Assembly (NCBI RefSeq): GCF_003569045.1 | Contig: NZ_BFCB01000003.1 | Location: 868,001 to 932,000, forward strand | DNA: 64,000 nt | Origin: Aggregatilinea lenta | GTDB taxonomy: Bacteria; Chloroflexota; Anaerolineae; Aggregatilineales; Aggregatilineaceae | Direction: 5' to 3' | In this document: positions 1 to 64,000 of the stretch, piece after piece | Layout: each line of letters starts with the position of its first letter | Numbering within the stretch: the first letter of the stretch is position 1 | Position numbers and translations under genes: made by a program | The notes under the pieces: generated by a model | What the model was told of the DNA's origin: nothing | Database searches by the model: none | Seen by the model: the letters and a program-made list of their open reading frames with translations, nothing else

Positions 1-138
1 TTTGTCACCAGCATCACCAACCGCGACTATTCCGTGATCATGGGGACCACCCTCATCTTCGCGTTCTTCATCGTTGTGGCGAACTTCCTGGTGGACCTTA
101 CGTACGCCTGGCTGGATCCGCGCATCCGGCTGAGTTAG
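1..138 (+). CDS. ABC importer permease, DppB/OppB-like (3' end only)
   Basis: This is the last 45 codons of a gene that begins before the window. The readable C-terminus has a hydrophobic stretch (IFAFFIVVANFLVDLTYAWL) and ends in LDPRIRLS, the usual ending of DppB/OppB-type inner-membrane permeases (established family feature). The stop lies 10 bp before the start of a DppC-type permease, so the two are almost certainly co-transcribed and pair to form the membrane channel of a peptide/nickel-type ABC importer. Substrate cannot be told from this fragment. Confidence 0.8.
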   Translation, partial: FVTSITNRDYSVIMGTTLIFAFFIVVANFLVDLTYAWLDPRIRLS

Positions 139-148
139 GACAACAACC

Positions 149-1216
149 ATGTCAGCTATCGAAGTGACTCCCCAGGAACAGAGAAGTGCCGCCGCGAGCG
201 GCGTGATGCAGCTCGGTGACGCGGTGCACCAAAGCCACAGCCCCTGGATGGATGCGTGGCGCAGGCTGCGCCGCAACCGTGCCTCGCTCCTCGGCTTGGC
301 GATTATTCTGCTCAGTATTCTGGCGGCGGTTTTTGCGCCTCAGATCGCGCCGCATAACTATACGGACCAGAATTACCTCGCGCTGAACTCTGCGCCGTCG
401 TGGATCGTGGATATCTTCCCCAAGATGAAGTCGCTGGAAGACCAGCCCGGCGGCTATGTCAATGTCAACGACGAATACATCCTGGGAACGGATAACCTGG
501 GACGCGACCTGTTGAGCCGCATCATTTACGGAGCGCGTATTTCGCTGTCGGTGGCGTTTATCGGCCCGTTTTTCAGCTTGCTGGTCGGTACGATCTTCGG
601 CATGGTATCGGGTTATGCAGGGGGGCAGGTCGATAATTTCATGATGCGCATTGTGGACATCATGTATGCCTTCCCGACCCTGCTGCTGGTGATCCTGCTG
701 ATGGCGTTCTTCCGGGCCAGCTTCAACGAGGGCGACCAGGGCACGTTGGCGTATAAGCTCAACCAGCTTGACGCAGCTTTCGGCGGCATGTTCTTCATCT
801 TCGTCGGCATTGGCCTGACCTCGTGGATGGACACGGCACGCCTCGCCCGCGCGCAGGTGCTGTCGATCCGCGAGAAGGAATACATCGAGGCGGCGGTGTC
901 CATCGGATCGCGGAACAGCACCATCATCTTCCGCCACATCCTGCCCAACATTCTGGGGCCAATCGTCGTCGCGGAAAGTCTCGCCATTCCAAGATACATC
1001 TCGTTTGAGGCGTTCCTCAGCTTTATCGGCCTCGGCGTCAATCCGCCGCGCCCAAGCTGGGGCGCGATGATCTCCGACGGCTCGAACGCACTGATCAGTT
1101 ACCCCAATCAGGCGATCTTCCCGGCGCTGGCGCTGTTCATGGTCATGTTCGCGTTCAACTTCCTGGGCGATGGCCTGCGCGACGCGCTCGATCCGCACGC
1201 TAACAAGCGCGTGTAG
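149..1216 (+). CDS. ABC importer permease, DppC/OppC-like
   Basis: Inner-membrane permease of a dipeptide/oligopeptide-type ABC importer, 355 aa, slightly long for DppC because of an N-terminal cytoplasmic tail of about 45 residues. It shows the OppC_N pattern (one membrane helix near residues 47-68, then a periplasmic loop), a cluster of membrane helices from about residue 130, and the ATPase-contacting EAA loop near the end (EAAVSIGSRNSTIIFRHILP). The C-terminus LGDGLRDALDP is typical of the family. It follows the DppB-like gene by 10 bp. No ATPase or binding-protein gene follows, so those must lie upstream, outside the window. Palindromic repeats begin 35 bp downstream. Confidence 0.88.
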   Translation: MSAIEVTPQEQRSAAASGVMQLGDAVHQSHSPWMDAWRRLRRNRASLLGLAIILLSILAAVFAPQIAPHNYTDQNYLALNSAPSWIVDIFPKMKSLEDQPGGYVNVNDEYILGTDNLGRDLLSRIIYGARISLSVAFIGPFFSLLVGTIFGMVSGYAGGQVDNFMMRIVDIMYAFPTLLLVILLMAFFRASFNEGDQGTLAYKLNQLDAAFGGMFFIFVGIGLTSWMDTARLARAQVLSIREKEYIEAAVSIGSRNSTIIFRHILPNILGPIVVAESLAIPRYISFEAFLSFIGLGVNPPRPSWGAMISDGSNALISYPNQAIFPALALFMVMFAFNFLGDGLRDALDPHANKRV

Positions 1217-1519
1217 CACAGCGCCGCAGAAGTAAGTGGTGGTTTTCGTAGGGGCGATGCTTGCATCGCCCGTTTGCTTGTAGGGGCAAGTCGCGACTTG
1301 CCCCTATCGGGTAAAGCAAGCTCTACCCCTACGCCATACAGGCTTACTTGCGCACTGGTGTACTCGCTATGCTTGCAGCGATGGCGCGCCGGATTTTCCT
1401 CTCAAGAACCCTCTTCATTTACGGATTTAAGCTGGATTTAAACAGATTTGAGTTTCCTTTAAATCAATAACTCTCGTTTGCGCTTATCCTTTGAACATCA
1501 CACGAAGGAGCGCAAACTC
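1217..1519. other. Intergenic region: palindromic repeats, then AT-rich leader
   Basis: About 300 bp without a gene. The first third is a run of GC-rich hairpins (1251-1328, listed separately). The second part (about 1395-1500) is AT-rich and contains a 7-bp inverted repeat, ATTTAAA at 1436-1442 and TTTAAAT at 1458-1464, which could be part of the control region of the gene at 1520. I do not see a convincing -35/-10 pair. Confidence 0.6.
1251..1328. repeat. Run of three GC-rich palindromes (REP-like)
   Basis: Three adjacent hairpins sharing the GTAGGGG/GGGG theme. GGGCGATGC at 1252-1260 pairs with GCATCGCCC at 1263-1271. The segment 1281-1306 is a perfect 26-bp palindrome of TAGGGGCAAGTCG and its complement. 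An imperfect third unit occupies about 1309-1328 (GGGTAAAGC against GCTCTACCC, one mismatch). This looks like a dispersed repetitive extragenic palindrome downstream of the importer genes. It could also act as an mRNA 3' end, though there is no T-run. Confidence 0.75.
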
Positions 1520-1882
1520 ATGGCATCGAATAATAAGCTCACAACCTCCAAGCGATTTCTCGTCCGGCTTTCCCTGGTAACGGGCAGCACCCTGGCGGCG
1601 ATTATCGGCGCGCAAAGCCTCGCGTCTTTGGACCTGCAATCGACCAGTCGTGCCGTCGAAGCGGCGCAGACAGTCGATACAAGTACAGCCGCGCAGGTGG
1701 CCCCAACCATCACGATCATCCGGCACGACGCCGACGACACCGTTTTATCGGTCGATGAAGACGACAGTGCCGCCACCGTGACGATTGCACCGCCGGTCCC
1801 GGTGCAGGTCGTGCCGTCAAACGCGTCATCATCCACCTCGTCCCAGTTCTCGTCCCAGCCGCGCACACGGTCGTCACGATGA
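1520..1882 (+). CDS. Small membrane-anchored or secreted protein of unknown function
   Basis: 120 aa, family not recognised. The start at 1520 was chosen because GAAGGAG lies at 1504-1510 with normal spacing, although the frame is open further upstream. Residues about 10-30 form an n-region with lysines and arginines followed by a hydrophobic segment (LVTGSTLAAIIGAQSLA), so it is probably a signal anchor or signal peptide. The rest is low complexity: acidic (HDADDTVLSVDEDDSAA), then Pro/Val, then Ser/Thr/Gln-rich to the end. It overlaps the apbE start by 4 bp (ATGA), so translation is coupled. It lacks the DxxSGATxS-type flavinylation motif expected of an ApbE substrate. Its role in the cluster is unknown. 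Confidence 0.6.
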   Translation: MASNNKLTTSKRFLVRLSLVTGSTLAAIIGAQSLASLDLQSTSRAVEAAQTVDTSTAAQVAPTITIIRHDADDTVLSVDEDDSAATVTIAPPVPVQVVPSNASSSTSSQFSSQPRTRSSR

Positions 1883-2826
1883 GCGCGCAGCAGTATGTCC
1901 TTTCGTTCCGCGCGATGGGATCGCAGTTCAACGTCTGGGTGGAAACCACTGCGGACGGACCTGCGGTCGTGCGGCAGGCCCCCGCGTGGGTCGAAGAGAT
2001 CGAAGCGCGCCTGTCACGCTTCCGCCCGCAGAGCGAGCTGAATCACCTCAATGCGCACAGCGGGCAGTGGGTCACGGTCAGCGAGGTACTTTACCATGCC
2101 GTCGAAAAGGCGCTGTATGCCGCCGCGCTGACGGGCGGGCTGTACAACCCGCTGATCCTGCCCGCCCTGGCTGCTGCGGGATATACGCGCAGCTTCGATG
2201 AAATCCGCGCGGGCGCGCTGCCGGAAGAACGCGGCTCTGATGCCCCGGTGATCGTGCCGGACTGGCGCAGCGTGGATCTCGCGCCTAAGCGCCGTTCAGT
2301 CCGCCTTCCGGCGGGCGCGCAGATTGACCTGGGCGGCACGGCGAAGGGCTGGACGGCGGAGGTGATCGCCGAGCGGCTGGCCGTTCATGGTCCCTGCCTG
2401 GTGGATGCAGGTGGTGACCTCGTTGCGCGGGGCAAGCCGCAGGATCGGCCCGGCTGGGTCGTGGCCGTCGCGGAGCCGGGTACGGCGGACGACACGCCGC
2501 CGATCCTGTCCGTTGCGGTGGTCGATCAAGCCGTCGCCACCACGGGGATCGATTACCGGCGCTGGCGTCAGGGCGGCAAACTCCAGCATCACATCATCGA
2601 TCCGCGCACCGGACAGCCCGCGCGCACGGACGTTGAATCGGTCACGGTAATCTGCTCAACGGCGGCGGCTGCTGAAGCCTATGCGAAAGCAATTCTGCTG
2701 CTGGGCAGCGACGCCGGTTTGGAATGGATCAATCAACAGCCCCAACATGCCGCGCTCGTCGTGCGGACGCATGGGGCGGTTATCGCCACACAGGACTTCA
2801 TGACGCATACCGTGGCGCTGGCGTAG
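1879..2826 (+). CDS. apbE: ApbE-family FAD:protein FMN transferase
   Basis: 315 aa. ApbE enzymes transfer FMN from FAD to a Thr/Ser of a target protein (Mg-dependent). Family hallmarks are visible: MGSQFNVWV at the N-terminus, DLGGTAKGWTAEVIAERL in the centre, the Asp-rich metal/FAD site VDAGGDLVARG, HHIIDPRTGQPA, and a Thr-rich C-terminal end. There is no signal peptide or lipobox at the N-terminus, whereas many ApbE proteins are exported. Either this one works in the cytoplasm or its start differs. It overlaps the preceding small gene by 4 bp. The ferric-reductase-like membrane protein downstream suggests a flavin/haem electron-transfer cluster, but no obvious FMN-binding target is encoded in view. 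Confidence 0.88.
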   Translation: MSAQQYVLSFRAMGSQFNVWVETTADGPAVVRQAPAWVEEIEARLSRFRPQSELNHLNAHSGQWVTVSEVLYHAVEKALYAAALTGGLYNPLILPALAAAGYTRSFDEIRAGALPEERGSDAPVIVPDWRSVDLAPKRRSVRLPAGAQIDLGGTAKGWTAEVIAERLAVHGPCLVDAGGDLVARGKPQDRPGWVVAVAEPGTADDTPPILSVAVVDQAVATTGIDYRRWRQGGKLQHHIIDPRTGQPARTDVESVTVICSTAAAAEAYAKAILLLGSDAGLEWINQQPQHAALVVRTHGAVIATQDFMTHTVALA

Positions 2827-2851
2827 CAGCCTGTATATGGGGAGGAAAACG

Positions 2852-3994
2852 ATGAAACGCACTGCACTGTTGTTTGCAACGATGTTTGGCATGGTGCTCG
2901 CTGCCGGCCCTGCGTTTGCCCAGGGCGGGCAGGACTATATCACACTGACCGATAGCACCCCGAGTATCGACGTTGTTGTGGCGCAGACGCCGGGCACAAC
3001 GGGCGTCGTCGGGCTGGAAATGGTCGAGGCGGCGGTGCTCATGCTGGACGTAAACGGGCTGCCGGTGTTTCAGGGTGCAGATGGGCGGGTGCACCAACTC
3101 GAACTGCGCCTCGCACCGACGGCGGACACTTATACACTCTCGGCAGAGCGGCTCAGCGGCGCGTCGCAATCATACGTCCGCGTGATGTCGCAGCCCGCCT
3201 TGACCGAACCGGACCTGACGTTTGCGGTCAGTCAGTCGCAAGAGCCGCTGACGCTGTACCAATCCACCGATCTGACGCTGAACGCCAACACGCCCTCCCA
3301 GGTGATCGACGTGACCATCGCCGACGGGACGACCGGCACGGTCGAGGTGTCGTTCCCTGGCGCGGCAGTCGGCGTGGACGTCTCGGACAGCAATGGCCAG
3401 ACCGTAGCATCCCTGGGCGCGGGCGCAATCGATGGTATGTCGCTCGTGCTCGATGGCGGCACCTACCGCCTGACGTTGGTGTCCGCTCAGATCGAGCAGC
3501 AAACATCCGCCAACGTCAGTGTGATGAGCGCGCTGCCTTCGACGCTGGACAGTCTGGCACTCGCGGTTGATACCCAGCCTGTCGCACAGCCTGATTCGCA
3601 GGTCGCCACCGATACCACCGCTGCCGTGGCTGATACCAACACTGTGTGTGTGTTCTCGGTAGAGGCGACTGCGGTGAACCTGCGCAGCGGCCCCGGCGAG
3701 GGCTATAGCGTGCTCGGCGTTGGCGTCAACAGCGAGCAGTTTCAGGTGGGCGGCGCGAACGCTGACGGCACCTGGGTGCTGGTCGGGGCAGCAGACGGTT
3801 CCGCGACCTGGGTGGCGCGCAGTACGGGCACGCTGCAAGGCGATTGCCAGGGCCTCGCCGTCTACGACATCCCGTCGCTGAATGCGCCGGATTCGCAGGT
3901 GACGGTTAGCCAGCCCGGCCCGTTCCGCTTCGATGAGGACGAGCACGAGGGCTTCGAGGGCCACGAAGATCACGGCTTCGAGCACGACGACTAG
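2852..3994 (+). CDS. Secreted protein with a bacterial SH3 domain and an acidic His-rich tail
   Basis: 380 aa. The start at 2852 follows GGAGGA at 2841-2846; an ATG 15 bp upstream is less well placed. The signal peptide is clear (MKRTALLFATMFGMVLAAGP, cleavage after AFA). The middle 250 residues are beta-rich and unrecognised, possibly two similar sandwich domains. A bacterial SH3 (SH3b) domain spans about residues 265-330, with the hallmark VNLRSGPGEGYSVLG. The last 20 residues alternate Asp/Glu with His (DEDEHEGFEGHEDHGFEHDD), which might bind metal. The gene lies 25 bp after apbE and 130 bp before the haem membrane protein, with a terminator-like hairpin right after its stop. Confidence 0.7.
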   Translation: MKRTALLFATMFGMVLAAGPAFAQGGQDYITLTDSTPSIDVVVAQTPGTTGVVGLEMVEAAVLMLDVNGLPVFQGADGRVHQLELRLAPTADTYTLSAERLSGASQSYVRVMSQPALTEPDLTFAVSQSQEPLTLYQSTDLTLNANTPSQVIDVTIADGTTGTVEVSFPGAAVGVDVSDSNGQTVASLGAGAIDGMSLVLDGGTYRLTLVSAQIEQQTSANVSVMSALPSTLDSLALAVDTQPVAQPDSQVATDTTAAVADTNTVCVFSVEATAVNLRSGPGEGYSVLGVGVNSEQFQVGGANADGTWVLVGAADGSATWVARSTGTLQGDCQGLAVYDIPSLNAPDSQVTVSQPGPFRFDEDEHEGFEGHEDHGFEHDD

Positions 3995-4019
3995 GCGCGC
4001 GATCTACGTCTGCGCAGTG

Positions 4020-4062
4020 GTGGAGCGGCTCCCCTTCGCTCGGGGGCGCTCCACTCGCTTTT
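4020..4062 (+). terminator. Hairpin terminator after the SH3-protein gene
   Basis: GTGGAGCG at 4020-4027 pairs with CGCTCCAC at 4047-4054. An inner CCCC/GGGG extends the stem, and TCGCTTTT follows. It sits 25 bp after the stop codon of the preceding gene. It may separate or attenuate transcription into the downstream ferric-reductase-like gene. Confidence 0.65.
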
Positions 4063-4124
4063 AACATTCGACTGGCGGCGGCTTTTTAGCCATCTAAAGC
4101 ACTCGCTCATAAGGGAAACGGCAC

Positions 4125-4841
4125 ATGGAACGCTCATCGACCTGGATGGATATCCTGTCCATTCTCCTCAGCATGCTTATCCTGGCGCTGGCAGGGGTCT
4201 GGCTATGGAACAGTAACGTATTCGACACGTCGCTGCTGGACAGCGGCAACCTGACATGGTACTTGATTCGCGCCTCCGGCACGACGGCCTTCACTTTGCT
4301 GACGTTGTCGGTGTTGTGGGGGCTGGCGATCAGTAGCGGGGTGGTGAAAAGCTGGTCGCCCGGCCCGCTGACGATGCTGCTGCACGCGTCGCTGTCGTGG
4401 CTGGCGCTGGGCTTCGCGCTGGGGCACGGCCTGCTGCTGCTGGCCGACAGCTACTTCAGCTATCGCCTGACGGATATCCTGATCCCCTTCACCGGGCCGT
4501 ATCGTCCACTGGCGACCGGGCTGGGCATCGTAGTGTTCTGGATGCTGGTAATCATCACGCCCAGCTTCGCGCTTAAGAAGCGGTTGATGAGCTACCGCGC
4601 GTGGAAGCTGCTGCACTACACCAGCTACATCGCGTTCGTGCTGGCTGCCGCGCACGGCCTGACGGCGGGCACGGACGGGGGCAAGCTCGGCTTCCAGATC
4701 CTGTTCGGGGCCAGCCTGCTGGTCAGCGCGATCCTGCTGCGCTATCGCATCAAGATCCGCCAACGCCCCACCGCGCGCCGCGCGCCCGGCACCGCGAACA
4801 GCTCTGCGGGGCAGCTCGTAGCACCTTATCGGCACGGTTAA
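4125..4841 (+). CDS. Ferric-reductase-like transmembrane haem protein
   Basis: 238 aa integral membrane protein with about six hydrophobic segments. It matches the ferric reductase-like transmembrane domain (YedZ/MsrQ, NADPH-oxidase family), whose members bind b-type haems between paired histidines and move electrons across the membrane. Candidate haem ligands sit in helices with HASLSWLALGFALGHG and LHYTSYIAFVLAAAHG; the spacing of His pairs fits the family. There is no flavin- or NAD-binding domain at the C-terminus (it ends in a basic tail), so a separate electron donor is needed. Proximity to apbE suggests a flavinylated partner. The substrate is unknown. Confidence 0.75.
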   Translation: MERSSTWMDILSILLSMLILALAGVWLWNSNVFDTSLLDSGNLTWYLIRASGTTAFTLLTLSVLWGLAISSGVVKSWSPGPLTMLLHASLSWLALGFALGHGLLLLADSYFSYRLTDILIPFTGPYRPLATGLGIVVFWMLVIITPSFALKKRLMSYRAWKLLHYTSYIAFVLAAAHGLTAGTDGGKLGFQILFGASLLVSAILLRYRIKIRQRPTARRAPGTANSSAGQLVAPYRHG

Positions 4842-4870
4842 GCGTGGCATCCTTCGCTTGACGACTCATC

Positions 4871-4910
4871 CAACAGCGGGACCCCATTGTAGGGCCTCGC
4901 TGTTGTTTTG
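4871..4910 (+). terminator. Rho-independent terminator candidate
   Basis: CAACAGCG at 4871-4878 pairs with CGCTGTTG at 4898-4905, followed by TTTTG. It lies 30 bp after the stop of the ferric-reductase-like gene and ends that transcription unit. The AT-rich stretch that follows (about 4940-5005, including TATACT at 4996-5001) probably holds the promoter of the next operon, but no -35 box is convincingly spaced. Confidence 0.6.
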
Positions 4911-5041
4911 CCGGACGCTTGCGCGTTCTGCCTACTTCAGATCAAACTTTTACAAAATTTTCTTAACAAACTATCTCGATATACAATAGTTCCCGTATAC
5001 TGCAACCGAGTTCTCTTTTGAACTTATGTGAGGATAGTTAT

Positions 5042-6151
5042 ATGAGAAAAAGCTCCCTTCTTATCGTCTGTGTCCTTGTGGTCGCCCTGGCGATCCCGCT
5101 GGCCCCGACTTCGTCCCGTGCCGTACAGGCCCAGGGCGATGACACGCTGACCGTCCTCTGCACGCCCCAGGAAGACTGGTGCGTGGCTATGACCCAGGCC
5201 TTCCAGGAAGAAACCGGCATCGAGACGTCCTACGTCCGCATGTCCTCCGGCGAATCGCTGGCGCGCATCCGGGCGACGGCGGACGATCCTGAGTTCTCGG
5301 TCTGGTGGGGTGGCCCGGCGGACGCATTCATTGCCGCCTATGGTGAAGGTCTGCTGGAACCGTACGAGCCTGAGCTGGCATCCGTTCTGCCCGAAGTCGC
5401 TGTGGGCGAGGATCACTCGTGGCACGGCGTCTACATCGGCGCGCTGGGCTTCTGCTCCAACGTCGAGCTGCTCGACGAGCTGGGCATTGAAGCCCCGACT
5501 TCCTGGCAAGACCTGCTCGACCCGGCTCTGAAGGGCAATGTGGCGATGGCGCACCCGGCGACCTCCGGCACGGCATTCACGGCCTTCTGGACCGGGGTGA
5601 CGCTGCAGGCGGATGAGCTGGAAGCCGCTGAAGAAGGCACCGGCTACGACGAAGAGGGCGCCCCAACCGAGGCCGCGGTCGACGCCGCGTTCGAGTACTT
5701 CGGCGAGCTGCACCAGAACATCCTGCAATACACCCGCTCCGGTTCTGCGCCGGGCCAGATGGCCGGTAACAGCGAAATCGCTGTGGCGATCATCTTCTCG
5801 CACGACTGCGTGAAACTCCAGCAGGAAGGCTTCCAGGACGTGCTGGTCAACACCTTCCCCGAAGAGGGCACCGGCTACGAAGTGGGCGGCATGGCGCTGA
5901 TCAAGAACGCGCCCGAACCAGACGCGGCCAAGCAGTGGATCGAGTGGGCGCTTACCCCTGAGGCGCAGGCGGTTGCCCAGACCGTGAACTCCCTCCAGCT
6001 TCCGACCAACCCCGAGACGCCCGTGTCGGAACTATCGGTGAATCTGGCCGAAGTAAATCTGGTCGATTACAATTTCGTGGCGGCAGGCGCTGTGCGCAAC
6101 GATATCGTCGAGCGTTTCGACAGTGACATCGCGCCGCAGCCGACCGAATAG
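5042..6151 (+). CDS. ABC importer substrate-binding protein, Fe3+/AfuA-FbpA family
   Basis: 369 aa extracytoplasmic binding protein. The start is the ATG at 5042, preceded by GTGAGGA; an upstream in-frame TTG was rejected. The N-terminus MRKSSLLIVCVLVVALAIPL is a signal peptide ending near AVQAQ. The mature part begins LTVLCTPQEDWCVAMTQAFQ and contains VWWGGPADAFIAAYGEGLL and LGFCSNVELLDELG, the pattern of the type 2 periplasmic-binding fold in ferric/2-aminoethylphosphonate-type transporters. The paired tyrosines of iron binders are not obvious, so iron is likely but not proved. It heads the operon with a two-domain permease and an ATPase. Confidence 0.82.
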   Translation: MRKSSLLIVCVLVVALAIPLAPTSSRAVQAQGDDTLTVLCTPQEDWCVAMTQAFQEETGIETSYVRMSSGESLARIRATADDPEFSVWWGGPADAFIAAYGEGLLEPYEPELASVLPEVAVGEDHSWHGVYIGALGFCSNVELLDELGIEAPTSWQDLLDPALKGNVAMAHPATSGTAFTAFWTGVTLQADELEAAEEGTGYDEEGAPTEAAVDAAFEYFGELHQNILQYTRSGSAPGQMAGNSEIAVAIIFSHDCVKLQQEGFQDVLVNTFPEEGTGYEVGGMALIKNAPEPDAAKQWIEWALTPEAQAVAQTVNSLQLPTNPETPVSELSVNLAEVNLVDYNFVAAGAVRNDIVERFDSDIAPQPTE

Positions 6152-6227
6152 CTACGGCGGCGATAGATTGCTGTTTGCTCTGGCCGCCTCGGCCTGGGGG
6201 CAGGAAATGTAAGTTCCGATCATCCAC

Positions 6228-6252
6228 GCGGGCGGGGTGTAACTCCGCCCGC
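6228..6252 (+). promoter_or_regulatory. Intra-operon hairpin between binding protein and permease
   Basis: GCGGGCGG at 6228-6235 pairs perfectly with CCGCCCGC at 6245-6252 around a 9-nt loop. There is no T-run after it. It lies in the 178-bp gap between binding-protein and permease genes. Such hairpins are known to protect the upstream mRNA and so keep the binding protein more abundant than the permease; that role here is inferred. Confidence 0.55.
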
Positions 6253-6329
6253 CTGACCGTATACCGCACGCGCTTCGCTGGCGCGGTCTGGACCGCCCGC
6301 GAGGCAGCGCAACAGTACGGGAGAATACC

Positions 6330-8066
6330 GTGGTCAGATTGGCCCGCAGCCGCCATGTGGCTGAATTTCGTCGTATTTTTCAAGATCCTATCCTATTCAT
6401 CGGCCTGCTGCTGGTGGTAGCGTTCATCGCCCTCGCGATCCTTGCGCCCATCTGGGCGATGGTGAAGGAAAGCTGGACCGCAGACGGACGGGAACTCTTC
6501 GATCGCTATCTCGGCTCCCCTGTTTACCGCACGATCATCCGCAACACGTTGCAGATGGGCCTGCTGGTTGCTACGCTGGGGACGGTGCTTGGCTTCGTGA
6601 TGGCCTACATTCAGGTCAAGGTGGCGGTGCCGTTCAAGCGGCTGTTCCACCTGATCGCACTCGTGCCGGTGATCTCGCCACCCTTCGCTGTGGCGACGGC
6701 GGTGCTGCTGCTCTTTGGGCGCAACGGCATGATCTCCAAAGGCATCTTTAACGAGCGCTACGACATTTACGGCCTGGACGGCCTGACGCTGGTGCTGACG
6801 CTGTCGTATTTCACGATCGCCTATCTCAACATGCATGGCATGATGATGGCACTCGATCCGGCCCTGGACGAAGCGGCCACCAACCTGGGCGCGAGCAAGT
6901 GGCGTATCTTCCGCACTGTCACCGTGCCGATGCTCATTCCCGGCATCGCGGGGTCGTTCCTGCTGCTGTTCGTCGAAGCGATTGCCGACCTGGGCAACCC
7001 GCTCGTGATGGGCGGCAACTTCGAGGTGCTGTCCACGCGCATCTACGTTTCAATCGTGGGGCTGTACAACACCACGGCGGCGGCGGTGCTCTCGGTGATC
7101 TTGCTGGTGCCGTCGCTGCTGGTGTTCGTCGTGCAGCGCTACTGGATCAGCCGCACGTCGGTCGTGTCGATCACCGGCAAGCCCAGCGGCACGCCGCACC
7201 AGATCACGCACCCGTTGGTGCGCTGGCCACTGTTTGCCGTAGCAATGACCGTCACCGGCCTGGTGTTCCTGATCTACGGCACGATATTCGTCGGGGCGTT
7301 CACGCAGATCATCAACGTCAACAACACCTTCACGTTGGAGCACTTCGACTTCGTGATCAACGGTTACGGCTCCGATGCAATGAAGGACACCACGCAGCTC
7401 GCCGCCATCGCCACGCCAATCGCGGGCGTGCTCGGTATGCTGGTCGCGTTTCTGGTGGCGCGCAAGAAGTTCCTGGGGCGTAATGCGCTCGACTTTGCCA
7501 CGATGCTCGGCATCGCCGTTCCTGGCACGATTCTGGGCATTGGCTACCTGCTGGTGTTCAACAGTGCGGTAGAGGTGACGCTGCCCATCATCGGCACGTT
7601 CACGCTGATCCCCAAGCTGACCGGCGGGCGGGCGGTGTTCGGAGGCGCGGCGGCGATCGTGTTGGTGTTTATCGTGCGCAGCGTTCCGGCGGCGCTGCGG
7701 TCGGGCGTGGCGGCGCTGTCGCAGATCGACCCGTCCATCGAGGAGGCGTCGATCAGCCTTGGCGCGGACAACTTTGGCACGTTCCGGCGGATCACCCTGC
7801 CGCTGGTGCGTCCGGCGTTTCTGTCCGGCCTCATTTACGCCTTCGCCCGTTCGATGACGACCATTTCCGCGATCATCTTCCTGACGACACCCAGGACGAA
7901 GATTATGACGCACCAGATCCTCAACGAAGTCGAAAATGGGCGTTATGGCAACGCGTTTGCGTATTGTGTGATTTTGATTTTGATCGTGCTGGCGGCTATC
8001 ACCATCCTATCTGTTGCGATTGGCACGTCTTCCGGCGCGGAGAAAACGATAGAGGGGGGCGCGTAA
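6330..8066 (+). CDS. Two-domain ABC importer permease, FbpB/ThiP-like
   Basis: 578 aa with about 12 membrane helices in two homologous halves, as in FbpB, the fused permease of ferric-type importers. Each half has an EAA loop that contacts the ATPase: DEAATNLGASKWRIFRTVTV in the first, EEASISLGADNFGTFRRITL in the second. The start is GTG at 6330, with GGGAG at 6319-6323. The stop codon is immediately followed by the ATG of the ATPase gene, so expression is coupled. The length is normal for the family. Confidence 0.88.
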   Translation: MVRLARSRHVAEFRRIFQDPILFIGLLLVVAFIALAILAPIWAMVKESWTADGRELFDRYLGSPVYRTIIRNTLQMGLLVATLGTVLGFVMAYIQVKVAVPFKRLFHLIALVPVISPPFAVATAVLLLFGRNGMISKGIFNERYDIYGLDGLTLVLTLSYFTIAYLNMHGMMMALDPALDEAATNLGASKWRIFRTVTVPMLIPGIAGSFLLLFVEAIADLGNPLVMGGNFEVLSTRIYVSIVGLYNTTAAAVLSVILLVPSLLVFVVQRYWISRTSVVSITGKPSGTPHQITHPLVRWPLFAVAMTVTGLVFLIYGTIFVGAFTQIINVNNTFTLEHFDFVINGYGSDAMKDTTQLAAIATPIAGVLGMLVAFLVARKKFLGRNALDFATMLGIAVPGTILGIGYLLVFNSAVEVTLPIIGTFTLIPKLTGGRAVFGGAAAIVLVFIVRSVPAALRSGVAALSQIDPSIEEASISLGADNFGTFRRITLPLVRPAFLSGLIYAFARSMTTISAIIFLTTPRTKIMTHQILNEVENGRYGNAFAYCVILILIVLAAITILSVAIGTSSGAEKTIEGGA

Positions 8067-9161
8067 ATGATTGCAACGCAGGCCGGGACACTGGTCCTCG
8101 AAGATGTCTCGAAGGTCTTTCCCCAACGCGATGAGGGCGGCGAGGTCCGCGCAGTGGATGGCGTCTCACTCAGCATCGACGTGGGCGAGTTCGTGACGCT
8201 GCTCGGCCCGTCTGGCTGCGGCAAGACGACCACGCTGCGCCTGATTTCGGGCTTCGAGTTCCCCTCGTCGGGCCGCATCCTGCTGGACGGTAAGGACATC
8301 TCCAACCGCCCGCCAAACAAGCGCGACATGGCGATGGTGTTTCAGAGTTATGCGCTGTTCCCGCACATGACCGTCGCCAACAACGTGGCTTATGGGCTGC
8401 GCGTGCGGCACGTGGGCGGCCAGGAGATGAAGCAGCGCGTTGCGCACGTGCTGGACCTGATGGGCCTCGCCGGGCTGGCCGAACGCCGTCCGCACGAGAT
8501 GTCCGGCGGGCAGCAGCAGCGCGTGGCGCTGGCGCGCTCGCTGGTCGTGGAGCCGCGCGTGCTGCTGTTCGACGAGCCGCTCTCAAATCTGGATGCCAAG
8601 CTGCGCGTGCAGATGCGCAGTGAGATTCGCAACATCCAGCGGCGACTGAACATCACCAGTGTGTACGTGACGCATGATCAGGTCGAGGCGATGGCGCTCT
8701 CCGACCGGATCGTGGTCATGAACGATGGGCATATCGAGCAGATGGGCACGCCGGAAGAAATCTACCGCCGCCCTGTGTCGCGCTTCGTGGCGGACTTCAT
8801 CGGGCGCGCGAACTTCGTCGAGGGCACGATCCGCGATGTCAGCGGCGAGCGCGCGACGGTGTCGCTGCTCGGTCAGACGGCCACGATCAGTGCGGGCTTT
8901 CAGCCGCGCCCCGGCGACGACGTGACGGTCGTGCTGCGTCCCGAATCGCTCGTGCTGCGTGCCGATCCTGCTCTGGAGCAGGTGCGTGTCGAGCAGGTGA
9001 TGTACCTGGGGTCGTCGGTCGAGTACCAACTGGCGCGCGGCGACCAGCACCTGATCGCGGTCGACACCGATCCGCGCTCCGACCAGATCTTCCGCGAGGG
9101 CGAATCGGCGGGCCTGACCTTCGAGCCAGAGTTGGTGCACATTCTCCCCGCCAGTGCGTAG
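8067..9161 (+). CDS. ABC importer ATP-binding protein, FbpC/PotA-like
   Basis: 364 aa ATPase that powers the importer encoded just upstream. Walker A is GPSGCGKTT (residues 47-55), the signature is MSGGQQQRVALARSL, Walker B is VLLFDEPLSNLD and the switch His is in VYVTHDQVEAMALSD. A C-terminal TOBE regulatory domain (about residues 280-364) carries the pattern VVLRPESLVL, as in spermidine/iron/sulphate importer ATPases. The gene abuts the permease with no gap. It ends at a strong bidirectional terminator. Confidence 0.92.
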   Translation: MIATQAGTLVLEDVSKVFPQRDEGGEVRAVDGVSLSIDVGEFVTLLGPSGCGKTTTLRLISGFEFPSSGRILLDGKDISNRPPNKRDMAMVFQSYALFPHMTVANNVAYGLRVRHVGGQEMKQRVAHVLDLMGLAGLAERRPHEMSGGQQQRVALARSLVVEPRVLLFDEPLSNLDAKLRVQMRSEIRNIQRRLNITSVYVTHDQVEAMALSDRIVVMNDGHIEQMGTPEEIYRRPVSRFVADFIGRANFVEGTIRDVSGERATVSLLGQTATISAGFQPRPGDDVTVVLRPESLVLRADPALEQVRVEQVMYLGSSVEYQLARGDQHLIAVDTDPRSDQIFREGESAGLTFEPELVHILPASA

Positions 9162-9184
9162 GTGCACTCGCCGTTGACGAATAA

Positions 9185-9221
9185 AAAAGGCCCGCAAGTG
9201 CAATCAGCTTGCGGGCCTTTT
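9185..9221 (+). terminator. Strong bidirectional terminator
   Basis: AAAAGGCCCGCAAG at 9185-9198 pairs perfectly with CTTGCGGGCCTTTT at 9208-9221 around a 9-nt loop. The A-run on one side and T-run on the other let it work on both strands. It serves the FbpABC-type operon on the plus strand and the DrrAB-type exporter genes on the minus strand. Confidence 0.92.
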
Positions 9222-9249
9222 GATACCTGATGGGCAGGTTGTCGCCCTG

Positions 9250-10095
9250 TTACTGGACCGAGTGCCGCCGGAACAGCCACGCCGTGATCGGAACAGAGAC
9301 GACGATGATCGCGATCGACCAGACCACCGACAGCCATGCGGAATCGCCGAGCGGCGTGCCGACCAGCCACGCCCGGATCGCGTTGATCGTATGGGTCAGA
9401 GGTTGGTTTTCGGCAAATGTTCGGATAAGTTTCGGCATCGTCTCCGTCGGCACGAACGCGCTGGACACAAACGTCAGCGGGAAGATCAGCATGAAGCCCA
9501 CCCACTGCGCGGCCTCCAGGCTCTTGACCAGAAGCCCCAGAATGGCCGACAGCCACGAGATCGCCAGCGTGAACAACAACGACAGCCCGATCACGAGCAG
9601 CCATTCCGTCAGGCTTGCACTAGGGCGGAACCCCACCGCGAACCCGGCCAGGATGATGATGATGCCCGAAATGACGTTGCGCACCAGATCGGCGGCGATG
9701 TGCCCGACAACCAGGGCAATGCTGGACATGGGCAACGACCGGAAGCGGTCCACCACGCCTTCCTTCATGTCCACCGCGAGGTTGATCGTCGTGTAGTTGG
9801 CTCCGAAAGCCAACGTCTGGATCAGGATACCGGCGAACAGATAATTCGCATAGCTCACCTCGCCCGTGTCAATCGCGCCGCCGAGCACATAGCGGTTCAG
9901 CAGCATGAACATGATCGGGAACAGAATCAGCGACAGCACCTGATCGAGGCTGCGGACGATGTGCATCGTGCTGCGCTTCGTCATAATCCATGAATCGGAG
10001 ATCAGCCAGAAGACCGACGAGCGGCACTCAGCCAGCGGCGGCGACAGGAATGCATTGTCAGCCACGCGTGGCGACGGGAGCGTAGTCTCAGCCAT
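9250..10095 (-). CDS. ABC-2 type exporter permease, DrrB-like
   Basis: 281 aa membrane protein with six predicted helices and the ABC-2 permease pattern (MTKRSTMHIVRSLDQVLSLI at the cytoplasmic start, then VLGGAIDTGEVSYANYLFAG). DrrB-like permeases pair with DrrA-like ATPases to export drugs, lipids or peptides. The start at 10095 (MAETTLPSP) was preferred over one 45 bp further upstream because GGAGAGA precedes it. It then overlaps the ATPase gene end by 8 bp, a typical coupled arrangement. The gene lies downstream of the RiPP precursor in the same orientation, so the cargo could be the modified peptide; this is inference. Confidence 0.82.
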   Translation of the reverse strand: MAETTLPSPRVADNAFLSPPLAECRSSVFWLISDSWIMTKRSTMHIVRSLDQVLSLILFPIMFMLLNRYVLGGAIDTGEVSYANYLFAGILIQTLAFGANYTTINLAVDMKEGVVDRFRSLPMSSIALVVGHIAADLVRNVISGIIIILAGFAVGFRPSASLTEWLLVIGLSLLFTLAISWLSAILGLLVKSLEAAQWVGFMLIFPLTFVSSAFVPTETMPKLIRTFAENQPLTHTINAIRAWLVGTPLGDSAWLSVVWSIAIIVVSVPITAWLFRRHSVQ

Positions 10096-11083
10096 GAATG
10101 CTCTCTCCATCGTTGTGTACGCCATCTTTAGACATACCATTGTCGGTCAGGAACATGAATACGTCGTCGAGCGTTGGGCGGCGCATCGACACGCTTTCGA
10201 CTTCGATCTGCGCGTCTTCCAGGCGCTGCAAAATCTGCTTGAGCGTGGTCGCGCCGTTGGTGGCCGCGATGGTCAGGATGCGCTGGTCCGCGACGGCCTG
10301 AAGCTGCTCGCCGTCCACAGCCTGCTGCGCCAGCGCAAAGTTGCTGTTGGGTGAAATGGTGAGATCAACGTGATCGGACCCAACGCGCGACTTAAGGGTG
10401 TTCGCATCGCCTTCCGCGATCACCCGCCCCTCGTCGATGACCACGATCCAGTCCGCGAGGTAATCGGCTTCGTCCATGTACTGTGTCGTCAGCAGAATGG
10501 TCGCGCCGCTGTTGGCCAGATTTTTGATCGCGGCCCACATGTTCAGGCGGCTTCGCGGGTCCAGGCCCGTCGTCGGCTCGTCCAGAAAGATCACCGGAGG
10601 CGCGGCGATGAGGCTCATCGCCAGGTCGAGGCGGCGCTTCATACCGCCGGAATAGGTCTTCACCGGGCGGCGGGCCGCATCGACCAGATCGAACTGTACC
10701 AGCAGCTCCTGCGTGCGGCGCTTGGTATCGGCCTGGCTCAGGCGGTACAGACGGCCCAGCATTTGCAGATTCTCTTCGCCGGTCAGGTAGATGTCCACCG
10801 CGGCGAACTGCCCCGTCAGGCCGATGCTGCTGCGGACTTCGCAGGCCTGCTTCACGACGTCGTAGCCGTTGACATAGACCTGTCCATCATCAGGCGGCAG
10901 CAGCGTGCTGAGGATGCGAATCGTAGTGGTTTTGCCCGCGCCGTTGGGACCGAGCAGCGCAAGGATCGAGCCGCGCCGGACCCTGAAGTCAATGCCGTGC
11001 AGCACCTTGAGATCCTTGAACGACTTCTGGAGATTTTGCACTACAATGGCATTGGCGGCGGTGTGAGTCGGTGTTGATTCCAT
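10088..11083 (-). CDS. ABC exporter ATPase, DrrA-like
   Basis: 331 aa. Walker A is GPNGAGKTTT, the signature is TYSGGMKRRLDLAMSL, Walker B is VIFLDEPTTGLDP and the switch His is replaced by Gln in LLTTQYMDEAD, as is common in DrrA-type exporter ATPases. The C-terminal extension (about residues 230-331) contains the DrrA-type region ending in RRPTLDDVFMFLT. Start ATG at 11083 with CGGAGG upstream. It overlaps the permease by 8 bp. It lies 170 bp after the terminator of the precursor gene, and has its own promoter-like region. Confidence 0.88.
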   Translation of the reverse strand: MESTPTHTAANAIVVQNLQKSFKDLKVLHGIDFRVRRGSILALLGPNGAGKTTTIRILSTLLPPDDGQVYVNGYDVVKQACEVRSSIGLTGQFAAVDIYLTGEENLQMLGRLYRLSQADTKRRTQELLVQFDLVDAARRPVKTYSGGMKRRLDLAMSLIAAPPVIFLDEPTTGLDPRSRLNMWAAIKNLANSGATILLTTQYMDEADYLADWIVVIDEGRVIAEGDANTLKSRVGSDHVDLTISPNSNFALAQQAVDGEQLQAVADQRILTIAATNGATTLKQILQRLEDAQIEVESVSMRRPTLDDVFMFLTDNGMSKDGVHNDGESIHG

Positions 11084-11103
11084 AGCGTGGCCTCCGCAAG
11101 TTC

Positions 11104-11136
11104 ACAATAGAGTAATTGTACATCCGTTCTATTATA
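11104..11136 (-). promoter_or_regulatory. Promoter/operator candidate of the DrrAB exporter genes
   Basis: On the minus strand a perfect TATAAT lies at 11131-11136, about 48 bp before the DrrA start; the -35 region at about 11154-11160 is weak (TTTTGT/GTTTTG). Just downstream of the -10 box are two nested inverted repeats: ACAAT (11104-11108) with ATTGT (11115-11119), and AATAGA (11106-11111) with TCTATT (11128-11133). This placement suits a repressor site. No regulator gene is adjacent. Confidence 0.45.
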
Positions 11137-11220
11137 AAGGAAAGCGAAATCGAACAAAACCCTGATTTTTTAGAGGATTTTATCATTTAATAGAAGGCGA
11201 TGGATGGCCATCCGGGTGCG

Positions 11221-11255
11221 GAAAAAAACTGCGCCCCGGACCATCCGGAGCGCAG
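11221..11255 (-). terminator. Rho-independent terminator of the RiPP precursor gene
   Basis: Read on the minus strand, CTGCGC (11250-11255) pairs with GCGCAG (11229-11234), and an inner CCGGA/TCCGG stem (11236-11240 with 11244-11248) continues it. Seven T residues (complement of 11222-11228) follow. It lies 35 bp after the precursor stop and should make a short monocistronic precursor transcript, leaving the exporter genes to their own promoter or to read-through. Confidence 0.85.
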
Positions 11256-11289
11256 CTGATGACTGTACGACGTGCGCTGCACGCGCGGG

Positions 11290-11622
11290 TTACTTCGTGT
11301 CGGGGGTGTCCGTCGTGTCGTCACTTTCCGCGTCGTCGTCATCCTGCACGAAGAACGCGTCGGACTTGGTGGCAGCGGTGGCATCATCATCGTCCTGGAC
11401 GAAAAAGGCATCTTTTTTGGCCGGTTCTTCAGCCGATTCGGGTAAAACGAGATGGACGGTTGTCGGTGTTTGCTCGTGTACAATATACTGGACGCCTTCG
11501 GGCAGCTTGGTGCCGGTGAAGGACTCAATCGCCCCGCGCGGATCGCTGAGCAGCAACTGCTTGAATTCCGGATCCTCGTGGGCTTTCTTGACGATGCTGG
11601 ACCATTTGATACCGTTTGCCAT
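11290..11622 (-). CDS. RiPP precursor with nitrile-hydratase-type leader peptide (NHLP) and duplicated acidic core motif
   Basis: 110 aa. Residues 1-62 match the NHLP (proteusin-type) leader: WSSIVKKAHEDPEFKQLLLS, then DPRGAIESFTG, LPEGVQYIVHEQTP and VHLVLPE. NHLP leaders guide RiPP enzymes to a C-terminal core. Here the usual C-terminal end of the leader, with a Gly-Gly cleavage site, is absent. The remainder is very acidic and carries DAFFVQDDDDA twice (residues 71-81 and 88-98, period 17 residues), then DDTTDTPDTK. The two copies are identical in protein, but 9 of 11 codons differ at the third base. AAGGAG lies just upstream of the ATG. A terminator follows. The divergent neighbour is a radical SAM RiPP maturase, which supports the call. 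The product and the modified residues are unknown. Confidence 0.85.
   Translation of the reverse strand: MANGIKWSSIVKKAHEDPEFKQLLLSDPRGAIESFTGTKLPEGVQYIVHEQTPTTVHLVLPESAEEPAKKDAFFVQDDDDATAATKSDAFFVQDDDDAESDDTTDTPDTK
11329..11412 (-). repeat. Two coding repeats of the precursor core motif
   Basis: Copy 1 is 11380-11412 and copy 2 is 11329-11361; each is 33 bp and encodes DAFFVQDDDDA. Only the fourth (TTC) and sixth (CAG) codons are the same; every other codon differs solely at its third base. The repeat is therefore old and held constant at protein level. Confidence 0.9.
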
Positions 11623-11661
11623 CGTGACTCCTTTTGCCAGGTAGAACCAGACCTCACCTTA

Positions 11662-11686
11662 ATGATACGGTTGGGTCGGGTATCAT
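11662..11686. promoter_or_regulatory. Inverted repeat upstream of the RiPP precursor (operator candidate)
   Basis: ATGATAC at 11662-11668 and GTATCAT at 11680-11686 form a perfect 7-bp inverted repeat separated by 11 bp. The dyad lies 40-64 bp upstream of the precursor start, inside its likely promoter; on the minus strand ATGATAC and GTATCAT could each supply a -10-like element. It is a plausible regulator-binding site. Confidence 0.45.
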
Positions 11687-11692
11687 GCAATG

Positions 11693-11827
11693 CTTAGAGC
11701 GTGTCTGCAAAGGGGCTTTTGGTATGATCCTTATCCCTCAAGACCCGGAGCGTCAACAGAGTGGCTCCCCTTCTCCCTCGGGGGAGAAGGGGCCGGGGGT
11801 TGAGGGTTTGCGGACACACTCTTAGAG
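11693..11827. mobile_element. MITE-like element of about 135 bp with terminal inverted repeats
   Basis: The left end CTTAGAGCGTGTCTGCAAA (11693-11711) and the complement of the right end (11807-11825, CTAAGAGTGTGTCCGCAAA) match at 16 of 19 positions. Between them is a GC-rich hairpin (CCCCTTCTCCCTC against GGGGGAGAAGGGG) and GGCCGGGGGTTGAGGG. There is no transposase. A similar CTCCCTT...GGGGAAGGGCCGGGG segment occurs at about 18775-18825. It sits in the gap between the precursor and the divergent radical SAM gene. Confidence 0.65.
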
Positions 11828-11894
11828 ACTTGCTGTTATGCCGGGCGGTGTGACGGCTTCATAACCTTGCTTCGCGCCAGGAGAGGCGACCTCC

Positions 11895-14015
11895 ATGACG
11901 ATCTCTGCGACGACCTCCGGCCCGCACGGCAGCGCGCCCGTACTGCTGGTCTCGATGCCCTTCGGCCCCATCTCCCAGCCGTCGATCGGCCTGACGCTGC
12001 TCAAAGGCGTGCTGCACGAACACGGCATCTCCTCGTCGATCCTGTATGCCACGCTGCTGTTCGCAGAGATGATCGGCGGCAGCGTCTATAACCAGATCTC
12101 CAGCGGCAACCCCTACGTCGATCTGGCGGGCGAGTGGGTGTTTGCAAACGCGCTGTTCGACGGCCAGAACGCGCTGCACAGCCGCTTCGTGGATGACGTG
12201 CTGCGCCGCCAGTCGCCGCTCAACAACCGCCGGGAGCACGTGCCCGAAGCCTACATCGAGCGGCTGCTGTCTGCCGTCCCGCACGTAGACGCCTTTCTCG
12301 ACCGCGCCGTCGAGGCGGTGCTGGCCCGCCAGCCGCAGATCGTCGGCATCACCAGCACCTTCCAGCAGCACGTTGCGTCGTTGTGCCTCGCCGGGCGGCT
12401 CAAGGCGGCCAGGTCCGACCTGTTCATCGTCATGGGCGGCGGCAACTGCGAAAGCACGATGGGTGCTGAGACGGTGCGGCAATTCGGCGCGGTGGACGCC
12501 GTCGTGTCCGGCGAGGGGGAGCGCGTCTTCCCCGACCTCGTGCGGCGCGTGCTGGACGGCCAGCCGGTTGACGACCTGCAAGGCGTGCTGACGCGCCGCA
12601 ACGTCGAGCGCCTCGCCGCCGGGCCGCTCAACGCGCCTCCGGTGATCGACATGGAGACACTGCCGCTGCTCGACTACGACGACTTCTTCGAACAGCTCGA
12701 CGGCAGCGCTGTGCCGCGCCCGCCGAACACGCGCGTGCTGTTCGAAACGTCGCGGGGCTGCTGGTGGGGTGAGCGTAGCCACTGCACGTTTTGCGGCCTG
12801 AACGGCGAGACGATGGCCTATCGCAGCAAGCCCGCTGACCGTGCGATCCGCGAGCTGGCGGGGCTGGCGACGCGCTATCCCGATCTGCCGGTGTGGGTGG
12901 TCGATAACATCCTCGACATGCACTACTTCGACGACTTCATCCCGATGCTGGGCGAGCTTGGGCTGGATCTGGAGCTGTTCTACGAGGTCAAGGCGAACCT
13001 GCGTAAGTCGCAGCTCGTGCAGCTGCGTGAGGCGGGTATTCTGCACTTGCAGCCGGGCGTGGAGAGCTTGAGCGACCCCGTACTCAAGCTGATGAAAAAG
13101 GGCGTGAGCTGGCTGCAAAACGTGCAACTGCTGAAGTGGGGCGAGGAACTGGGCATCAACGTCTACTGGAATATTCTGTGGGGCTTCCCCGGCGAGGATC
13201 CCGCCGACTACGAGCAGATGCACAGGCTGTTCCCGCTGCTGCACCACCTGAACCCGCCGGTCAGTCTGGCGCAGATCCGTCTGGACCGCTTCAGCCCGCA
13301 CTTCAACCACGCCGACGCGGAGGGCTTCGCCAATGTGCGCCCGGCGCTGCCCTACGACTACATCTACGCGCTCGACGCGGATGCCCGCGCCAATCTGGCC
13401 TACCACTTCTTTTACGACTACCGCGACCCGCGCGACCTCAACGGCTACACGCAGCCGCTGTTCCGCGAAGCGAAGGCGTGGCGGCGCGAGCACGACCGCA
13501 GCGCCCTGATGCTGGTCGATCTACAGTCGCACCTGCTGATCTGGGATCTGCGCGCGGTGGCCGCGCAGCCGCTGACCGTGCTGGCAGGCTGGCAGCGCGC
13601 GCTGTACCTGTACTGCGACGAGGTGCGCAGCGGTCGGGCGCTGGCGGCCTTCGCGGAGGCGGAAGGGGTCGATCCTGCCGTGATACAGGACTGCCTGGAG
13701 GCGTGGGCGGCCAGCAGGCTGGTCGTGCGGGGCGGGAACAGCTGCCTTAGCCTGGGCGTGCCGCTGGGCGGCTACGCCCCCGCGCTGGAGGTGATGCTGC
13801 GGCTTAAGGAGGCGGCGAGCGGCGCGGGGATTGCGCTGGATCACGACACGCGCCTGGACTGTCCGGTTCTGGACACGCGTTTCTTTGGCGTCGATGCGAG
13901 TGGGCATCCATTCGTGTATTTTAGCGCATTATGCGCTCTAATTAACCTGTCGATCAACCAGGAATTGACGCGCGCCAGCGGTCAGACTGTGGCGGGCATC
14001 ACGCTCGATATTTGA
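11895..14015 (+). CDS. RiPP maturation B12-binding radical SAM enzyme (putative peptide C-methyltransferase)
   Basis: 706 aa. Residues about 15-235 form a B12-binding-type domain (MPFGPISQPSIGLTLLKGVL at its start, FIVMGGGNCES later). The radical SAM core starts near residue 283, with the unusual cluster motif C289-x7-C297-x2-C300 in SRGCWWGERSHCTFCGLNGE. That spacing and the surrounding GCWWG and CTFCGLN residues are the hallmark of the RiPP maturation radical SAM protein 1 family, whose genes occur beside NHLP or Nif11 leader precursors and which are annotated as C-methyltransferases. The C-terminal 200 residues are family-specific. AGGAGAGG precedes the ATG. It is divergent from the precursor at 11622, its likely substrate. 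The reaction on this peptide is inferred. Confidence 0.85.
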   Translation: MTISATTSGPHGSAPVLLVSMPFGPISQPSIGLTLLKGVLHEHGISSSILYATLLFAEMIGGSVYNQISSGNPYVDLAGEWVFANALFDGQNALHSRFVDDVLRRQSPLNNRREHVPEAYIERLLSAVPHVDAFLDRAVEAVLARQPQIVGITSTFQQHVASLCLAGRLKAARSDLFIVMGGGNCESTMGAETVRQFGAVDAVVSGEGERVFPDLVRRVLDGQPVDDLQGVLTRRNVERLAAGPLNAPPVIDMETLPLLDYDDFFEQLDGSAVPRPPNTRVLFETSRGCWWGERSHCTFCGLNGETMAYRSKPADRAIRELAGLATRYPDLPVWVVDNILDMHYFDDFIPMLGELGLDLELFYEVKANLRKSQLVQLREAGILHLQPGVESLSDPVLKLMKKGVSWLQNVQLLKWGEELGINVYWNILWGFPGEDPADYEQMHRLFPLLHHLNPPVSLAQIRLDRFSPHFNHADAEGFANVRPALPYDYIYALDADARANLAYHFFYDYRDPRDLNGYTQPLFREAKAWRREHDRSALMLVDLQSHLLIWDLRAVAAQPLTVLAGWQRALYLYCDEVRSGRALAAFAEAEGVDPAVIQDCLEAWAASRLVVRGGNSCLSLGVPLGGYAPALEVMLRLKEAASGAGIALDHDTRLDCPVLDTRFFGVDASGHPFVYFSALCALINLSINQELTRASGQTVAGITLDI

Positions 14016-14135
14016 GGCCGAGCAGTGATGGCCCGGCCTGCGGCGCGCCTCGAGTAGCACGCACGGCACAACTATGAATCCCAGTGGCGGGCCAACCGGC
14101 GCGCTGCCCTTATTGAGCTGGATAGCAGGACAATT

Positions 14136-17100
14136 ATGACACATCGACAACGGCTCTTTGCCAACCGTTACCGGTTAGTCGAAGAGCTGGGACATGGGGG
14201 GATGGGCATCGTCTACCGGACGCAGGATCACCTGACCGGGGACGAAGTCGCTCTCAAACAGGTATTGGCCTCGATCACCTCGACGTCGCTGACGCCCTAC
14301 AGCGCCGAGCAAGACAAGAATATTGCGCTGGCCCGCGAGTTTCAAACGCTGGCGACACTGCACCATCCCCGCATCATCACGGTTTTGGACTACGGCTTTC
14401 ATAAGGAAACGGACAAGCCGACGCTTCCGTACTTCACGATGGTGCTGCTGCGGGACGCCAAAGATATTTTATCGTACGGCAAGACGATCGAGGCCAAAGA
14501 GAAGCTGCACCTCGTGCTGCAGGTGCTGCAAGCCCTGGACTACCTGCACCGGCGCGGCACCATTCACCACGACCTCAAACCGGCCAACATCCTCGTCTCG
14601 AACGGCATGGTCAAGCTGCTCGACTTCGGGCTGGCGGCCAAGCACGGGCAGATCACCGGCATCACCGGGACGATCCCCTACGTCGCGCCCGAACTATTCA
14701 CGCAGAGCGCCCTTGCCAACGAAACGACCGACCTGTACGCCCTGGGCGTCATCGCGTACGAGATGCTGAGCGGTCATCACCCCTTCAGCACCGAGCACCA
14801 GTACAAGCTGATTCAGGACATCCTGACGCGCCTGCCGGATATGTCGCCCATCAACGCCATCCGGCTGGGCGAGACTCCGCTGGAGGAACCGGCGCCCGAC
14901 GACGAAGACGACTTCGTGCGGCCCTCCACGCTGCCGACCAGTCCGTTGGCGAGGGTGATCTACAAGCTGCTGTCCAAAAAGGCGGAGGATCGCTACCAGA
15001 GCGCGGCCAGCGTGATCCAGGATCTCGTCGTGCTGCTCGACGATCCGATCGTCCTGGAGACGCCGGAGATCCGCGAGAGCTACCTGCAGGCGGCGACATA
15101 CGTGGGCCGCACGGCGGAAATCGCGCTGCTGGACGAGGCTGTGAGCCAGGTGCTCGACGGGCAGGGCAGCAGTTGGCTGATCGGGGGCGAGAGCGGGGTG
15201 GGCAAGTCGCGCCTGATCGACAAGGCGCGTATCCAGGCGATGGTGCAGGGCGTGCTGGTCCTGGTCGGGCAGGGCGTGGAGCAGGGCGGGCTGCCCTATC
15301 ACCTCTGGCGCGACATCATGCGCCGCCTGTGCCTGACGGTCGATCTTTCCGATCTCGAGGCGGGCGTGTTGGCCGCGCTGGTGCCGGACATTGAAGTTTT
15401 GCTGGGGCGTACGGTGCCGCCGCCGCCCGCGCTGTCCAGCGAGGATGCGCGCGATCGCTTGATCACGATTATCGTGGACGTGATCAAGCGCTACCCGGAG
15501 CCGATCCTGCTTATTCTGGAAGACCTCCAGTGGGCGTCGGAGAGCCTGGAAGTGCTGCGTTGGGTCAACGCGGCCACCGACAGCACGGCGCTGCTGATCA
15601 TCGCGTCGTTCCGCGACGACGAACAGCCCGATCTGCCGCTGAAGCTGCCGGAAATGCGCTACCTTAAGCTGGACCGGCTGAATAAGCAGGAAATCGCCGA
15701 GCTGAGCGAAGCCATGTTGGGCCAGATGGGACGCCGGTCGGGCCTCGTCGAGCTGCTGCATGCCGAAACCGAGGGCAACGTCTTCTTCCTGGTGGAAACG
15801 GTCCGCGCGTTGGCGGAGCAAGCCGGGGATCTGTCCAAGATCAGCACGCTGGAGCTGCCCTCGCAGATCGTCGCGCACGGCATCCAGGGTATTGTCGAGC
15901 GCCGCCTGCGCGGGGTGAACGAGCCTGACCGGCAGGTGCTGCATGTCGCCTCGGTGATGGGGCGGCAGTTGGAGCTGGCGCTGCTGGCCTATATCGTCAG
16001 CCACAATGACGAGTACACGCAGAAGGACCTCGAACAGTGGCTGAGCGTGTGCTCGAACACGGCGATCATCGAGATCAGCGACGGCAAATGGCGCTTCACG
16101 CACGACAAGATCCGGCAGGAGATCCTGAACCAGATCCCCGACGCCGATCGCGTTCAGTTCCACCGGCAGGCCGCCGAAGCTATCGAGGCGCTCTACGTCG
16201 ACCGGGCCGTGTATGCCTCGACGCTGGTGCATCACTGGCGCATCGCGCAGAATCCCTACAAAGAGGCCGAGTCGGCCAGCCTCGCGGGCCATCATGCCGT
16301 CGAGCTGGGATCGTACGTGGAAGCGTTCGACATGCTCAAGCATGCGATCGCCCTGTACGACCGCCTGAACCTGGACGAGCCATCACGTTACCTGGACGAC
16401 CAGTTCGAGCTGGCGCGGTGCTGCATGAACCAGGGATGGTTTGACGACGCGCTCCGGGTGAGCGATATCGCGCTGCGGCTGGCGCGTGAGCAGGGCAACG
16501 AGAAGCGTGTGATCGACGTTTTCACGTTGCTCGGCTCGGTGGCGCTGCGTCAGGGGCAGATCGACGTGGCGAACCAGCAGTTGATCGAGGCGCTGGCGTT
16601 GGCGCGCAGGCTGGGCGACACCGCCGTCGTCAGCGACACCCTGATCTGGCTCGGCGCGCTGTCGGTGATAGGCCACGAGCACCAGCAGGCGAACACCTAC
16701 CTGCGAGAAGCGCTTCAGCTCGCCCGGCAGGACATCCAGAATCCGTTGATTCTGGCGCGGGCGCTGAACGCCCAGGGCGAAAATCTGCGCCACTCGCGGC
16801 GGTTCAAAGAGGCCGCGCCCTACTACGAGGAAGCGTTGCAACTGTACAAGCAGACGGGTCACCGCTACGCGACGACCGCCGTGCCCTTGAACCTGGGGCA
16901 CGCCGCCTTTGCGATGGACGACCTGGATCTCGCGGAACAGTATTACCTGGGCGTGCTCGAAGCGACGCTGCGGATCAAGTACACGATGATGCTGTTGGAA
17001 GCGCTCGCGGGACTGGCCGGCATCTGGGCGCGGCGGGGAGCGCCCGAACGGGCGGCGTCACTGCTCGGCGTTGTGCTGCGGCATCCGTCGGTGTCTGCCG

Positions 17101-17261
17101 AGACGAAGGTGTTGTTCGCGCAGCCTATTGCGGAGGAAGTCACGCGCGCGATTGGCCAACCGGCCTACGAGAAAGCCTACCGTCATCTGGCGGTGGACCA
17201 CGTAGAGGCGATCGTGTCGGATATTCTGGCCGAGCAGCGGTCGAAATCGGGCCAGGACTAG
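14136..17261 (+). CDS. Ser/Thr protein kinase fused to an AAA/STAND ATPase and TPR repeats
   Basis: 1041 aa signalling protein. The kinase domain (about 10-300) has the glycine loop GHGGMGIVY, catalytic Lys41 in VALKQV, the catalytic loop HHDLKPAN with Asp146 (HHD rather than HRD, so a non-RD kinase), DFG at 163-165 and VAPE. From about residue 325 there is a PknB-associated AAA_16-type ATPase with Walker A GGESGVGKSR and Walker B ILLILEDLQWAS. The C-terminal third is helical with TPR-like repeats, for example in AREQGNEKRVIDVFTLLGSV. Such proteins sense ligands or partners through the TPR array and control kinase output. The gene starts 120 bp after the radical SAM gene. No link to the RiPP is shown. 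Confidence 0.85.
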   Translation: MTHRQRLFANRYRLVEELGHGGMGIVYRTQDHLTGDEVALKQVLASITSTSLTPYSAEQDKNIALAREFQTLATLHHPRIITVLDYGFHKETDKPTLPYFTMVLLRDAKDILSYGKTIEAKEKLHLVLQVLQALDYLHRRGTIHHDLKPANILVSNGMVKLLDFGLAAKHGQITGITGTIPYVAPELFTQSALANETTDLYALGVIAYEMLSGHHPFSTEHQYKLIQDILTRLPDMSPINAIRLGETPLEEPAPDDEDDFVRPSTLPTSPLARVIYKLLSKKAEDRYQSAASVIQDLVVLLDDPIVLETPEIRESYLQAATYVGRTAEIALLDEAVSQVLDGQGSSWLIGGESGVGKSRLIDKARIQAMVQGVLVLVGQGVEQGGLPYHLWRDIMRRLCLTVDLSDLEAGVLAALVPDIEVLLGRTVPPPPALSSEDARDRLITIIVDVIKRYPEPILLILEDLQWASESLEVLRWVNAATDSTALLIIASFRDDEQPDLPLKLPEMRYLKLDRLNKQEIAELSEAMLGQMGRRSGLVELLHAETEGNVFFLVETVRALAEQAGDLSKISTLELPSQIVAHGIQGIVERRLRGVNEPDRQVLHVASVMGRQLELALLAYIVSHNDEYTQKDLEQWLSVCSNTAIIEISDGKWRFTHDKIRQEILNQIPDADRVQFHRQAAEAIEALYVDRAVYASTLVHHWRIAQNPYKEAESASLAGHHAVELGSYVEAFDMLKHAIALYDRLNLDEPSRYLDDQFELARCCMNQGWFDDALRVSDIALRLAREQGNEKRVIDVFTLLGSVALRQGQIDVANQQLIEALALARRLGDTAVVSDTLIWLGALSVIGHEHQQANTYLREALQLARQDIQNPLILARALNAQGENLRHSRRFKEAAPYYEEALQLYKQTGHRYATTAVPLNLGHAAFAMDDLDLAEQYYLGVLEATLRIKYTMMLLEALAGLAGIWARRGAPERAASLLGVVLRHPSVSAETKVLFAQPIAEEVTRAIGQPAYEKAYRHLAVDHVEAIVSDILAEQRSKSGQD

Positions 17262-17268
17262 CGCGCCA

Positions 17269-18447
17269 TCAGTCCGATTTCCACGGGTTTCCGGCGTCAG
17301 CCACGGGCAGCGTGAAGCTGAAGGTGCTGCCTTCGCCGATCGTGCTCTCCACCTCGACGGTGCCGCCCAGCTTGTCGATGATGCGGGACACAATCGACAG
17401 CCCCAGGCCGTGGCCTGTCACACGCATGTCGCCGAGCCGGATGAACTGCTTGAACAGGCGCGAGAGGTCGCTTTCGGCGATGCCGCCGCCGTTGTCGCGC
17501 ACCCAGAACCGGACGCGGGTGTCGTCCAGTACCGTTGCGCCCAGTTCTACGCGCGGCGGCGTCCCGCCGTACTTAATGGCGTTGCTGAGGTAGTTGGTCC
17601 ACACTTCTTCGATCCAGGCCGGGTAGCCCCACGCCAGCGGCCACGTGTCGGGCACGATGATTTCCGCATCGTGGTCCTGAATGATCCACCGCAGGCGGCC
17701 CATGGCCTCGGCGACGATGGGCTTCATTTCGATTGGGACCGACGGGACGGAATCCTGCCTGCGCACGCTGGCGAACAGCAGCAGCTCGTCGATGAGCGTC
17801 ACCATCTTGTCAACACCCAGCTCGATATTGTCCAGATATTGCATCACTTCTGTAAGCGACAGATCCTCAAACTCCGTCGAAAGCATGTTGGCGTAACCCT
17901 GAATCAGGCCCAACGGGTTTTTGAGGTCGTGGGCGACCGTGTGTGCGAACGCGTCCAGCTCGGCAATGAGCTGCTCGCGCTCGGCTTCGATCTTCTTGCG
18001 GTAGCTGTTGTCGCGCACGAAGTTCACCAGCACGCTCTGTTCGCCGAAGGTGCTGAAGCGGCTGCTGACTTCGACCGACACCAGCGACCCGTCTTTGCGC
18101 CGGTAAAAGCACTCGTAGACGCGTGTGCCGCTGAAGCTGGATTCCCATACAAGGTTGGGGGTGCCACTGTCGCTGGGCTGGACTTCGAGTCGGTCGAGGT
18201 CCAGTGTCAGAAGTTCGTCGCGGGTGTACCCAAAACGATGCTCCGCCAGCGCGTTCGCAGAGAGAATCAGCATTGAGGCGGGATCGATCACAAAGATTGA
18301 ATCGCCTGCATGCTCGAACACGCTCGTAAAGCGGTCCTGAGCGGCACGCAGCGTGTCACACAGCGCAGCCTTTTCCGCCTCAAGTTCCTCGACCCGCTGC
18401 TGCAGGACGTCCAGTTCATTCCGTTTCCCAGTTCTAGACGTAGCCAT
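17269..18447 (-). CDS. PAS-domain sensor histidine kinase (soluble)
   Basis: 392 aa with no membrane segment. Residues 10-40 form a coiled coil (LDVLQQRVEELEAEKAALCD). A PAS domain follows (about 37-150; FTSVFEHAGDSIFVIDPASM). Next is the HisKA phosphoacceptor helix with His173 in HTVAHDLKNPLGLIQGY. The HATPase domain shows the N box (NYLSNAIKYGG), G1 (DNGGGI) and G2 (GHGLGLSIV). It autophosphorylates and passes phosphate to a receiver. No response regulator is adjacent, so it is an orphan kinase. It is convergent with the Ser/Thr kinase gene, with only 7 bp between stops. Confidence 0.88.
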   Translation of the reverse strand: MATSRTGKRNELDVLQQRVEELEAEKAALCDTLRAAQDRFTSVFEHAGDSIFVIDPASMLILSANALAEHRFGYTRDELLTLDLDRLEVQPSDSGTPNLVWESSFSGTRVYECFYRRKDGSLVSVEVSSRFSTFGEQSVLVNFVRDNSYRKKIEAEREQLIAELDAFAHTVAHDLKNPLGLIQGYANMLSTEFEDLSLTEVMQYLDNIELGVDKMVTLIDELLLFASVRRQDSVPSVPIEMKPIVAEAMGRLRWIIQDHDAEIIVPDTWPLAWGYPAWIEEVWTNYLSNAIKYGGTPPRVELGATVLDDTRVRFWVRDNGGGIAESDLSRLFKQFIRLGDMRVTGHGLGLSIVSRIIDKLGGTVEVESTIGEGSTFSFTLPVADAGNPWKSD

Positions 18448-18500
18448 CGTCGATTTAGTTGTCCCCGCTTGTTGGATAGGGTCTCTTAGTGATCGAATGA

Positions 18501-18513
18501 GTACAAATTGTAC
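18501..18513. promoter_or_regulatory. Palindrome upstream of the histidine kinase gene
   Basis: GTACAAATTGTAC is a perfect 6-1-6 dyad located 54-66 bp upstream of the kinase start. It overlaps a TACAAT-like -10 element on the minus strand. It resembles a dimeric repressor site, but the regulator is unknown. Confidence 0.4.
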
Positions 18514-18870
18514 CGCAAAAACAATCTATTTAGCGGCTGGCCTTACCGAATTTGGGAAATTTTCCAAAAGGGGAGTGTCTCGTTGTCTACTAGGGCTGAA
18601 TGAACTGGCGTATACAATAAGCTTACGTGCGTTTTGCGCTCCACGCAAGAGGACGCGGCGATCCGGGCTGGCTGAAACCTGACACGAGTCCAAGACCATT
18701 TGAAAAGTTACGTCGATTCGCGTTTACCCCCACCCATAACCCCTTCACCACGCAAGCGGAGAGAGGGAAATTGCCTTTCTCCCTTCCCGTCTTGTGGGGA
18801 AGGGCCGGGGATGGGGGCCCAAACAGCTTCTCATGCCGGTGGGAGGGTGCGAGTCTGCCACGGAAGACGC

Positions 18871-18897
18871 GACAGGCCGGAGCATCTCCGGCCTGTC
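18871..18897 (-). terminator. Terminator hairpin at the end of the polyol operon
   Basis: GACAGGCCGGAG (18871-18882) pairs perfectly with CTCCGGCCTGTC (18886-18897) around the loop CAT, a 12-bp stem. It is 28 bp beyond the stop of the last operon gene. There is no clear T-run, so it may need Rho or act as an mRNA 3' protector. Confidence 0.65.
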
Positions 18898-18925
18898 TGC
18901 GCATGAGTCGGGTGTGCTGCGCGCT

Positions 18926-19732
<807 letters not shown>

Positions 19733-19761
19733 CAAAATCCTTCCTCTCTTAAGGATGGGGG

Positions 19762-20775
19762 TTAAGACGCAATCTGGTACTGCACCTTCATGCGCTTCGG
19801 GTCGTTCTGGGCCAGCTCGAAGCCCTGCGCGAAGTCTTCGAGCGGCAGGGTATGCGAGATCAGCGGCTCGACCTGCACGCGTCCGCTGCGGATCATGGCG
19901 ATGCTTTCCTGGAAGGTCCGGTTGACGGCGAAGCTGCCCAGGATGGTCAGATCCTTGCGGAACACGTCATAGGGCGAAAACGAGACGCGGGCGTCGTTGG
20001 GCGTTACGCCGAACACCCACAGCGTGCCGCGCGCGCGCAGGTACTCGAACGCGCCCTCCAGCACCCGCGGGATGCCGGTCGCATCCACCACGAGGTTATA
20101 GCCGTCTGGCTCGATGCTCTTGATGTGCTGCGCCTGCCGCTCGTTGGCGAGCACCGTCTCGGTCGCGCCGAGATCGCCCGCCAGCGCCAGCCGGAAGGGG
20201 ACCACGTCGGTGATCACCACGCGCGCTGCACCGTAGGCGTGCAGCGCCTGCGCCAACAGGCAGCCCATCGGCCCCGCGCCGAAGATCAGCGCGCTCGCGC
20301 CCGGCGGAATGCTCAGACGCTCCAGGCCCCAGGCTACGCAGGCCAATGGTTCGACCAGCGCCGCCGCCGCAAACGACATGTCGCCGATGGCGAACACGTT
20401 GCCTTCGGGCACGGCGACGTAGTCCGCGAACGCGCCGTTGCGCGTCACGCCCACTGCCGCCAGATTTTCGCACTGGTTCGGCTCGTTGCGCTGGCAGGCG
20501 GGGCAGCGGTTGCAGGGGATATTCGGGTCGGCGGTGACTCGGTCGCCCGCCTTGAAGCGCGTGACGTTGTCGCCAACACTCACGATCACCCCGCTGAACT
20601 CGTGTCCGGGAATGAGCGGATAGCGCGCTTCGTATTCGCCTTTGAGGATATGAATGTCCGTACCGCAGATGCCCGCCGCGTGTACCCGGATGAGCACGTC
20701 ATCCGGCCCCGGCTCTGGCATCTCCGCACTGGCAAACTGCGCCCGTCCGGGTTGTGCGATCGTTCCTGCTCTCAT
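19762..20775 (-). CDS. Zinc-dependent MDR alcohol dehydrogenase, arabitol/polyol-like
   Basis: 337 aa medium-chain dehydrogenase. The catalytic zinc ligands are in [11 protein letters not shown] and PGHEFSGV. The structural zinc Cys set is intact ([16 protein letters not shown]). The Rossmann motif is [12 protein letters not shown], followed by [14 protein letters not shown]. The overall sequence resembles D-arabitol/L-arabinitol-type dehydrogenases that act on pentitols or related polyols. I chose the ATG at 20775; an in-frame GTG 12 bp upstream is also possible, and the ribosome site is weak for both. It is the seventh gene of the operon, 33 bp after the preceding one. Confidence 0.8.
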
Positions 20776-20808
20776 CGTAGCTCTCACTTGGCGACGCGCA
20801 AGCGTCGG

Positions 20809-21906
20809 TTACGGTCTCAGGACGACTTTGATCGACTGCTCGCCGGAGGCCACCAGATCGAAGCCTTTCTGGTAGTCGGCGAGCGGCAGCTCGTGCGTGA
20901 CGATCTGATCCAGCGGCAGCTGCTGCTTGGCAATCATGTCGATGGCGACCGGATAGGTGTAGGGGCTGAGGCTCGACCCGTGGATGTTCAGTTCTTTGTG
21001 GTCGCCGATGATCGACCAGTCGATGCTGGCCGGTTGGCCCATAACGCTGAATTCCACGAACGTGCCGCGCTTGCAGATCATGTCCAGGCCCTGCTGCACG
21101 GCGGCAGGATGTCCCGTCGCCTCGATGTACACGTCGCAGCCGTAGCCGTCGGTGAGGTCGAGCACGGCCTGCACCACCTGCGTGTGCTGCGGATTTAAGA
21201 CGATGTCCGCGCCGCACGCCTTGGCAACGTTGAGGCGGTGGTTGTTGTAGTCGATCGCGACCAGCAGGCGCGGATTCTTCAGGCGCGCGGCGGCGATCAT
21301 GCCCAGCCCCAGCGGCCCTGCGCCCGCAATCACGACGACGTGATCCAGCTCGATCTCGCCCCGCTGCACCGCGTGGATCGAGCATGCCAGCGGCTCGATG
21401 AAGGCGGCGTGCGCGGGCGGGATCGAGTCGGGAACTTTATAATTCAGCGCGCCGTAGGGGAACTTCATGTATTCCGCCATCGCGCCGAACGTCTTCTGCC
21501 GGAAGCCGTAAACGTTGTGCTCCGAGCACAGCCAGTACTGCCCGCGCGCGGCGTAGCGATCGTCCCAGGTGGGCACGATCTGCTCGGAGACCGCCATGTC
21601 GCCCAGCGTCAGGCCGTACTTCTCTCCCGCGCCGCGACCCAGCGCCACGACCTCCCCGACGAACTCGTGCCCGGCGATCACCGGTGGCTGAACGTACGCC
21701 GCTGTCTCACCGTTGCCCCAGAACGTATCGGCGCCCTGGTAGCACTTCAAATCACTGGCGCAAATCCCGACGGCCTGCACGCGGACGACGACTTCTTCCG
21801 GTCCCGGCTGCGGCACGGGCCATCGCTGTAGCCGATAGTCGCGCGGACCGTGGCACACCACCGCGCACATCGAGTCGGGTAGGGGTGCTTTCGCTTCGTA
21901 GTCCAT
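20809..21906 (-). CDS. MDR polyol dehydrogenase, erythritol/L-threitol dehydrogenase-like, lacking structural-zinc cysteines
   Basis: 365 aa. The catalytic zinc site is present (ICASDLKCYQG, AGHEFVGEV) and the cofactor motif is IAGAGPLGLGMIAAARL with an acidic residue after strand two (VAIDYNNH), so NAD is probable. The pattern EQIVPTWDDRYAARGQYWLC aligns with the family's structural-zinc lobe, but only one of the four cysteines remains. The lobe must be held without zinc. Similarity to erythritol/L-threitol dehydrogenases is by recognition of the region SEQIVP...RGQYW...YGF. It lies 15 bp after the xylitol-dehydrogenase-like gene in the operon. Confidence 0.78.
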   Translation of the reverse strand: MDYEAKAPLPDSMCAVVCHGPRDYRLQRWPVPQPGPEEVVVRVQAVGICASDLKCYQGADTFWGNGETAAYVQPPVIAGHEFVGEVVALGRGAGEKYGLTLGDMAVSEQIVPTWDDRYAARGQYWLCSEHNVYGFRQKTFGAMAEYMKFPYGALNYKVPDSIPPAHAAFIEPLACSIHAVQRGEIELDHVVVIAGAGPLGLGMIAAARLKNPRLLVAIDYNNHRLNVAKACGADIVLNPQHTQVVQAVLDLTDGYGCDVYIEATGHPAAVQQGLDMICKRGTFVEFSVMGQPASIDWSIIGDHKELNIHGSSLSPYTYPVAIDMIAKQQLPLDQIVTHELPLADYQKGFDLVASGEQSIKVVLRP

Positions 21907-21921
21907 GTCGGCCCTCGTGCC

Positions 21922-22959
21922 TTACTGCGGCAGCTCGATCTGCACCTTGACCGACGTGGGCGGCATGTGCGACGCGAATTCGAACGCTTCGACGCTGTGG
22001 GCAAAGTCGAACTTATCGGTGATCAGGGGTTTGACGTCCAGCCGACCGCCGCCCATCAGCGATAGCGCCTTGGGATAGACGTGCGCGTAGCGGAAGATGT
22101 GCTCCACACGTGCCTCTTTGATCTGCGCGGCGACGACATCGTAGGCGATGGGGTCGTTGGGCATGCCGATGTAGATCACACAGCCACCGGGGGCGAGCGG
22201 ATCGAAGACACTGGCGGCGGCACGCGGATTGCCGCTGGCCTCGAACACGATGTCCGCGCCCCAGCCGTCCGTCATCGTGTTGACGACGTCCACCAGGCTC
22301 TCTTTGCTGACGTTGACCGGCGTGACCGGGCCGAGTGTAGCCGCCAGGTCGAGCTTGGGCTGGTCCACGTCCGTCACGATGACCTGGCCGCAGCCGCCCG
22401 CCAGCGCCGACAGGATGGTGACCATGCCGATCGGTCCCGCGCCCATCACGATGGCGATGTCGCCCGGCTTGATGCGGGCCTTCGTGGCCGAATGCATGCC
22501 GACCGCGAGCGGCTCCACCAGCGCGCCTTCGGCGAAGCTGACGTTATCCGGCAGCTTAAAGGTGAACGCTTCGGGGTGCACCACCGTGGGACGCAGCACG
22601 CCGTGAATCGGCGGGGTGGCCCAGAAGCGCACCGCCGGATCGAGGTTATACATGCCCAGGCGCGTCGCCTTGCCGTTCGGATCCGGGATACCCGGCTCCA
22701 TGCAGACGCGGTCGCCGACCTTCAGGTGCTGGACTTCACCGCCCACTTCGATGATCGTACCGGCGGCTTCGTGTCCCAGGACCATCGGCGCTTCGACCAC
22801 AAACGGGCCGATGCGCCCCGTCTCATAGTAGTGTACGTCACTGCCGCAAACCCCGACGGTGTGCAGCTTGATGCGCACGTCATGCGGCCCCAGCGTTTCG
22901 GGGATCTCGATGTTCCGTAAGTTGAGTTCCTTGGCTTTTTCTAGAACCAGCGCTTCCAC
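21922..22959 (-). CDS. NAD-dependent xylitol dehydrogenase-like (D-xylulose reductase)
   Basis: 345 aa MDR enzyme. The start is the GTG at 22959, with AAAGGA at about the right distance; the frame is open for 57 bp upstream but has no ribosome site. Recognisable are [27 protein letters not shown] and [19 protein letters not shown], the last characteristic of bacterial xylitol/sorbitol dehydrogenases that oxidise xylitol to D-xylulose. The cofactor motif is [11 protein letters not shown] followed by VTDVD (NAD). No structural-zinc Cys cluster, as in related XdhA enzymes. It is the fifth gene of the operon, just after the transporter genes. Confidence 0.85.
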
Positions 22960-23019
22960 AGTCCTATGTTCCTTTCGACTAAAAAGTGAATGACAGGGCA
23001 CGACTGCCCTGGCCAATCG

Positions 23020-23304
23020 CTAGCCCCTGACGAAGAGAATCGCCATGATGATCAGCGACAGGATCGTTGCAATCGTCAGGGTAATATACTCCTCCAAAAA
23101 TCGCATCCACAATAAGTGAATCGCCACCGTCAACAGCAGACTGATAAAGATCCGGTCCCACGGGTTGGTCTCGAAGGGCAAAAAGCCCCGGCGCTTGCCG
23201 TGAATCTGGGCGTAGAGCTTGCCCGGCAGGCTGGGCGGCAGGACGGTCGGGATCTCGGCTTCCTGCTCGACTTCGGTCGTGTCGTAGAAGCTTTCCTCGT
23301 GCAC
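23020..23304 (-). CDS. DUF2160-like small membrane protein of a polyol ABC importer
   Basis: 94 aa. An N-terminal cytoplasmic part of about 45 residues contains RRGFLPFETNPWDRIFISLL, which matches the conserved core of DUF2160. Two membrane helices follow. DUF2160 proteins occur beside the permeases of glycerol-type ABC importers in Rhizobiales and other bacteria, where they may be accessory membrane subunits; function is not established. Here it lies 4 bp after the second permease gene and 60 bp before the xylitol-dehydrogenase-like gene, which supports a polyol substrate for the importer. Confidence 0.75.
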   Translation of the reverse strand: MHEESFYDTTEVEQEAEIPTVLPPSLPGKLYAQIHGKRRGFLPFETNPWDRIFISLLLTVAIHLLWMRFLEEYITLTIATILSLIIMAILFVRG

Positions 23305-23308
23305 GGCG

Positions 23309-24175
23309 CTACTCCTTTACGGCCCCGAACGTCAAGCCCATCACGATGTACCGCTGAACGAACGAGATAAACGCGAGTGATGGGATCAACGTCAGCGTCG
23401 CCACGGCGGCCATTTCGCCCCAGTTCGTGCCCGTCACCGTCACGAACTCGGCCAGGCCGGTGGTAATGGTTCGAGCGTGAACGCTCGTCAGTGTGGCGGC
23501 AAACAGATATTCGTTCCAGGCGAAGATCCAGCTCAGAATCGCCGTGATCGCCAGCCCTGGCGCAGCCAGCGGGATGATGATGCGCCGCAGGATCATGCCC
23601 GTGCCCGCGCCGTCCACCATTGCGGCTTCGTCCAGCTCCACCGGGATGCCATCGATCATGCCTTGCAGCACCCAGATGGAGAAAGGTAAGTTGAACACGC
23701 AGTAGAGCAGGATAAGGCCCGTGCGCGTGTCAAACAGCGTCCAGTCCCCAATCTTGAACCACTTCGTGAACATCAGGAATAACGGCAGCAGGAAGACGGC
23801 GGGCGGGGCCATGCGGTTGGTGATGGTCCAGAAGAAGATGTTGTCCGCACCGGTCAGCCGCCAGCGCGACAGCGCGTAGGTCGCCAGCAGGGCCAGGATC
23901 GTCACCAGCAGCGCGTTGCATGTGGCGACGATAACCGAGTTGAACATATAGCCCCGGAACGTTGAGTCGTAAATGATGTTGGTGTAGTTCTCCTCAAAGA
24001 AGGAGTGAATGATGAAGTTGGGCCGGTCGAATAGTTCCACGCGGCTGCGCGCCGAGATGACGATCATCCAGTAGATCGGGATCAGGGTGATGAGCGAGGC
24101 GAAGATCCAGATGCCGTAGGCCGACGCGTATCTGGCGATTTTGCGGAGGATCTTGTTTCGTTTTGTCTGCTGCAT
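23309..24175 (-). CDS. Carbohydrate/polyol ABC importer permease, MalG-like
   Basis: 288 aa with six membrane helices. The EAA loop is [20 protein letters not shown]. The C-terminal end [10 protein letters not shown] is typical of CUT1-family MalG-type permeases. The start ATG at 24175 has GAGGAGGAG upstream inside the end of the previous gene; a longer reading frame upstream was rejected. It sits 2 bp after the MalF-like gene stop, so they are translated together, and 4 bp before the DUF2160 gene. Confidence 0.88.
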
Positions 24176-24177
24176 GG

Positions 24178-25056
24178 CTAACTGGCTCCTCCTCGCCGCT
24201 GCTGGCCGATGGCTGTGTACAGCAGCCACGACAGGACGATGGTGAAATAGAGGGTCAAGAGTGACGTGGCGGCGCCATAGCCGTAGTCGGTTTTAGGAAA
24301 GACGATGCGCCAAATGTGCAGCCCGGTGTATCGGGTGGCCGCGCCCGGACCTCCGCCGGTAAGCATCCACACCTCGTCAACGGTACGCAGCGCGTCCATC
24401 AGCCGGATGAAGACCGTGCTCAAGATGACCGGACGCAGTAGCGGCAGCTTGACGTACCAGAACACCTGGAGGCGGTTGGCGCCGTCTACCAGCGCCTGTT
24501 CCATTGGCTCCTGCGGCAGCGACACCAGCCCGGCGAGCATGGTCAGCGTGACGAAGGGCGTCCAATGCCACACGTCCATGATCACAGTCGTCCAGAAGGC
24601 CTGGTCGGCATTGGCCGAGATCCGGTAGTCAAATCCGAGCCATCGATCCAGGTAGAAGGGCACCGGACCGAGGCCGGGGATGGTCAGCAGCCGCCATGTG
24701 GCCCCAACGGCCAGCGGCGCGATCATCAGGGGGATGGTGTGGATAATCCTGAAGATGGATTTGCCTGGGAAGTCTATCGCGAGCATGTTCGCCAGGAAGT
24801 ACCCGATGAGGAGCTGGAACAGGATGGCGTAGGCCGCGAACTTGATGGTCAGCTCCAGCGACTTCAGGAAGTCTTTGTCGAAGACGAGACGACGGTAATT
24901 GTCCAGTCCCGAGTAGTGCAGCCCCCGGCTCACCGAGAAGACGTTCCAGTCGAAGAATCCGACATACATGATGTAGAAGAAGGGGAGCATGCCCACAATA
25001 AACAGAATAATCAGAGAAGGGGATAGAAAAATCCACCCGGTTCGATTTTGGCGCAT
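24178..25056 (-). CDS. Carbohydrate/polyol ABC importer permease, MalF-like
   Basis: 292 aa with six membrane helices and the CUT1 EAA loop [20 protein letters not shown]. The N-terminus [20 protein letters not shown] is typical of sugar-importer permeases. It pairs with the MalG-like subunit encoded 2 bp downstream. It lies 108 bp after the binding-protein gene, with a hairpin in the gap. Confidence 0.88.
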
Positions 25057-25117
25057 AGCGTATTGTCCGGTTTAATAATAGTCGAACAAGAGAATTAGTT
25101 TCGACTGCTTAAAGGGA

Positions 25118-25143
25118 GGATGGCCCCAGGTTCGGGGCCATCC
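25118..25143 (-). promoter_or_regulatory. Intra-operon hairpin between binding protein and permease
   Basis: GGATGGCCCC (25118-25127) pairs perfectly with GGGGCCATCC (25134-25143), loop 6 nt. There is only a weak T-rich tail on the minus strand. As in the FbpABC-type operon at 6228-6252, it separates the binding-protein gene from the permeases and may stabilise the upstream mRNA or partly terminate transcription. Confidence 0.6.
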
Positions 25144-25164
25144 CACGCTTGTGCACTGTGTTGT

Positions 25165-26604
25165 TTACTCGCCGTAACCGAGGCGAACCAGCTCTTCTTC
25201 GGCGGCCACAGCCGCCTGGTCGAGCGCTTCTGCCGCGGTGATCTCACCGGCGATGGCCTGGTAGATGAACGGAGCGACGACTTCACGCACCTGAGGATGG
25301 AACGGGAACGGCGGGGCGCCTGCGAACAGGTAGCCCTGGTCCAGCATCAGGGTGTAGTAGCCGTTGGTCTGCGCGTCCATGTCGACCACGATCGGGTCGG
25401 AGAACGTCGCGTCGTGCACGATGCGCGAGCCTGCCGCAGCCCAGTCAGCCTGAACGGACGGCTGGCCGATGTACTGCAGGAACAGCAGGGCGGCTTCTTT
25501 GTTCTTCGAGGAATGCGGGATACCGAAGGCGCCACCGTCGTAGTAACCGATGTAGCCGTCACCGGCCTCAGCCGCTTCCATCACGCCTTCTTCCAGGGGC
25601 GGCAGCGCAACGCCGACTTCGCCCACCACCTGCGAGCGCTCCGTGTCGGAGGCGATCCAGGCTGCGTTCTCACCGTAGACCAGGCCCTGAGCGGCGCGGC
25701 CAGCGGCAAAGGTCGCCGCAACCTCGTCCCAGGTGCTGCTGGTGGATTCCGGCGGGGCGTACTGGAGCAGGTCCAGCCACCACTGCAGGGCTGCCTTGGC
25801 GGTGTCGCTGTTCATTTCGCCGCCGTTCTCGACCGTGGCTTTCCAGTTGTCCTGGTTGATGCCCCAGTTGTAGACGCCAAACGTGGGCATCACGCTCTCG
25901 AAGACTTCGTAGAACGACGAGGGATGGCCGGAGGCGGCCTGAACGGTGCTGCCCCACAGGTCCATGTCGTTGGCTTCGCCGTATTCGGTGAAGAACTTGG
26001 CGATGTCGGTGTACTGCTGGTGGTTCGTGGCCGGGGCCAGCGCATAGCCGTATTCGGCCTCGAAGGCCGCCATGATGTCCGGATCTTCGAACAGGTCGGT
26101 GCGATACAGATACGGCTTCACGAAGGCTTCCATCGGCACGCCGTACAGGTGGCCATTTTCCGGCTTGATGAAGGAGTCGATGAACGTGGTGAAGTCATCG
26201 ATGCTGAAGTCCGGCGAAACCAGATCCGGGTTGTCTTCGAGCGTCTGGGTCAGGTCGACCAGATAGTCCTGCGCCAGATAGCCGTAGATGATGTCCTGCT
26301 CGATGTACACAAAGTCATAGATGCCTGTCGCGGCTTCCATGTCCTTGATGGCCTTGTCGTACATCTGGTCCCACGACGTCGGCTCGAATTCGACCTCGAT
26401 CCCGGTCAGTTCCTGAAACTGGGGAGCCAGCACGTCTGCCACGTAGTTGGATGGCGGGGTGCTTTCGGAAATACCACGGATCGTCACGCCTTCGTACGGG
26501 GCGGCTGCCGTCGCCCACCAGTCTTCGTCACCCTGCGCGTTGACGCTGAGTGAGAAGCTGCTGAGAATCGCCAACACCATAATGAGAGTAACTAGCTTTT
26601 TCAT
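25165..26604 (-). CDS. Carbohydrate/polyol ABC importer substrate-binding protein
   Basis: 479 aa. A signal peptide ([20 protein letters not shown], cleavage near VNAQG) precedes a type 1 bacterial extracellular binding domain: [20 protein letters not shown], then [20 protein letters not shown], and [20 protein letters not shown] near the hinge. Aromatic residues are plentiful, as in sugar binders. GGGAG precedes the ATG. It is the first gene of the minus-strand polyol operon. No ATPase is encoded in the operon, so an ATPase from elsewhere (MsmK/UgpC type) must be used. The substrate is inferred to be a polyol from the four dehydrogenases and DUF2160 neighbour. Confidence 0.85.
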
Positions 26605-26900
26605 GTATCTTTCTCCCTAAAATGACTCTCTGGCATACCTGAGTGCTGTGAGCCGAAAGATTTTGTCGAGGATCTGTCTGTATCGTCACCTCCGTGGGAT
26701 AACTGAAGCGTTCCGGTGTGCAGATGGGTTCCGATGTGTGATCGGGTGGTGTGAGCGGAAAAAAGAAATTGGTTAGAAACGAAAACGCATCAATAATGAA
26801 CGATCTGGCATTCTTTCATTTTACGATAAGCTGCGCCGCCCGGACTGCCAGAACTCTGCCACAATCCTGACAGCATCGGGCGATGGAGCGGACGGGCCGG

Positions 26901-29027
26901 TTACTTGTGGATGACCTCGCTGAGCGCGCGAATGTATTCCAGCACCTGCGGCGTCGAGATGCGGGCGCGGTGCTGGATGGCGATCCGGCTGCCGTGGTTG
27001 GCCAGCAGGTCTTCGGCAAAGTTGGTGGCGCTCAACAGGATGACGGGCACGTCGGCCAGTTCGGGGCAGTCGTGCATAAATTCGAGGATGCGCACGCCGT
27101 TGATGTCCGGCATGGTAAGGTCCAGCAGCAGTACGTCCGGTGCTTTGAGGCGCATCTGCTGAAGCGCGCGCTCGCTGGCGTGAGACGACCGGATGACGTA
27201 GTTCTGGCCCGCCGTTTGCAGGATGCGCTCGACTAGCTGCGCGAAGCCAGGATCGTCGTCGATGATCAGCACGTCGTGCACCGGACCGATATCGTGCACG
27301 GCCTGGATCAGATCGCGCGAGTTCACCGGCTTGATGAAGCTCGCCGCGACGTTCAGCTCGGCCAGCACCCACGAGCGGCTGGGCAGCGAGCACTCGATGC
27401 AGGGCACCGAGAGCGGCAGCATGCTGCCGACCCGGTCGTTCGCCTGCGGCATGGTGTTGACGATCACCAGATCGGGGTAGTGCTCGCTGATCGATTTGTC
27501 CACCTGGGCCGCGCTTTCGACCGGCACGATCTCGCAGTTGCGCAGGTGGCGCTGCACCAGCGCCGCGACCGACGGGTCAGGATCGACCACCAGCACGACG
27601 GGCTTGACCTCATTTTCCGGCTCGGCGTCTGCTTCGTCGGGCGGTTGGAGCAGGGTCGACGCGTCGTCGTCGATGATCGGGATGGTGAAGGTGAACACCG
27701 ATCCCGCGCCGACCTCGCTTTTGACGCCGATCTCGCCGCCGTGCGACTCGACGAACTTCTTCGAGATGGTCAGTCCCAGGCCGGTCCCGCCGTGGCTGCG
27801 GTTGAGCGAGCTGTCCGCCTGATAAAACTCCTCGAAAATGAACGGGACCTTGTCGGCGGCGATGCCGGGGCCGGTGTCGGTAACGCTGATATACACCTGC
27901 CGCGCATCTGCCCAGGCCGACAGCTTGACGTAGCCGATCTCGGTGAAGCGGTAGGCGTTGTTGATCAGGTTCAGGATCACCTGCCGGATGCGCGTCTTGT
28001 CGACCCTGACGATGGGCAGGTTATCGGCCAGATCCACGCGGAACTCGACCTGCCGTCCACGGAACAGGTCTTTGGCGATGTCCAGCCCCTCGTTGAGGAT
28101 GGTCGCGACCGGGGTCGGCTCGCGGTTGAGCTTGAAGCTGGACATCTGGAAGCGCGACAGGTCGAGGATGTCGTCGATCATTTCGAGCAGGTGGCAGCTG
28201 CTGCGGTACACCTGATAGATGTCGCCTTGCAGGGTGGACGGCCAGTCGGCGGCTTCGTACACTTCGGGCGTCAGGTGCATCACCTCGCTGAAGCCCAGGA
28301 TCAGGTTCAGCGGTGTGCGCAGCTCGTGGCTGATGTTGGCGGCGAACTGTTCCTTGAGCTGCCGGGCGTTTTCTGCCTCCTTATACGCGTTGCGCAGCTC
28401 GATCTCCGCCCGGCGCAGCGCGGTGTTGGATCGCTCCAGCGACTTCAGCGTCACCAGGATTTCCGCGCGGTTTTTGCGCGTCTCTTCGAGCAGGGCGCTG
28501 GCATGCTGCTCGCTGAGCATGGTCCAGTGCAGCGTGACGTACAGCGTCTGCACCGTCACCCACGACAGTACACCGGTGAAGAATGAGAATCCGATGAAGC
28601 TGAACAGCGAATAATCCCGTTCGCCGCTGAGGGCCAGGACCATGACGGTGACGACGAACAACGTCACGCTGGGCACTGCGCCGCTGGACAACAGGATGAT
28701 GCTGGCCATGACGGTCGGCAGCCCCAGGAAGATCCACCACGACTCGTGGTTGAGCAGCAGCACGCTGCACAGCCACGCCGTAATCGCCCAGATGAACAGG
28801 TAGCGCGCCAGCCGCTGGTACCGGTCGCCCACTTTGTAGACTGCTGTTTCGGCAGCCATCAGCGCCAGCGTCGCCAGAAACGTGGGGCGGTTGAACATGC
28901 CCTCGAAGACGATCATCCAGCAGATCGCGGTGCCGCCGACGACGATCAGCAGCGCCAAGCTGCGGGTGATCTCCCACAGTAAATCGTCCAGTTTGGTTTC
29001 GTTGACGGCAGGGGCGGAGAGGAACAT
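26901..29027 (-). CDS. Hybrid histidine kinase with six-helix sensor, pseudo-receiver and receiver
   Basis: 708 aa. Residues 20-165 hold about six membrane helices. A coiled coil (170-230) leads to HisKA with His234 in FAANISHELRTPLNLILGF, then the HATPase domain (NLINNAYRFTE, DTGPGI, GGTGLGLTI). Two receiver-like domains follow. The first has DLVIVNTMPQ at the phosphorylation site: Asn replaces the acceptor Asp, so it is a pseudo-receiver. The second, from DVLIIDDDPGF, keeps the acceptor Asp in VLLLDLTMPD. The start at 29027 was chosen because the upstream extension overlaps another gene. It follows the HTH/receiver gene by 2 bp, so the two form a pair. Confidence 0.85.
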   Translation of the reverse strand: MFLSAPAVNETKLDDLLWEITRSLALLIVVGGTAICWMIVFEGMFNRPTFLATLALMAAETAVYKVGDRYQRLARYLFIWAITAWLCSVLLLNHESWWIFLGLPTVMASIILLSSGAVPSVTLFVVTVMVLALSGERDYSLFSFIGFSFFTGVLSWVTVQTLYVTLHWTMLSEQHASALLEETRKNRAEILVTLKSLERSNTALRRAEIELRNAYKEAENARQLKEQFAANISHELRTPLNLILGFSEVMHLTPEVYEAADWPSTLQGDIYQVYRSSCHLLEMIDDILDLSRFQMSSFKLNREPTPVATILNEGLDIAKDLFRGRQVEFRVDLADNLPIVRVDKTRIRQVILNLINNAYRFTEIGYVKLSAWADARQVYISVTDTGPGIAADKVPFIFEEFYQADSSLNRSHGGTGLGLTISKKFVESHGGEIGVKSEVGAGSVFTFTIPIIDDDASTLLQPPDEADAEPENEVKPVVLVVDPDPSVAALVQRHLRNCEIVPVESAAQVDKSISEHYPDLVIVNTMPQANDRVGSMLPLSVPCIECSLPSRSWVLAELNVAASFIKPVNSRDLIQAVHDIGPVHDVLIIDDDPGFAQLVERILQTAGQNYVIRSSHASERALQQMRLKAPDVLLLDLTMPDINGVRILEFMHDCPELADVPVILLSATNFAEDLLANHGSRIAIQHRARISTPQVLEYIRALSEVIHK

Positions 29028-29029
29028 TG

Positions 29030-30247
29030 TTACAGTACGCTCTCCAAATGCAGTGCCTTGATGATTTCGTTGCGTTTGACCGGCTTGGAGAGGAACGACG
29101 ACGCGCCCAGCGCGAAGGCCAACTCCGGGTCGTTGAACACGGAGCAGATGATCACCGGGATGTGCTGTGTGTCCGGGTGATTCTGGAAGCGCTGGAGCAC
29201 TTCCCAGCCGTCCATGTCCGGCATCATGACGTCGAGGATGACGGCGTTGGGCTGGATCTCGCGCGCGAGGCTCAGGCCGGACATGCCATCCGTCGCGGAG
29301 ATGATCCGGCATTGATAACCAGCCAGATAGCGCTTGAGCAGGCGGCTGAGGCCCTCGAAGTCGTCGATCACCAGCACTGTCGGCATGTTCTTGCCGAACG
29401 AGAGCTGGATTGTGCGCCGCGAGCCTTTGCACACGTCCTGCGTGATCTCCCACTTCAGGCGGCGGATGAGCGCCAGGGTGATCTCGTTGAACAGGCTTTC
29501 GCCGTTGCTGGACGGCGCGAAGAACGACACGTTGACCACCGTCTTGTCTTCGTTCGACTTCACCGTGACGCGCACGCTTTTGCCCTCGGATCGCTGCACG
29601 GTGACGCTCAGCAGGTTGATGAAGATGTGCTTGGCGATGAACGAGTCAGTTGCGATGAGGACCGCTTCCGGCGACATGTCGAGGATGACCTCGACGTTGC
29701 GCTTGGACAGCAGTTGCTCGATGGACGACCGCGCGGACAGGATGAGCCGCCGGATATCGATCGTCTGGAAGTTCGTTTGCAGCTGTTCGATCTCCACGAA
29801 CGCGGGTTCCTCGAAGTCCGGGTCTTCGGTCTCGACGGCGGCGTCCTCCACGTACCAGGACCACAGGATCGTCGCCAGGTCCTCTTCGCCGTGGCGCAGG
29901 TCGCGGTAGATCTGGCGCTCGGAGATACTGATCTCGTGCGAGATATGCTGGATCGTCAGCATGTCCACGTAGCGCAGTCGCATAATGTTGTAGCGCCGCG
30001 ACGGGCTGGAGCCGGACGTGCGGGGCTGGTTCGAGTCCAGCATGTCGATGGCGCGCGCGAGGTCGCGCTGGAGCAGTTGGCCGCGTGTCTCCTTGGAGGC
30101 GTCCTCACCGCGCCGGACCTTTTGCGCAAAGGGGTGGCTTTGAAGATGGGTCAGGTCGTAAAAGTGCTCAAGCGCATCTTTCGTCAGTTGTAGCAGTTCG
30201 TCATGCGAATATTGCAACTGGACCGACTTGTCTTCGCTTGCTTCCAT
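29030..30247 (-). CDS. HTH / degenerate ATPase / receiver regulatory protein
   Basis: 405 aa. The N-terminal 120 residues include a helix-turn-helix-like stretch (MLTIQHISHEISISERQIYR) resembling a sigma-70 region 4-type recognition motif. The middle (about 150-285) looks like a histidine-kinase ATPase fold, with a region like an N box (FINLLSVTVQRSEG), but the glycine boxes are missing, so it is probably inactive. The C-terminal receiver (about 290-405) has DD in LVIDDFEGL, the acceptor Asp in VILDVMMPDMDG, and Lys in LSKPVK. It is probably the output partner of the hybrid kinase encoded 2 bp downstream. The combined architecture is unusual. Confidence 0.7.
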   Translation of the reverse strand: MEASEDKSVQLQYSHDELLQLTKDALEHFYDLTHLQSHPFAQKVRRGEDASKETRGQLLQRDLARAIDMLDSNQPRTSGSSPSRRYNIMRLRYVDMLTIQHISHEISISERQIYRDLRHGEEDLATILWSWYVEDAAVETEDPDFEEPAFVEIEQLQTNFQTIDIRRLILSARSSIEQLLSKRNVEVILDMSPEAVLIATDSFIAKHIFINLLSVTVQRSEGKSVRVTVKSNEDKTVVNVSFFAPSSNGESLFNEITLALIRRLKWEITQDVCKGSRRTIQLSFGKNMPTVLVIDDFEGLSRLLKRYLAGYQCRIISATDGMSGLSLAREIQPNAVILDVMMPDMDGWEVLQRFQNHPDTQHIPVIICSVFNDPELAFALGASSFLSKPVKRNEIIKALHLESVL

Positions 30248-30439
30248 TGGGCGCTTCCATAAAAGACTAATTTATCCGAAGGTCAAGATGGAAGAGTAGG
30301 GCCGGTGCGGCCTGCGAACGGGCGAGTCAAAAGGAGGAACGATTTGGGACCATGATTAAACGTAATTTAAAGAACACCTTCATTGTATCAGACTTCGGCA
30401 TTTCGTTAGAAACTGAATCCGGTGCCTCGAACAGCAGCC

Positions 30440-30682
30440 TTATCGACGGTCCGTACCTGGCTGTGGGCGCTCGTTGCCGCGCTTGAAGTTCCCGGTCGCC
30501 CTGGCCATCACCAACTGCGCGTCGTGCGGCGCTGCCCCTTCGATCTGGCGCAGAAACTTTTGCGCGCGGGCACCCTTCAGCGTCACGACGGGCTTGCCAT
30601 GCCAGGCGATCAACACCTTGCCGTCTTTGGTCGCGCGGTACGAAAAAAACGCACCGTCGAGCTTGCCGCGCCGGTCGTCCAT
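30440..30682 (-). CDS. Small conserved-type protein of unknown function
   Basis: 80 aa. The start at 30682 follows AAGGAGG at good spacing; a longer frame upstream has no ribosome site. The sequence begins MDDRRGKLDGAFFSYRATKD and continues with a compact alpha/beta part (VLIAWHGKPVVTLKGARAQK) and a basic tail. Similar small proteins of the form GKxFSYRxTKDGKVxIxWxGKxVxTLKGxxAxKF appear to exist in many bacteria (recalled, not searched). The gene is divergent from the ArsR regulator, with a shared 130-bp control region. Confidence 0.65.
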   Translation of the reverse strand: MDDRRGKLDGAFFSYRATKDGKVLIAWHGKPVVTLKGARAQKFLRQIEGAAPHDAQLVMARATGNFKRGNERPQPGTDRR

Positions 30683-30735
30683 AAGCGGCCTCCTTGTTGC
30701 GGGAAACACGCGGAGTATAGTGCGTGGATTGGCCC

Positions 30736-30784
30736 TTGACAATTGGGTTATTTCGACGATAATCAAATTCGATAGTGATCGAAT
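30736..30784 (+). promoter_or_regulatory. Promoter with overlapping operator for the ArsR-type regulator
   Basis: TTGACA at 30736-30741, a 16-bp spacer and GATAAT at 30758-30763 form a good sigma-70-type promoter. Directly downstream is the dyad ATTCGAT (30767-30773) and ATCGAAT (30778-30784), separated by 4 bp, in the position expected for ArsR-family autorepression. The regulator starts at 30814. Confidence 0.72.
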
Positions 30785-30813
30785 GATGGTGGTGAGGGAA
30801 GTGTGAGGGCCGT

Positions 30814-31440
30814 ATGAACGCGAATCTCAATGCGGGACTGTTGGTGATGTTGAAGGTGTTGGCCGACGAGAGCCGCCTGTCGATGCTGCGCTTGTTGAAC
30901 GAGCGCGAGCACACCGTGGGCGAACTGGCGTCCCGCGTGGACCTGGGCGAGCCGACCGTGTCGCACCATCTGGCGCGGCTGCGCGAGGTTGGGCTGGTGT
31001 CGCTGCGCATGGCCGGGAACCAGCGCTTCTACTGCCTGAACGAGCCGGGCCTGGCGCGGTTCAAGCAGATGGCGGAAAACATCGAGCAGATGCCCTCCCA
31101 GCCGGAGCCGGTGGAATCGGACGAGAGCTGGATCGACGCGCTCGGCCAGGGCTGGAGCGACGAAGACCGGCAGGTGCTGCGCGTGTATACACAGAATGGT
31201 CAGTTGGCGCGGCTGCCGGGCAAGGCCAAGAAGCGCAACGTCATCCTGCGCTGGGTCGCGACCCGGTTCGAGGCGGACCGGCGCTATACCGAAACCGAAG
31301 TGAACGAGGTCATCAAGGCCGTGCACGAGGCCGATTACGTCGCGCTGCGACGCGACCTGATCGACATGGGCTACCTGCGGCGTGAGCGCGGCGGTGGCAG
31401 GTACTGGCTGGCGCCCGTCGAGGAAGGGTTCACCGCCTGA
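30814..31440 (+). CDS. ArsR-family transcriptional regulator with DUF2087 domain
   Basis: 208 aa. The N-terminal winged helix (about 8-85) has LADESRLSMLRLLNEREHTV and the recognition helix LGEPTVSHHLARLREVGLVS, both typical ArsR. No metal-binding Cys/His set is visible in the recognition helix. The C-terminal DUF2087 domain (about 130-205) contains KKRNVILRWVATRF and the YTETEVNEVI pattern, and ends in a Tyr-Trp motif. ArsR-DUF2087 proteins are known as a fused family; the ligand is unknown. A promoter with operator dyad lies upstream and a strong terminator follows, so the gene is probably a self-contained autoregulated unit. Confidence 0.88.
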   Translation: MNANLNAGLLVMLKVLADESRLSMLRLLNEREHTVGELASRVDLGEPTVSHHLARLREVGLVSLRMAGNQRFYCLNEPGLARFKQMAENIEQMPSQPEPVESDESWIDALGQGWSDEDRQVLRVYTQNGQLARLPGKAKKRNVILRWVATRFEADRRYTETEVNEVIKAVHEADYVALRRDLIDMGYLRRERGGGRYWLAPVEEGFTA

Positions 31441-31467
31441 CGGCACGATCCGCGAGATGGAATTGGG

Positions 31468-31503
31468 AGAGGGCTGCACCCAGCGTGCGGCCCTCTTTTT
31501 TTT
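31468..31503 (+). terminator. Rho-independent terminator
   Basis: AGAGGGC (31468-31474) pairs with GCCCTCT (31490-31496), with an inner GCAC/GTGC stem (31476-31479 and 31485-31488). A run of eight T residues follows. It ends the ArsR-DUF2087 transcript. Confidence 0.92.
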
Positions 31504-31621
31504 CGGGGTCCCCATGCAGCAGGGTTGCGTGGGGTGATTTGCGTCTGCGCGCCTGCCCGCGCTGGCGGCTCGCGCGGTACAATGGGGTGGGATTTCTCCA
31601 TGCGACATTAAAGGAGCTGAG

Positions 31622-32317
31622 ATGCGTTTCCTCGTTACGGGCACCAATCGTGGCATCGGCCTGGAACTCACCCGCCAACTGCTGGCGCGGGGCGAGCAGG
31701 TCTTCGCGGCCTGCCGCCAGCCGGACGCGGCGGCTGATCTGCAAGCGCTCAAGGACGAATACGGCGACCGGCTCGTTCTCGTCACGCTCGACGTCAGCGA
31801 CCCGGCCAGCATCGCCGCCAGCTACGACGCCGTCCGCCAGCACACGGACGCGCTCGACGTGCTGATCAACAACGCGGGCGTTTCGGCGGGGTCGGAGCCA
31901 CTGGGCACGGTCACGCAGGAGCACCTGCTGGCGAACTACCGCGTCAACGCGGCGGGGCCGATTCTCGTGGCGCAGCAGTTCCTGGATCTGATCCGCGCGG
32001 GCGCGACCAAAAAGATCGTCAACCTGACGACCGGCATCTCGTCGATCGCCTCGCGCGAGAACGGCGGCATGTACAGCTACACCGCCAGCAAGGCCGCGCT
32101 GAACATGCTCAACAAGAACCTGAGCCTGGACGTCGCGCGTGACGGCATCACCGCCATCGTGATCGATCCCGGCTGGGTCCAGACGGACATGGGCGGCCCG
32201 AACGCCTGGATCACGCCCGAGGAATCGGTGCGGGGCATCCTGAAGGTGCTGGACGGCCTCACGCTTGACCAGAGCGGCCACTTCTTCCATTACACCGGCT
32301 CGGAAGTGCCCTGGTAG
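31622..32317 (+). CDS. Short-chain dehydrogenase, C-factor-like
   Basis: 231 aa SDR. The N-terminus FLVTGTNRGIGLELTRQLL is the cofactor-binding motif; NNAGVSAG, and a catalytic Tyr/Lys in MYSYTASKAALNMLNKNLSL complete the SDR signature. The pattern GWVQTDMGGPNAWITPEES near the end is typical of C-factor (CsgA)-like and related SDRs. An AAAGGAG lies right before the ATG. It stands alone on the plus strand; substrate is unknown. Confidence 0.85.
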   Translation: MRFLVTGTNRGIGLELTRQLLARGEQVFAACRQPDAAADLQALKDEYGDRLVLVTLDVSDPASIAASYDAVRQHTDALDVLINNAGVSAGSEPLGTVTQEHLLANYRVNAAGPILVAQQFLDLIRAGATKKIVNLTTGISSIASRENGGMYSYTASKAALNMLNKNLSLDVARDGITAIVIDPGWVQTDMGGPNAWITPEESVRGILKVLDGLTLDQSGHFFHYTGSEVPW

Positions 32318-32484
32318 CGGTTTCATTTGCGACTCTCCACGACTCGACGACACCCTGCACGCCTGCGGCGCGGCGGGGTGTTTTGCGCTCTCGCGATGTC
32401 GCGGTGTGAGTCCGGCGTCTGACAGAATCTTGCGGTGAAACGGCGCATCGGGCAAAGTAGAATGACTTGGTGGAGGTGTTGAAC

Positions 32485-33588
32485 ATGTCGAAGGTGTTGA
32501 TTCTTTTAACGGTACTCAGTCTGGGCGTTTTACCGGTATGGGCGCAGCAGGAAGAACCGGAGACGGCGCTGACTGTGCTGTGGGATCAGGTCCACGCACA
32601 GCCCGACGACTTTGGCGTGGCCTGCATGTCGCTCAACAATCCGTCGGGCATGGTGGCTTACAACGCGGACACGGCGTTCCCGCTGGCGTCCGTGTACAAG
32701 CTGCTGATCTTCCTCGAATACGCCCAGCGTGTGGATGAAGGCTCGCTTTCGCTGAGCGAGATGGTCCCGCTGGCGGACGTCAACCGCTACGACATCCCCG
32801 CGACCAACAGCGGCTCGCACGAGCGCTTTCTGGCGGAGTATCCGCCGGAGCTGGAGTCGATCAGCCTGTGGGCCGTGGCGGCCAAAGGCATGATCCAGTA
32901 CAGCTCGAACGCCGCTGCCGACTATATGCTGGCGCGTCTCCAGCCCGTCGATTGGGCCAGCCTGTACCAGTCCCTCGGTCTGACCAGCACCGGCTCCCCG
33001 ATGCCGTTCGGCGTGATCGCGATGTTGATGAGCAATCACGTCACGGGCCGCACGAGCGTCGACGCCGTGCCGACGCTGTCCCTGGGGCAGGCCGAAGCGT
33101 ACCTGAACAGCTATATGACCGACGAGGCATGGCGCGCGGCGGAGGTCGATTACCGCGCCAGCCGCGACAGCCAATCCCCTTCGGACTGGAACGCACAGGC
33201 GCTCATCCTCCAGCAATATACGGTTACCGGGACGGTGCAGGACTGGCTCAGCGTCATGCTGGCGATCTACGGCGACGAAAGCCCGCTGTCCGATACGGTC
33301 CTGCGGCTGGCGCGCGCCGCGCTGCGCTGGGACAACAACGAGTACGTGGACAGCATGTACGAGGAGTACGGCTCGAAGCTCGGCTTTTACTCCGGTGGCG
33401 CAATGACGCTGGTGGCCTACGGCATGCCCTACGTCGAGCGGCCCGTGATCTCGGTGACGTTCTTCCGCAACCTTCCGCGCAGCGTCTACCGCGAGATGCG
33501 CCAGGACGACAGCATCGGCGAGCTGGCGCACTGGATGAACCTCAACGCCTGCGCGGGCCTGCTGGACATGATCAACGAGAGCTATTGA
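32485..33588 (+). CDS. Secreted serine hydrolase, class A beta-lactamase/PBP-like
   Basis: 367 aa. The ATG at 32485 follows GGAGG; 18 bp upstream is another possible start without a ribosome site. The signal peptide (MSKVLILLTVLSLGVLPVWA, then QQ) exports it. The active-site motif SxxK is in FPLASVYKLLI, and an SxN-like motif is in QYSSNAAADYM. The usual KTG third motif is replaced by something like SKLGFYSGG, so the fold is beta-lactamase/PBP-like but the activity is uncertain. It could be a carboxypeptidase, esterase or inactive homologue. No cell-wall genes adjoin. Confidence 0.75.
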   Translation: MSKVLILLTVLSLGVLPVWAQQEEPETALTVLWDQVHAQPDDFGVACMSLNNPSGMVAYNADTAFPLASVYKLLIFLEYAQRVDEGSLSLSEMVPLADVNRYDIPATNSGSHERFLAEYPPELESISLWAVAAKGMIQYSSNAAADYMLARLQPVDWASLYQSLGLTSTGSPMPFGVIAMLMSNHVTGRTSVDAVPTLSLGQAEAYLNSYMTDEAWRAAEVDYRASRDSQSPSDWNAQALILQQYTVTGTVQDWLSVMLAIYGDESPLSDTVLRLARAALRWDNNEYVDSMYEEYGSKLGFYSGGAMTLVAYGMPYVERPVISVTFFRNLPRSVYREMRQDDSIGELAHWMNLNACAGLLDMINESY

Positions 33589-33669
33589 TCCCGCGCGGCC
33601 TGTCGTTATTCCCGCAGCGGCCTATACTTGGGGCAGTGCACACGCATTGCGACGAGGAGAAGCACACCC

Positions 33670-34653
33670 ATGAAAGTATTGTTTATCGGCGGCACGGGCA
33701 ACATCAGCGTGTCGGTCAGCAAGCTGGCCCTTGCGCGCGGGATCGAGCTGACGCTGCTCAATCGCGGGCAGCACCAACCGATCGAGGGCGCGGAATCGGT
33801 CACGGCGGACATCAACCAGCCCGATCAGGTACGTAAGGCCCTGGGCGACCGCCGCTTCGACGTGGTGGTCAACTGGATCGCGTACGTCGAGCCGGAGATC
33901 GAACGCGACCTGGACCTGTTTCGCGACCGGTGCGGGCAGTACATCTTCATCAGCTCCGCCTCGGTCTACCAGAAGCCGCTGACCTATCCCATCATCACTG
34001 AATCCACGCCGCTGGCGAACCCCTACTGGCAGTACTCGCGCGACAAGATCGCCTGTGAGGAGCGCCTGGTGCGGGCCTACCGCGAAGAAGGCTGCCCGAT
34101 CACGATCGTGCGCCCGTCGCACACGTACGACACGCGTATCCCGGTCGCGGTGGGCAACTGGGCCAGCTACCTGATCCCGCAACGCATGCTGGAGGGCAAG
34201 CCGGTCGTGGTGCACGGCGATGGCACGTCGCTGTGGACGCTGACGCATTCCGAGGACTTCGCGAAGGGCTTCGTCGGGCTGCTGGGCCATCCGCAGGCCA
34301 TCGGGCATGCCGTACACATCACATCGGACTACGTGCTGACCTGGGGCCAGATCTACGAGCAGATCGGCGCGGCGCTGGGCGTGGAACCGAACGTGGTGCA
34401 CATCCCGTCCGACATGATCGCGCGCATCGATCCCGCGACCGGGGCCGGGCTGCTAGGCGACAAGATGTGGTGCGCGTTGTTCGACAACAGCAAGATCAAG
34501 GGCCTCGTGCCGAACTACGTGGCAACGATCCCCTTCCATCAGGGCATCCGGCGCACCCTCGACTGGTTCCAGGCCGACGAGCGCCGCATGCAGGTCGGCG
34601 CGGAAGACCACGCGCAGCTCGATCGCATCATCGCGGCGGCCAACGCGGGCTGA
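33670..34653 (+). CDS. NAD-dependent epimerase/dehydratase (extended SDR)
   Basis: 327 aa. The N-terminus MKVLFIGGTGNISVSVSKLA is a Rossmann motif. The catalytic part includes FISSASVYQKPL and a Tyr-Lys pair in YWQYSRDKIACEERL (YxxxK replaced by a close variant). The substrate domain contains RPSHTYDTRIPV. This form is found in plant chloroplast-type RNA-binding and bacterial nucleotide-sugar epimerases. The start at 33670 follows GAGGAG; a 42-bp longer frame was rejected. A GC hairpin follows the stop. Confidence 0.8.
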   Translation: MKVLFIGGTGNISVSVSKLALARGIELTLLNRGQHQPIEGAESVTADINQPDQVRKALGDRRFDVVVNWIAYVEPEIERDLDLFRDRCGQYIFISSASVYQKPLTYPIITESTPLANPYWQYSRDKIACEERLVRAYREEGCPITIVRPSHTYDTRIPVAVGNWASYLIPQRMLEGKPVVVHGDGTSLWTLTHSEDFAKGFVGLLGHPQAIGHAVHITSDYVLTWGQIYEQIGAALGVEPNVVHIPSDMIARIDPATGAGLLGDKMWCALFDNSKIKGLVPNYVATIPFHQGIRRTLDWFQADERRMQVGAEDHAQLDRIIAAANAG

Positions 34654-34671
34654 GACATCGCACACACAGTC

Positions 34672-34705
34672 CGGGGCGGCGCCTGCACCCGCAGCCGCCG
34701 CCCCG
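34672..34705 (+). terminator. Hairpin after the epimerase gene
   Basis: CGGGGCGGCG (34672-34681) pairs perfectly with CGCCGCCCCG (34696-34705), loop 14 nt, 19 bp after the stop codon. There is no T-run directly after, so it is a probable but not classical terminator. Confidence 0.6.
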
Positions 34706-35061
34706 ATTCCCTTCGACGCGGGTAAACATCCCCCCTTGCTGCCGCACAACCGGCCACTACCGGTCACGACACGTTTTCCACCTTACTCCTAACCCCCTAT
34801 CATGTTTGCCTGCCCTGGTCGGGCGAATGCATTTTGTCAACGGTCTGTAACGAAACCGCTGCCGCGATACAAGCATTAAGACAGTCCCGCAGGATGACCA
34901 CGATTAATTAATGAAAACTATGTGCAACCTCATAAATTAATACTTCGACCTCCTTGCAGTCAGGCTGGCCTGTCTGTTGTTCGCCTATAGACAGGGAGAG
35001 AGCCGCAACGCCCATGCTCAGAGAGACGCTTATAACACGATAGATTTCATTGTGTGTTCGT

Positions 35062-35110
35062 GTAAATTTGACAATAAATTAATTCTTCGTAAATTTGTAA
35101 CGGCTATACT
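35062..35110 (+). promoter_or_regulatory. Control region of the chemosensory operon (direct repeats, -10-like box)
   Basis: Two GTAAATTTG repeats (35062-35070, 35089-35097) lie upstream of TATACT (35105-35110). TTGACA (35068-35073) is too far (31 bp) from TATACT to form a standard promoter. The direct repeats could bind an activator. The region is AT-rich and lies about 165 bp before the first gene of the operon. Confidence 0.35.
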
Positions 35111-35273
35111 GAAGACAAAGCCTTAGGAGCGAACACGATTTTGCTGCACCTGGCTGCCGCCAGCGCCACACCGTCGCTGGCACGAGTCATGCCAATCTGT
35201 TCTTAAGGCGGCGGACTCGTATGCTGTGCACTCGGAAGACGTTATTCGTATCGCAAGTGCCCAGAGGAGCAAG

Positions 35274-35660
35274 ATGTCTAATTCCCGACTTGTGGTGATG
35301 GTGGAAGACAGCGCCACCCAGGCGAAAGCCATCGCTATGTACTTGAATCAACTGGGGCTAGAAGTGGTGATTTGTGGCGATGGGCCGGAAGGCATCGCCG
35401 CGATCAACCAGTACCAGCCCGTCGCCGCTATTCTGGACGTCAACCTGCCAACCATGAACGGTTTCCAGATCGCGCGTCACATCAAGCGCAACCCGGCTAC
35501 CTGTGATATCCCGGTGATCATGTTGACCAAGAGCGATGAAAACAAAGATATGATGCGGGGCTATAGCAACGGTGCCGATCACTACATCGGCAAGGGGCCG
35601 GACACGGCCAAAGAACTGTGGAAAACGTTATGTGCGCTGGGCATCGTTGACTGGATGTAA
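35274..35660 (+). CDS. Single-domain response regulator, CheY-like
   Basis: 128 aa receiver only. The start at 35274 follows AGAGGAG; a longer frame upstream is open but lacks a ribosome site. The acidic pair is in MVEDSATQ, the acceptor is Asp55 in AAILDVNLP, and the conserved Lys may be in YIGKGPDTAKE rather than the usual KP. It is the first gene of the chemosensory operon, 50 bp before cheR. It probably receives phosphate from the CheA and drives output, whose target (motor, pili or gliding machinery) is not in this window. Confidence 0.85.
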   Translation: MSNSRLVVMVEDSATQAKAIAMYLNQLGLEVVICGDGPEGIAAINQYQPVAAILDVNLPTMNGFQIARHIKRNPATCDIPVIMLTKSDENKDMMRGYSNGADHYIGKGPDTAKELWKTLCALGIVDWM

Positions 35661-35710
35661 GCGACTACGCCGCTCTGTTCGTGAATGTCTGTTGAAAGCT
35701 GATCGCTGCA

Positions 35711-37114
35711 ATGTCGCCAACATACCTCTCGTCGCAGCACCTTTTGTTTGACGTCATTCAGTCGCGGCTTTCGCTAACACTGGATGAACACCGCCAGGCG
35801 GACGCCCTTCTTGCCATCGACGAGATACTCGCCGATGGAGAAGGGCGTCGCCTCGAAGACCTGATCTACACGCTCTCCCGCGAGCCGGTCACACATCCGC
35901 TGTGGCAGCGTTTCGTGCGGATTGCGGCCATCAGCGAAACCTACTTCTTCCGCGATCTCAACCAGCTCAATGCCTTGCGCTACTCGGTGTTGCCACAACT
36001 GATCGAGGAGCGGCGGAAGCAGAATTTTCACCAACTGCGCCTGTGGAGTGCCGGATGTTCCACTGGAGAAGAGCCTTATTCGCTGGCGATTCTCGTGCGT
36101 GAGCTGCTGCCGGATTATAAACAGTGGAACATCAGCATTCTGGCCAGCGATCTTAGCGTTTACAATCTCGAACGAGGCCGTACCGGCTTCTATCGCACAT
36201 GGTCCTTCCGAAACGAGACACCCGCCGCGCTGCAAGATCGTTGGTTCGTCAAAGAAAAAGAGGGTTACCGGATCGACCCGTCCATTCGGGACATGGTGAC
36301 CTTTATCCCCTTAAACCTCACCGATGACAGCTATCCGTCTATCAGCAACGGCACCATCGAGATGGACGTTGTCCTCTGCCGCAATGTCCTGATCTATTTC
36401 GACAACCCGACGGCAGCAGAGGTAATCAAGCGCTTCCGCAGCTCCTTGCGCTCGACGGGATGGCTCGTCCTGGGCCATGCTGAATCGGCGCATATCGCGG
36501 ATCAGGAGTTCGAGCCGCGCAATTTCGAGCACGCCGTACTCTATCAAAAGATGCCGCGTCCGCCGTTGGCCGAGGTGCCAATTCCCTCGCTTGCCAAGAC
36601 GTCCAGCCTGCCGCCGACGAAACCGTTCATCTCCAGGCCGTCCACGCGACTGCTGAACTTCAGCGCGACGAAGCTGCCGCCCCGGCCTGTGAGCAACACT
36701 GCGGTGACGGCGCCGTTGCAAGATCCGCTCGCTCGTGCACGGACGGCAGCGAACCAGGAGCAGTGGGACGAAGCGCTGTCGTGGCTGGCCGATGCCGAGC
36801 GCTTGCACAGGCTGAACGCGGAGGTGCACTACCTGCGCGGCGTCGTCGAGCTGCACCGGGGAGAAACCGACCAGGCAGTGGTTTCGATGCGCAAGTCCAT
36901 TTATTGCGACAGCGACTTTGTGCTGGCGCATTTTGCGCTGGGCGAGATTTTTGAAAAGCAGGCGCAGTACAAAAAGGCGCGGTACCAGTGGCAGCGGGCG
37001 GAAAGCCTGCTCGCGACCCAGCAGCCGGATGAGCCGATTCCCTTCAGCGAAGATCTGACCGTGGAAATGTTGCGCGGTTTGCTGAAGTACCGGCTCGAGC
37101 GCCTGCCGTTCTAG
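35711..37114 (+). CDS. cheR: CheR-type MCP glutamate methyltransferase with C-terminal TPR
   Basis: 467 aa. It methylates receptor glutamates from S-adenosylmethionine for adaptation. Residues about 15-90 form the CheR N-domain. The catalytic domain has SETYFFRDLNQLNAL, the SAM motif WSAGCSTGEEPYSLAI, DVVLCRNVLIYFD, and LGHAES. After a Pro/Ser linker (about 285-345), residues 350-440 contain TPR-like helices (AEVHYLRGVVELHRGETDQA), a known variant in CheR proteins that regulates the enzyme. The ATG at 35711 has only a weak ribosome site. It lies 16 bp before the cheW gene. Confidence 0.92.
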   Translation: MSPTYLSSQHLLFDVIQSRLSLTLDEHRQADALLAIDEILADGEGRRLEDLIYTLSREPVTHPLWQRFVRIAAISETYFFRDLNQLNALRYSVLPQLIEERRKQNFHQLRLWSAGCSTGEEPYSLAILVRELLPDYKQWNISILASDLSVYNLERGRTGFYRTWSFRNETPAALQDRWFVKEKEGYRIDPSIRDMVTFIPLNLTDDSYPSISNGTIEMDVVLCRNVLIYFDNPTAAEVIKRFRSSLRSTGWLVLGHAESAHIADQEFEPRNFEHAVLYQKMPRPPLAEVPIPSLAKTSSLPPTKPFISRPSTRLLNFSATKLPPRPVSNTAVTAPLQDPLARARTAANQEQWDEALSWLADAERLHRLNAEVHYLRGVVELHRGETDQAVVSMRKSIYCDSDFVLAHFALGEIFEKQAQYKKARYQWQRAESLLATQQPDEPIPFSEDLTVEMLRGLLKYRLERLPF

Positions 37115-37130
37115 AGCCAAGAGGATTGAT

Positions 37131-37667
37131 ATGCAGCTAGAGACACTGTTTTCTGAGGAAGAACTGGCGCTGCTACGCCTGCGGGCAGAGCGAGTGGCTG
37201 CCCCGCTGCAAGAGGAAGACCGGGCGGGCACGCTGACAGCGCTGGTAGTGGTCTTGCAGGGCGAAAAATACGCGCTGCGGATCGACGCCATCACTGTGGT
37301 GTACCAGCATGTCGCGATTGTGCCCATTCCGTGCGTGCCCGAATTTGTTGCGGGCATCGCCAACGTGCGCGGCCATCTGATCTCCGTGCTGGATCTGGCG
37401 GCGCTGCTGGGGCTGCGGCGGGGCGAGGACGCCGCTGAGGCGGCGTTGGTCGTGGCCGAGACGGAGGACGCGAGAATCGGGTTCCGGGTCGAGACGATTG
37501 GTGAGGTGGTGGAGCTGGCGGTGAGCCAGCTTAATCCGGTGCCGATCGATATGAATCTCGCCCAATCGACGTACCTGCAGGGACTGTTTCCTGATGGTAC
37601 GGCGCTGCTGAACATGCAAGTAATCCTCGGCGATCCCCGACTGATCGTCGACGACTCGGCTAGCTAG
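37131..37667 (+). CDS. cheW: CheW-like coupling protein
   Basis: 178 aa. The CheW domain covers about residues 30-175 and contains ALVVVLQGEKYALRIDAITV, FVAGIANVRGHLISVLDLAA and LNMQVIL near the end. CheW bridges receptors and CheA. An N-terminal 28-residue extension is acidic and helical. AGAGGA precedes the ATG. This is one of two CheW proteins in the operon; having two may allow separate coupling to different receptors. Confidence 0.9.
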   Translation: MQLETLFSEEELALLRLRAERVAAPLQEEDRAGTLTALVVVLQGEKYALRIDAITVVYQHVAIVPIPCVPEFVAGIANVRGHLISVLDLAALLGLRRGEDAAEAALVVAETEDARIGFRVETIGEVVELAVSQLNPVPIDMNLAQSTYLQGLFPDGTALLNMQVILGDPRLIVDDSAS

Positions 37668-37766
37668 ACCGTTGGTTATCTGAGCGGCGGGGCTTAGCGA
37701 CTGAATCCTGGAAGCGCGACCGCAAGGTTGCTTTAGTGGAAAAACCCGCGTACAAGGAGTCCGATT

Positions 37767-39602
37767 GTGTTAAGAGATACAAGTATCCGCAAACGTCTGG
37801 TGGCCCTGTCTACCCTGTTTATCATCGCCCTGATTGCCTTAGGCATATTTGGGCTGGTACTGCTCAATGTCGTCGGCGACAAGGTCGACATGATCGCAGT
37901 CGATGATTTTCCAGAGTTTGCAGATTTTTCCCAGGCGTATGCAAACATGTTGGAAACCCGTCTTGCCACAGGCTCGCATACCCTGGCAGAGAGGGCAGAC
38001 GATAAAGCCCTGTTCGAAGTGAAGATCGCCGAGCAGGATGCAGCCATTGCAGGGCATCTCGCCGGCATCGAAGCGTTGGCGGAACAGGGCGCGGAAACAG
38101 ACCAACTGCACGTATTCGAGGCGAAGTGGAACGAATACGTCGAGGTTCGGGACCAGACGCTGGCACTGTCCAGGGCCGGCAAGCAAGAGGAAGCGCTGGC
38201 ATTGATCGGCGGCGACGGGGCGGCGCTGCTCCAGGAGCTGCGGACGCTTTACGAAGAGGTGGTCACCACGAAGCTTGAGGATACGGCTGCCGAGGCGGAT
38301 GGCGTGGATACCCTGGTGCACCGGACGACACCCATCGCGCTGGCCGGGATTATCGGCGTAGCGCTGGCGATCATCCTTGTGTTGAGTTGGTGGGTGATCG
38401 GGGGCATCGTGCGCTCGCTGCGTGCCCTGCTCGACACGACTGCAAAGGTCGCCGCTGGCGATCTGGCACAGCGTTCGCCGGTCTTCGCGCATGACGAGAT
38501 TGGCACGCTTGCAGAGAACTTCAACAGCATGGTCGCCTATCTGGAGCACATGGTCGAGACCGAAAAAAGCGCCAAAGCCGTGCTGGAAGAAACCATCTCC
38601 GTATACCGCGACTTTGTCCACACCGTGGCCGATGGCGATTTGCGCGCACGGCTGCGCCTGAACGATGACGACCGGGAGGGTCAGGACGATAACCTGCTCG
38701 TCCTGGGGCACACCCTGAACGAAATGGTCGATGGGCTGGCCAGCATCACGGGCCAGATTCGTGAAAACGCCGCGGGCGTGGCCGCCGCCGCGACGGAAAT
38801 CCTGGCCGCGACGACGCAGCAGAACGCCAGCACGACCGAGCAGGACGCGGCAGTGACGCAGACCGTGGCGACCGTCGAGGAACTGCGAGCGACGATCAGC
38901 CAGTCGGCGGAACGAGCACAGACCGTCGCGTTGACGTCGCGGCAGTCGCTGGATGTCTCGCGCGGGGGTCAGGAAGCGGTTGACGACACGGTGCAGGGCA
39001 TGGACAACCTGCGGCAGCGGGTGGAGAGCATCGCTCAGACCATCCTGGCGCTGTCGGAACGCACGCAGCAGATCGGCGAGATCATCGCGACGGTGAACGA
39101 GATCGCGGACCAGTCGAAGCTGTTGGCGCTGAACGCGAGCATCGAAGCGGCACGCGCAGGCGAAGAGGGGAAGGGCTTCGCGGTGGTGGCGATGGAAGTG
39201 CGGCAGTTGGCCGAACAGTCGCGGGACGCGACGGCGCGCGTGCGGGACATCCTGAATGAGATCCAGCAGGCGACCAACACGGCGGTGATGGTGACGGAAG
39301 AGGGCAGCAAGGGCGCCGAGCAGGGGATGCGGCTGGTCGAGCGGGCCGGGGAATCGATCCGGCAGTTGGCGGGTGTCATCGAGGAGTCGGCGCAGGCGGC
39401 GGCGCAGATCGCGGCGAGCGCGGCGCAGCAGACGAACGGTATGAACCAGTTGGCGACGACGATGGCGTCGATCAAGCAGGCTACGACGCAGACCGCCGCC
39501 AGCACCCGCCAGGCCGAACTGAGCGCGCGCAATCTCAACGAGATGGCGCAGCACCTACAGCAGGCGGCGGACCGCTACCGGCTAGAGGAAATGGCCTTGT
39601 AG
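37767..39602 (+). CDS. Methyl-accepting chemotaxis protein 1
   Basis: 611 aa. It starts with GTG, preceded by AAGGAGT. TM1 lies at about residues 13-33, followed by a helical sensor domain (about 35-185) and TM2 (about 190-215). A HAMP domain follows, then a second HAMP-like segment (about 270-330). The signalling domain contains the conserved hairpin tip [20 protein letters not shown] and the [20 protein letters not shown] region. Glutamine/glutamate pairs flanking this region are likely methylation sites. The C-terminal part shares about 518 bp of near-identical DNA with MCP 3 (see findings). Ligand unknown. Confidence 0.9.
38997..39514 (+). repeat. Near-identical 518-bp segment shared with MCP 3 (copy A)
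   Basis: Aligns without gaps to 43091-43608 (offset 4094). I count about six single-base differences. The segment covers the signalling tip and methylation-helix region. MCP 2 (39814-41634) is similar in the same region but more diverged. Confidence 0.85.
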
Positions 39603-39619
39603 GGCCTTGATGACTATCA

Positions 39620-39658
39620 GGGCGGCTGTCGCGCTCCTAGCGGGCACGGCAGCCGCCC
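39620..39658 (+). promoter_or_regulatory. Intercistronic hairpin between MCP 1 and MCP 2
   Basis: GGGCGGCTG (39620-39628) pairs perfectly with CAGCCGCCC (39650-39658) around a 21-nt loop. There is no T-run. It lies 18 bp after the MCP 1 stop and could terminate weakly or protect the upstream mRNA. The remaining gap to MCP 2 is AT-rich at its start. Confidence 0.5.
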
Positions 39659-39813
39659 GGTTGAAGTTAGGGTTTAAAGAACCTTATTTAAGGCAAGACA
39701 TCATTCGAAACAAAAGGTTATCGTCAGTGTGGAGCTGGACTGCCTTGAGACGTCAGGCGCGGCGGTCTGGTGTACGACCAAAGCATTGAATGAGCGGGAG
39801 GGTTTATTTAACC

Positions 39814-41634
39814 ATGTTTCGTAACGTCAGTATTCGCAATCGACTGCTGATCTTATCAGCTCTGTTTATCGTTGGCCTGGTTGTGGTTGGTCTATTCGGC
39901 CTCACCGAACTTCGCGCTGTCGACCAGAAGATGCAAACCGTTACCCAGGACAAAATGCCAACGACGATCAACCTGGGCCGGACCTACGAAGATATGTTGA
40001 CGATGCAGTTGACGGTGAGAAATCACATCATGGCCAACTCGATTTCTCGAATTCAGGCTGTCGAGCAAGATTTGGCCGACTTGCAGGCGGAAATCGACGA
40101 GGAAATCCTCGAAGTTCAGGCCACAATCGACGCGGGAACCAACACCGAGCGTTTCCAGGCGATGCTGGCCGTCTGGCAGCAAGTTCTGGACATGAATGGG
40201 CGCATTTTGGCCGCTTCACGCGCGGGCGAAAAGGATTCGGCACAGGGCATCCTGAATGACGAGGGTGGCGTCTTGCTCGGCCAACTGGACGAAGCATACG
40301 ATGGGCTGCGAGATGACACCATCGATCAAGCGTACCAGCATGGGGCGGATGTGAGTGCACTCGTGGAGCGCGCCATGCCGATTATGCTGGCGATCATTGG
40401 CGGCACGCTCCTTCTGATCCTCGGGCTAAGCACGCTGCTGATCCGGAGCATTGCCCGGCCTCTGCGCGCTCTGTTGGACACCACCACCAAAGTCAGCGAT
40501 GGTGACCTGTCGCAGCGCGCGCCGGTGATGGCCAGTGACGAAATCGGGGCGGTGGCGACCAACTTCAACGGCATGGTCGAGCATTTGCAGGACATCGTCT
40601 CTGCCGAAACCTCCGCGAAGACGGCCTTTCAGAAAACCGTATCCATCTACATGAATTTTGTGGAGAAGGTCGCGTCAGGCGACCTCACGCTGCGCCTGGA
40701 AGTGGACGACGACCATACACAGATCGGCACAGACGATCTCGTGCAACTGGGGCACCATCTTAACGCGATGGTTGACAGCCTGAGCACGATCACCGCTCGT
40801 ATCCGCGAGACGACTGGGGCGATTGCCAGCGCCGCGACGGAAATTCTGGCCAGCACTACCCAGCAAACCGCCAGCACGACCGAGCAGGACGCGGCAGTGT
40901 CGCAGACCGTCGCGACCGTCGAGGAACTGCGAGCGACGATCAGCCAGTCGGCGGAACGGGCACAGACCGTCGCGGAGATCGCGCGCCAGTCGTTGGACGT
41001 GTCCCACGATGGCGAGAAAGCGGTCGAGGACTCCGTGGAAGGCATGGACAATATCCGTCAGCGGGTGGAGAGCATTGCCCAAAACATCCTTGCGCTGTCG
41101 GAGCGCACGCAGCAGATCGGCGAGATCATCGCGACGGTGAACGAGATCGCGGAACAGTCGAAGCTGCTGGCGCTGAACGCGAGCATCGAAGCGGCGCGCG
41201 CGGGCGAGGACGGCAAGGGCTTCGCGGTGGTGGCGATGGAAGTGCGGCAGTTGGCCGAACAGTCGCGGGACGCGACGGCGCGTGTGCGGGACATTCTGAA
41301 TGAGATCCAGCAGGCAACTAACACGGCGGTGATGGTCACGGAAGAAGGCAGCAAGGGCGCCGAGCAGGGCGTGGCGCTCGTACAGCGCGCGGGCGAATCA
41401 ATTCTGTCGCTGGCGAGCATCATCGAGGAGTCGGCGCAGGCGGCCACGCAAATTGCGGCGAGCGCGGCGCAGCAAACGAACGGTATGCACCAGCTTGCCA
41501 CCGCCATGACGTCAATCCGCCAGGCCACGACGCAGACGGCGGCCAGCACACGTCAGGCTGAACAAAGCGCGCGCAACCTCAACGAGATGGCCCGCCGCTT
41601 GCAGGATGCGGCTGCACGGTACCAACTGGCCTAG
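39814..41634 (+). CDS. Methyl-accepting chemotaxis protein 2
   Basis: 606 aa. The start at 39814 aligns with the other two MCP starts ([14 protein letters not shown] against [14 protein letters not shown]) and follows a GGGAGGG; an ATG 24 bp upstream is less likely. It has the same layout as MCP 1: TM1, helical sensor domain, TM2 (about 190-215), HAMP segments, long coiled coil and hairpin tip [20 protein letters not shown]. The N-terminal sensor differs strongly from MCP 1 and MCP 3, so it probably detects a different signal. Middle of the operon. Confidence 0.9.
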
Positions 41635-41854
41635 CGTGTGAGCGCTGCGGCCCTGGATCTGGGGCGAGGTAAGCACTAAGACCCGCCCTAGCCGCAGGTC
41701 GCAGGCCAACCCGGGTCCTGTCGAGCGATGGTTGGCTGGCGCAATTGCGCCCTCTTAACCGGCGGAATGGGGAGCGGGTTACGCAACGTACGACCGTCTT
41801 TGAGCAAATCTTCCAACGAGATCTGCATAGAGGCGTTATGAGTGGGGTTGAATC

Positions 41855-43693
41855 ATGGGTACCAAATTCAGTCTTCGGAACCGCCTTTTTGGATTGTCAG
41901 CTACCTTTCTGGTGGGCTTGATTGTCATCGGCAGCTATTCGTTGATCCAGCTCAATACCATTGCGCGGCACCTGGAACGTATCGGGCAGGAGAAATTCCC
42001 TGAGTACATTCTCGTTCACCACGCGTTTGAAAACGTCCTTGAGACGGAAACTCAGGTACGCAACCACATTCTAGCGACCTCTGAGGACGAGATCGCCCGT
42101 ATCTCACAGCGCATCAGCGAGCTGCGCGCGGAGACGGACGCAGATTTTGAGGAAATTGCGACCACCCTTGACCCCGGCCCGGAGAGCGATACGTTTGCCG
42201 AGCTGCAGGCGGTGTGGGCGAACTATGTCGATGTACAGAACCACATCCTACAGTTGTCTGCCGCGGCTCAAGATTTTTCTGCGACGCTCATCGTAAACGG
42301 GCAGGGCGTGGATCTGCACGACCAGCTTCTGACCCTGATGCAGACGATGGGCAATTTCAAGAGCGCCGGTGCGACTGCGTCCACGGAAGAAGCGTTGACG
42401 CTGACGAACACCACCGCCCCCATGCTGACCTTCGCCATTATCGGCGCGCAGTTCGTCATCTTCTTTGGTCTGAGCTGGTGGATCATTAAAAGCATCCTGA
42501 AGCCGCTGAACGGTCTGATCAACACGACGCGTAAGGTGCGGGCCGGGGACTTGACCCAGCGCACGCCGATCATCACCCGTGACGAGATCGGCGTGCTGGC
42601 GGAAAGCTTTAACGGCATGGTTGACAGCCTGGAGGGCATGGTCGAGGGGGAGAAAACGACCCGCGAATCCCTGCAACAGACCATCTCCGATTACCTGGCG
42701 TTTATCAACCGGGTGGCCGAAGGGGAAATGGATATTCATCTCGATCTGGTGGAAACCGGCGACGGCGATCGGTTGGCGGTGGATGACCTGTACCAGTTGG
42801 GGCGCGGCCTGAACCACATGGTCGCCAGCCTGAACACGGTTTCGCAGCAGATTGGCGACATGATCAACGCGATTGCGTCGGCGGCGGCAGAAATCCTGGC
42901 GACGACCACGCAGCAGAATGCCAGTACGACCGAGCAGGACGCGGCAGTCACGCAGACCGTTGCCACGGTTGAGGAGATCTTGGTGACCGTCAGCGAGTCG
43001 GCGGAACGGGCGCAGGCCGTTGCCCAGATTGCGCGCCAGTCGTTGGATGTGTCCCAACATGGCGAGAAAGCGGTCGAAGATACCGTGGAAGGCATGGACA
43101 ACCTGCGGCAGCGGGTGGAGAGCATCGCTCAGACCATCCTGGCGCTGTCGGAACGCACGCAGCAGATCGGCGAGATCATCGCGACGGTGAACGAGATCGC
43201 GGACCAGTCGAAGCTGTTGGCGCTGAACGCGAGCATCGAAGCGGCACGCGCGGGCGAAGAGGGGAAAGGCTTCGCGGTGGTGGCGATGGAAGTGCGGCAG
43301 TTGGCCGAACAGTCACGGGACGCGACGGCGCGCGTGCGGGACATCCTGAGTGAGATCCAGCAGGCGACCAACACGGCGGTGATGGTGACGGAAGAGGGCA
43401 GCAAGGGCGCCGAGCAGGGGATGCGGCTGGTCGAGCGGGCCGGGGAGTCGATCCGGCAGTTGGCGGGTGTCATCGAGGAGTCGGCGCAGGCGGCGGCGCA
43501 GATCGCGGCGAGCGCAGCGCAGCAGACGAACGGTATGAACCAGTTGGCGACGACGATGGCGTCGATCAAGCAGGCTACGACGCAGACCGCCGCCAGCACC
43601 CGCCAGGCTGAACAAAGTGCGCGCGGTTTGGACGACTTGGCGCGGCGTTTTCAAGGGACACTAAACACTCTCAACAGAGTTGAAGTGCGGTAA
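41855..43693 (+). CDS. Methyl-accepting chemotaxis protein 3
   Basis: 612 aa with the same architecture. The N-terminus [20 protein letters not shown] gives TM1; the helical sensor (about 35-185) is unlike those of MCP 1 and 2. A second membrane segment near residue 195 ([19 protein letters not shown]) is followed by HAMP, a linker and the signalling hairpin [20 protein letters not shown]. The C-terminal 170 residues are almost identical to MCP 1 at DNA level, yet the N-terminal halves are diverged. It ends 12 bp before cheA. Confidence 0.9.
43091..43608 (+). repeat. Near-identical 518-bp segment shared with MCP 1 (copy B)
   Basis: Gap-free match to 38997-39514 (offset 4094) with about six differences counted by eye. 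Outside this segment the two genes quickly diverge. Confidence 0.85.
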
Positions 43694-43705
43694 AGGGGAT
43701 CCGGC

Positions 43706-46087
43706 GTGAGCAATTCCGACGATTTGTTACGCGAACTACTGCAAACGTTCCAGGTTGAGGCATCGGAACATCTGCAAACACTGAATATGTCGCTGCTGGC
43801 GCTGGAAGTGCGCCCGGAAGAGGCGCAGCGGCGGGAACTGGTGCAGGAGGCTTTTCGAGCCGCACACAGCCTGAAAGGCGCAGCGCGGGCGGTGGGCCTG
43901 GACGATGTCGAGCAGCTCTCGCACGCGATGGAAAACGTGCTGCAGGGGGTGCGCGACACCGACGAGACGCTGGAAGCCTCGGCCTACGACGTGCTGTACG
44001 AAGTGCTCGACAGCATCGGAAAGCTGCTCGAAGGCGAATCGGTCGAGGTCATGGCGCTTGTCAACCGGCTCAGCCAGAACGGCAACGGGACTGGTACTCA
44101 GAGCGGCAACGGTACAAAGCCTCAAGCCGTTCCGACCGCTGACGTGGAGTCTGCTCCCACTGTACAGGCGCCTTCTGCGCCAGCCGTGGAGCCGGAACCC
44201 GTCGTGCCCGCGCCGGTTACGAATGCGGTGCCCAGCCCGGCTCCGGTTCCAGCGCCAGCCGTGGAGCCGGAATTTGCCGCGCCTGCGCCGGTCGTGAATA
44301 CTGTGCCCAATCCAGCCCCTGTACCGGCCCCGGTGGAGGAGCTGCACGGCAAGCCGCGCGCCGCCAGTAGCGAAGAAACGATCCGCGTCGCGATCCCCAA
44401 GCTGGACAACCTCATGGCCCAGGTGGGCGAACTGCTCGTCTCGCGGATGAACGCCGAACAGCGAGCGTCCGAGATGCAGGCGGTGCGCTACCAGTTCGCG
44501 AGCTGGTCGAAGGTCTGGCGCGAAGTCAAGACTCTGCTGCCGCAGCTCGATGGGGACGCGAGTAAGCGCCTGAGCGAAGTCCTGGCGCGCTACCACGAAC
44601 AGGTTCAGGCGACGACCGAGGACGTGAGTCTGTTTGATCAGCGGCTGCGGCAGGACACGCTGCGATTGGGCGTGATCGCGTCGCAGCTTCAGGACAACGT
44701 GCGCCGGGTGCGCATGGTGCCCTTCGAGACGGTGGTGCCCAGCCTGCAGCGCGCCGTCCGGGATGCCGTGCATACGGAGGGTAAGCAGGCATCGTTCCAG
44801 GTGTTTGGCGGTGAGGTCGAGCTGGATAAAAAAGTCCTGGAGATGCTCAAAGACCCGCTGCTCCACCTGCTGCGCAATGCCGTCAGTCACGGCATCGAAT
44901 GCCCGGAAGATCGCCGGGAGCGCGGGAAGCCGGAAGAGGGCACGATCACGCTGTCGCTCCAGCAGCGCGGTGCGGAAGTGCGCATCAGCGTGCGCGATGA
45001 TGGGGGTGGCTTCGACCTGGGCGCGCTGCGGCAGGCCAGTACGTCGCAAGGCGACCATATGCTGGATGAACGGGCAAGCCAGGAGGAAATCATCGGACTG
45101 GCGTTCCTGTCCGGCGTGACCACGACGCACGAGGTGACGGCGCTTTCCGGGCGGGGCATCGGCCTGGATGTGGTCCGGCAGCGCCTGGAAACCATGCAGG
45201 GGCGCATCGAAGTGGACAGCGTGCCCGGTCACGGCGCGGCGATCCACCTGCTGCTGCCGGTCACCCTGACCATTTCACGCGGGCTGCTGGTCCGTGTGGG
45301 CGATCAGCGCTACGTGCTGCCGCTGCTGTCGGTCGTCAAGATCATCAAGCCGCGCCAGATCTTCACCGTCGAGGGCCGCACGATGATCACCATCGACGAC
45401 GCGACGCTGCCCCTCGTGTCTCTGGGCAGCCTGCTGAACCACCCGGAGGCGGAGTCCAACGAGCAGGCGCTGGCGGTGATCGTCGCCGTGGCCGAACAGC
45501 GGTTTGCGCTGTTGGTCGATGACGTCATTACCGAGCAGGAGCTGGCCGTCAAGCCGTTGGGTAAGCCGCTGCACCGCGTGCGCAACGTGGCGGGCGCGGC
45601 CCTGCTCGGCGACGGCAAGCCGGTGGTGATTTTGAACACCGCCGACTTGATCCGGTCGGCGAAGGGCGTGCGGCAGCCCGCCGCATTCCGGCCAACGGAG
45701 GCGTTGCAGGAAAAGACAAAAGCCCATATCCTTGTGGTTGACGATTCAATCACCACGCGGACCCTTGAAAAGAATATCCTTGAGACGGCGGGCTTCGACG
45801 TCACCACTGCGACGGATGGCAGTGAGGCGTTGCATCGTTTGGATGCGCAGCCGATCGATCTTGTTGTGTCTGATGTCGAGATGCCCAACATGAACGGCAT
45901 CGAGTTGACACGTCAGATTCGAGAGACCGGCGAATTCAGGGATCTGCCGGTCATCCTGGTGACATCCCTGGAAAGCCGGGAGGATCGGGAGCGGGGCATG
46001 ATGGCAGGCGCAGACGCCTATATCGTCAAACGAGGGTTTGATCAGGCGGAGCTGCTGAAGACCATTCAGCAACTTATCATGGTCTAG
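43706..46087 (+). CDS. cheA: CheA histidine kinase with C-terminal receiver domain
   Basis: 793 aa. GTG start at 43706 with AAAGGGG upstream. The P1 phosphotransfer domain has His54 in FRAAHSLKGAARAVGLDDVE. A Pro/Ala-rich linker (about 135-215) carries repeats of PAPVxxxVPxPAPVPAP. The dimerisation part (IPKLDNLMAQVGELLVS) is followed by the ATPase with the N box LLRNAVSHGIE, G1 DDGGGFD and G2 GRGIGLDVV, then a CheW-like P5 domain. The C-terminal receiver keeps the acceptor Asp in DLVVSDVEMPNMNG. CheA fused to a receiver is common in pili- and gliding-type systems; the receiver may be a phosphate sink. P2 is not obvious. Confidence 0.92.
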   Translation: MSNSDDLLRELLQTFQVEASEHLQTLNMSLLALEVRPEEAQRRELVQEAFRAAHSLKGAARAVGLDDVEQLSHAMENVLQGVRDTDETLEASAYDVLYEVLDSIGKLLEGESVEVMALVNRLSQNGNGTGTQSGNGTKPQAVPTADVESAPTVQAPSAPAVEPEPVVPAPVTNAVPSPAPVPAPAVEPEFAAPAPVVNTVPNPAPVPAPVEELHGKPRAASSEETIRVAIPKLDNLMAQVGELLVSRMNAEQRASEMQAVRYQFASWSKVWREVKTLLPQLDGDASKRLSEVLARYHEQVQATTEDVSLFDQRLRQDTLRLGVIASQLQDNVRRVRMVPFETVVPSLQRAVRDAVHTEGKQASFQVFGGEVELDKKVLEMLKDPLLHLLRNAVSHGIECPEDRRERGKPEEGTITLSLQQRGAEVRISVRDDGGGFDLGALRQASTSQGDHMLDERASQEEIIGLAFLSGVTTTHEVTALSGRGIGLDVVRQRLETMQGRIEVDSVPGHGAAIHLLLPVTLTISRGLLVRVGDQRYVLPLLSVVKIIKPRQIFTVEGRTMITIDDATLPLVSLGSLLNHPEAESNEQALAVIVAVAEQRFALLVDDVITEQELAVKPLGKPLHRVRNVAGAALLGDGKPVVILNTADLIRSAKGVRQPAAFRPTEALQEKTKAHILVVDDSITTRTLEKNILETAGFDVTTATDGSEALHRLDAQPIDLVVSDVEMPNMNGIELTRQIRETGEFRDLPVILVTSLESREDRERGMMAGADAYIVKRGFDQAELLKTIQQLIMV

Positions 46088-46096
46088 GACGGGAAC

Positions 46097-47143
46097 GTGC
46101 CGATAAAAGTGCTGCTGGTGGATGATAGCCCGACCGCTCGGCTGGTGTTAGCGAACATCATTTCGAGCGCACCTGATATGCAGTTGGTGGGAGAAGCGAC
46201 TAACGGCGCACGAGCAATCAGGATGGTCGAGGAGCTGCGTCCCGACGTAGTGCTGATGGATCTGATTATGCCCCAGATGGACGGTCTGGAGGCCACGCGC
46301 GAGATCATGCATCTCTGGCCGACGCCGATCGTGATGATCAGCTCCGGGCTGGACAAGAACGAAACTACCATTGCGTTTGAGGCGGTCAACGCCGGGGCTG
46401 TGTCAGTACTGCAAAAGCCCGGCCCGCCTGGAAACGCGGCCTACACCGCTTCGGTCAAGGAAGTGCTGGCGACCCTGCGTATTATGTCCAGTGTGCGCGT
46501 GATCCGGCACCTGAAACCGAACGGAGCAAGCGCCAGGCTTCCCGGTGTCCTGGAGCCGGTGAACGTGGTAAATCCGGGAACCTGTCCTGAAATCGTCGCC
46601 ATTGTATCGTCAACGGGTGGCCCTCAGACGCTGGCGACTATCATCACCGCCCTGCCGCCCACGTTCAGCTTGCCGGTGGTGATCGTGCAGCACATCACCA
46701 CCGACTTCGTGTTGCCGCTGGTCGAGTGGTTGGGAACTGTGTCGAAGCTGCCGGTGCGGATTGCACAGGCAGGCGAATGCCTGGTGCCGGGCACGGTCTA
46801 TTTTGCGCCGGGCGGCAAGCATTTGCAGTTCGCGTCCGATCACCGCGTTGAGCTGGCCGACACGCCCGCGAATGTGCCGCATATTCCCTCCGGCGATGTG
46901 CTCCTGGCGTCGGTTGCCCGGCGTTACAGTGCGCGTGCGGTTGGCGTTGTGTTGACCGGGATGGGCAGTGACGGCGCGAAGGGCCTGCGCGCCATGTACG
47001 ATGCCGGGGCGATCACGATCGCCCAAAACGAAGAATCGTGCGTGGTGTTCGGCATGCCGAAAGAAGCCATTGCGCTGGGCGCGGCGCGGCATACGCTGCC
47101 GCCGGGCGAAATCGCCAAGTTGTTACAGCAGTACACGACGTGA
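46097..47143 (+). CDS. cheB: CheB protein-glutamate methylesterase
   Basis: 348 aa. GTG start at 46097. The N-terminal receiver has DD in LLVDDSPTA and the acceptor Asp in VVLMDLIMPQMDG. The C-terminal methylesterase domain has Ser in IVSSTGGPQTLA, His in VVIVQHITTDF and Asp in LTGMGSDGAKG, the catalytic triad. It removes methyl groups from the MCPs and opposes CheR. It is 10 bp after cheA. Length is normal. Confidence 0.93.
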   Translation: MPIKVLLVDDSPTARLVLANIISSAPDMQLVGEATNGARAIRMVEELRPDVVLMDLIMPQMDGLEATREIMHLWPTPIVMISSGLDKNETTIAFEAVNAGAVSVLQKPGPPGNAAYTASVKEVLATLRIMSSVRVIRHLKPNGASARLPGVLEPVNVVNPGTCPEIVAIVSSTGGPQTLATIITALPPTFSLPVVIVQHITTDFVLPLVEWLGTVSKLPVRIAQAGECLVPGTVYFAPGGKHLQFASDHRVELADTPANVPHIPSGDVLLASVARRYSARAVGVVLTGMGSDGAKGLRAMYDAGAITIAQNEESCVVFGMPKEAIALGAARHTLPPGEIAKLLQQYTT

Positions 47144-47223
47144 CCGTAAACAAAACGCATGATGACCGGCGTGCCCGGCGGTAAGCGCACAGGGCAGCGC
47201 AGGAGTGAGTCGAAGGATGAGAC

Positions 47224-47667
47224 ATGGCAGCTAAAACGTTGAAGTACTTGAGTGCGCGTGTTGGGAATCAATGGTATGGGGTTAACGTCGATCAGATCAT
47301 CGAGGTGCTGCAGCTGATTGCGTTCACTGAGGTTCCGACGTCCCGCAAAGATATCCTGGGCCTGATCACCGTTCGTGACGAAGTGATGCCGCTGATCGAT
47401 CTGCGCCGTCGCTTTGAGCTGCAAGACATCCAGTTTAAGCTCGACACGCCGGTGATCGCCGTGCGTGAGGCGCACGGGCCGATTGCGCTGCTGTTTGACG
47501 ATGCCGACCGCGTCGAGGACATCGACGAGTCGCAGGTGACGGTATCCCACTACGGGCAGCAGTTCCCATACGTGCGCGGCGTCGCCAAGCTCAGCGGGCG
47601 GCTGCTGTTCCTGCTGGACACGAGTCTCATCAGCCGCGAGATTCGCGAGCTGGATGCGGCCCTGTAA
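47224..47667 (+). CDS. cheW: CheW-like coupling protein (second copy)
   Basis: 147 aa, a minimal CheW with YLSARVGNQWYGVNVDQIIE at the start, DILGLITVRDEVMPLIDLRR in the middle and LLFLLDTSLISREI at the end. GGATGAG precedes the ATG. It is the last gene of the operon and differs from the first CheW, which is longer with an N-terminal extension. A strong terminator follows. Confidence 0.9.
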   Translation: MAAKTLKYLSARVGNQWYGVNVDQIIEVLQLIAFTEVPTSRKDILGLITVRDEVMPLIDLRRRFELQDIQFKLDTPVIAVREAHGPIALLFDDADRVEDIDESQVTVSHYGQQFPYVRGVAKLSGRLLFLLDTSLISREIRELDAAL

Positions 47668-47696
47668 GTCCGGCTCGACCTGCCACATAACGCTAC

Positions 47697-47742
47697 AGCC
47701 ACGCGCGGATCACCGCATTCAGTGATCCGCGCGTGGCTTTTT
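47697..47742 (+). terminator. Strong terminator between the chemosensory operon and alpha-mannosidase gene
   Basis: AGCCACGCGCGGATCAC (47697-47713) pairs perfectly with GTGATCCGCGCGTGGCT (47722-47738), a 17-bp stem with an 8-nt loop, followed by TTTT on the plus strand. It lies between converging genes and could act for both. Confidence 0.92.
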
Positions 47743-47753
47743 GAGTCTCCCGG

Positions 47754-50700
47754 CTAAAACGCGCCCTCCAGCCGCAACGTCACGATCTGGTACGGCCTGA
47801 TCGCCAGTGTCACCTGCCGCCCGTCGCAGGGCAGCGGCGTCTGGTCATGTTCGAGCAGATTGGTGATCGTCGCCGCGTGCAGGTCGAAGCTCGCCGTCAG
47901 CGTGACCGTGCCGCGCTGACGCTGGCTTTCGTACAGGCGCACGATGATGCCGCGGCCATCTTCCGCGCGCTTGACCGTTTCGATCACGGCGTTCGGCGTA
48001 TCGGTTCGCAGCAGCGGCGCGAGCGCCGATCCTGCCCCACCGCGCCCGCCCGCCGCAATGAGCGGATCGTTCAGCGCGTAGGCGGCGCGCTCTGTGCCCG
48101 CCTGCCACGATCTGGCGTGGGGCAGCAGCGCATAGGTGAACGTGTGGCGGCCCTGGTCGGCTTCGGGATCAGGCATCGTGGGGCTGCGCAGCAGGCTCAG
48201 CCGCATCACGTTGGCGTGGATGTCGTAGCCGTACTTGCAGTCGTTGAGCAGGCTCACGCCGTAATTGCCCTCGCTGAGGTCGGCCCACTTCTGCGCGGCG
48301 CTCTCGAAGCGCGCCCAGTCCCAACTTGTGTTGCGGTGCGTGGGACGCTGGACGTTGCCCCACTGGATGTCATACGTGGCCTGCGGCGCGAGGATCTCGA
48401 CCGGGAACGCGGCCTTGAGCAGCACGTGCCGCTCGCGCCAGTCGATCTCGGTGTCGATGTGGATCTGCGCGCTGTTGTGGTCGAGCGAGATCCACTGTAC
48501 GTAGTCGCTGTGCAGGATGCGCCGGGTGATCTTAAGCGTGGCGCGCAGTGGTCCGGCGGCGACGACCTCAACCGACGTGGCGGGATCGGCAGTCCACTGT
48601 TTATCCTCGTAGAAGATGTCGATGTCCCAGGCATCCCAGTTCAGCGGGCGATCCTCGAAGGCCTGGAACTGGTTGGCGATCGCGCCTGGCGGCAGCACGT
48701 CACGCTGGGCGGAGAAGTCAAAGATGCGCGTGATATCGCCCTCGTCGTTCAGCTCCACGCGCAGGAACGTGTTTTCGATCAGGTTGGGGGTGACCTGGAA
48801 ATCGCAGACCGTATCGGGCGGCTCGCCCACGGCCAGCACGAGCGGCGTCACGCTGAACGGGGGCAGTCTATAGGGGCCGATCCACGTGCCGCCCTCGGCG
48901 CTCTGGGTTGGCAGCGGCGTGCCGTCAGCGGTTTCGAGGCGCTGGCCCGCCGGGACCGTACCCGGCCACCAGACCAGATCATTACGCGTAAATGCGGTCG
49001 GGTTGGCCAGCAGCACGTCACCGCCCGTATGCGCCGCAAGGGCCTTCAGCGCCGCGTCGCGCGCCTCCGCACCGATCTGCGCGATCCGCGCGTACTGCTG
49101 CATCGAGTCCTCGTACACGGCGTGGATGCTGCTGCCGGGGATGATGTCGTGGAACTGGTTCAGGCACACCAACTGCCACGCTTCGCGCATCGCGTCGGCG
49201 GGATAGGCATAGCCGGGATCGACCGTGCTGGCGAGCGACGCCAGGAACTCCGCGTCGTGCAGCAAAAACTCGCTCTTGCGGTTGGCGCGCTTGTTGCGGG
49301 CTTGGGTGGTGTACGTGCCGCGATGGTATTCCAGGTACAGCTCGCCGTTCCAGGTGGGCAGCCGCTCGCCCGCCTCGGCCTCCATGCGCTCGAAGAACGC
49401 TTTGGCCGTGTCGTGATGGGTACGCGGCGCACCGGGGAAGTTTTGCATCTCGTGGATGTTTTCGAGCATCTCGCGCGTTGGGCCACCGCCGCCATCCCCG
49501 AATCCGAAGGACATCAGCACCTCGTTGTGCTCGGCTTTCTGCTGGAACTTCTGCCACATCTCGAACACCTCGCGCGGGGTGGCCTCGGCGTTGTAATTGG
49601 CGTTGGGGCTGAAGTGCGTCAGCACGCGCGTCCCGTCAATGCCCTGCCACCAGAAGCTGTCATAGGGCATGCGGTTGTACTGGTTCCAACTGAGTTTAAT
49701 GGTGTAGAAGTAGTCCAGCCCGGCCAGCTTGATCAACTGCGGCAGGGACCACGCATAGCCGAACACGTCCGGCAGCCACAGCACGGGCGAGGCCGCGTCT
49801 GGCCCAAAGTGCTCGTCGAAGAAGGCCCGCCCCAGCAAGAACTGCCGCGCCAGGGATTCCGCGCCGCTGAGGTTGCAGTCCGCTTCGATCCACATCCCGC
49901 CGATGGGTTCCCAGCGGCCCTCGGCCACGCGCTGCTTGATCGCCTCGAACAGGGCGGGGTAGTCTTGGCGCACATACTCGTAGAGTTGCGGTTGGCTCTG
50001 CGTGAAGTGATAGCCGGGGAAGCGATCCATGAGGTGCAGCACGGTGTGGAAGGTGCGCCCGGCCTTGCGCCGCGTCTGAGCCAGCGTCCACAGCCACGCG
50101 ACGTCGATGTGGGCGTGGCCGACCGCCGCGATCGACACGTCGAGCGGCGCACCGGCTGCCGCGATCCCATCGCGTAGGCGGGCGTAGGCGGCGGGCACGC
50201 TGTCGTACAAGGCGTCGCCGAATGGCTCGCGGAGGTCCAGGATCGCAAATGCCGCGTCGAGCGCGTTGAGCAGCGTGTCTTTGGCCGGGTGATTCGCGTC
50301 CAGCACGTCCGCCACGCCCAGCGCGACGCGCGCCATTGCCACAAAGTTGCGCGTGCCCAGATCGAGGCTCACCAGCGCGCACGGACGCATTTGCAGCCGC
50401 GTCTCCGGCCCTTTGCCCCACAAAGTGCCGGACCAGCCGTGCAGTGCCAGCAGGTGCCGCCCGGCGGGCAGCCCGGCATCCGGCAGGCGCACCTCCTGGT
50501 GATTGCGGTCGCTGGCGGCCAGCGGCTCGCCGTCGAGGTACACCAGCGTTTCGGGATGGCTGAAGTCGCCCGCCTCACCCAGCGGCAGGAACAGCGCCGC
50601 CGGGATGTCGCGCAGGTCGTCGGGGATCTCGAACCACGTGCGCAGCACGAAATCCGTTTCGGGCGTCGCCCAGTAATCGTACGGCTCGATCACCGGCCAC

Positions 50701-50864
50701 GCGCTGTCGTCGAGGGCCGGATCGACCGGCGGCGGCGCGGATGGGTCGGGCAGGGGCTGGTAGCGGAAGGGCGGCAGCGGGAGGTGCTGGCGGTAGACGA
50801 GAGGGTCGATGAGTGATAGACGCTGGCGGATCTTCTCTGACGTCCGGTAGACGGTATGGTTCAT
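47754..50864 (-). CDS. Alpha-mannosidase, glycoside hydrolase family 38
   Basis: 1036 aa cytoplasmic-type enzyme (no signal peptide) that hydrolyses alpha-mannosides. The N-terminal domain precedes the GH38 catalytic barrel, which begins HIDVAWLWTLAQTRRKAGRT. The nucleophile is Asp366 in LWLPDVFGYAWSLPQLI. Zinc ligands are expected in the first HxD (HIDVAWLW), Asp366 and a later His. C-terminal beta-sandwich domains complete the family layout, and the total length is typical. AAGGT precedes the ATG. It stands alone on the minus strand, convergent with the chemosensory operon and divergent from the LuxR-type regulator at 51095, which could control it (inference). Confidence 0.93.
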   Translation of the reverse strand: MNHTVYRTSEKIRQRLSLIDPLVYRQHLPLPPFRYQPLPDPSAPPPVDPALDDSAWPVIEPYDYWATPETDFVLRTWFEIPDDLRDIPAALFLPLGEAGDFSHPETLVYLDGEPLAASDRNHQEVRLPDAGLPAGRHLLALHGWSGTLWGKGPETRLQMRPCALVSLDLGTRNFVAMARVALGVADVLDANHPAKDTLLNALDAAFAILDLREPFGDALYDSVPAAYARLRDGIAAAGAPLDVSIAAVGHAHIDVAWLWTLAQTRRKAGRTFHTVLHLMDRFPGYHFTQSQPQLYEYVRQDYPALFEAIKQRVAEGRWEPIGGMWIEADCNLSGAESLARQFLLGRAFFDEHFGPDAASPVLWLPDVFGYAWSLPQLIKLAGLDYFYTIKLSWNQYNRMPYDSFWWQGIDGTRVLTHFSPNANYNAEATPREVFEMWQKFQQKAEHNEVLMSFGFGDGGGGPTREMLENIHEMQNFPGAPRTHHDTAKAFFERMEAEAGERLPTWNGELYLEYHRGTYTTQARNKRANRKSEFLLHDAEFLASLASTVDPGYAYPADAMREAWQLVCLNQFHDIIPGSSIHAVYEDSMQQYARIAQIGAEARDAALKALAAHTGGDVLLANPTAFTRNDLVWWPGTVPAGQRLETADGTPLPTQSAEGGTWIGPYRLPPFSVTPLVLAVGEPPDTVCDFQVTPNLIENTFLRVELNDEGDITRIFDFSAQRDVLPPGAIANQFQAFEDRPLNWDAWDIDIFYEDKQWTADPATSVEVVAAGPLRATLKITRRILHSDYVQWISLDHNSAQIHIDTEIDWRERHVLLKAAFPVEILAPQATYDIQWGNVQRPTHRNTSWDWARFESAAQKWADLSEGNYGVSLLNDCKYGYDIHANVMRLSLLRSPTMPDPEADQGRHTFTYALLPHARSWQAGTERAAYALNDPLIAAGGRGGAGSALAPLLRTDTPNAVIETVKRAEDGRGIIVRLYESQRQRGTVTLTASFDLHAATITNLLEHDQTPLPCDGRQVTLAIRPYQIVTLRLEGAF

Positions 50865-51052
50865 CAGGACTGACCTTCAGGGTGTGCAAGCCGCGAATGG
50901 GCCGAGGCGCGTTAAGCTAAAATTGTGACACAAGAGTGTACCATCCCGCGCGCACAAAAACCGCTTCCGTTGCAGTTTTGACCGGGTATAGAAGGTTGTA
51001 AAGAAGTAGAACAAAAGTTTTATTTTCCCCTACCATAAGCCTTGTTTTGCCG

Positions 51053-51058
51053 TATAAT
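51053..51058 (+). promoter_or_regulatory. -10 promoter box of the LuxR-type regulator
   Basis: A perfect TATAAT at 51053-51058, 36 bp before the start codon, in an otherwise AT-rich stretch. The -35 region at about 51030 is weak (CTACCA), so an activator may be needed. The divergent alpha-mannosidase starts at 50864. Confidence 0.5.
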
Positions 51059-51094
51059 TAGAACTATGGTTTCCGGCCAGATCAGGACGGTCGA

Positions 51095-53770
51095 ATGGAA
51101 AGCTTTGCTTTGGCGCCGACCACGTTCGTAGGGCGCTCGCAAGAAATTAACGACATCAGCGCGCTGCTGGAAAACCCGTCCTGTCGCCTCTTGACGCTGA
51201 TCGGGCCGGGCGGCATCGGCAAGACACGCCTCGCGGTCGAGATTGCGGCGCGCGTGCGGGCGTCGTTCCCCGACGGCATCTACTTTGTGCCGCTGGCCGC
51301 GCTGAGCCGCGTCGAGGACATCCTGGCGGCGATTGCCGAGGCGACGCCGTTCCGTTTTCTGCAAGACGCGCACGATCCCCGCGAGCAGTTCTTCAACTAC
51401 CTGCGCGAAAAACACAGCAAGCGCCTGCTGCTGCTGATGGATAACTTCGAGCACCTGCTCGACGGCGCGGAGCTTGTCTCCGAGATGCTGGCCGCGACCA
51501 CCAACCTGAAGATCATCGCCACCTCGCGCGAGGCGCTCAACCTGCAGGAAGAATGGGTGCGCCAGATCGCCGGGCTGGCCTATCCTGAGCAGGACAGCGC
51601 CGCCGCACTGGGCGCGTATGGCGCGGTGCAGTTGTTCGTGGACCGGGCGCGGCGCATCAGCGGTGACTTCGACCTGGCGGAAAACAGCCACAGCGTCGTG
51701 GAACTCTGCCGCCTGGTAGAAGGCATGCCGCTGGCGATCGAACTGGCGGCGGGCTGGCTGACCACGCTGCAACCGGCCAGCATCGTACAGGAGATCCGGC
51801 GCAACATGGACATCCTGGCGACCCGCTCGCGCAATTTGCCGGAGCGGCACCGCAGCATCCGCTCGGTGTTCAGCCACTCGTGGGAGCTGCTGGACGAGGC
51901 CGGGCGCGACGTGTTCCGCAGGCTGTCGGTTTTTCGCGGTGGCTTCACGCGCGACGCGGCGGAAGTCGTCGCTGGGGCGTCGCTGCACGTGCTGGCGGGA
52001 CTGGTCGACAAGTCATTGGTGCGGCTGAGCGCGACGGGCCGCTACGACGTGCACGAGCTGCTGCGGCAGTATGGCGCGGAACAGCTCGACGTCGCTGGGC
52101 AGCGCGAGGCGGTTCAGCGCGCGTACAGCGACTACTATCTCGGTATGCTGGTCCGCCTGGAGCCGGATCTGAAGTCGCACGGTCAGATCGCCGCGCTGGA
52201 CGTCATCCAGGCCGACTTCGAAAACGTGCGCCGCGCCTGGAAGCTGGCCGAGCAGCGGGGCGATTATGCGGCTCTGGGCCGCGCAGCAGAAAGTCTGCAC
52301 TTTTTCGCGGACATGCGCGGGCGCTATCACGAAGTCGTACATCTGCTGCGCAAAACGGTCGAGCACTTCCCGCCGGAGCCGGACGAGGCGCAGCAGGTCG
52401 CGCTGTATCGCATCCAGGCGCGGCTGATCCGTTTGGTGCTCCTGGGCACGATGCGCATCGACTTCGACGTGGCGGCCCAGATCGACGCCTGCCTCGCGGC
52501 GGCCCGCGCGCGGGGCGATCAGGCCGAAACCGGCTACTGCCTGCTGGTCGCGGGCATCGTCTCAGTGTGGCACGCGCGCAACGACAGGTGTAGCGACTCG
52601 CTCTTCAATGCGTTTGAACTGTTCCACGAGAGCCAGGCCATATTCGAGGCGCTCGGCGATCCGTTTTACATGGTGGATGTGAGTGTATGGGACGGATCGT
52701 CCTGGATGTACGGCGGCGATCTGGACACTGGCGTGGACATTCTGATGCGCAATCTCGACATACTGCGCGACATCGGGGATCGCAACGGGGTGGCATGGAT
52801 CACGCTCAACCTGTCCGAGGCGATGCTGGCGGCGCTCGATTACCGGGGCTGCGAGCAGTACTCGCGCGAGGGGTTGGCGCTGATGCGCGAGATCGGCAGC
52901 TTGAAGGGCATCCTTCAGTCCATGTTCAAGCTGGCGGCGATGTCGACGCTGAAGGGCGACCTGGAAGAGGCGCGCGTCCTGGTCGATGAGTTGCGCAGCC
53001 TTGCCGACGAGGTCAACAGCCTGGATGGCAAGATGATCTCCGTGGGGCTGCTGGGCTTCCTGCTGTGCGTCATGGACGAGGATTACGCCGGGGGCGCGGC
53101 GCTGGCGCTGGAGAACTACGCGATCTCACTGGAGCCGTTCTTCGGCTACAACGACGTCGCCGCGCGGTGGGCCAAGGCCGTCTCGGCGTGTGGCCTGGGC
53201 GATTACGACCGCGCCCGGCATCACTACGGCGCGATGTGCTGGGAGCGCCGCGACGATCCCGGCCCAGCGACGGTGATCCTGGCGCTGGAAGCGGCGGCGC
53301 GCGCCCACGAAGGCGCGCCGGATGACGCGGCGGAGCTGCTGGCCCTGGCCTTCAGCCAACCCGATTGGGTCAGCGGCTGGCTGCACCGCTGGCTGCTGGT
53401 GACGCGCCTCCGCGCGGACCTGGAAGCGCGGCTCGGCGCGGAGGCGTTCCGGGCGGCCTGGGAGCGCGGCGGCCAGCTCGACCTGGAGCGCACGGTCAAG
53501 GCGATGCTCGGCGAGCTGGACGACGATCTGACGACGGATACGTCAGAAGATGCGGACGCGGCGAACCACTCCTTGCCGGAACCGCTCAGCCGCCGCGAGC
53601 TGGAAGTGCTGGAGCTGATCGCGGAGGGGCTGTCCAACCGCGAGATTGCCGAGCGGCTGTCGCTGTCGGTCGGCACGGTCAAGGTGCACACGCGCAACAT
53701 CTACGGCAAGCTCGACGTCAACAGCCGCACGCAGGCCATCGCGCAGGCGGCGAAGCTCGACTTGCTCTAG
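51095..53770 (+). CDS. STAND ATPase/TPR transcriptional regulator with C-terminal LuxR HTH
   Basis: 891 aa. The ATPase (about 10-280) has [16 protein letters not shown], Walker [17 protein letters not shown] and Walker [13 protein letters not shown], with ATSREALNL resembling the NB-ARC sensor. TPR-like helices follow (about 330-800). The C-terminal LuxR DNA-binding domain (about 828-891) has [20 protein letters not shown] and the helix [20 protein letters not shown]. Such MalT/AfsR-like regulators bind ligand or protein through the TPR part and activate DNA targets when ATP is bound. It is divergent from the GH38 gene. Ligand unknown. Confidence 0.9.
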
Positions 53771-53794
53771 CAGTTCCCACCGGTTTTTGAGTGC

Positions 53795-53834
53795 ATAGGA
53801 GCGGGAGCGAGGTTTTTTTCGCTCGCGCTCCTAT
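53795..53834 (+). terminator. Hairpin terminator candidate
   Basis: ATAGGAGCG (53795-53803) pairs with CGCTCCTAT (53826-53834); after one mismatch the inner GAGCGA pairs with TCGCTC. The loop is T-rich. There is no T-run after it, but it lies 25 bp past the LuxR regulator stop. Confidence 0.6.
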
Positions 53835-54050
53835 CCGATTGGAATGGAGGTCAGGGGCTGAGGGGCTTTGTGCAGAGCCTGAATTCCGGCGTGCAAAATA
53901 GAATCGCGCCAGAACGGCGCTCATCCCTGCTTTCCGTCCTCAAAAAAAATACCCCTGTCCTCGCCCGTGGTTTACCACCTTGGGTGGATCACGCTACCAC
54001 CGTCTGCGATCTATGATGGTGTCATCACAGACTGGCAGCGAGGACGGATG

Positions 54051-54287
54051 ATGAAGACCTTCCTGGATAAACTGGATCGGAAAGCCGGGCGCTGGCTGGA
54101 AGCGGTGGATCGAGAGTTTCAGCAGCCGGTGACGAAGATGCTCACGGGCGAGGTATTCACGAGCGGCGCGGCCCACGCGCCCTATGAAACGCGCGCGCCG
54201 GAACAGGCCGCCGTGCAGCGCGCCCCCTCAGCCCATCGTAGACCTGCAGGTGAGTGTGGCGCCGCACGCTGCTCTGAAGCGTGGTAG
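54051..54287 (+). CDS. Small protein of unknown function (tentative)
   Basis: 78 aa starting MKTFLDKLDRKAGRWLEAVD, with GCGAGGA upstream of ATG ATG at 54048-54053 (the second gives the better spacing). The N-terminal 45 residues form a probable amphipathic helix. The C-terminal part (APEQAAVQRAPSAHRRP and beyond) is low complexity and may simply be read-through of non-coding DNA. No family recognised. It is a weak but reasonable gene call. Confidence 0.4.
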   Translation: MKTFLDKLDRKAGRWLEAVDREFQQPVTKMLTGEVFTSGAAHAPYETRAPEQAAVQRAPSAHRRPAGECGAARCSEAW

Positions 54288-54332
54288 AATGCGGTTAGCC
54301 AGACGATCCCAAAGGCAGGGCGTTATGGCACC

Positions 54333-54358
54333 AGAGGGTTGGGCACCACCAACCCTCT
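54333..54358 (-). terminator. Hairpin downstream of the M1 peptidase gene
   Basis: AGAGGGTTGG (54333-54342) pairs perfectly with CCAACCCTCT (54349-54358), loop 6 nt. It is 14 bp beyond the stop codon of the minus-strand peptidase gene. There is no T-run, so the role in termination is likely but unproved. Confidence 0.55.
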
Positions 54359-54371
54359 CTTTGCGTCCGCC

Positions 54372-55895
54372 TCAGCCCACCGGGAAGCCCCCGACCCAGT
54401 CCGCGAACAGGGCGTCCAGATCCGTGCCCAGCGTCTGCTCGAACATGCTGCGCACGCCGTCTGGCGTGGCGATGCCGTAGCGGTCGGCAGCGAACAGCGC
54501 CCGCAGCGCCGAGATCACCGCGTCCCGCCCGTACTGCTCGTCGAGCAGGGCAAAGAACGCCGGTCCCTTCTGGTAGATGAATGCCCAATAGGTCGCCTGA
54601 TCCGGATAAGCGGAGATAGGCAGGCCAATCGGCGCGTCCCCCTCGGTCGCGGCGAAGGCTTCGTACTGCATGCGGAAGCTGTCCAGCGCGGCGGCGTAGG
54701 CGTCCTCGCCCTCGGTCGCCAGGATGTACTGCGCGACGGAGTACTGCGCCAGCGCCTCGTCGATCCATGGGTGGCGGATCTGGTCATTGCCGACAAGGCT
54801 GTACCACCACTGGTGTGCGATCTCGTGCACGATCAGGAAAGTGAAGTAGTCCGTGTTCGCGGCCCACACGTCGCCGTTGAGCACGATCAGGCCGGGGTAT
54901 TCCAGGCCGCCCGCCGAGTTGGGCGTCTGCGCGATGTCCAGTTCCGCAAACGGGTATGGGCCGTACAGCTCGCTGTAGATACGCAGCGCGTCGCGGGCGA
55001 CTTGCAGCGCGTGCTGCGTGGCGGTCTGCGTGCCCTCTGGGGCCGGATCGTACAGCAGGCGGATCAGCACGCCGTCCTGCTCGCCGGTCAGCGTCACGTA
55101 GTGCGGACTCGCGGCCAGCGAAAAGTCGCGCATGAGCGGCGCGACGAAGCGGTGCGTCAGCGTGCCGTCGTCGTTGCTCGTCAGGTCGATCTCGGAGCCG
55201 CTGGCGGTCAGGATCAACTCGGCGGGCGCGGTCACATGGACGTCGTAAAAGGCCGTCTCGCTGAACACGGCGTCGCCCAGCGGGTGCTCGGTTTCCTGCC
55301 ACCAGCCGCGCCCCGGCTCGTAGACCGACAGTACCGGGTACGCCTCCGGCAGCGCGAGCACGCCGTCGAGGACGCCGAACTGCCCGTACAGATCGCGTGA
55401 GTCGTTGGTGATCGTGATCGCGAACGGCATCGACAGCGTCACGCTTTCGCCCGGTGGCAGCGGATCAGACAGCGGCACGGTGAGGACCGTGTGCGTTGCG
55501 TCCAGGTCCGGTGCGATCGTCACGCGCTCAACGGTCACGCCCTCGACGGTCACGTCGCCAACCGTCATGCGCGCGCCGAAGCTGTCCAGGTTGGGGTACA
55601 GGCGGAACACAATCGTGTCGAGCGCGGTGGTCAGGCGGTTGGTGTAGGACACGGTCTGCTGGCCGCTGACGAGTGTCTCGTCCGCGCCGGGCGCGATGTC
55701 CAGCGCGATGGTGTAGCGTGGTGCGGTGCTGTGGGCCAGCATGTCGCCCTGGGCGGCGGGGCGCATCGCCGGGCGGAAGTCGGCGGTCCAGTCTGCCGCG
55801 TCCCCGCCCTGGCCGTGCGCCGGACGGGGCGCGCAGACCAGCAGCGCCGCGATGCAGGCGAGCGCGATCCGGGCTGCCACACTGCGCCACGTCAT
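54372..55895 (-). CDS. Secreted M1-family zinc metallopeptidase
   Basis: 507 aa with a signal peptide (MTWRSVAARIALACIAALLV, cleavage near AHGQ). The N-terminal beta domain is followed by the catalytic domain with HEIAHQWW: His357, Glu358 and His361, and the third zinc ligand Glu380 in WIDEALAQYS, giving the exact HExxH-x18-E spacing of M1 aminopeptidases. GGLEYPGLIVLNGD upstream corresponds to the G-M/E-N substrate motif region. It is shorter than full aminopeptidase N. GAGGAGG precedes the ATG. It is probably extracellular or at the cell surface and is 131 bp downstream of the giant surface-protein gene. Confidence 0.9.
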   Translation of the reverse strand: MTWRSVAARIALACIAALLVCAPRPAHGQGGDAADWTADFRPAMRPAAQGDMLAHSTAPRYTIALDIAPGADETLVSGQQTVSYTNRLTTALDTIVFRLYPNLDSFGARMTVGDVTVEGVTVERVTIAPDLDATHTVLTVPLSDPLPPGESVTLSMPFAITITNDSRDLYGQFGVLDGVLALPEAYPVLSVYEPGRGWWQETEHPLGDAVFSETAFYDVHVTAPAELILTASGSEIDLTSNDDGTLTHRFVAPLMRDFSLAASPHYVTLTGEQDGVLIRLLYDPAPEGTQTATQHALQVARDALRIYSELYGPYPFAELDIAQTPNSAGGLEYPGLIVLNGDVWAANTDYFTFLIVHEIAHQWWYSLVGNDQIRHPWIDEALAQYSVAQYILATEGEDAYAAALDSFRMQYEAFAATEGDAPIGLPISAYPDQATYWAFIYQKGPAFFALLDEQYGRDAVISALRALFAADRYGIATPDGVRSMFEQTLGTDLDALFADWVGGFPVG

Positions 55896-56026
55896 GTCTG
55901 GACCTCCTCACGGAATGGATCGTGCGCCGCACACCGTCCTATTATAAGCTGCTTCCCGGCCCTAAACGACGGAGAGCGCGCCGAACCCGGCCCGCTCTCC
56001 ACCCTGGCATTCGGTACCGCCGCGCG

Positions 56027-59000
56027 TTACTTCGCGGCGTACACGTCGATCGAGTCGAGCGCAACCGCGTGCCCCTCTGAGGAGGCGTTGGCCTTGCCGG
56101 TTGCTTCGATCTTCAGCGTATGCTCACCCGGCTCGACGAAGAAGATATCGCTTTGCTCGATGCGGCTGACGCTGCTGTAGCTGTCGATGGTGGCGACCCG
56201 TTCACCGTCGATGGTGACGGTGAACGTGCCGAAGTTCCAGTAGTCGAGGTAGTGCAGGCGCACCTTTTCGCCGTTGAACTTCAGCGTGACGGACGCGTCC
56301 CTGTCGGTGCTGAAATAGTAGTCGCCGCTGGACGTATACTCGGACAGACTGCGCTCCCAGTCGCCGCTCAGCTTCGTGCCGCTGTCGCCGACTTCGGTGC
56401 GCGTCCAGCTTCCGGTGGGCGGCGCGGTGAGCTGTTCCTCGCCGGTCTTGCGCCAGCTCTGGAACGTGGCGCGCACCACGAGGCGCTGGCCGTAGGTCCA
56501 CTCGTCGCTGTCCCAGTCCGCGCAGGTCAGCAGCGTGATCATCGGTTGGTTGCTCGGATAGGTGACGTTCACCTCGTCCGGGGCCACTTCGCGGACCGAC
56601 GACACGGCGTAGGTGTATTCCACGCCCTCGCCGCGCGCGACGATCAGATCACCGACCTCAAGCTGGTTCAGGTTGCGGAACGGCCCCGGTCCGGTTTTGT
56701 GATAGATGTGCCCCGCGAACACGGCGTTGCCGACCGTGCCCGCGTAGGCTGTGCCGTCGAGATGCGCGATCTCACTCGTGAAGGTCGAAACGTCCCAGGT
56801 CGTGCCGACCACCGGCGCGTCGACCAGCGTTGTGTCGATGCCGATGCGCGGGATGATCAGGCGCTCGGCGGGGATGTCGGGCGCGGCGAAGTGCCGCGCC
56901 GCGTCCGCACCGGACGCGCCCTGATCGGCTTCCCAGGCGACGGGCAGATCGGCCCACGTGCCTTCCGGTGCGCTGTAGTCGGGCGCGGTCGGTTGTGCGG
57001 CCTGCTCTTGTGCCGCCGGATCCTCGGCGGGCGCGTTCGAGTCGCCGCCGCTGAGCAGCACGCCCACGATGACCAGCGCGATCGTTCCGACGAGCGCGAC
57101 GGCGCCCACGGCGATGCGTCCTGGCCGGGGCAGGATCGCCGCGAGGCGGTCGCTGCGGTATTCGGCCAGCAGTTGAAGCAGCCCCCACATGAGGCAGGCC
57201 GCCAGGACGACCAGGGCCAGCGCCAGCGCGACGGTGTGCGTGCTGCTGCTGTCCGCGTCGGATTGCTGCACCGGCAGCGCCAGATCGAAGTGCGGCTGGT
57301 CGCCGGTGCTGGGGAGTAAGCTCGGCCCGCTGCCACTGCTTCCGCTGCCGTAGGAACTGCTGCCGCCGCTGGTGGTCAGCGTGCTGGCGGTCGGCGTGCT
57401 GGTGGGGATGACGGTCGGCGTCGCGGTTAGCGTGGTCACGCGGGCGATGATGGCGACCGGCGCGGCTGCCGAGGTCTGGACGGAGCCGCCCGTGTAGGTC
57501 ATCTGCGCCACGTTGTTGATCGTGCTGCCGGGCGCTGCCGTGCCCGCGATGGTGACCGTGATACTCATCGAGACGGAGCTGCCGGGGGCAATGGACCCTA
57601 GGCTGAAGATCACCGCGTTGGTGGTCGCGTCGTAGGCCGACGACCCCTGCGACTGCGTGGACGAGGCGTAGACGAACATACTGTTCAGCGGGTCGGCGAT
57701 GACCACGTTGTCCAGGGTGGCGGCGTATGGGTTGCTGGCTGTGATGTAGAACACGACCTGCTCGCCGGGGGCCGCCTGGTTGACCGACGCGGATTTGAGG
57801 ATGGCCGGGTCTTCGATGACCAGCCCCATCGTGCCGTTGGCGCAGCCGCCGCTGATGTTGACGGTCACCGTCTTGATCAGCGTGCCGGGGTCGAAGATGA
57901 TCGCGCCGCCGAGCGAGATCTGGCTGACCTGGATGGTGTAGTTGCCTGCGGGCAGGCTGGCGACGTTGTAGAAGCCCTGCGCGTCGGTGGTGGCGGTGGT
58001 GACCAGCGTGCCGCCGTTGTAGATGTAGATCAGCGTGTTACTGAAAACCGTCTCGCCTGTGTCGAGCACGCCGTTTCCGTTTTCGTCCGAGAAAACCTGG
58101 CCCTGGACGCAGCCGCCTGCGCTGGGCACGGCGGTCGTCGTGTCGGTCACGGACGCGGACAGGTTCGAGGCGGTCAGGCTGGTCGCCACGATGGACGTGC
58201 TGTCCACCGCGCTGCCGGACGAGGCCGGAACGGTGACCGTGTAGGCGATGCTCAGCGTGCCGCCTGCGGGCACACTCGGCGTGGTGTAGGGCACGCTGCC
58301 CGACGTGAGCGTGGTTAGCGGCGTGCTGCCGCTGCTGATCTGGACGTTTTGTGTCCAGCCCGCCGTGCTGCCGACCACGTCGATGATGTACTGGTCGGGG
58401 TCGGTGCCGGTGTTGGTCAGCGTGTGCAGGTAGGTGTACGAGGCCCCGGCGTTGACCGGCATCGCCTGGCTGACCGGCGTGAAGGTGAACGATGTGGCCG
58501 AGTTGAGGGCCATATTGAACGTGGCGCAGCCCTGGTCCACGCCGCCGAGGCTGGCACAGGCCGTGTTGCTGACGGTTTCGACCGCAGCGGCGGCCAGCAG
58601 GTCGCTGTCGACCGCGATGTGGTTGTTGACGATGGCGTCGTCGCCCGCTTCGATCAGGAAGCGCATGTAGAAGTCGTGCGGCGCGGCGGCGCTGGTCGGC
58701 GGCGTGGTTGACGTCGAGATCTGGCCGCTGTCCACGATCGGGCTGGCGTCGAAGGCTTCCGTGTGGGGCGGATAAGTGGCCGACGGGAAGGTGTACCCGG
58801 CGGGCAGCGGCTCGACCAACTCCAGCACGAATTCCCGCGTGCCACTTGCGGGTACACCGTTGGTCGTGCCGCTGGTGATGTCGAAGCGGTAGCTGCCGTC
58901 TGCGCCCGTCAATTGCGGGTTGGCCTGGATCGTGTCGGCCAGGATCGCGGTGCTGTCCTCGTAGTAGACCAGCCGGATCGAGACGTTCGGAGCCGGGTCG

Positions 59001-62000
59001 CCCGTTGCGCTCACGTAGACGGTGCCGCTGGGGTCGAACGGGTCCAGGTAGTTGGGCGTGCCGTTGTCGTTCCGGTCGCCGATGCCTTCCACGCCGTCCG
59101 GGGACGTGTCGTGGTCGGTATCCACCGCGTAGGCGAAGCTCGGTCCTTCGAGCACCTGCGGCTCGACGGGCGCGCCGCCGTCCTCCGGCTCTGCCGTGGC
59201 GATACGGAGCACGGTCGGCTCGGCCTCTTCGGTCGCCGCCAGAGCGGGAACCGGGGTCGCCGTATCTGGCGCGGCAGGTGCGGCCTCGATCACAAGCGGC
59301 GAGGGATTCTGGATGCCGTGATTACCCGTGGACACCGTGTCCATATAGTTGGCAGGCAGGGTGCTCTCGTCCAGCCAGACCCAATACGCGCCCGGCTCCA
59401 TGCCGGGGAAGGCGTACTGGCCGTCCGGGCCGACCTGCGTGTGCGCGACTTCGGTGTCGCTCGTGCGGTCGAAGACGCCATCGCCGTCGTCCGCGTAGAG
59501 GTAGACCTCCACGTTGCGGATGCCGGACTCGATGTCGCCATCCCGCTGGCGGTTGCCGTCGTTGTCGTTGAAGACCAACCCGACGAGGTCGCCCGGCGCG
59601 GCTTCCGGTCCTGCTGCCGCCGCGACCGGCTCCAGGATGTTCTCGCCGCCGGGCGCGAAGACCAGCAGCGGCTCCCAGGCCGGATTGGCCGAGTCGGGCA
59701 GGTCGATCCAGTAGATGCCTGCCGTCACGTCGAACAGGTACTGTCCGTCGTCGCCCGTGACGAGGCTGTCGGCGGCGGCGTCCAGCGCCGGATCGAAGGC
59801 CACGTCGCCATCATCCGCGTACAGATCGACCGTGGTTCCGGCGGCGGGCGTGTCGCCCTTGCTGATCCGGCTGTCCTCATCTGTGTCGAGCCAGATCGTG
59901 CCGCCGATTTGCAGCAGATCGAGCGCTTCGGTTGCGTCCGGCGTGACCTCTGCCGTGACTTCGGCGGTCGCCTCAAGCGTCAGGTCGGCGGTTGCTTCGG
60001 CGGTGACGTCCGCCGTAGCCTCGATCGCCGCTTCTTCCGTGGCCTCAGCCGTCGCGTCGACCGCCGGTGCTTCCGTGGAGGTCACGTCGTCGCCGGACGT
60101 GCGGATCTCGATGAAGTCCAGCGCCAGGACCGTGCCCGCGCTGGCGGCGTTGGCCTGCCCGGTGTTTTGGATGCGCAGCGTATGCGGCCCGGCGGGCACG
60201 TCGAAGGTGTCGCTCAGCCCGTCGGTGGCCTCGGTGTTGTAGCCGTCGAGGGTGGCGACCGGTACGCCGTCCAGGGTGATTTCGAAGATGCCGAAGTTCC
60301 AGTAGCGCAGGTAGCTCACCCGCACGCCGTCGCCGTCAAAGTTCAGCGTCGCGCTGGCCCCGGTCCCTTCAGCGTAGAAGTAGCTCCCGCCGGAGACAGT
60401 CGGAGAGTCGATCGCGGCCCAGATGCCGTCAAGCTGCACGGCCTCGCCGCCGACTTCGTACCGCGTCCAGCCGCTTTCCGCCGGACCGGCGCCTTCCGTC
60501 TGCTCGTAGCTGCCGAACGGTGTGCTGGTCGGGGTTGGGCCGGACGGCTCGGTGGTTGCTTCAGTCGCTTCGGCGGTGGCGGGTTCTGTGGCCGGATCAG
60601 TCGCGGGCGCGGTGGCCTGCGGCCACTCGTCGAACGTCGGGGTCGGCGTGGGCACGATGGACGACGGCGGGACCAGCGTGCCGCGCACGTCGATCGCGTC
60701 CAGGGCGATGATGTGCCCCTGCGAGAGCGCGTTGGCGTCGCCCGTGTTCTGGATGCGGATCGTGTGCTGGCCGGGGGCCAGACTGTATTCGGCGCTGGTC
60801 AGCAGCTCGCTCTGCGCGCTGTAGCCATCCACCGTGGCGATGAGCTGCTCGTCGGCGTAGATCTGGAAGAAGCCGAAGTTCCAGAACAGCAGGTAGTGCA
60901 GGCGGAACATGTCGCCTTCAAAGGCGAGCGTGATGCCCGCGTCGTCCTGCTGCGAGTAGACGTAGTTGCCTTCCGAGACGAAGGACGACTGGATCTCCTC
61001 CCACGCGCCGTCCGCCAGGGCGGTGCTCGACGTGATCTGGTAACGCGACCAGCCTTCGGCCAGCGGCGGCAGCAGGGTCGGGGAAGGGACGATTGTTGGC
61101 GTTTCGGTCGGCGTGATGGTGGCCGTCGCCGTGGGGATCGGCGTGAAAGTCGCCAGCCCCAGCGGCGTGCCCGGCGCAGCCGTGTCGATTGGCGCGGCGG
61201 TTTCGCCGGGGGCCAACGTTTCTTCGACGGTCGGCAGCGTGCCGGTTGGTGACGGCGTCGCGGTCGGGGTGGGCGTGCCGGGCAGCACTTGCAGCACGGC
61301 CAGCGCGTCGAGCGCAATCATCGTGCCCTGTGCGGCCTCGTTGGCCTGCCCCGTGTTCTGGATGCGCAGCGTGTGTGCGCCCAGCGCCAGCGGATAGTCC
61401 GGGCTGGACTTGAGCACCATCTCGGCGTCGTACGCGTCGATGGTATCGACCAACTGCTCGTCGATGTAGAGGTCGAAGATGCCCAGGTTCGGCGCGCCCA
61501 GGTAGGCCAGGCGCAGCCCCTTGCCGGTGAAGGTGTAGGTCAGCGAAGCATCGGGTTCGACCGAGTACAGGTACGTGCCCTGCGACGCCTGCGGCCAGTC
61601 GTAAGCGGCCCAGAAGCCAGCCCAGGTGCCGGTCTGCTCGGTCAGCTCGAAGCCAACCCACGTTTCGATCTCGGTTGGCTGTCCGCTGACCGGGGTAACG
61701 GTCGGTGGCACCACGACGGTCGCCGTGGCGGCGGGCAGCGGTGTTTCGGTTGGCAGATCAGGCGCTTCGGTGGGCGCGTCCGTCGCGTCGGCGACCGGCG
61801 GCTCCTCAGCGGGCGCGTCGCTGGTCGGCGGCACATCCGTCGGCGCGTCCTCCACCGGCTCAACGGTCGGCGGCACAGCGGTCGGCTCTGCCGGGACCGC
61901 CGTCGGATCGGTGAAGGGCAGCTCTGGGGCGGGGGTGGACGGGTCGCCTTCCTCGCCGCCTTGCGCGAACAGCCTGCCGTCCGGGGCCAGGAGCAGCCCG

Positions 62001-64000
62001 CCGAACAGCGCCAGCACGATCAGCAGACTCAGCCACCGGAACGCGCGGCGACGGTTGATCCCGCCCAGGCCCAGCAGCGGCAGGAACAGCCCGAAGCCGA
62101 GGCCCGTGTAGTCCGTGGGCGGGATGCCGGTGACGCCCGATGACGCCACCGTCGTCTCGAAGGTGACGACGCCGACCTGCCCGCCGGGGATCGACGGCAG
62201 CGGAATGCTGAGGGCCGCCCCTTGCGTGTTGCTCTGCGGCGTCAGCCCGGCGACAGGAGCCGTCGAGGGACATGCCGCCAGCACGCCGGTCGAGAAGGTC
62301 GTGGGGGCGTCGAGCGCCGCCGTGTCGATGGTGTCGGTGACGACCACCCCGCCCACAGCGGACGCGGACGGGTTCGTGACACAGATGATCCAGGCGATGG
62401 TGTCGCCTTCTTCCAGCGCGCCGCCGTTCATGTCAATGCCCTGCTTGGTGATGGTCAGCGCCGCGCCGCCGCTTCCGGCGGTGAAGGCTGCCGTATCAAC
62501 GTTGTTGTTGGCGTTCGAGTCGGTCTGGTCCTGCGTAACCGTCGCCGTGTTGGTGACCGTGCCCGATGCGCTGGCGGCGACGGTTGTCTGGATGGTGAGC
62601 GTCGCGCTGCTGCCGGACGTCAGACTGCCGATCTGCCACAGCCCGGTCCCCGGTGTGTACGTGCCGGTGGACGGGGTGTTGCTGACGTGCGTCACGCCTG
62701 CGGGCAGCATGTCGGTCACGCTGACGTTGGTCGCGTCGGCGGGGCCGTTATTGGTCACGACGAGCGTGTACGTCACGGTGTCGCCCGCGTCGGCGGCGGC
62801 GGTGCTGGCCGTCTTGTCGATCTGGACGTCCGTGCCGCCTGCCACTTCGTTATCGGTGATCGTCACGGTGACGTTGGCCGGGTCGACCCCGCTGTACGTG
62901 CCGTCGGTGCTGGTAGCGGCCCCGGTGACGACCGTGCAGGTGCGCCCGCCGGGGTTCGAGATGAAGTCGTCCGCCACCTGGATCGTCACCTGCTGGCTGG
63001 CTGGGCCAGTCGGCGTGAACTGCACCGACGTGACGCTGCCCAGCGAGCAGGCCGTATCGCCGGTGAGGCCCAGCGAGACCGTGACGTTGGCGGTCGGCGC
63101 GCTGCCGATCACCAGATTGAAGCTGGCGCTGCCGCCTTCCGCGATCGTCAGGCTGGTCGGCGCGGGGCTGATGGTGCCCGGCGTGCCGGTGGTGTCGGTG
63201 TCGTGCACGGTGACCACGACGTCGGCAGGATTGCCGCTGAAGTTTGTGTCGCCGCTGGTCACCGCGCCGGTCTGGACGGTACAGGTCTGGTCGCCGTCCA
63301 CCACGTCGTCGTCGACGCCGTTGACGTTGACGAAGACGCCGGTCTGCCAGTTGGAACTGGTCAGCGTAACGGGCGATGCGCCAGAGTCCAGCGCGCATTC
63401 GCTGTTGGACGTGCTCAGGGCGATGGTTACGGGCTGGGTCGGCTGGGCGGTCAGGCGCACGTTGAACGATTGCACACCGCCCTCGTCGACGGCCAGCGCG
63501 GTCGGATCGACCACGACGCCCGCCGTGTCGTTGTCGGTGACGCTCAGCGTCACATTGTCCACGGTCATGCCGTTGTAGGTCGTGTCGGTGCTGGCCGCGT
63601 CGCCGGTCGTGATCGTACAGGTCTGCGTGCCGTCCACCTCGGTATCATTGGCCCCGCGCACCGTGACGGTGACGCCGGTCTGCCAGTTGGTCGCGTCGAG
63701 GTGGGCCGGGCTGGTGCTGACGACTGTGCATTCGTCCGGCGTGGCCGAGGTCACGGCGATGTTGACGAACGCGGTCGGCTGGCTGGTCAGGGCCAGGGTG
63801 AAGGTCGCCTGCGTGCCCGATTCGCTGATGGTCGCTGGCGTGGGCGCGCCGACCGTAATGCCTGCTGCATCGTTGTCCGCGACGGTCGCGCTCACCTGGG
63901 GCGGATTGTCGCCGTTGAAGTTCGGGTCGGCGCTGATCGCGCTTTGGAGCTGGACGGTGCAGGTCTGCGTGCCGTCCACGATGTCGTCATCGACGGCGGT
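56027..64000 (-). CDS. Giant multidomain surface protein with LPSTG sorting motif and fused sortase (5' end beyond window)
   Basis: 2,657 residues are visible; the frame stays open to the window edge, so the N-terminus is missing. Order from the edge: Calx-beta-like repeats with Cys pairs (about 64000-62850; VDGTQTCTV units), DUF11 domains (62830-62150), a hydrophobic pair with internal signal-like segment (62110-61970), a Pro/Thr/Ala linker, three copies of a 125-residue module (61660-60090), SdrD-B-like domains (59900-59330), further DUF11/SdrD-B units (58960-57450), LPSTG (57302-57316), two membrane helices, then a sortase domain with His at 56708-56710, Cys at 56522-56524 in LLTCADWD and Arg near 56471-56473, and finally a fourth module copy. 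Sortases join LPxTG proteins to surface polymers; here both halves share one chain. Ser/Thr/Asp-rich throughout. Confidence 0.85.
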   Translation of the reverse strand, partial: TAVDDDIVDGTQTCTVQLQSAISADPNFNGDNPPQVSATVADNDAAGITVGAPTPATISESGTQATFTLALTSQPTAFVNIAVTSATPDECTVVSTSPAHLDATNWQTGVTVTVRGANDTEVDGTQTCTITTGDAASTDTTYNGMTVDNVTLSVTDNDTAGVVVDPTALAVDEGGVQSFNVRLTAQPTQPVTIALSTSNSECALDSGASPVTLTSSNWQTGVFVNVNGVDDDVVDGDQTCTVQTGAVTSGDTNFSGNPADVVVTVHDTDTTGTPGTISPAPTSLTIAEGGSASFNLVIGSAPTANVTVSLGLTGDTACSLGSVTSVQFTPTGPASQQVTIQVADDFISNPGGRTCTVVTGAATSTDGTYSGVDPANVTVTITDNEVAGGTDVQIDKTASTAAADAGDTVTYTLVVTNNGPADATNVSVTDMLPAGVTHVSNTPSTGTYTPGTGLWQIGSLTSGSSATLTIQTTVAASASGTVTNTATVTQDQTDSNANNNVDTAAFTAGSGGAALTITKQGIDMNGGALEEGDTIAWIICVTNPSASAVGGVVVTDTIDTAALDAPTTFSTGVLAACPSTAPVAGLTPQSNTQGAALSIPLPSIPGGQVGVVTFETTVASSGVTGIPPTDYTGLGFGLFLPLLGLGGINRRRAFRWLSLLIVLALFGGLLLAPDGRLFAQGGEEGDPSTPAPELPFTDPTAVPAEPTAVPPTVEPVEDAPTDVPPTSDAPAEEPPVADATDAPTEAPDLPTETPLPAATATVVVPPTVTPVSGQPTEIETWVGFELTEQTGTWAGFWAAYDWPQASQGTYLYSVEPDASLTYTFTGKGLRLAYLGAPNLGIFDLYIDEQLVDTIDAYDAEMVLKSSPDYPLALGAHTLRIQNTGQANEAAQGTMIALDALAVLQVLPGTPTPTATPSPTGTLPTVEETLAPGETAAPIDTAAPGTPLGLATFTPIPTATATITPTETPTIVPSPTLLPPLAEGWSRYQITSSTALADGAWEEIQSSFVSEGNYVYSQQDDAGITLAFEGDMFRLHYLLFWNFGFFQIYADEQLIATVDGYSAQSELLTSAEYSLAPGQHTIRIQNTGDANALSQGHIIALDAIDVRGTLVPPSSIVPTPTPTFDEWPQATAPATDPATEPATAEATEATTEPSGPTPTSTPFGSYEQTEGAGPAESGWTRYEVGGEAVQLDGIWAAIDSPTVSGGSYFYAEGTGASATLNFDGDGVRVSYLRYWNFGIFEITLDGVPVATLDGYNTEATDGLSDTFDVPAGPHTLRIQNTGQANAASAGTVLALDFIEIRTSGDDVTSTEAPAVDATAEATEEAAIEATADVTAEATADLTLEATAEVTAEVTPDATEALDLLQIGGTIWLDTDEDSRISKGDTPAAGTTVDLYADDGDVAFDPALDAAADSLVTGDDGQYLFDVTAGIYWIDLPDSANPAWEPLLVFAPGGENILEPVAAAAGPEAAPGDLVGLVFNDNDGNRQRDGDIESGIRNVEVYLYADDGDGVFDRTSDTEVAHTQVGPDGQYAFPGMEPGAYWVWLDESTLPANYMDTVSTGNHGIQNPSPLVIEAAPAAPDTATPVPALAATEEAEPTVLRIATAEPEDGGAPVEPQVLEGPSFAYAVDTDHDTSPDGVEGIGDRNDNGTPNYLDPFDPSGTVYVSATGDPAPNVSIRLVYYEDSTAILADTIQANPQLTGADGSYRFDITSGTTNGVPASGTREFVLELVEPLPAGYTFPSATYPPHTEAFDASPIVDSGQISTSTTPPTSAAAPHDFYMRFLIEAGDDAIVNNHIAVDSDLLAAAAVETVSNTACASLGGVDQGCATFNMALNSATSFTFTPVSQAMPVNAGASYTYLHTLTNTGTDPDQYIIDVVGSTAGWTQNVQISSGSTPLTTLTSGSVPYTTPSVPAGGTLSIAYTVTVPASSGSAVDSTSIVATSLTASNLSASVTDTTTAVPSAGGCVQGQVFSDENGNGVLDTGETVFSNTLIYIYNGGTLVTTATTDAQGFYNVASLPAGNYTIQVSQISLGGAIIFDPGTLIKTVTVNISGGCANGTMGLVIEDPAILKSASVNQAAPGEQVVFYITASNPYAATLDNVVIADPLNSMFVYASSTQSQGSSAYDATTNAVIFSLGSIAPGSSVSMSITVTIAGTAAPGSTINNVAQMTYTGGSVQTSAAAPVAIIARVTTLTATPTVIPTSTPTASTLTTSGGSSSYGSGSSGSGPSLLPSTGDQPHFDLALPVQQSDADSSSTHTVALALALVVLAACLMWGLLQLLAEYRSDRLAAILPRPGRIAVGAVALVGTIALVIVGVLLSGGDSNAPAEDPAAQEQAAQPTAPDYSAPEGTWADLPVAWEADQGASGADAARHFAAPDIPAERLIIPRIGIDTTLVDAPVVGTTWDVSTFTSEIAHLDGTAYAGTVGNAVFAGHIYHKTGPGPFRNLNQLEVGDLIVARGEGVEYTYAVSSVREVAPDEVNVTYPSNQPMITLLTCADWDSDEWTYGQRLVVRATFQSWRKTGEEQLTAPPTGSWTRTEVGDSGTKLSGDWERSLSEYTSSGDYYFSTDRDASVTLKFNGEKVRLHYLDYWNFGTFTVTIDGERVATIDSYSSVSRIEQSDIFFVEPGEHTLKIEATGKANASSEGHAVALDSIDVYAAK
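60090..61660 (-). repeat. Three tandem copies of a 125-residue surface module (fourth copy at 56027-56410)
   Basis: Copies at about 61660-61285, 61065-60690, 60480-60095 and, after the sortase, 56410-56030. Shared pattern: YxYS or YYFS, then DASxTLxFxG, VRLxYLxYWNFGxF, DxYxV/AT, then HTLRIQNTGxAN and xxALDxIxV. Fold is unknown to me; the pattern looks like a beta-sandwich or jelly-roll. Copies are separated by P/T/A-rich linkers. Confidence 0.85.

What the first reader, a model, noticed from the sequence alone, without database searches (positions are those of the whole stretch)
11290..11622. RiPP precursor whose core is an 11-residue acidic motif in two copies kept identical while codons drifted
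Seen directly: residues 1-62 match the NHLP leader, and DAFFVQDDDDA occurs at residues 71-81 and 88-98. Of 11 codon pairs, 9 differ, all at the third position, and no amino acid differs. This means strong selection on the peptide. Established: NHLP leaders precede RiPP cores. Inference: each copy may become one product, or a repeat of metal- or cation-binding character (4 Asp in a row plus Phe-Phe-Val-Gln). I do not know a described RiPP with this core.
Basis: partly seen in the sequence, partly recalled or inferred. Interest (0 to 1): 0.88.

Follow-up and report, generated by a model that had tools for sequence, protein, structure and literature searches.

The report
Two-copy acidic peptide precursor with methylase
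A bacterium carries a small gene that looks like the raw material for a modified peptide: a standard recognition domain followed by the same unusual acidic eleven-residue stretch twice, next to an enzyme of a family known to add methyl groups to such peptides; such a pair was seen in no other genome searched, so it is probably a new product of a known production scheme.

Summary
The 110-aa gene has an NHLP leader over the cut-off. DAFFVQDDDDA occurs twice; 9 of 11 codons differ, all at the third base, with no amino-acid change, which 0 of 400,000 neutral simulations matched at each of four transition biases. It is the genome's only NHLP match, 272 bp from the only TIGR03975 match, a B12 radical-SAM enzyme with the Cx7Cx2C motif described for PoyB and PoyC. 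Best reading: a proteusin-like RiPP precursor with two equal cores, C-methylated at F, V or Q. The modification is inferred. Unlike canonical proteusins it lacks LXXXXL and GG. The predicted homologues were not found: no second genome showed two nearby copies among 400 phylum genomes (FFVQDDD), 154 order genomes and 297 of another phylum (FFVQDD), nor did 80 related enzyme loci. The adjoining exporter pair is shared by relatives without the cluster. A Ser/Thr kinase beside the enzyme recurs in related loci, 8 of 19 against 0 of 61, a grouping chosen after the pattern was noticed. New variant of a known kind.

The parts
11290..11622 (-). RiPP precursor gene, 110 aa
   Evidence: TIGR03793 53.9 bits over cut-off 50.9; only NHLP match in the genome
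11437..11622 (-). NHLP leader, residues 1-62 (model: three helices, two strands)
   Evidence: match over residues 9-65; structure model pLDDT 77-88 over residues 11-50; best fold matches 9cjx and 8tb1, proteusin precursors
11380..11412 (-). core copy 1, DAFFVQDDDDA, residues 71-81
11329..11361 (-). core copy 2, DAFFVQDDDDA, residues 88-98
   Evidence: 9 synonymous codon differences, 0 amino-acid differences
11623..11635 (-). ribosome-binding-site-like stretch AAAAGGAGTCACG before the ATG
   Evidence: sequence
11227..11257 (-). terminator-like hairpin with T tail just after the precursor gene
   Evidence: 14 pairs (4 such sites in the region against 3.4 expected, so no excess in number); -25.7 kcal/mol, z -4.36, 1 of 200 shuffles folds as well
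11895..14015 (+). B12-binding radical-SAM RiPP enzyme, TIGR03975, Cx7Cx2C at residues 289-300
   Evidence: 638 bits against cut-off 281.85; Pfam Radical_SAM and B12-binding over their cut-offs; cysteines invariant in three aligned sequences, window included
14136..17261 (+). Ser/Thr kinase - AAA - TPR protein, 120 bp after the enzyme gene; possibly part of the cluster
   Evidence: Pfam; kinase recurrence beside related enzymes
9250..11083 (-). DrrA/DrrB-like ABC exporter pair; neighbour, probably NOT part of the cluster
   Evidence: pair 77-83% identical in four same-family genomes without precursor or over-cut-off TIGR03975

Best explanation
The gene encodes a RiPP precursor. Its folded NHLP leader presents a flexible tail holding two equal 11-residue cores to the B12 radical-SAM enzyme encoded 272 bp away. 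The enzyme most likely C-methylates the Phe-Phe-Val-Gln part of each core (F, V and Q all have precedent among enzymes with this cysteine motif). A protease of the host then releases one product per copy; the shared Lys two residues before each core is a possible cut site. Shown: leader, two cores under selection, enzyme family, adjacency. Inferred: that the enzyme acts on this precursor (about 0.85), that the change is C-methylation (about 0.6), that both copies are cut out as products (about 0.5). The export route and the activity are unknown.
For: NHLP leader over cut-off, single in the genome, beside the genome's single TIGR03975 match: two singletons 272 bp apart in 6.2 Mb. [quoted passage not shown] PMC11285071 gives it for PoyC. 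Some related loci also pair a TIGR03975-type enzyme with NHLP precursors: L164/G740 (GG type) and L112 (no GG, two precursors ending LTQYNAAVGF and LTQYNAAVVF). Codon evidence that both copies are kept. Leader modelled like a proteusin leader, tail of low confidence.
Against: No other genome with paired copies was found and no such small ORF in 80 enzyme loci. The precursor is divergent from the enzyme gene, and has its own terminator-like hairpin. No GG or LXXXXL site; no protease among the neighbours scanned. In the DNA held, most of the 80 related enzymes have no NHLP-type ORF by my profile (hits in 8 of 80 loci, clear in 5). B12 radical-SAM RiPP enzymes can do other chemistry (PbsB cross-links). 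One survey dropped TIGR03975-rule clusters as likely false positives (PMC9426513 passage).
Confidence: 0.55

Rival explanations
1. The enzyme acts on the cores but does other chemistry, such as a carbon-carbon link involving the Phe pair; two rings per precursor.
For: The B12 radical-SAM enzyme PbsB cross-links two aromatic side chains (PMC12257519 passages); the core has an adjacent Phe-Phe; the enzyme also hits the ApyD model weakly (74.3 bits, cut-off 750).
Against: PbsB needs prior modification by other enzymes; none was identified among the five neighbouring proteins scanned. The Cx7Cx2C members named in the review passages are C-methylases.
Confidence: 0.15
2. The protein is not cut: it stays whole as a modified acidic, perhaps cation-binding or phosphorylated protein in a kinase-linked system, with two docking or binding repeats.
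For: No known cleavage boundary; a Ser/Thr kinase gene lies 120 bp after the enzyme gene, and kinases recur in related loci, 8 of 19 against 0 of 61; the tail after residue 64 has 17 acidic and 4 basic residues of 46; Ser/Thr residues follow each repeat.
Against: Eight kinase-linked loci (L054, L055, L057, L058, L060, L061, L062, L081) have candidate small ORFs quite unlike this one, so no shared substrate is seen. None of the kinase-linked loci matches the AAA-TPR part of the window's kinase. NHLP leaders are known from peptides that are cut.
Confidence: 0.2
3. Precursor and enzyme are neighbours by chance or remnants of a lost cluster, and the repeat is a low-complexity acidic tail.
For: None of the 17 other same-family genomes has a TIGR03975 match over the cut-off or paired motif copies; one of them, G009, has an NHLP-type gene, of GG type.
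Against: Synonymous-only divergence of the copies, intact frames, two singletons side by side.
Confidence: 0.1

Closest known systems
Proteusins such as polytheonamide (with PoyB/PoyC)
   Same: NHLP leader; B12 radical-SAM enzyme with Cx7Cx2C
   Different: Core is short, acidic and in two identical copies; the long hydrophobic core of polytheonamide is recalled. No GG boundary, no LXXXXL; no epimerase or lanthionine enzyme among the neighbours scanned
TvgA/TvgB (repeating TVGG motif, cyclopropylglycine; PMC9062424 passages)
   Same: Short motif repeated in one precursor beside a radical-SAM enzyme, thought by its authors to give several small products
   Different: Motif is TVGG; the word cobalamin does not occur in the paper's main text; leader type not looked up
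G740 locus L164, same class
   Same: TIGR03975-like enzyme (625 bits to the window's by phmmer) directly before an NHLP precursor
   Different: Precursor has GG and a Val/Ile/Thr-rich core; more genes that look biosynthetic; no kinase hit in the 12 kb printed
Locus L112, record titled Armatimonadetes
   Same: TIGR03975-like enzyme with NHLP precursors that lack GG and have short ends
   Different: Two precursors with one core each, not one precursor with two cores

Membership tests
NHLP leader family (TIGR03793) | score over curated cut-off | tested here: met
   53.9 against 50.9 bits, model positions 8-63 of 77
NHLP leader family (TIGR03793) | leader fold | tested here: met
   model with three helices and two strands from 11 sequences, mean pLDDT 67.7, pTM 0.41; best matches 9cjx and 8tb1, E 2.6e-3 and 7.0e-3, none at 0.001 or below; both also matched by sequence
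Canonical proteusin | LXXXXL motif and double-Gly leader/core boundary (PMC10858898 passages) | tested here: not met
   no Leu and no Gly after residue 61 in the translation
Canonical proteusin | matured, modified peptide | not testable with these tools
   needs mass spectrometry
RiPP maturation radical SAM C-methyltransferase (TIGR03975) | score over curated cut-off | tested here: met
   638 against 281.85 bits, positions 1-605 of 606
PoyB/PoyC-type C-methylase | Cx7Cx2C and cobalamin-binding domain | tested here: met
   C289, C297, C300 invariant in three aligned sequences, window included; B12-binding Pfam 32.9 against 32.1 bits; no direct comparison with PoyB or PoyC sequences
PoyB/PoyC-type C-methylase | methyl transfer to a carbon of the core | not testable with these tools
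   needs co-expression
Multi-core RiPP precursor | identical core repeats under selection | tested here: met
Multi-core RiPP precursor | relatives with other copy numbers | tested here: inconclusive
   none found in the parts searched; genome contigs and metagenomes were not scanned for the core

The most novel reading that the evidence does not exclude
The locus belongs to an undescribed kinase-linked group of B12 radical-SAM peptide systems that use very different leaders (NHLP here, Lys-rich mini-ORFs in loci titled Acidobacteria and Gemmatimonadaceae). Here the output is a pair of identical C-methylated acidic undecapeptides, made under control of, or as a ligand for, the neighbouring Ser/Thr kinase.
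Probability: 0.15. Interest if true: 0.75.

Novelty: new variant of a known kind. Interest (0 to 1): 0.5.

Why it matters
If right, it adds a short, strongly acidic, two-copy core to the NHLP/B12 radical-SAM scheme and gives a small test case (one precursor, one enzyme) for how NHLP leaders without LXXXXL and GG direct such enzymes. The two copies with different codons are a built-in control for site choice. The recurrence of Ser/Thr kinases beside this enzyme group, if it holds in a wider sample, would point to a signalling role.

Tried and rejected
Dedicated exporter: rejected. The DrrA/DrrB-like pair after the precursor is 77-83% identical in four same-family genomes (G001, G003, G012, G014) that have no precursor and no TIGR03975 match over cut-off. 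In the 80 enzyme loci the permease matched in 0 and the ATPase in 11. Against this: L084 (titled Chloroflexales) has what looks like an ABC pair just before its enzyme (by eye).

Homologous cores. FFVQDDD: 2 of 400 phylum genomes, the own one (two sites) and G419 (one site, in a 175-aa ORF unlike the precursor). FFVQDD: 9 of 154 order genomes, 11 places; only the own genome has two near each other. In the phylum of L054: 60 of 297 genomes, 82 sites by the table, against 4 for the reversed-pattern control; no two sites on one contig closer than about 8 kb. I opened 19 of these loci, all 9 foreign places and 10 of the 82: 15 had an ORF of 30 aa or more with the motif, one copy each; the 8 lie in ORFs of 824-1006 aa, 5 of them with FFVQDDW, which recalls an outer-membrane receptor barrel (recalled, not tested) and would explain the excess over the control. 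The other 72 sites were not opened, so single copies of the full core are not excluded there. Viral contigs: 0 pattern matches and 0 confirmed relatives of 12 stretches. Plasmids: 9 records, leader part only.

Kinase link, taken up and weakened. I noticed the kinases first and tested afterwards, so the p-values are post hoc. Two definitions were used. By ORF ends within 4 kb, 12 of 83 rows bear the label, window included, and it is clustered on the tree (6 changes, shuffled mean 11.4, 0 of 500 as low). By kinase-domain hits within 4 kb, 8 of 19 clade loci against 0 of 61 others (p 2.6e-6); among 21 loci that I listed by title as Acidobacteriota, 5 of 10 against 0 of 11 (p 0.012). L054 (4.6 kb) and L056 (short contig) counted as without; near-copies (L060/L062, L058/L081) counted apart. 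The clade has SH-aLRT 94; in a tree of 30 chosen rows it was not recovered as one group and the clustering was weaker (5 changes, mean 8.6; 5 of 500 as low for the kinase label, 1 of 500 for the other).

Literature: FFVQD-type strings, 0 papers; TIGR03975 terms, 2 papers. No title or abstract start in the 12 listed of 15 papers was about kinase-linked radical-SAM RiPPs. Eight papers were seen as passages; the rest as search listings.

Full report
What was checked. The ORF at 11290-11622 (-) encodes 110 aa. It has an ATG behind a ribosome-binding-site-like stretch and matches the NHLP leader model at 53.9 bits, cut-off 50.9. DAFFVQDDDDA stands at residues 71-81 and 88-98. Nine of 11 codons differ, all at third positions, with no amino-acid change. 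In simulations that put nine random changes on one copy, 0 of 400,000 kept the peptide at each of four transition biases. The match extends to a Lys two residues earlier and ends sharply: the four residues after the motif all differ between the copies. So both copies are kept by selection, and the unit is about 11 to 13 residues. Exact repeats of 7 to 10 residues occur in 4 other ORFs of 365 in the window; this one is the longest.

Setting. The genome (6,202,555 bases) has one NHLP match and one TIGR03975 match, both over their cut-offs. They lie 272 bp apart and diverge. By a rough count of my own, two single genes fall that close by chance about once in ten thousand. In the order, 3 of 154 genomes have TIGR03975 over the cut-off. 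The enzyme scores 638 bits, has B12-binding and radical-SAM domains and Cx7Cx2C. [quoted passage not shown] F, V and Q of FFVQ are all on these lists. A terminator-like hairpin follows the precursor gene.

Leader. A model from 11 sequences shows three helices and two strands, at pLDDT 77-88 for residues 11-50, and a low-confidence tail. The best PDB fold matches are the proteusin precursors 9cjx and 8tb1, E 2.6e-3 and 7.0e-3; both are also found by sequence, after several nitrile hydratases. The LXXXXL helix and GG boundary described for proteusins are missing: after residue 61 there is no Leu and no Gly.

Relatives. Some lie on short contigs, so neighbours may be cut off. No small ORF there has this core. 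My own NHLP profile hit ORFs in 8 of 80 loci: clearly in L072, L112, L115, L131, L132, more weakly in L071, L086, L124, which look like other leader types by eye. In the same class, 24 of 396 genomes have an NHLP match, 11 over the cut-off. One, G740, pairs an NHLP precursor of GG type with a relative of the enzyme. Another, G724, has a 68-aa NHLP leader, 46% identical to the window's over 57 residues, with no core. So leader and enzyme families occur together in several loci, while the core looks like this genome's own.

Neighbours. The exporter pair is shared by four same-family genomes that lack the precursor and the enzyme, so it is probably not part of the cluster. The kinase gene has no close relative in 17 same-family genomes (best 41%) and lies 120 bp after the enzyme gene. 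Kinases recur beside related enzymes: 8 of 19 in the window's clade, 0 of 61 outside. This was tested after being noticed; the branch support is moderate, and a smaller tree did not recover the clade. In five of these loci, titled Acidobacteria, Terriglobia or Gemmatimonadaceae, tiny Lys-rich ORFs follow the enzyme; whether they are precursors is open.

Verdict. A RiPP precursor with two equal acidic cores, most likely C-methylated by the neighbouring B12 enzyme. The scheme is known; the core, its duplication and the leader end are new as far as searched. The chemistry, the cutting and the role of the kinase are inferred. A survey that left out TIGR03975-rule clusters as likely false positives is a reminder that this family alone proves little.

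Noticed in passing
L054:10121-10171, L057:10068-10220, L060:10071-10184, L061:4912-5169, L062:10125-10223: Tiny Lys-rich ORFs with ribosome-binding-site-like stretches directly after the TIGR03975-like enzyme in kinase-linked loci; three carry a Cys-Ile-aromatic stretch (VGCIFPG, VGCIFEG, YCIYG). Possible unusual precursors.
   Followed up: partly
L089:9983-10222 and 10437-10682, L090:6043-6273, L069:10014-10205: Small ORFs after the enzyme with an acidic run then a Val-rich end (for example EDDDDNGHGVSVGVVVSF) in Ktedonobacter-type loci; a similar Val-rich end in a Mycobacterium.
   Followed up: no
L116:7255-7728, L094:7482-7886, L088:3351-3749: Small ORFs before the enzyme with a shared N-terminal part (MRVAELEDKL) and Cys-rich repeats such as QQCTIRACTVV.
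   Followed up: no
L050:6740-8219: Five NHLP-leader ORFs in a row without GG, ending in short variable tails (KYTWV, KFVWI, KYNWL, KYVWF, PFIWT), on a Paenibacillus cellulosilyticus plasmid.
   Followed up: no
L163:4150-4356: Core-less 68-aa NHLP leader, 46% identical to the window's over 57 residues, 60 bp before a 1102-aa ORF that looks like a lanthionine synthetase (by eye).
   Followed up: no
L145:976-1755: Long NHLP-like ORF with many tandem GDACAALGGCV-type repeats.
   Followed up: no
window 11760-11810: Inverted-repeat stretch (CCCTTCTCCCTCGGGGGAGAAGGGG) between precursor and enzyme genes; may be a dispersed element (by eye).
   Followed up: no
window 56027-64000 (-): Very long ORF running off the window, with a start that looks like Calx-beta repeats (by eye).
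   Followed up: no
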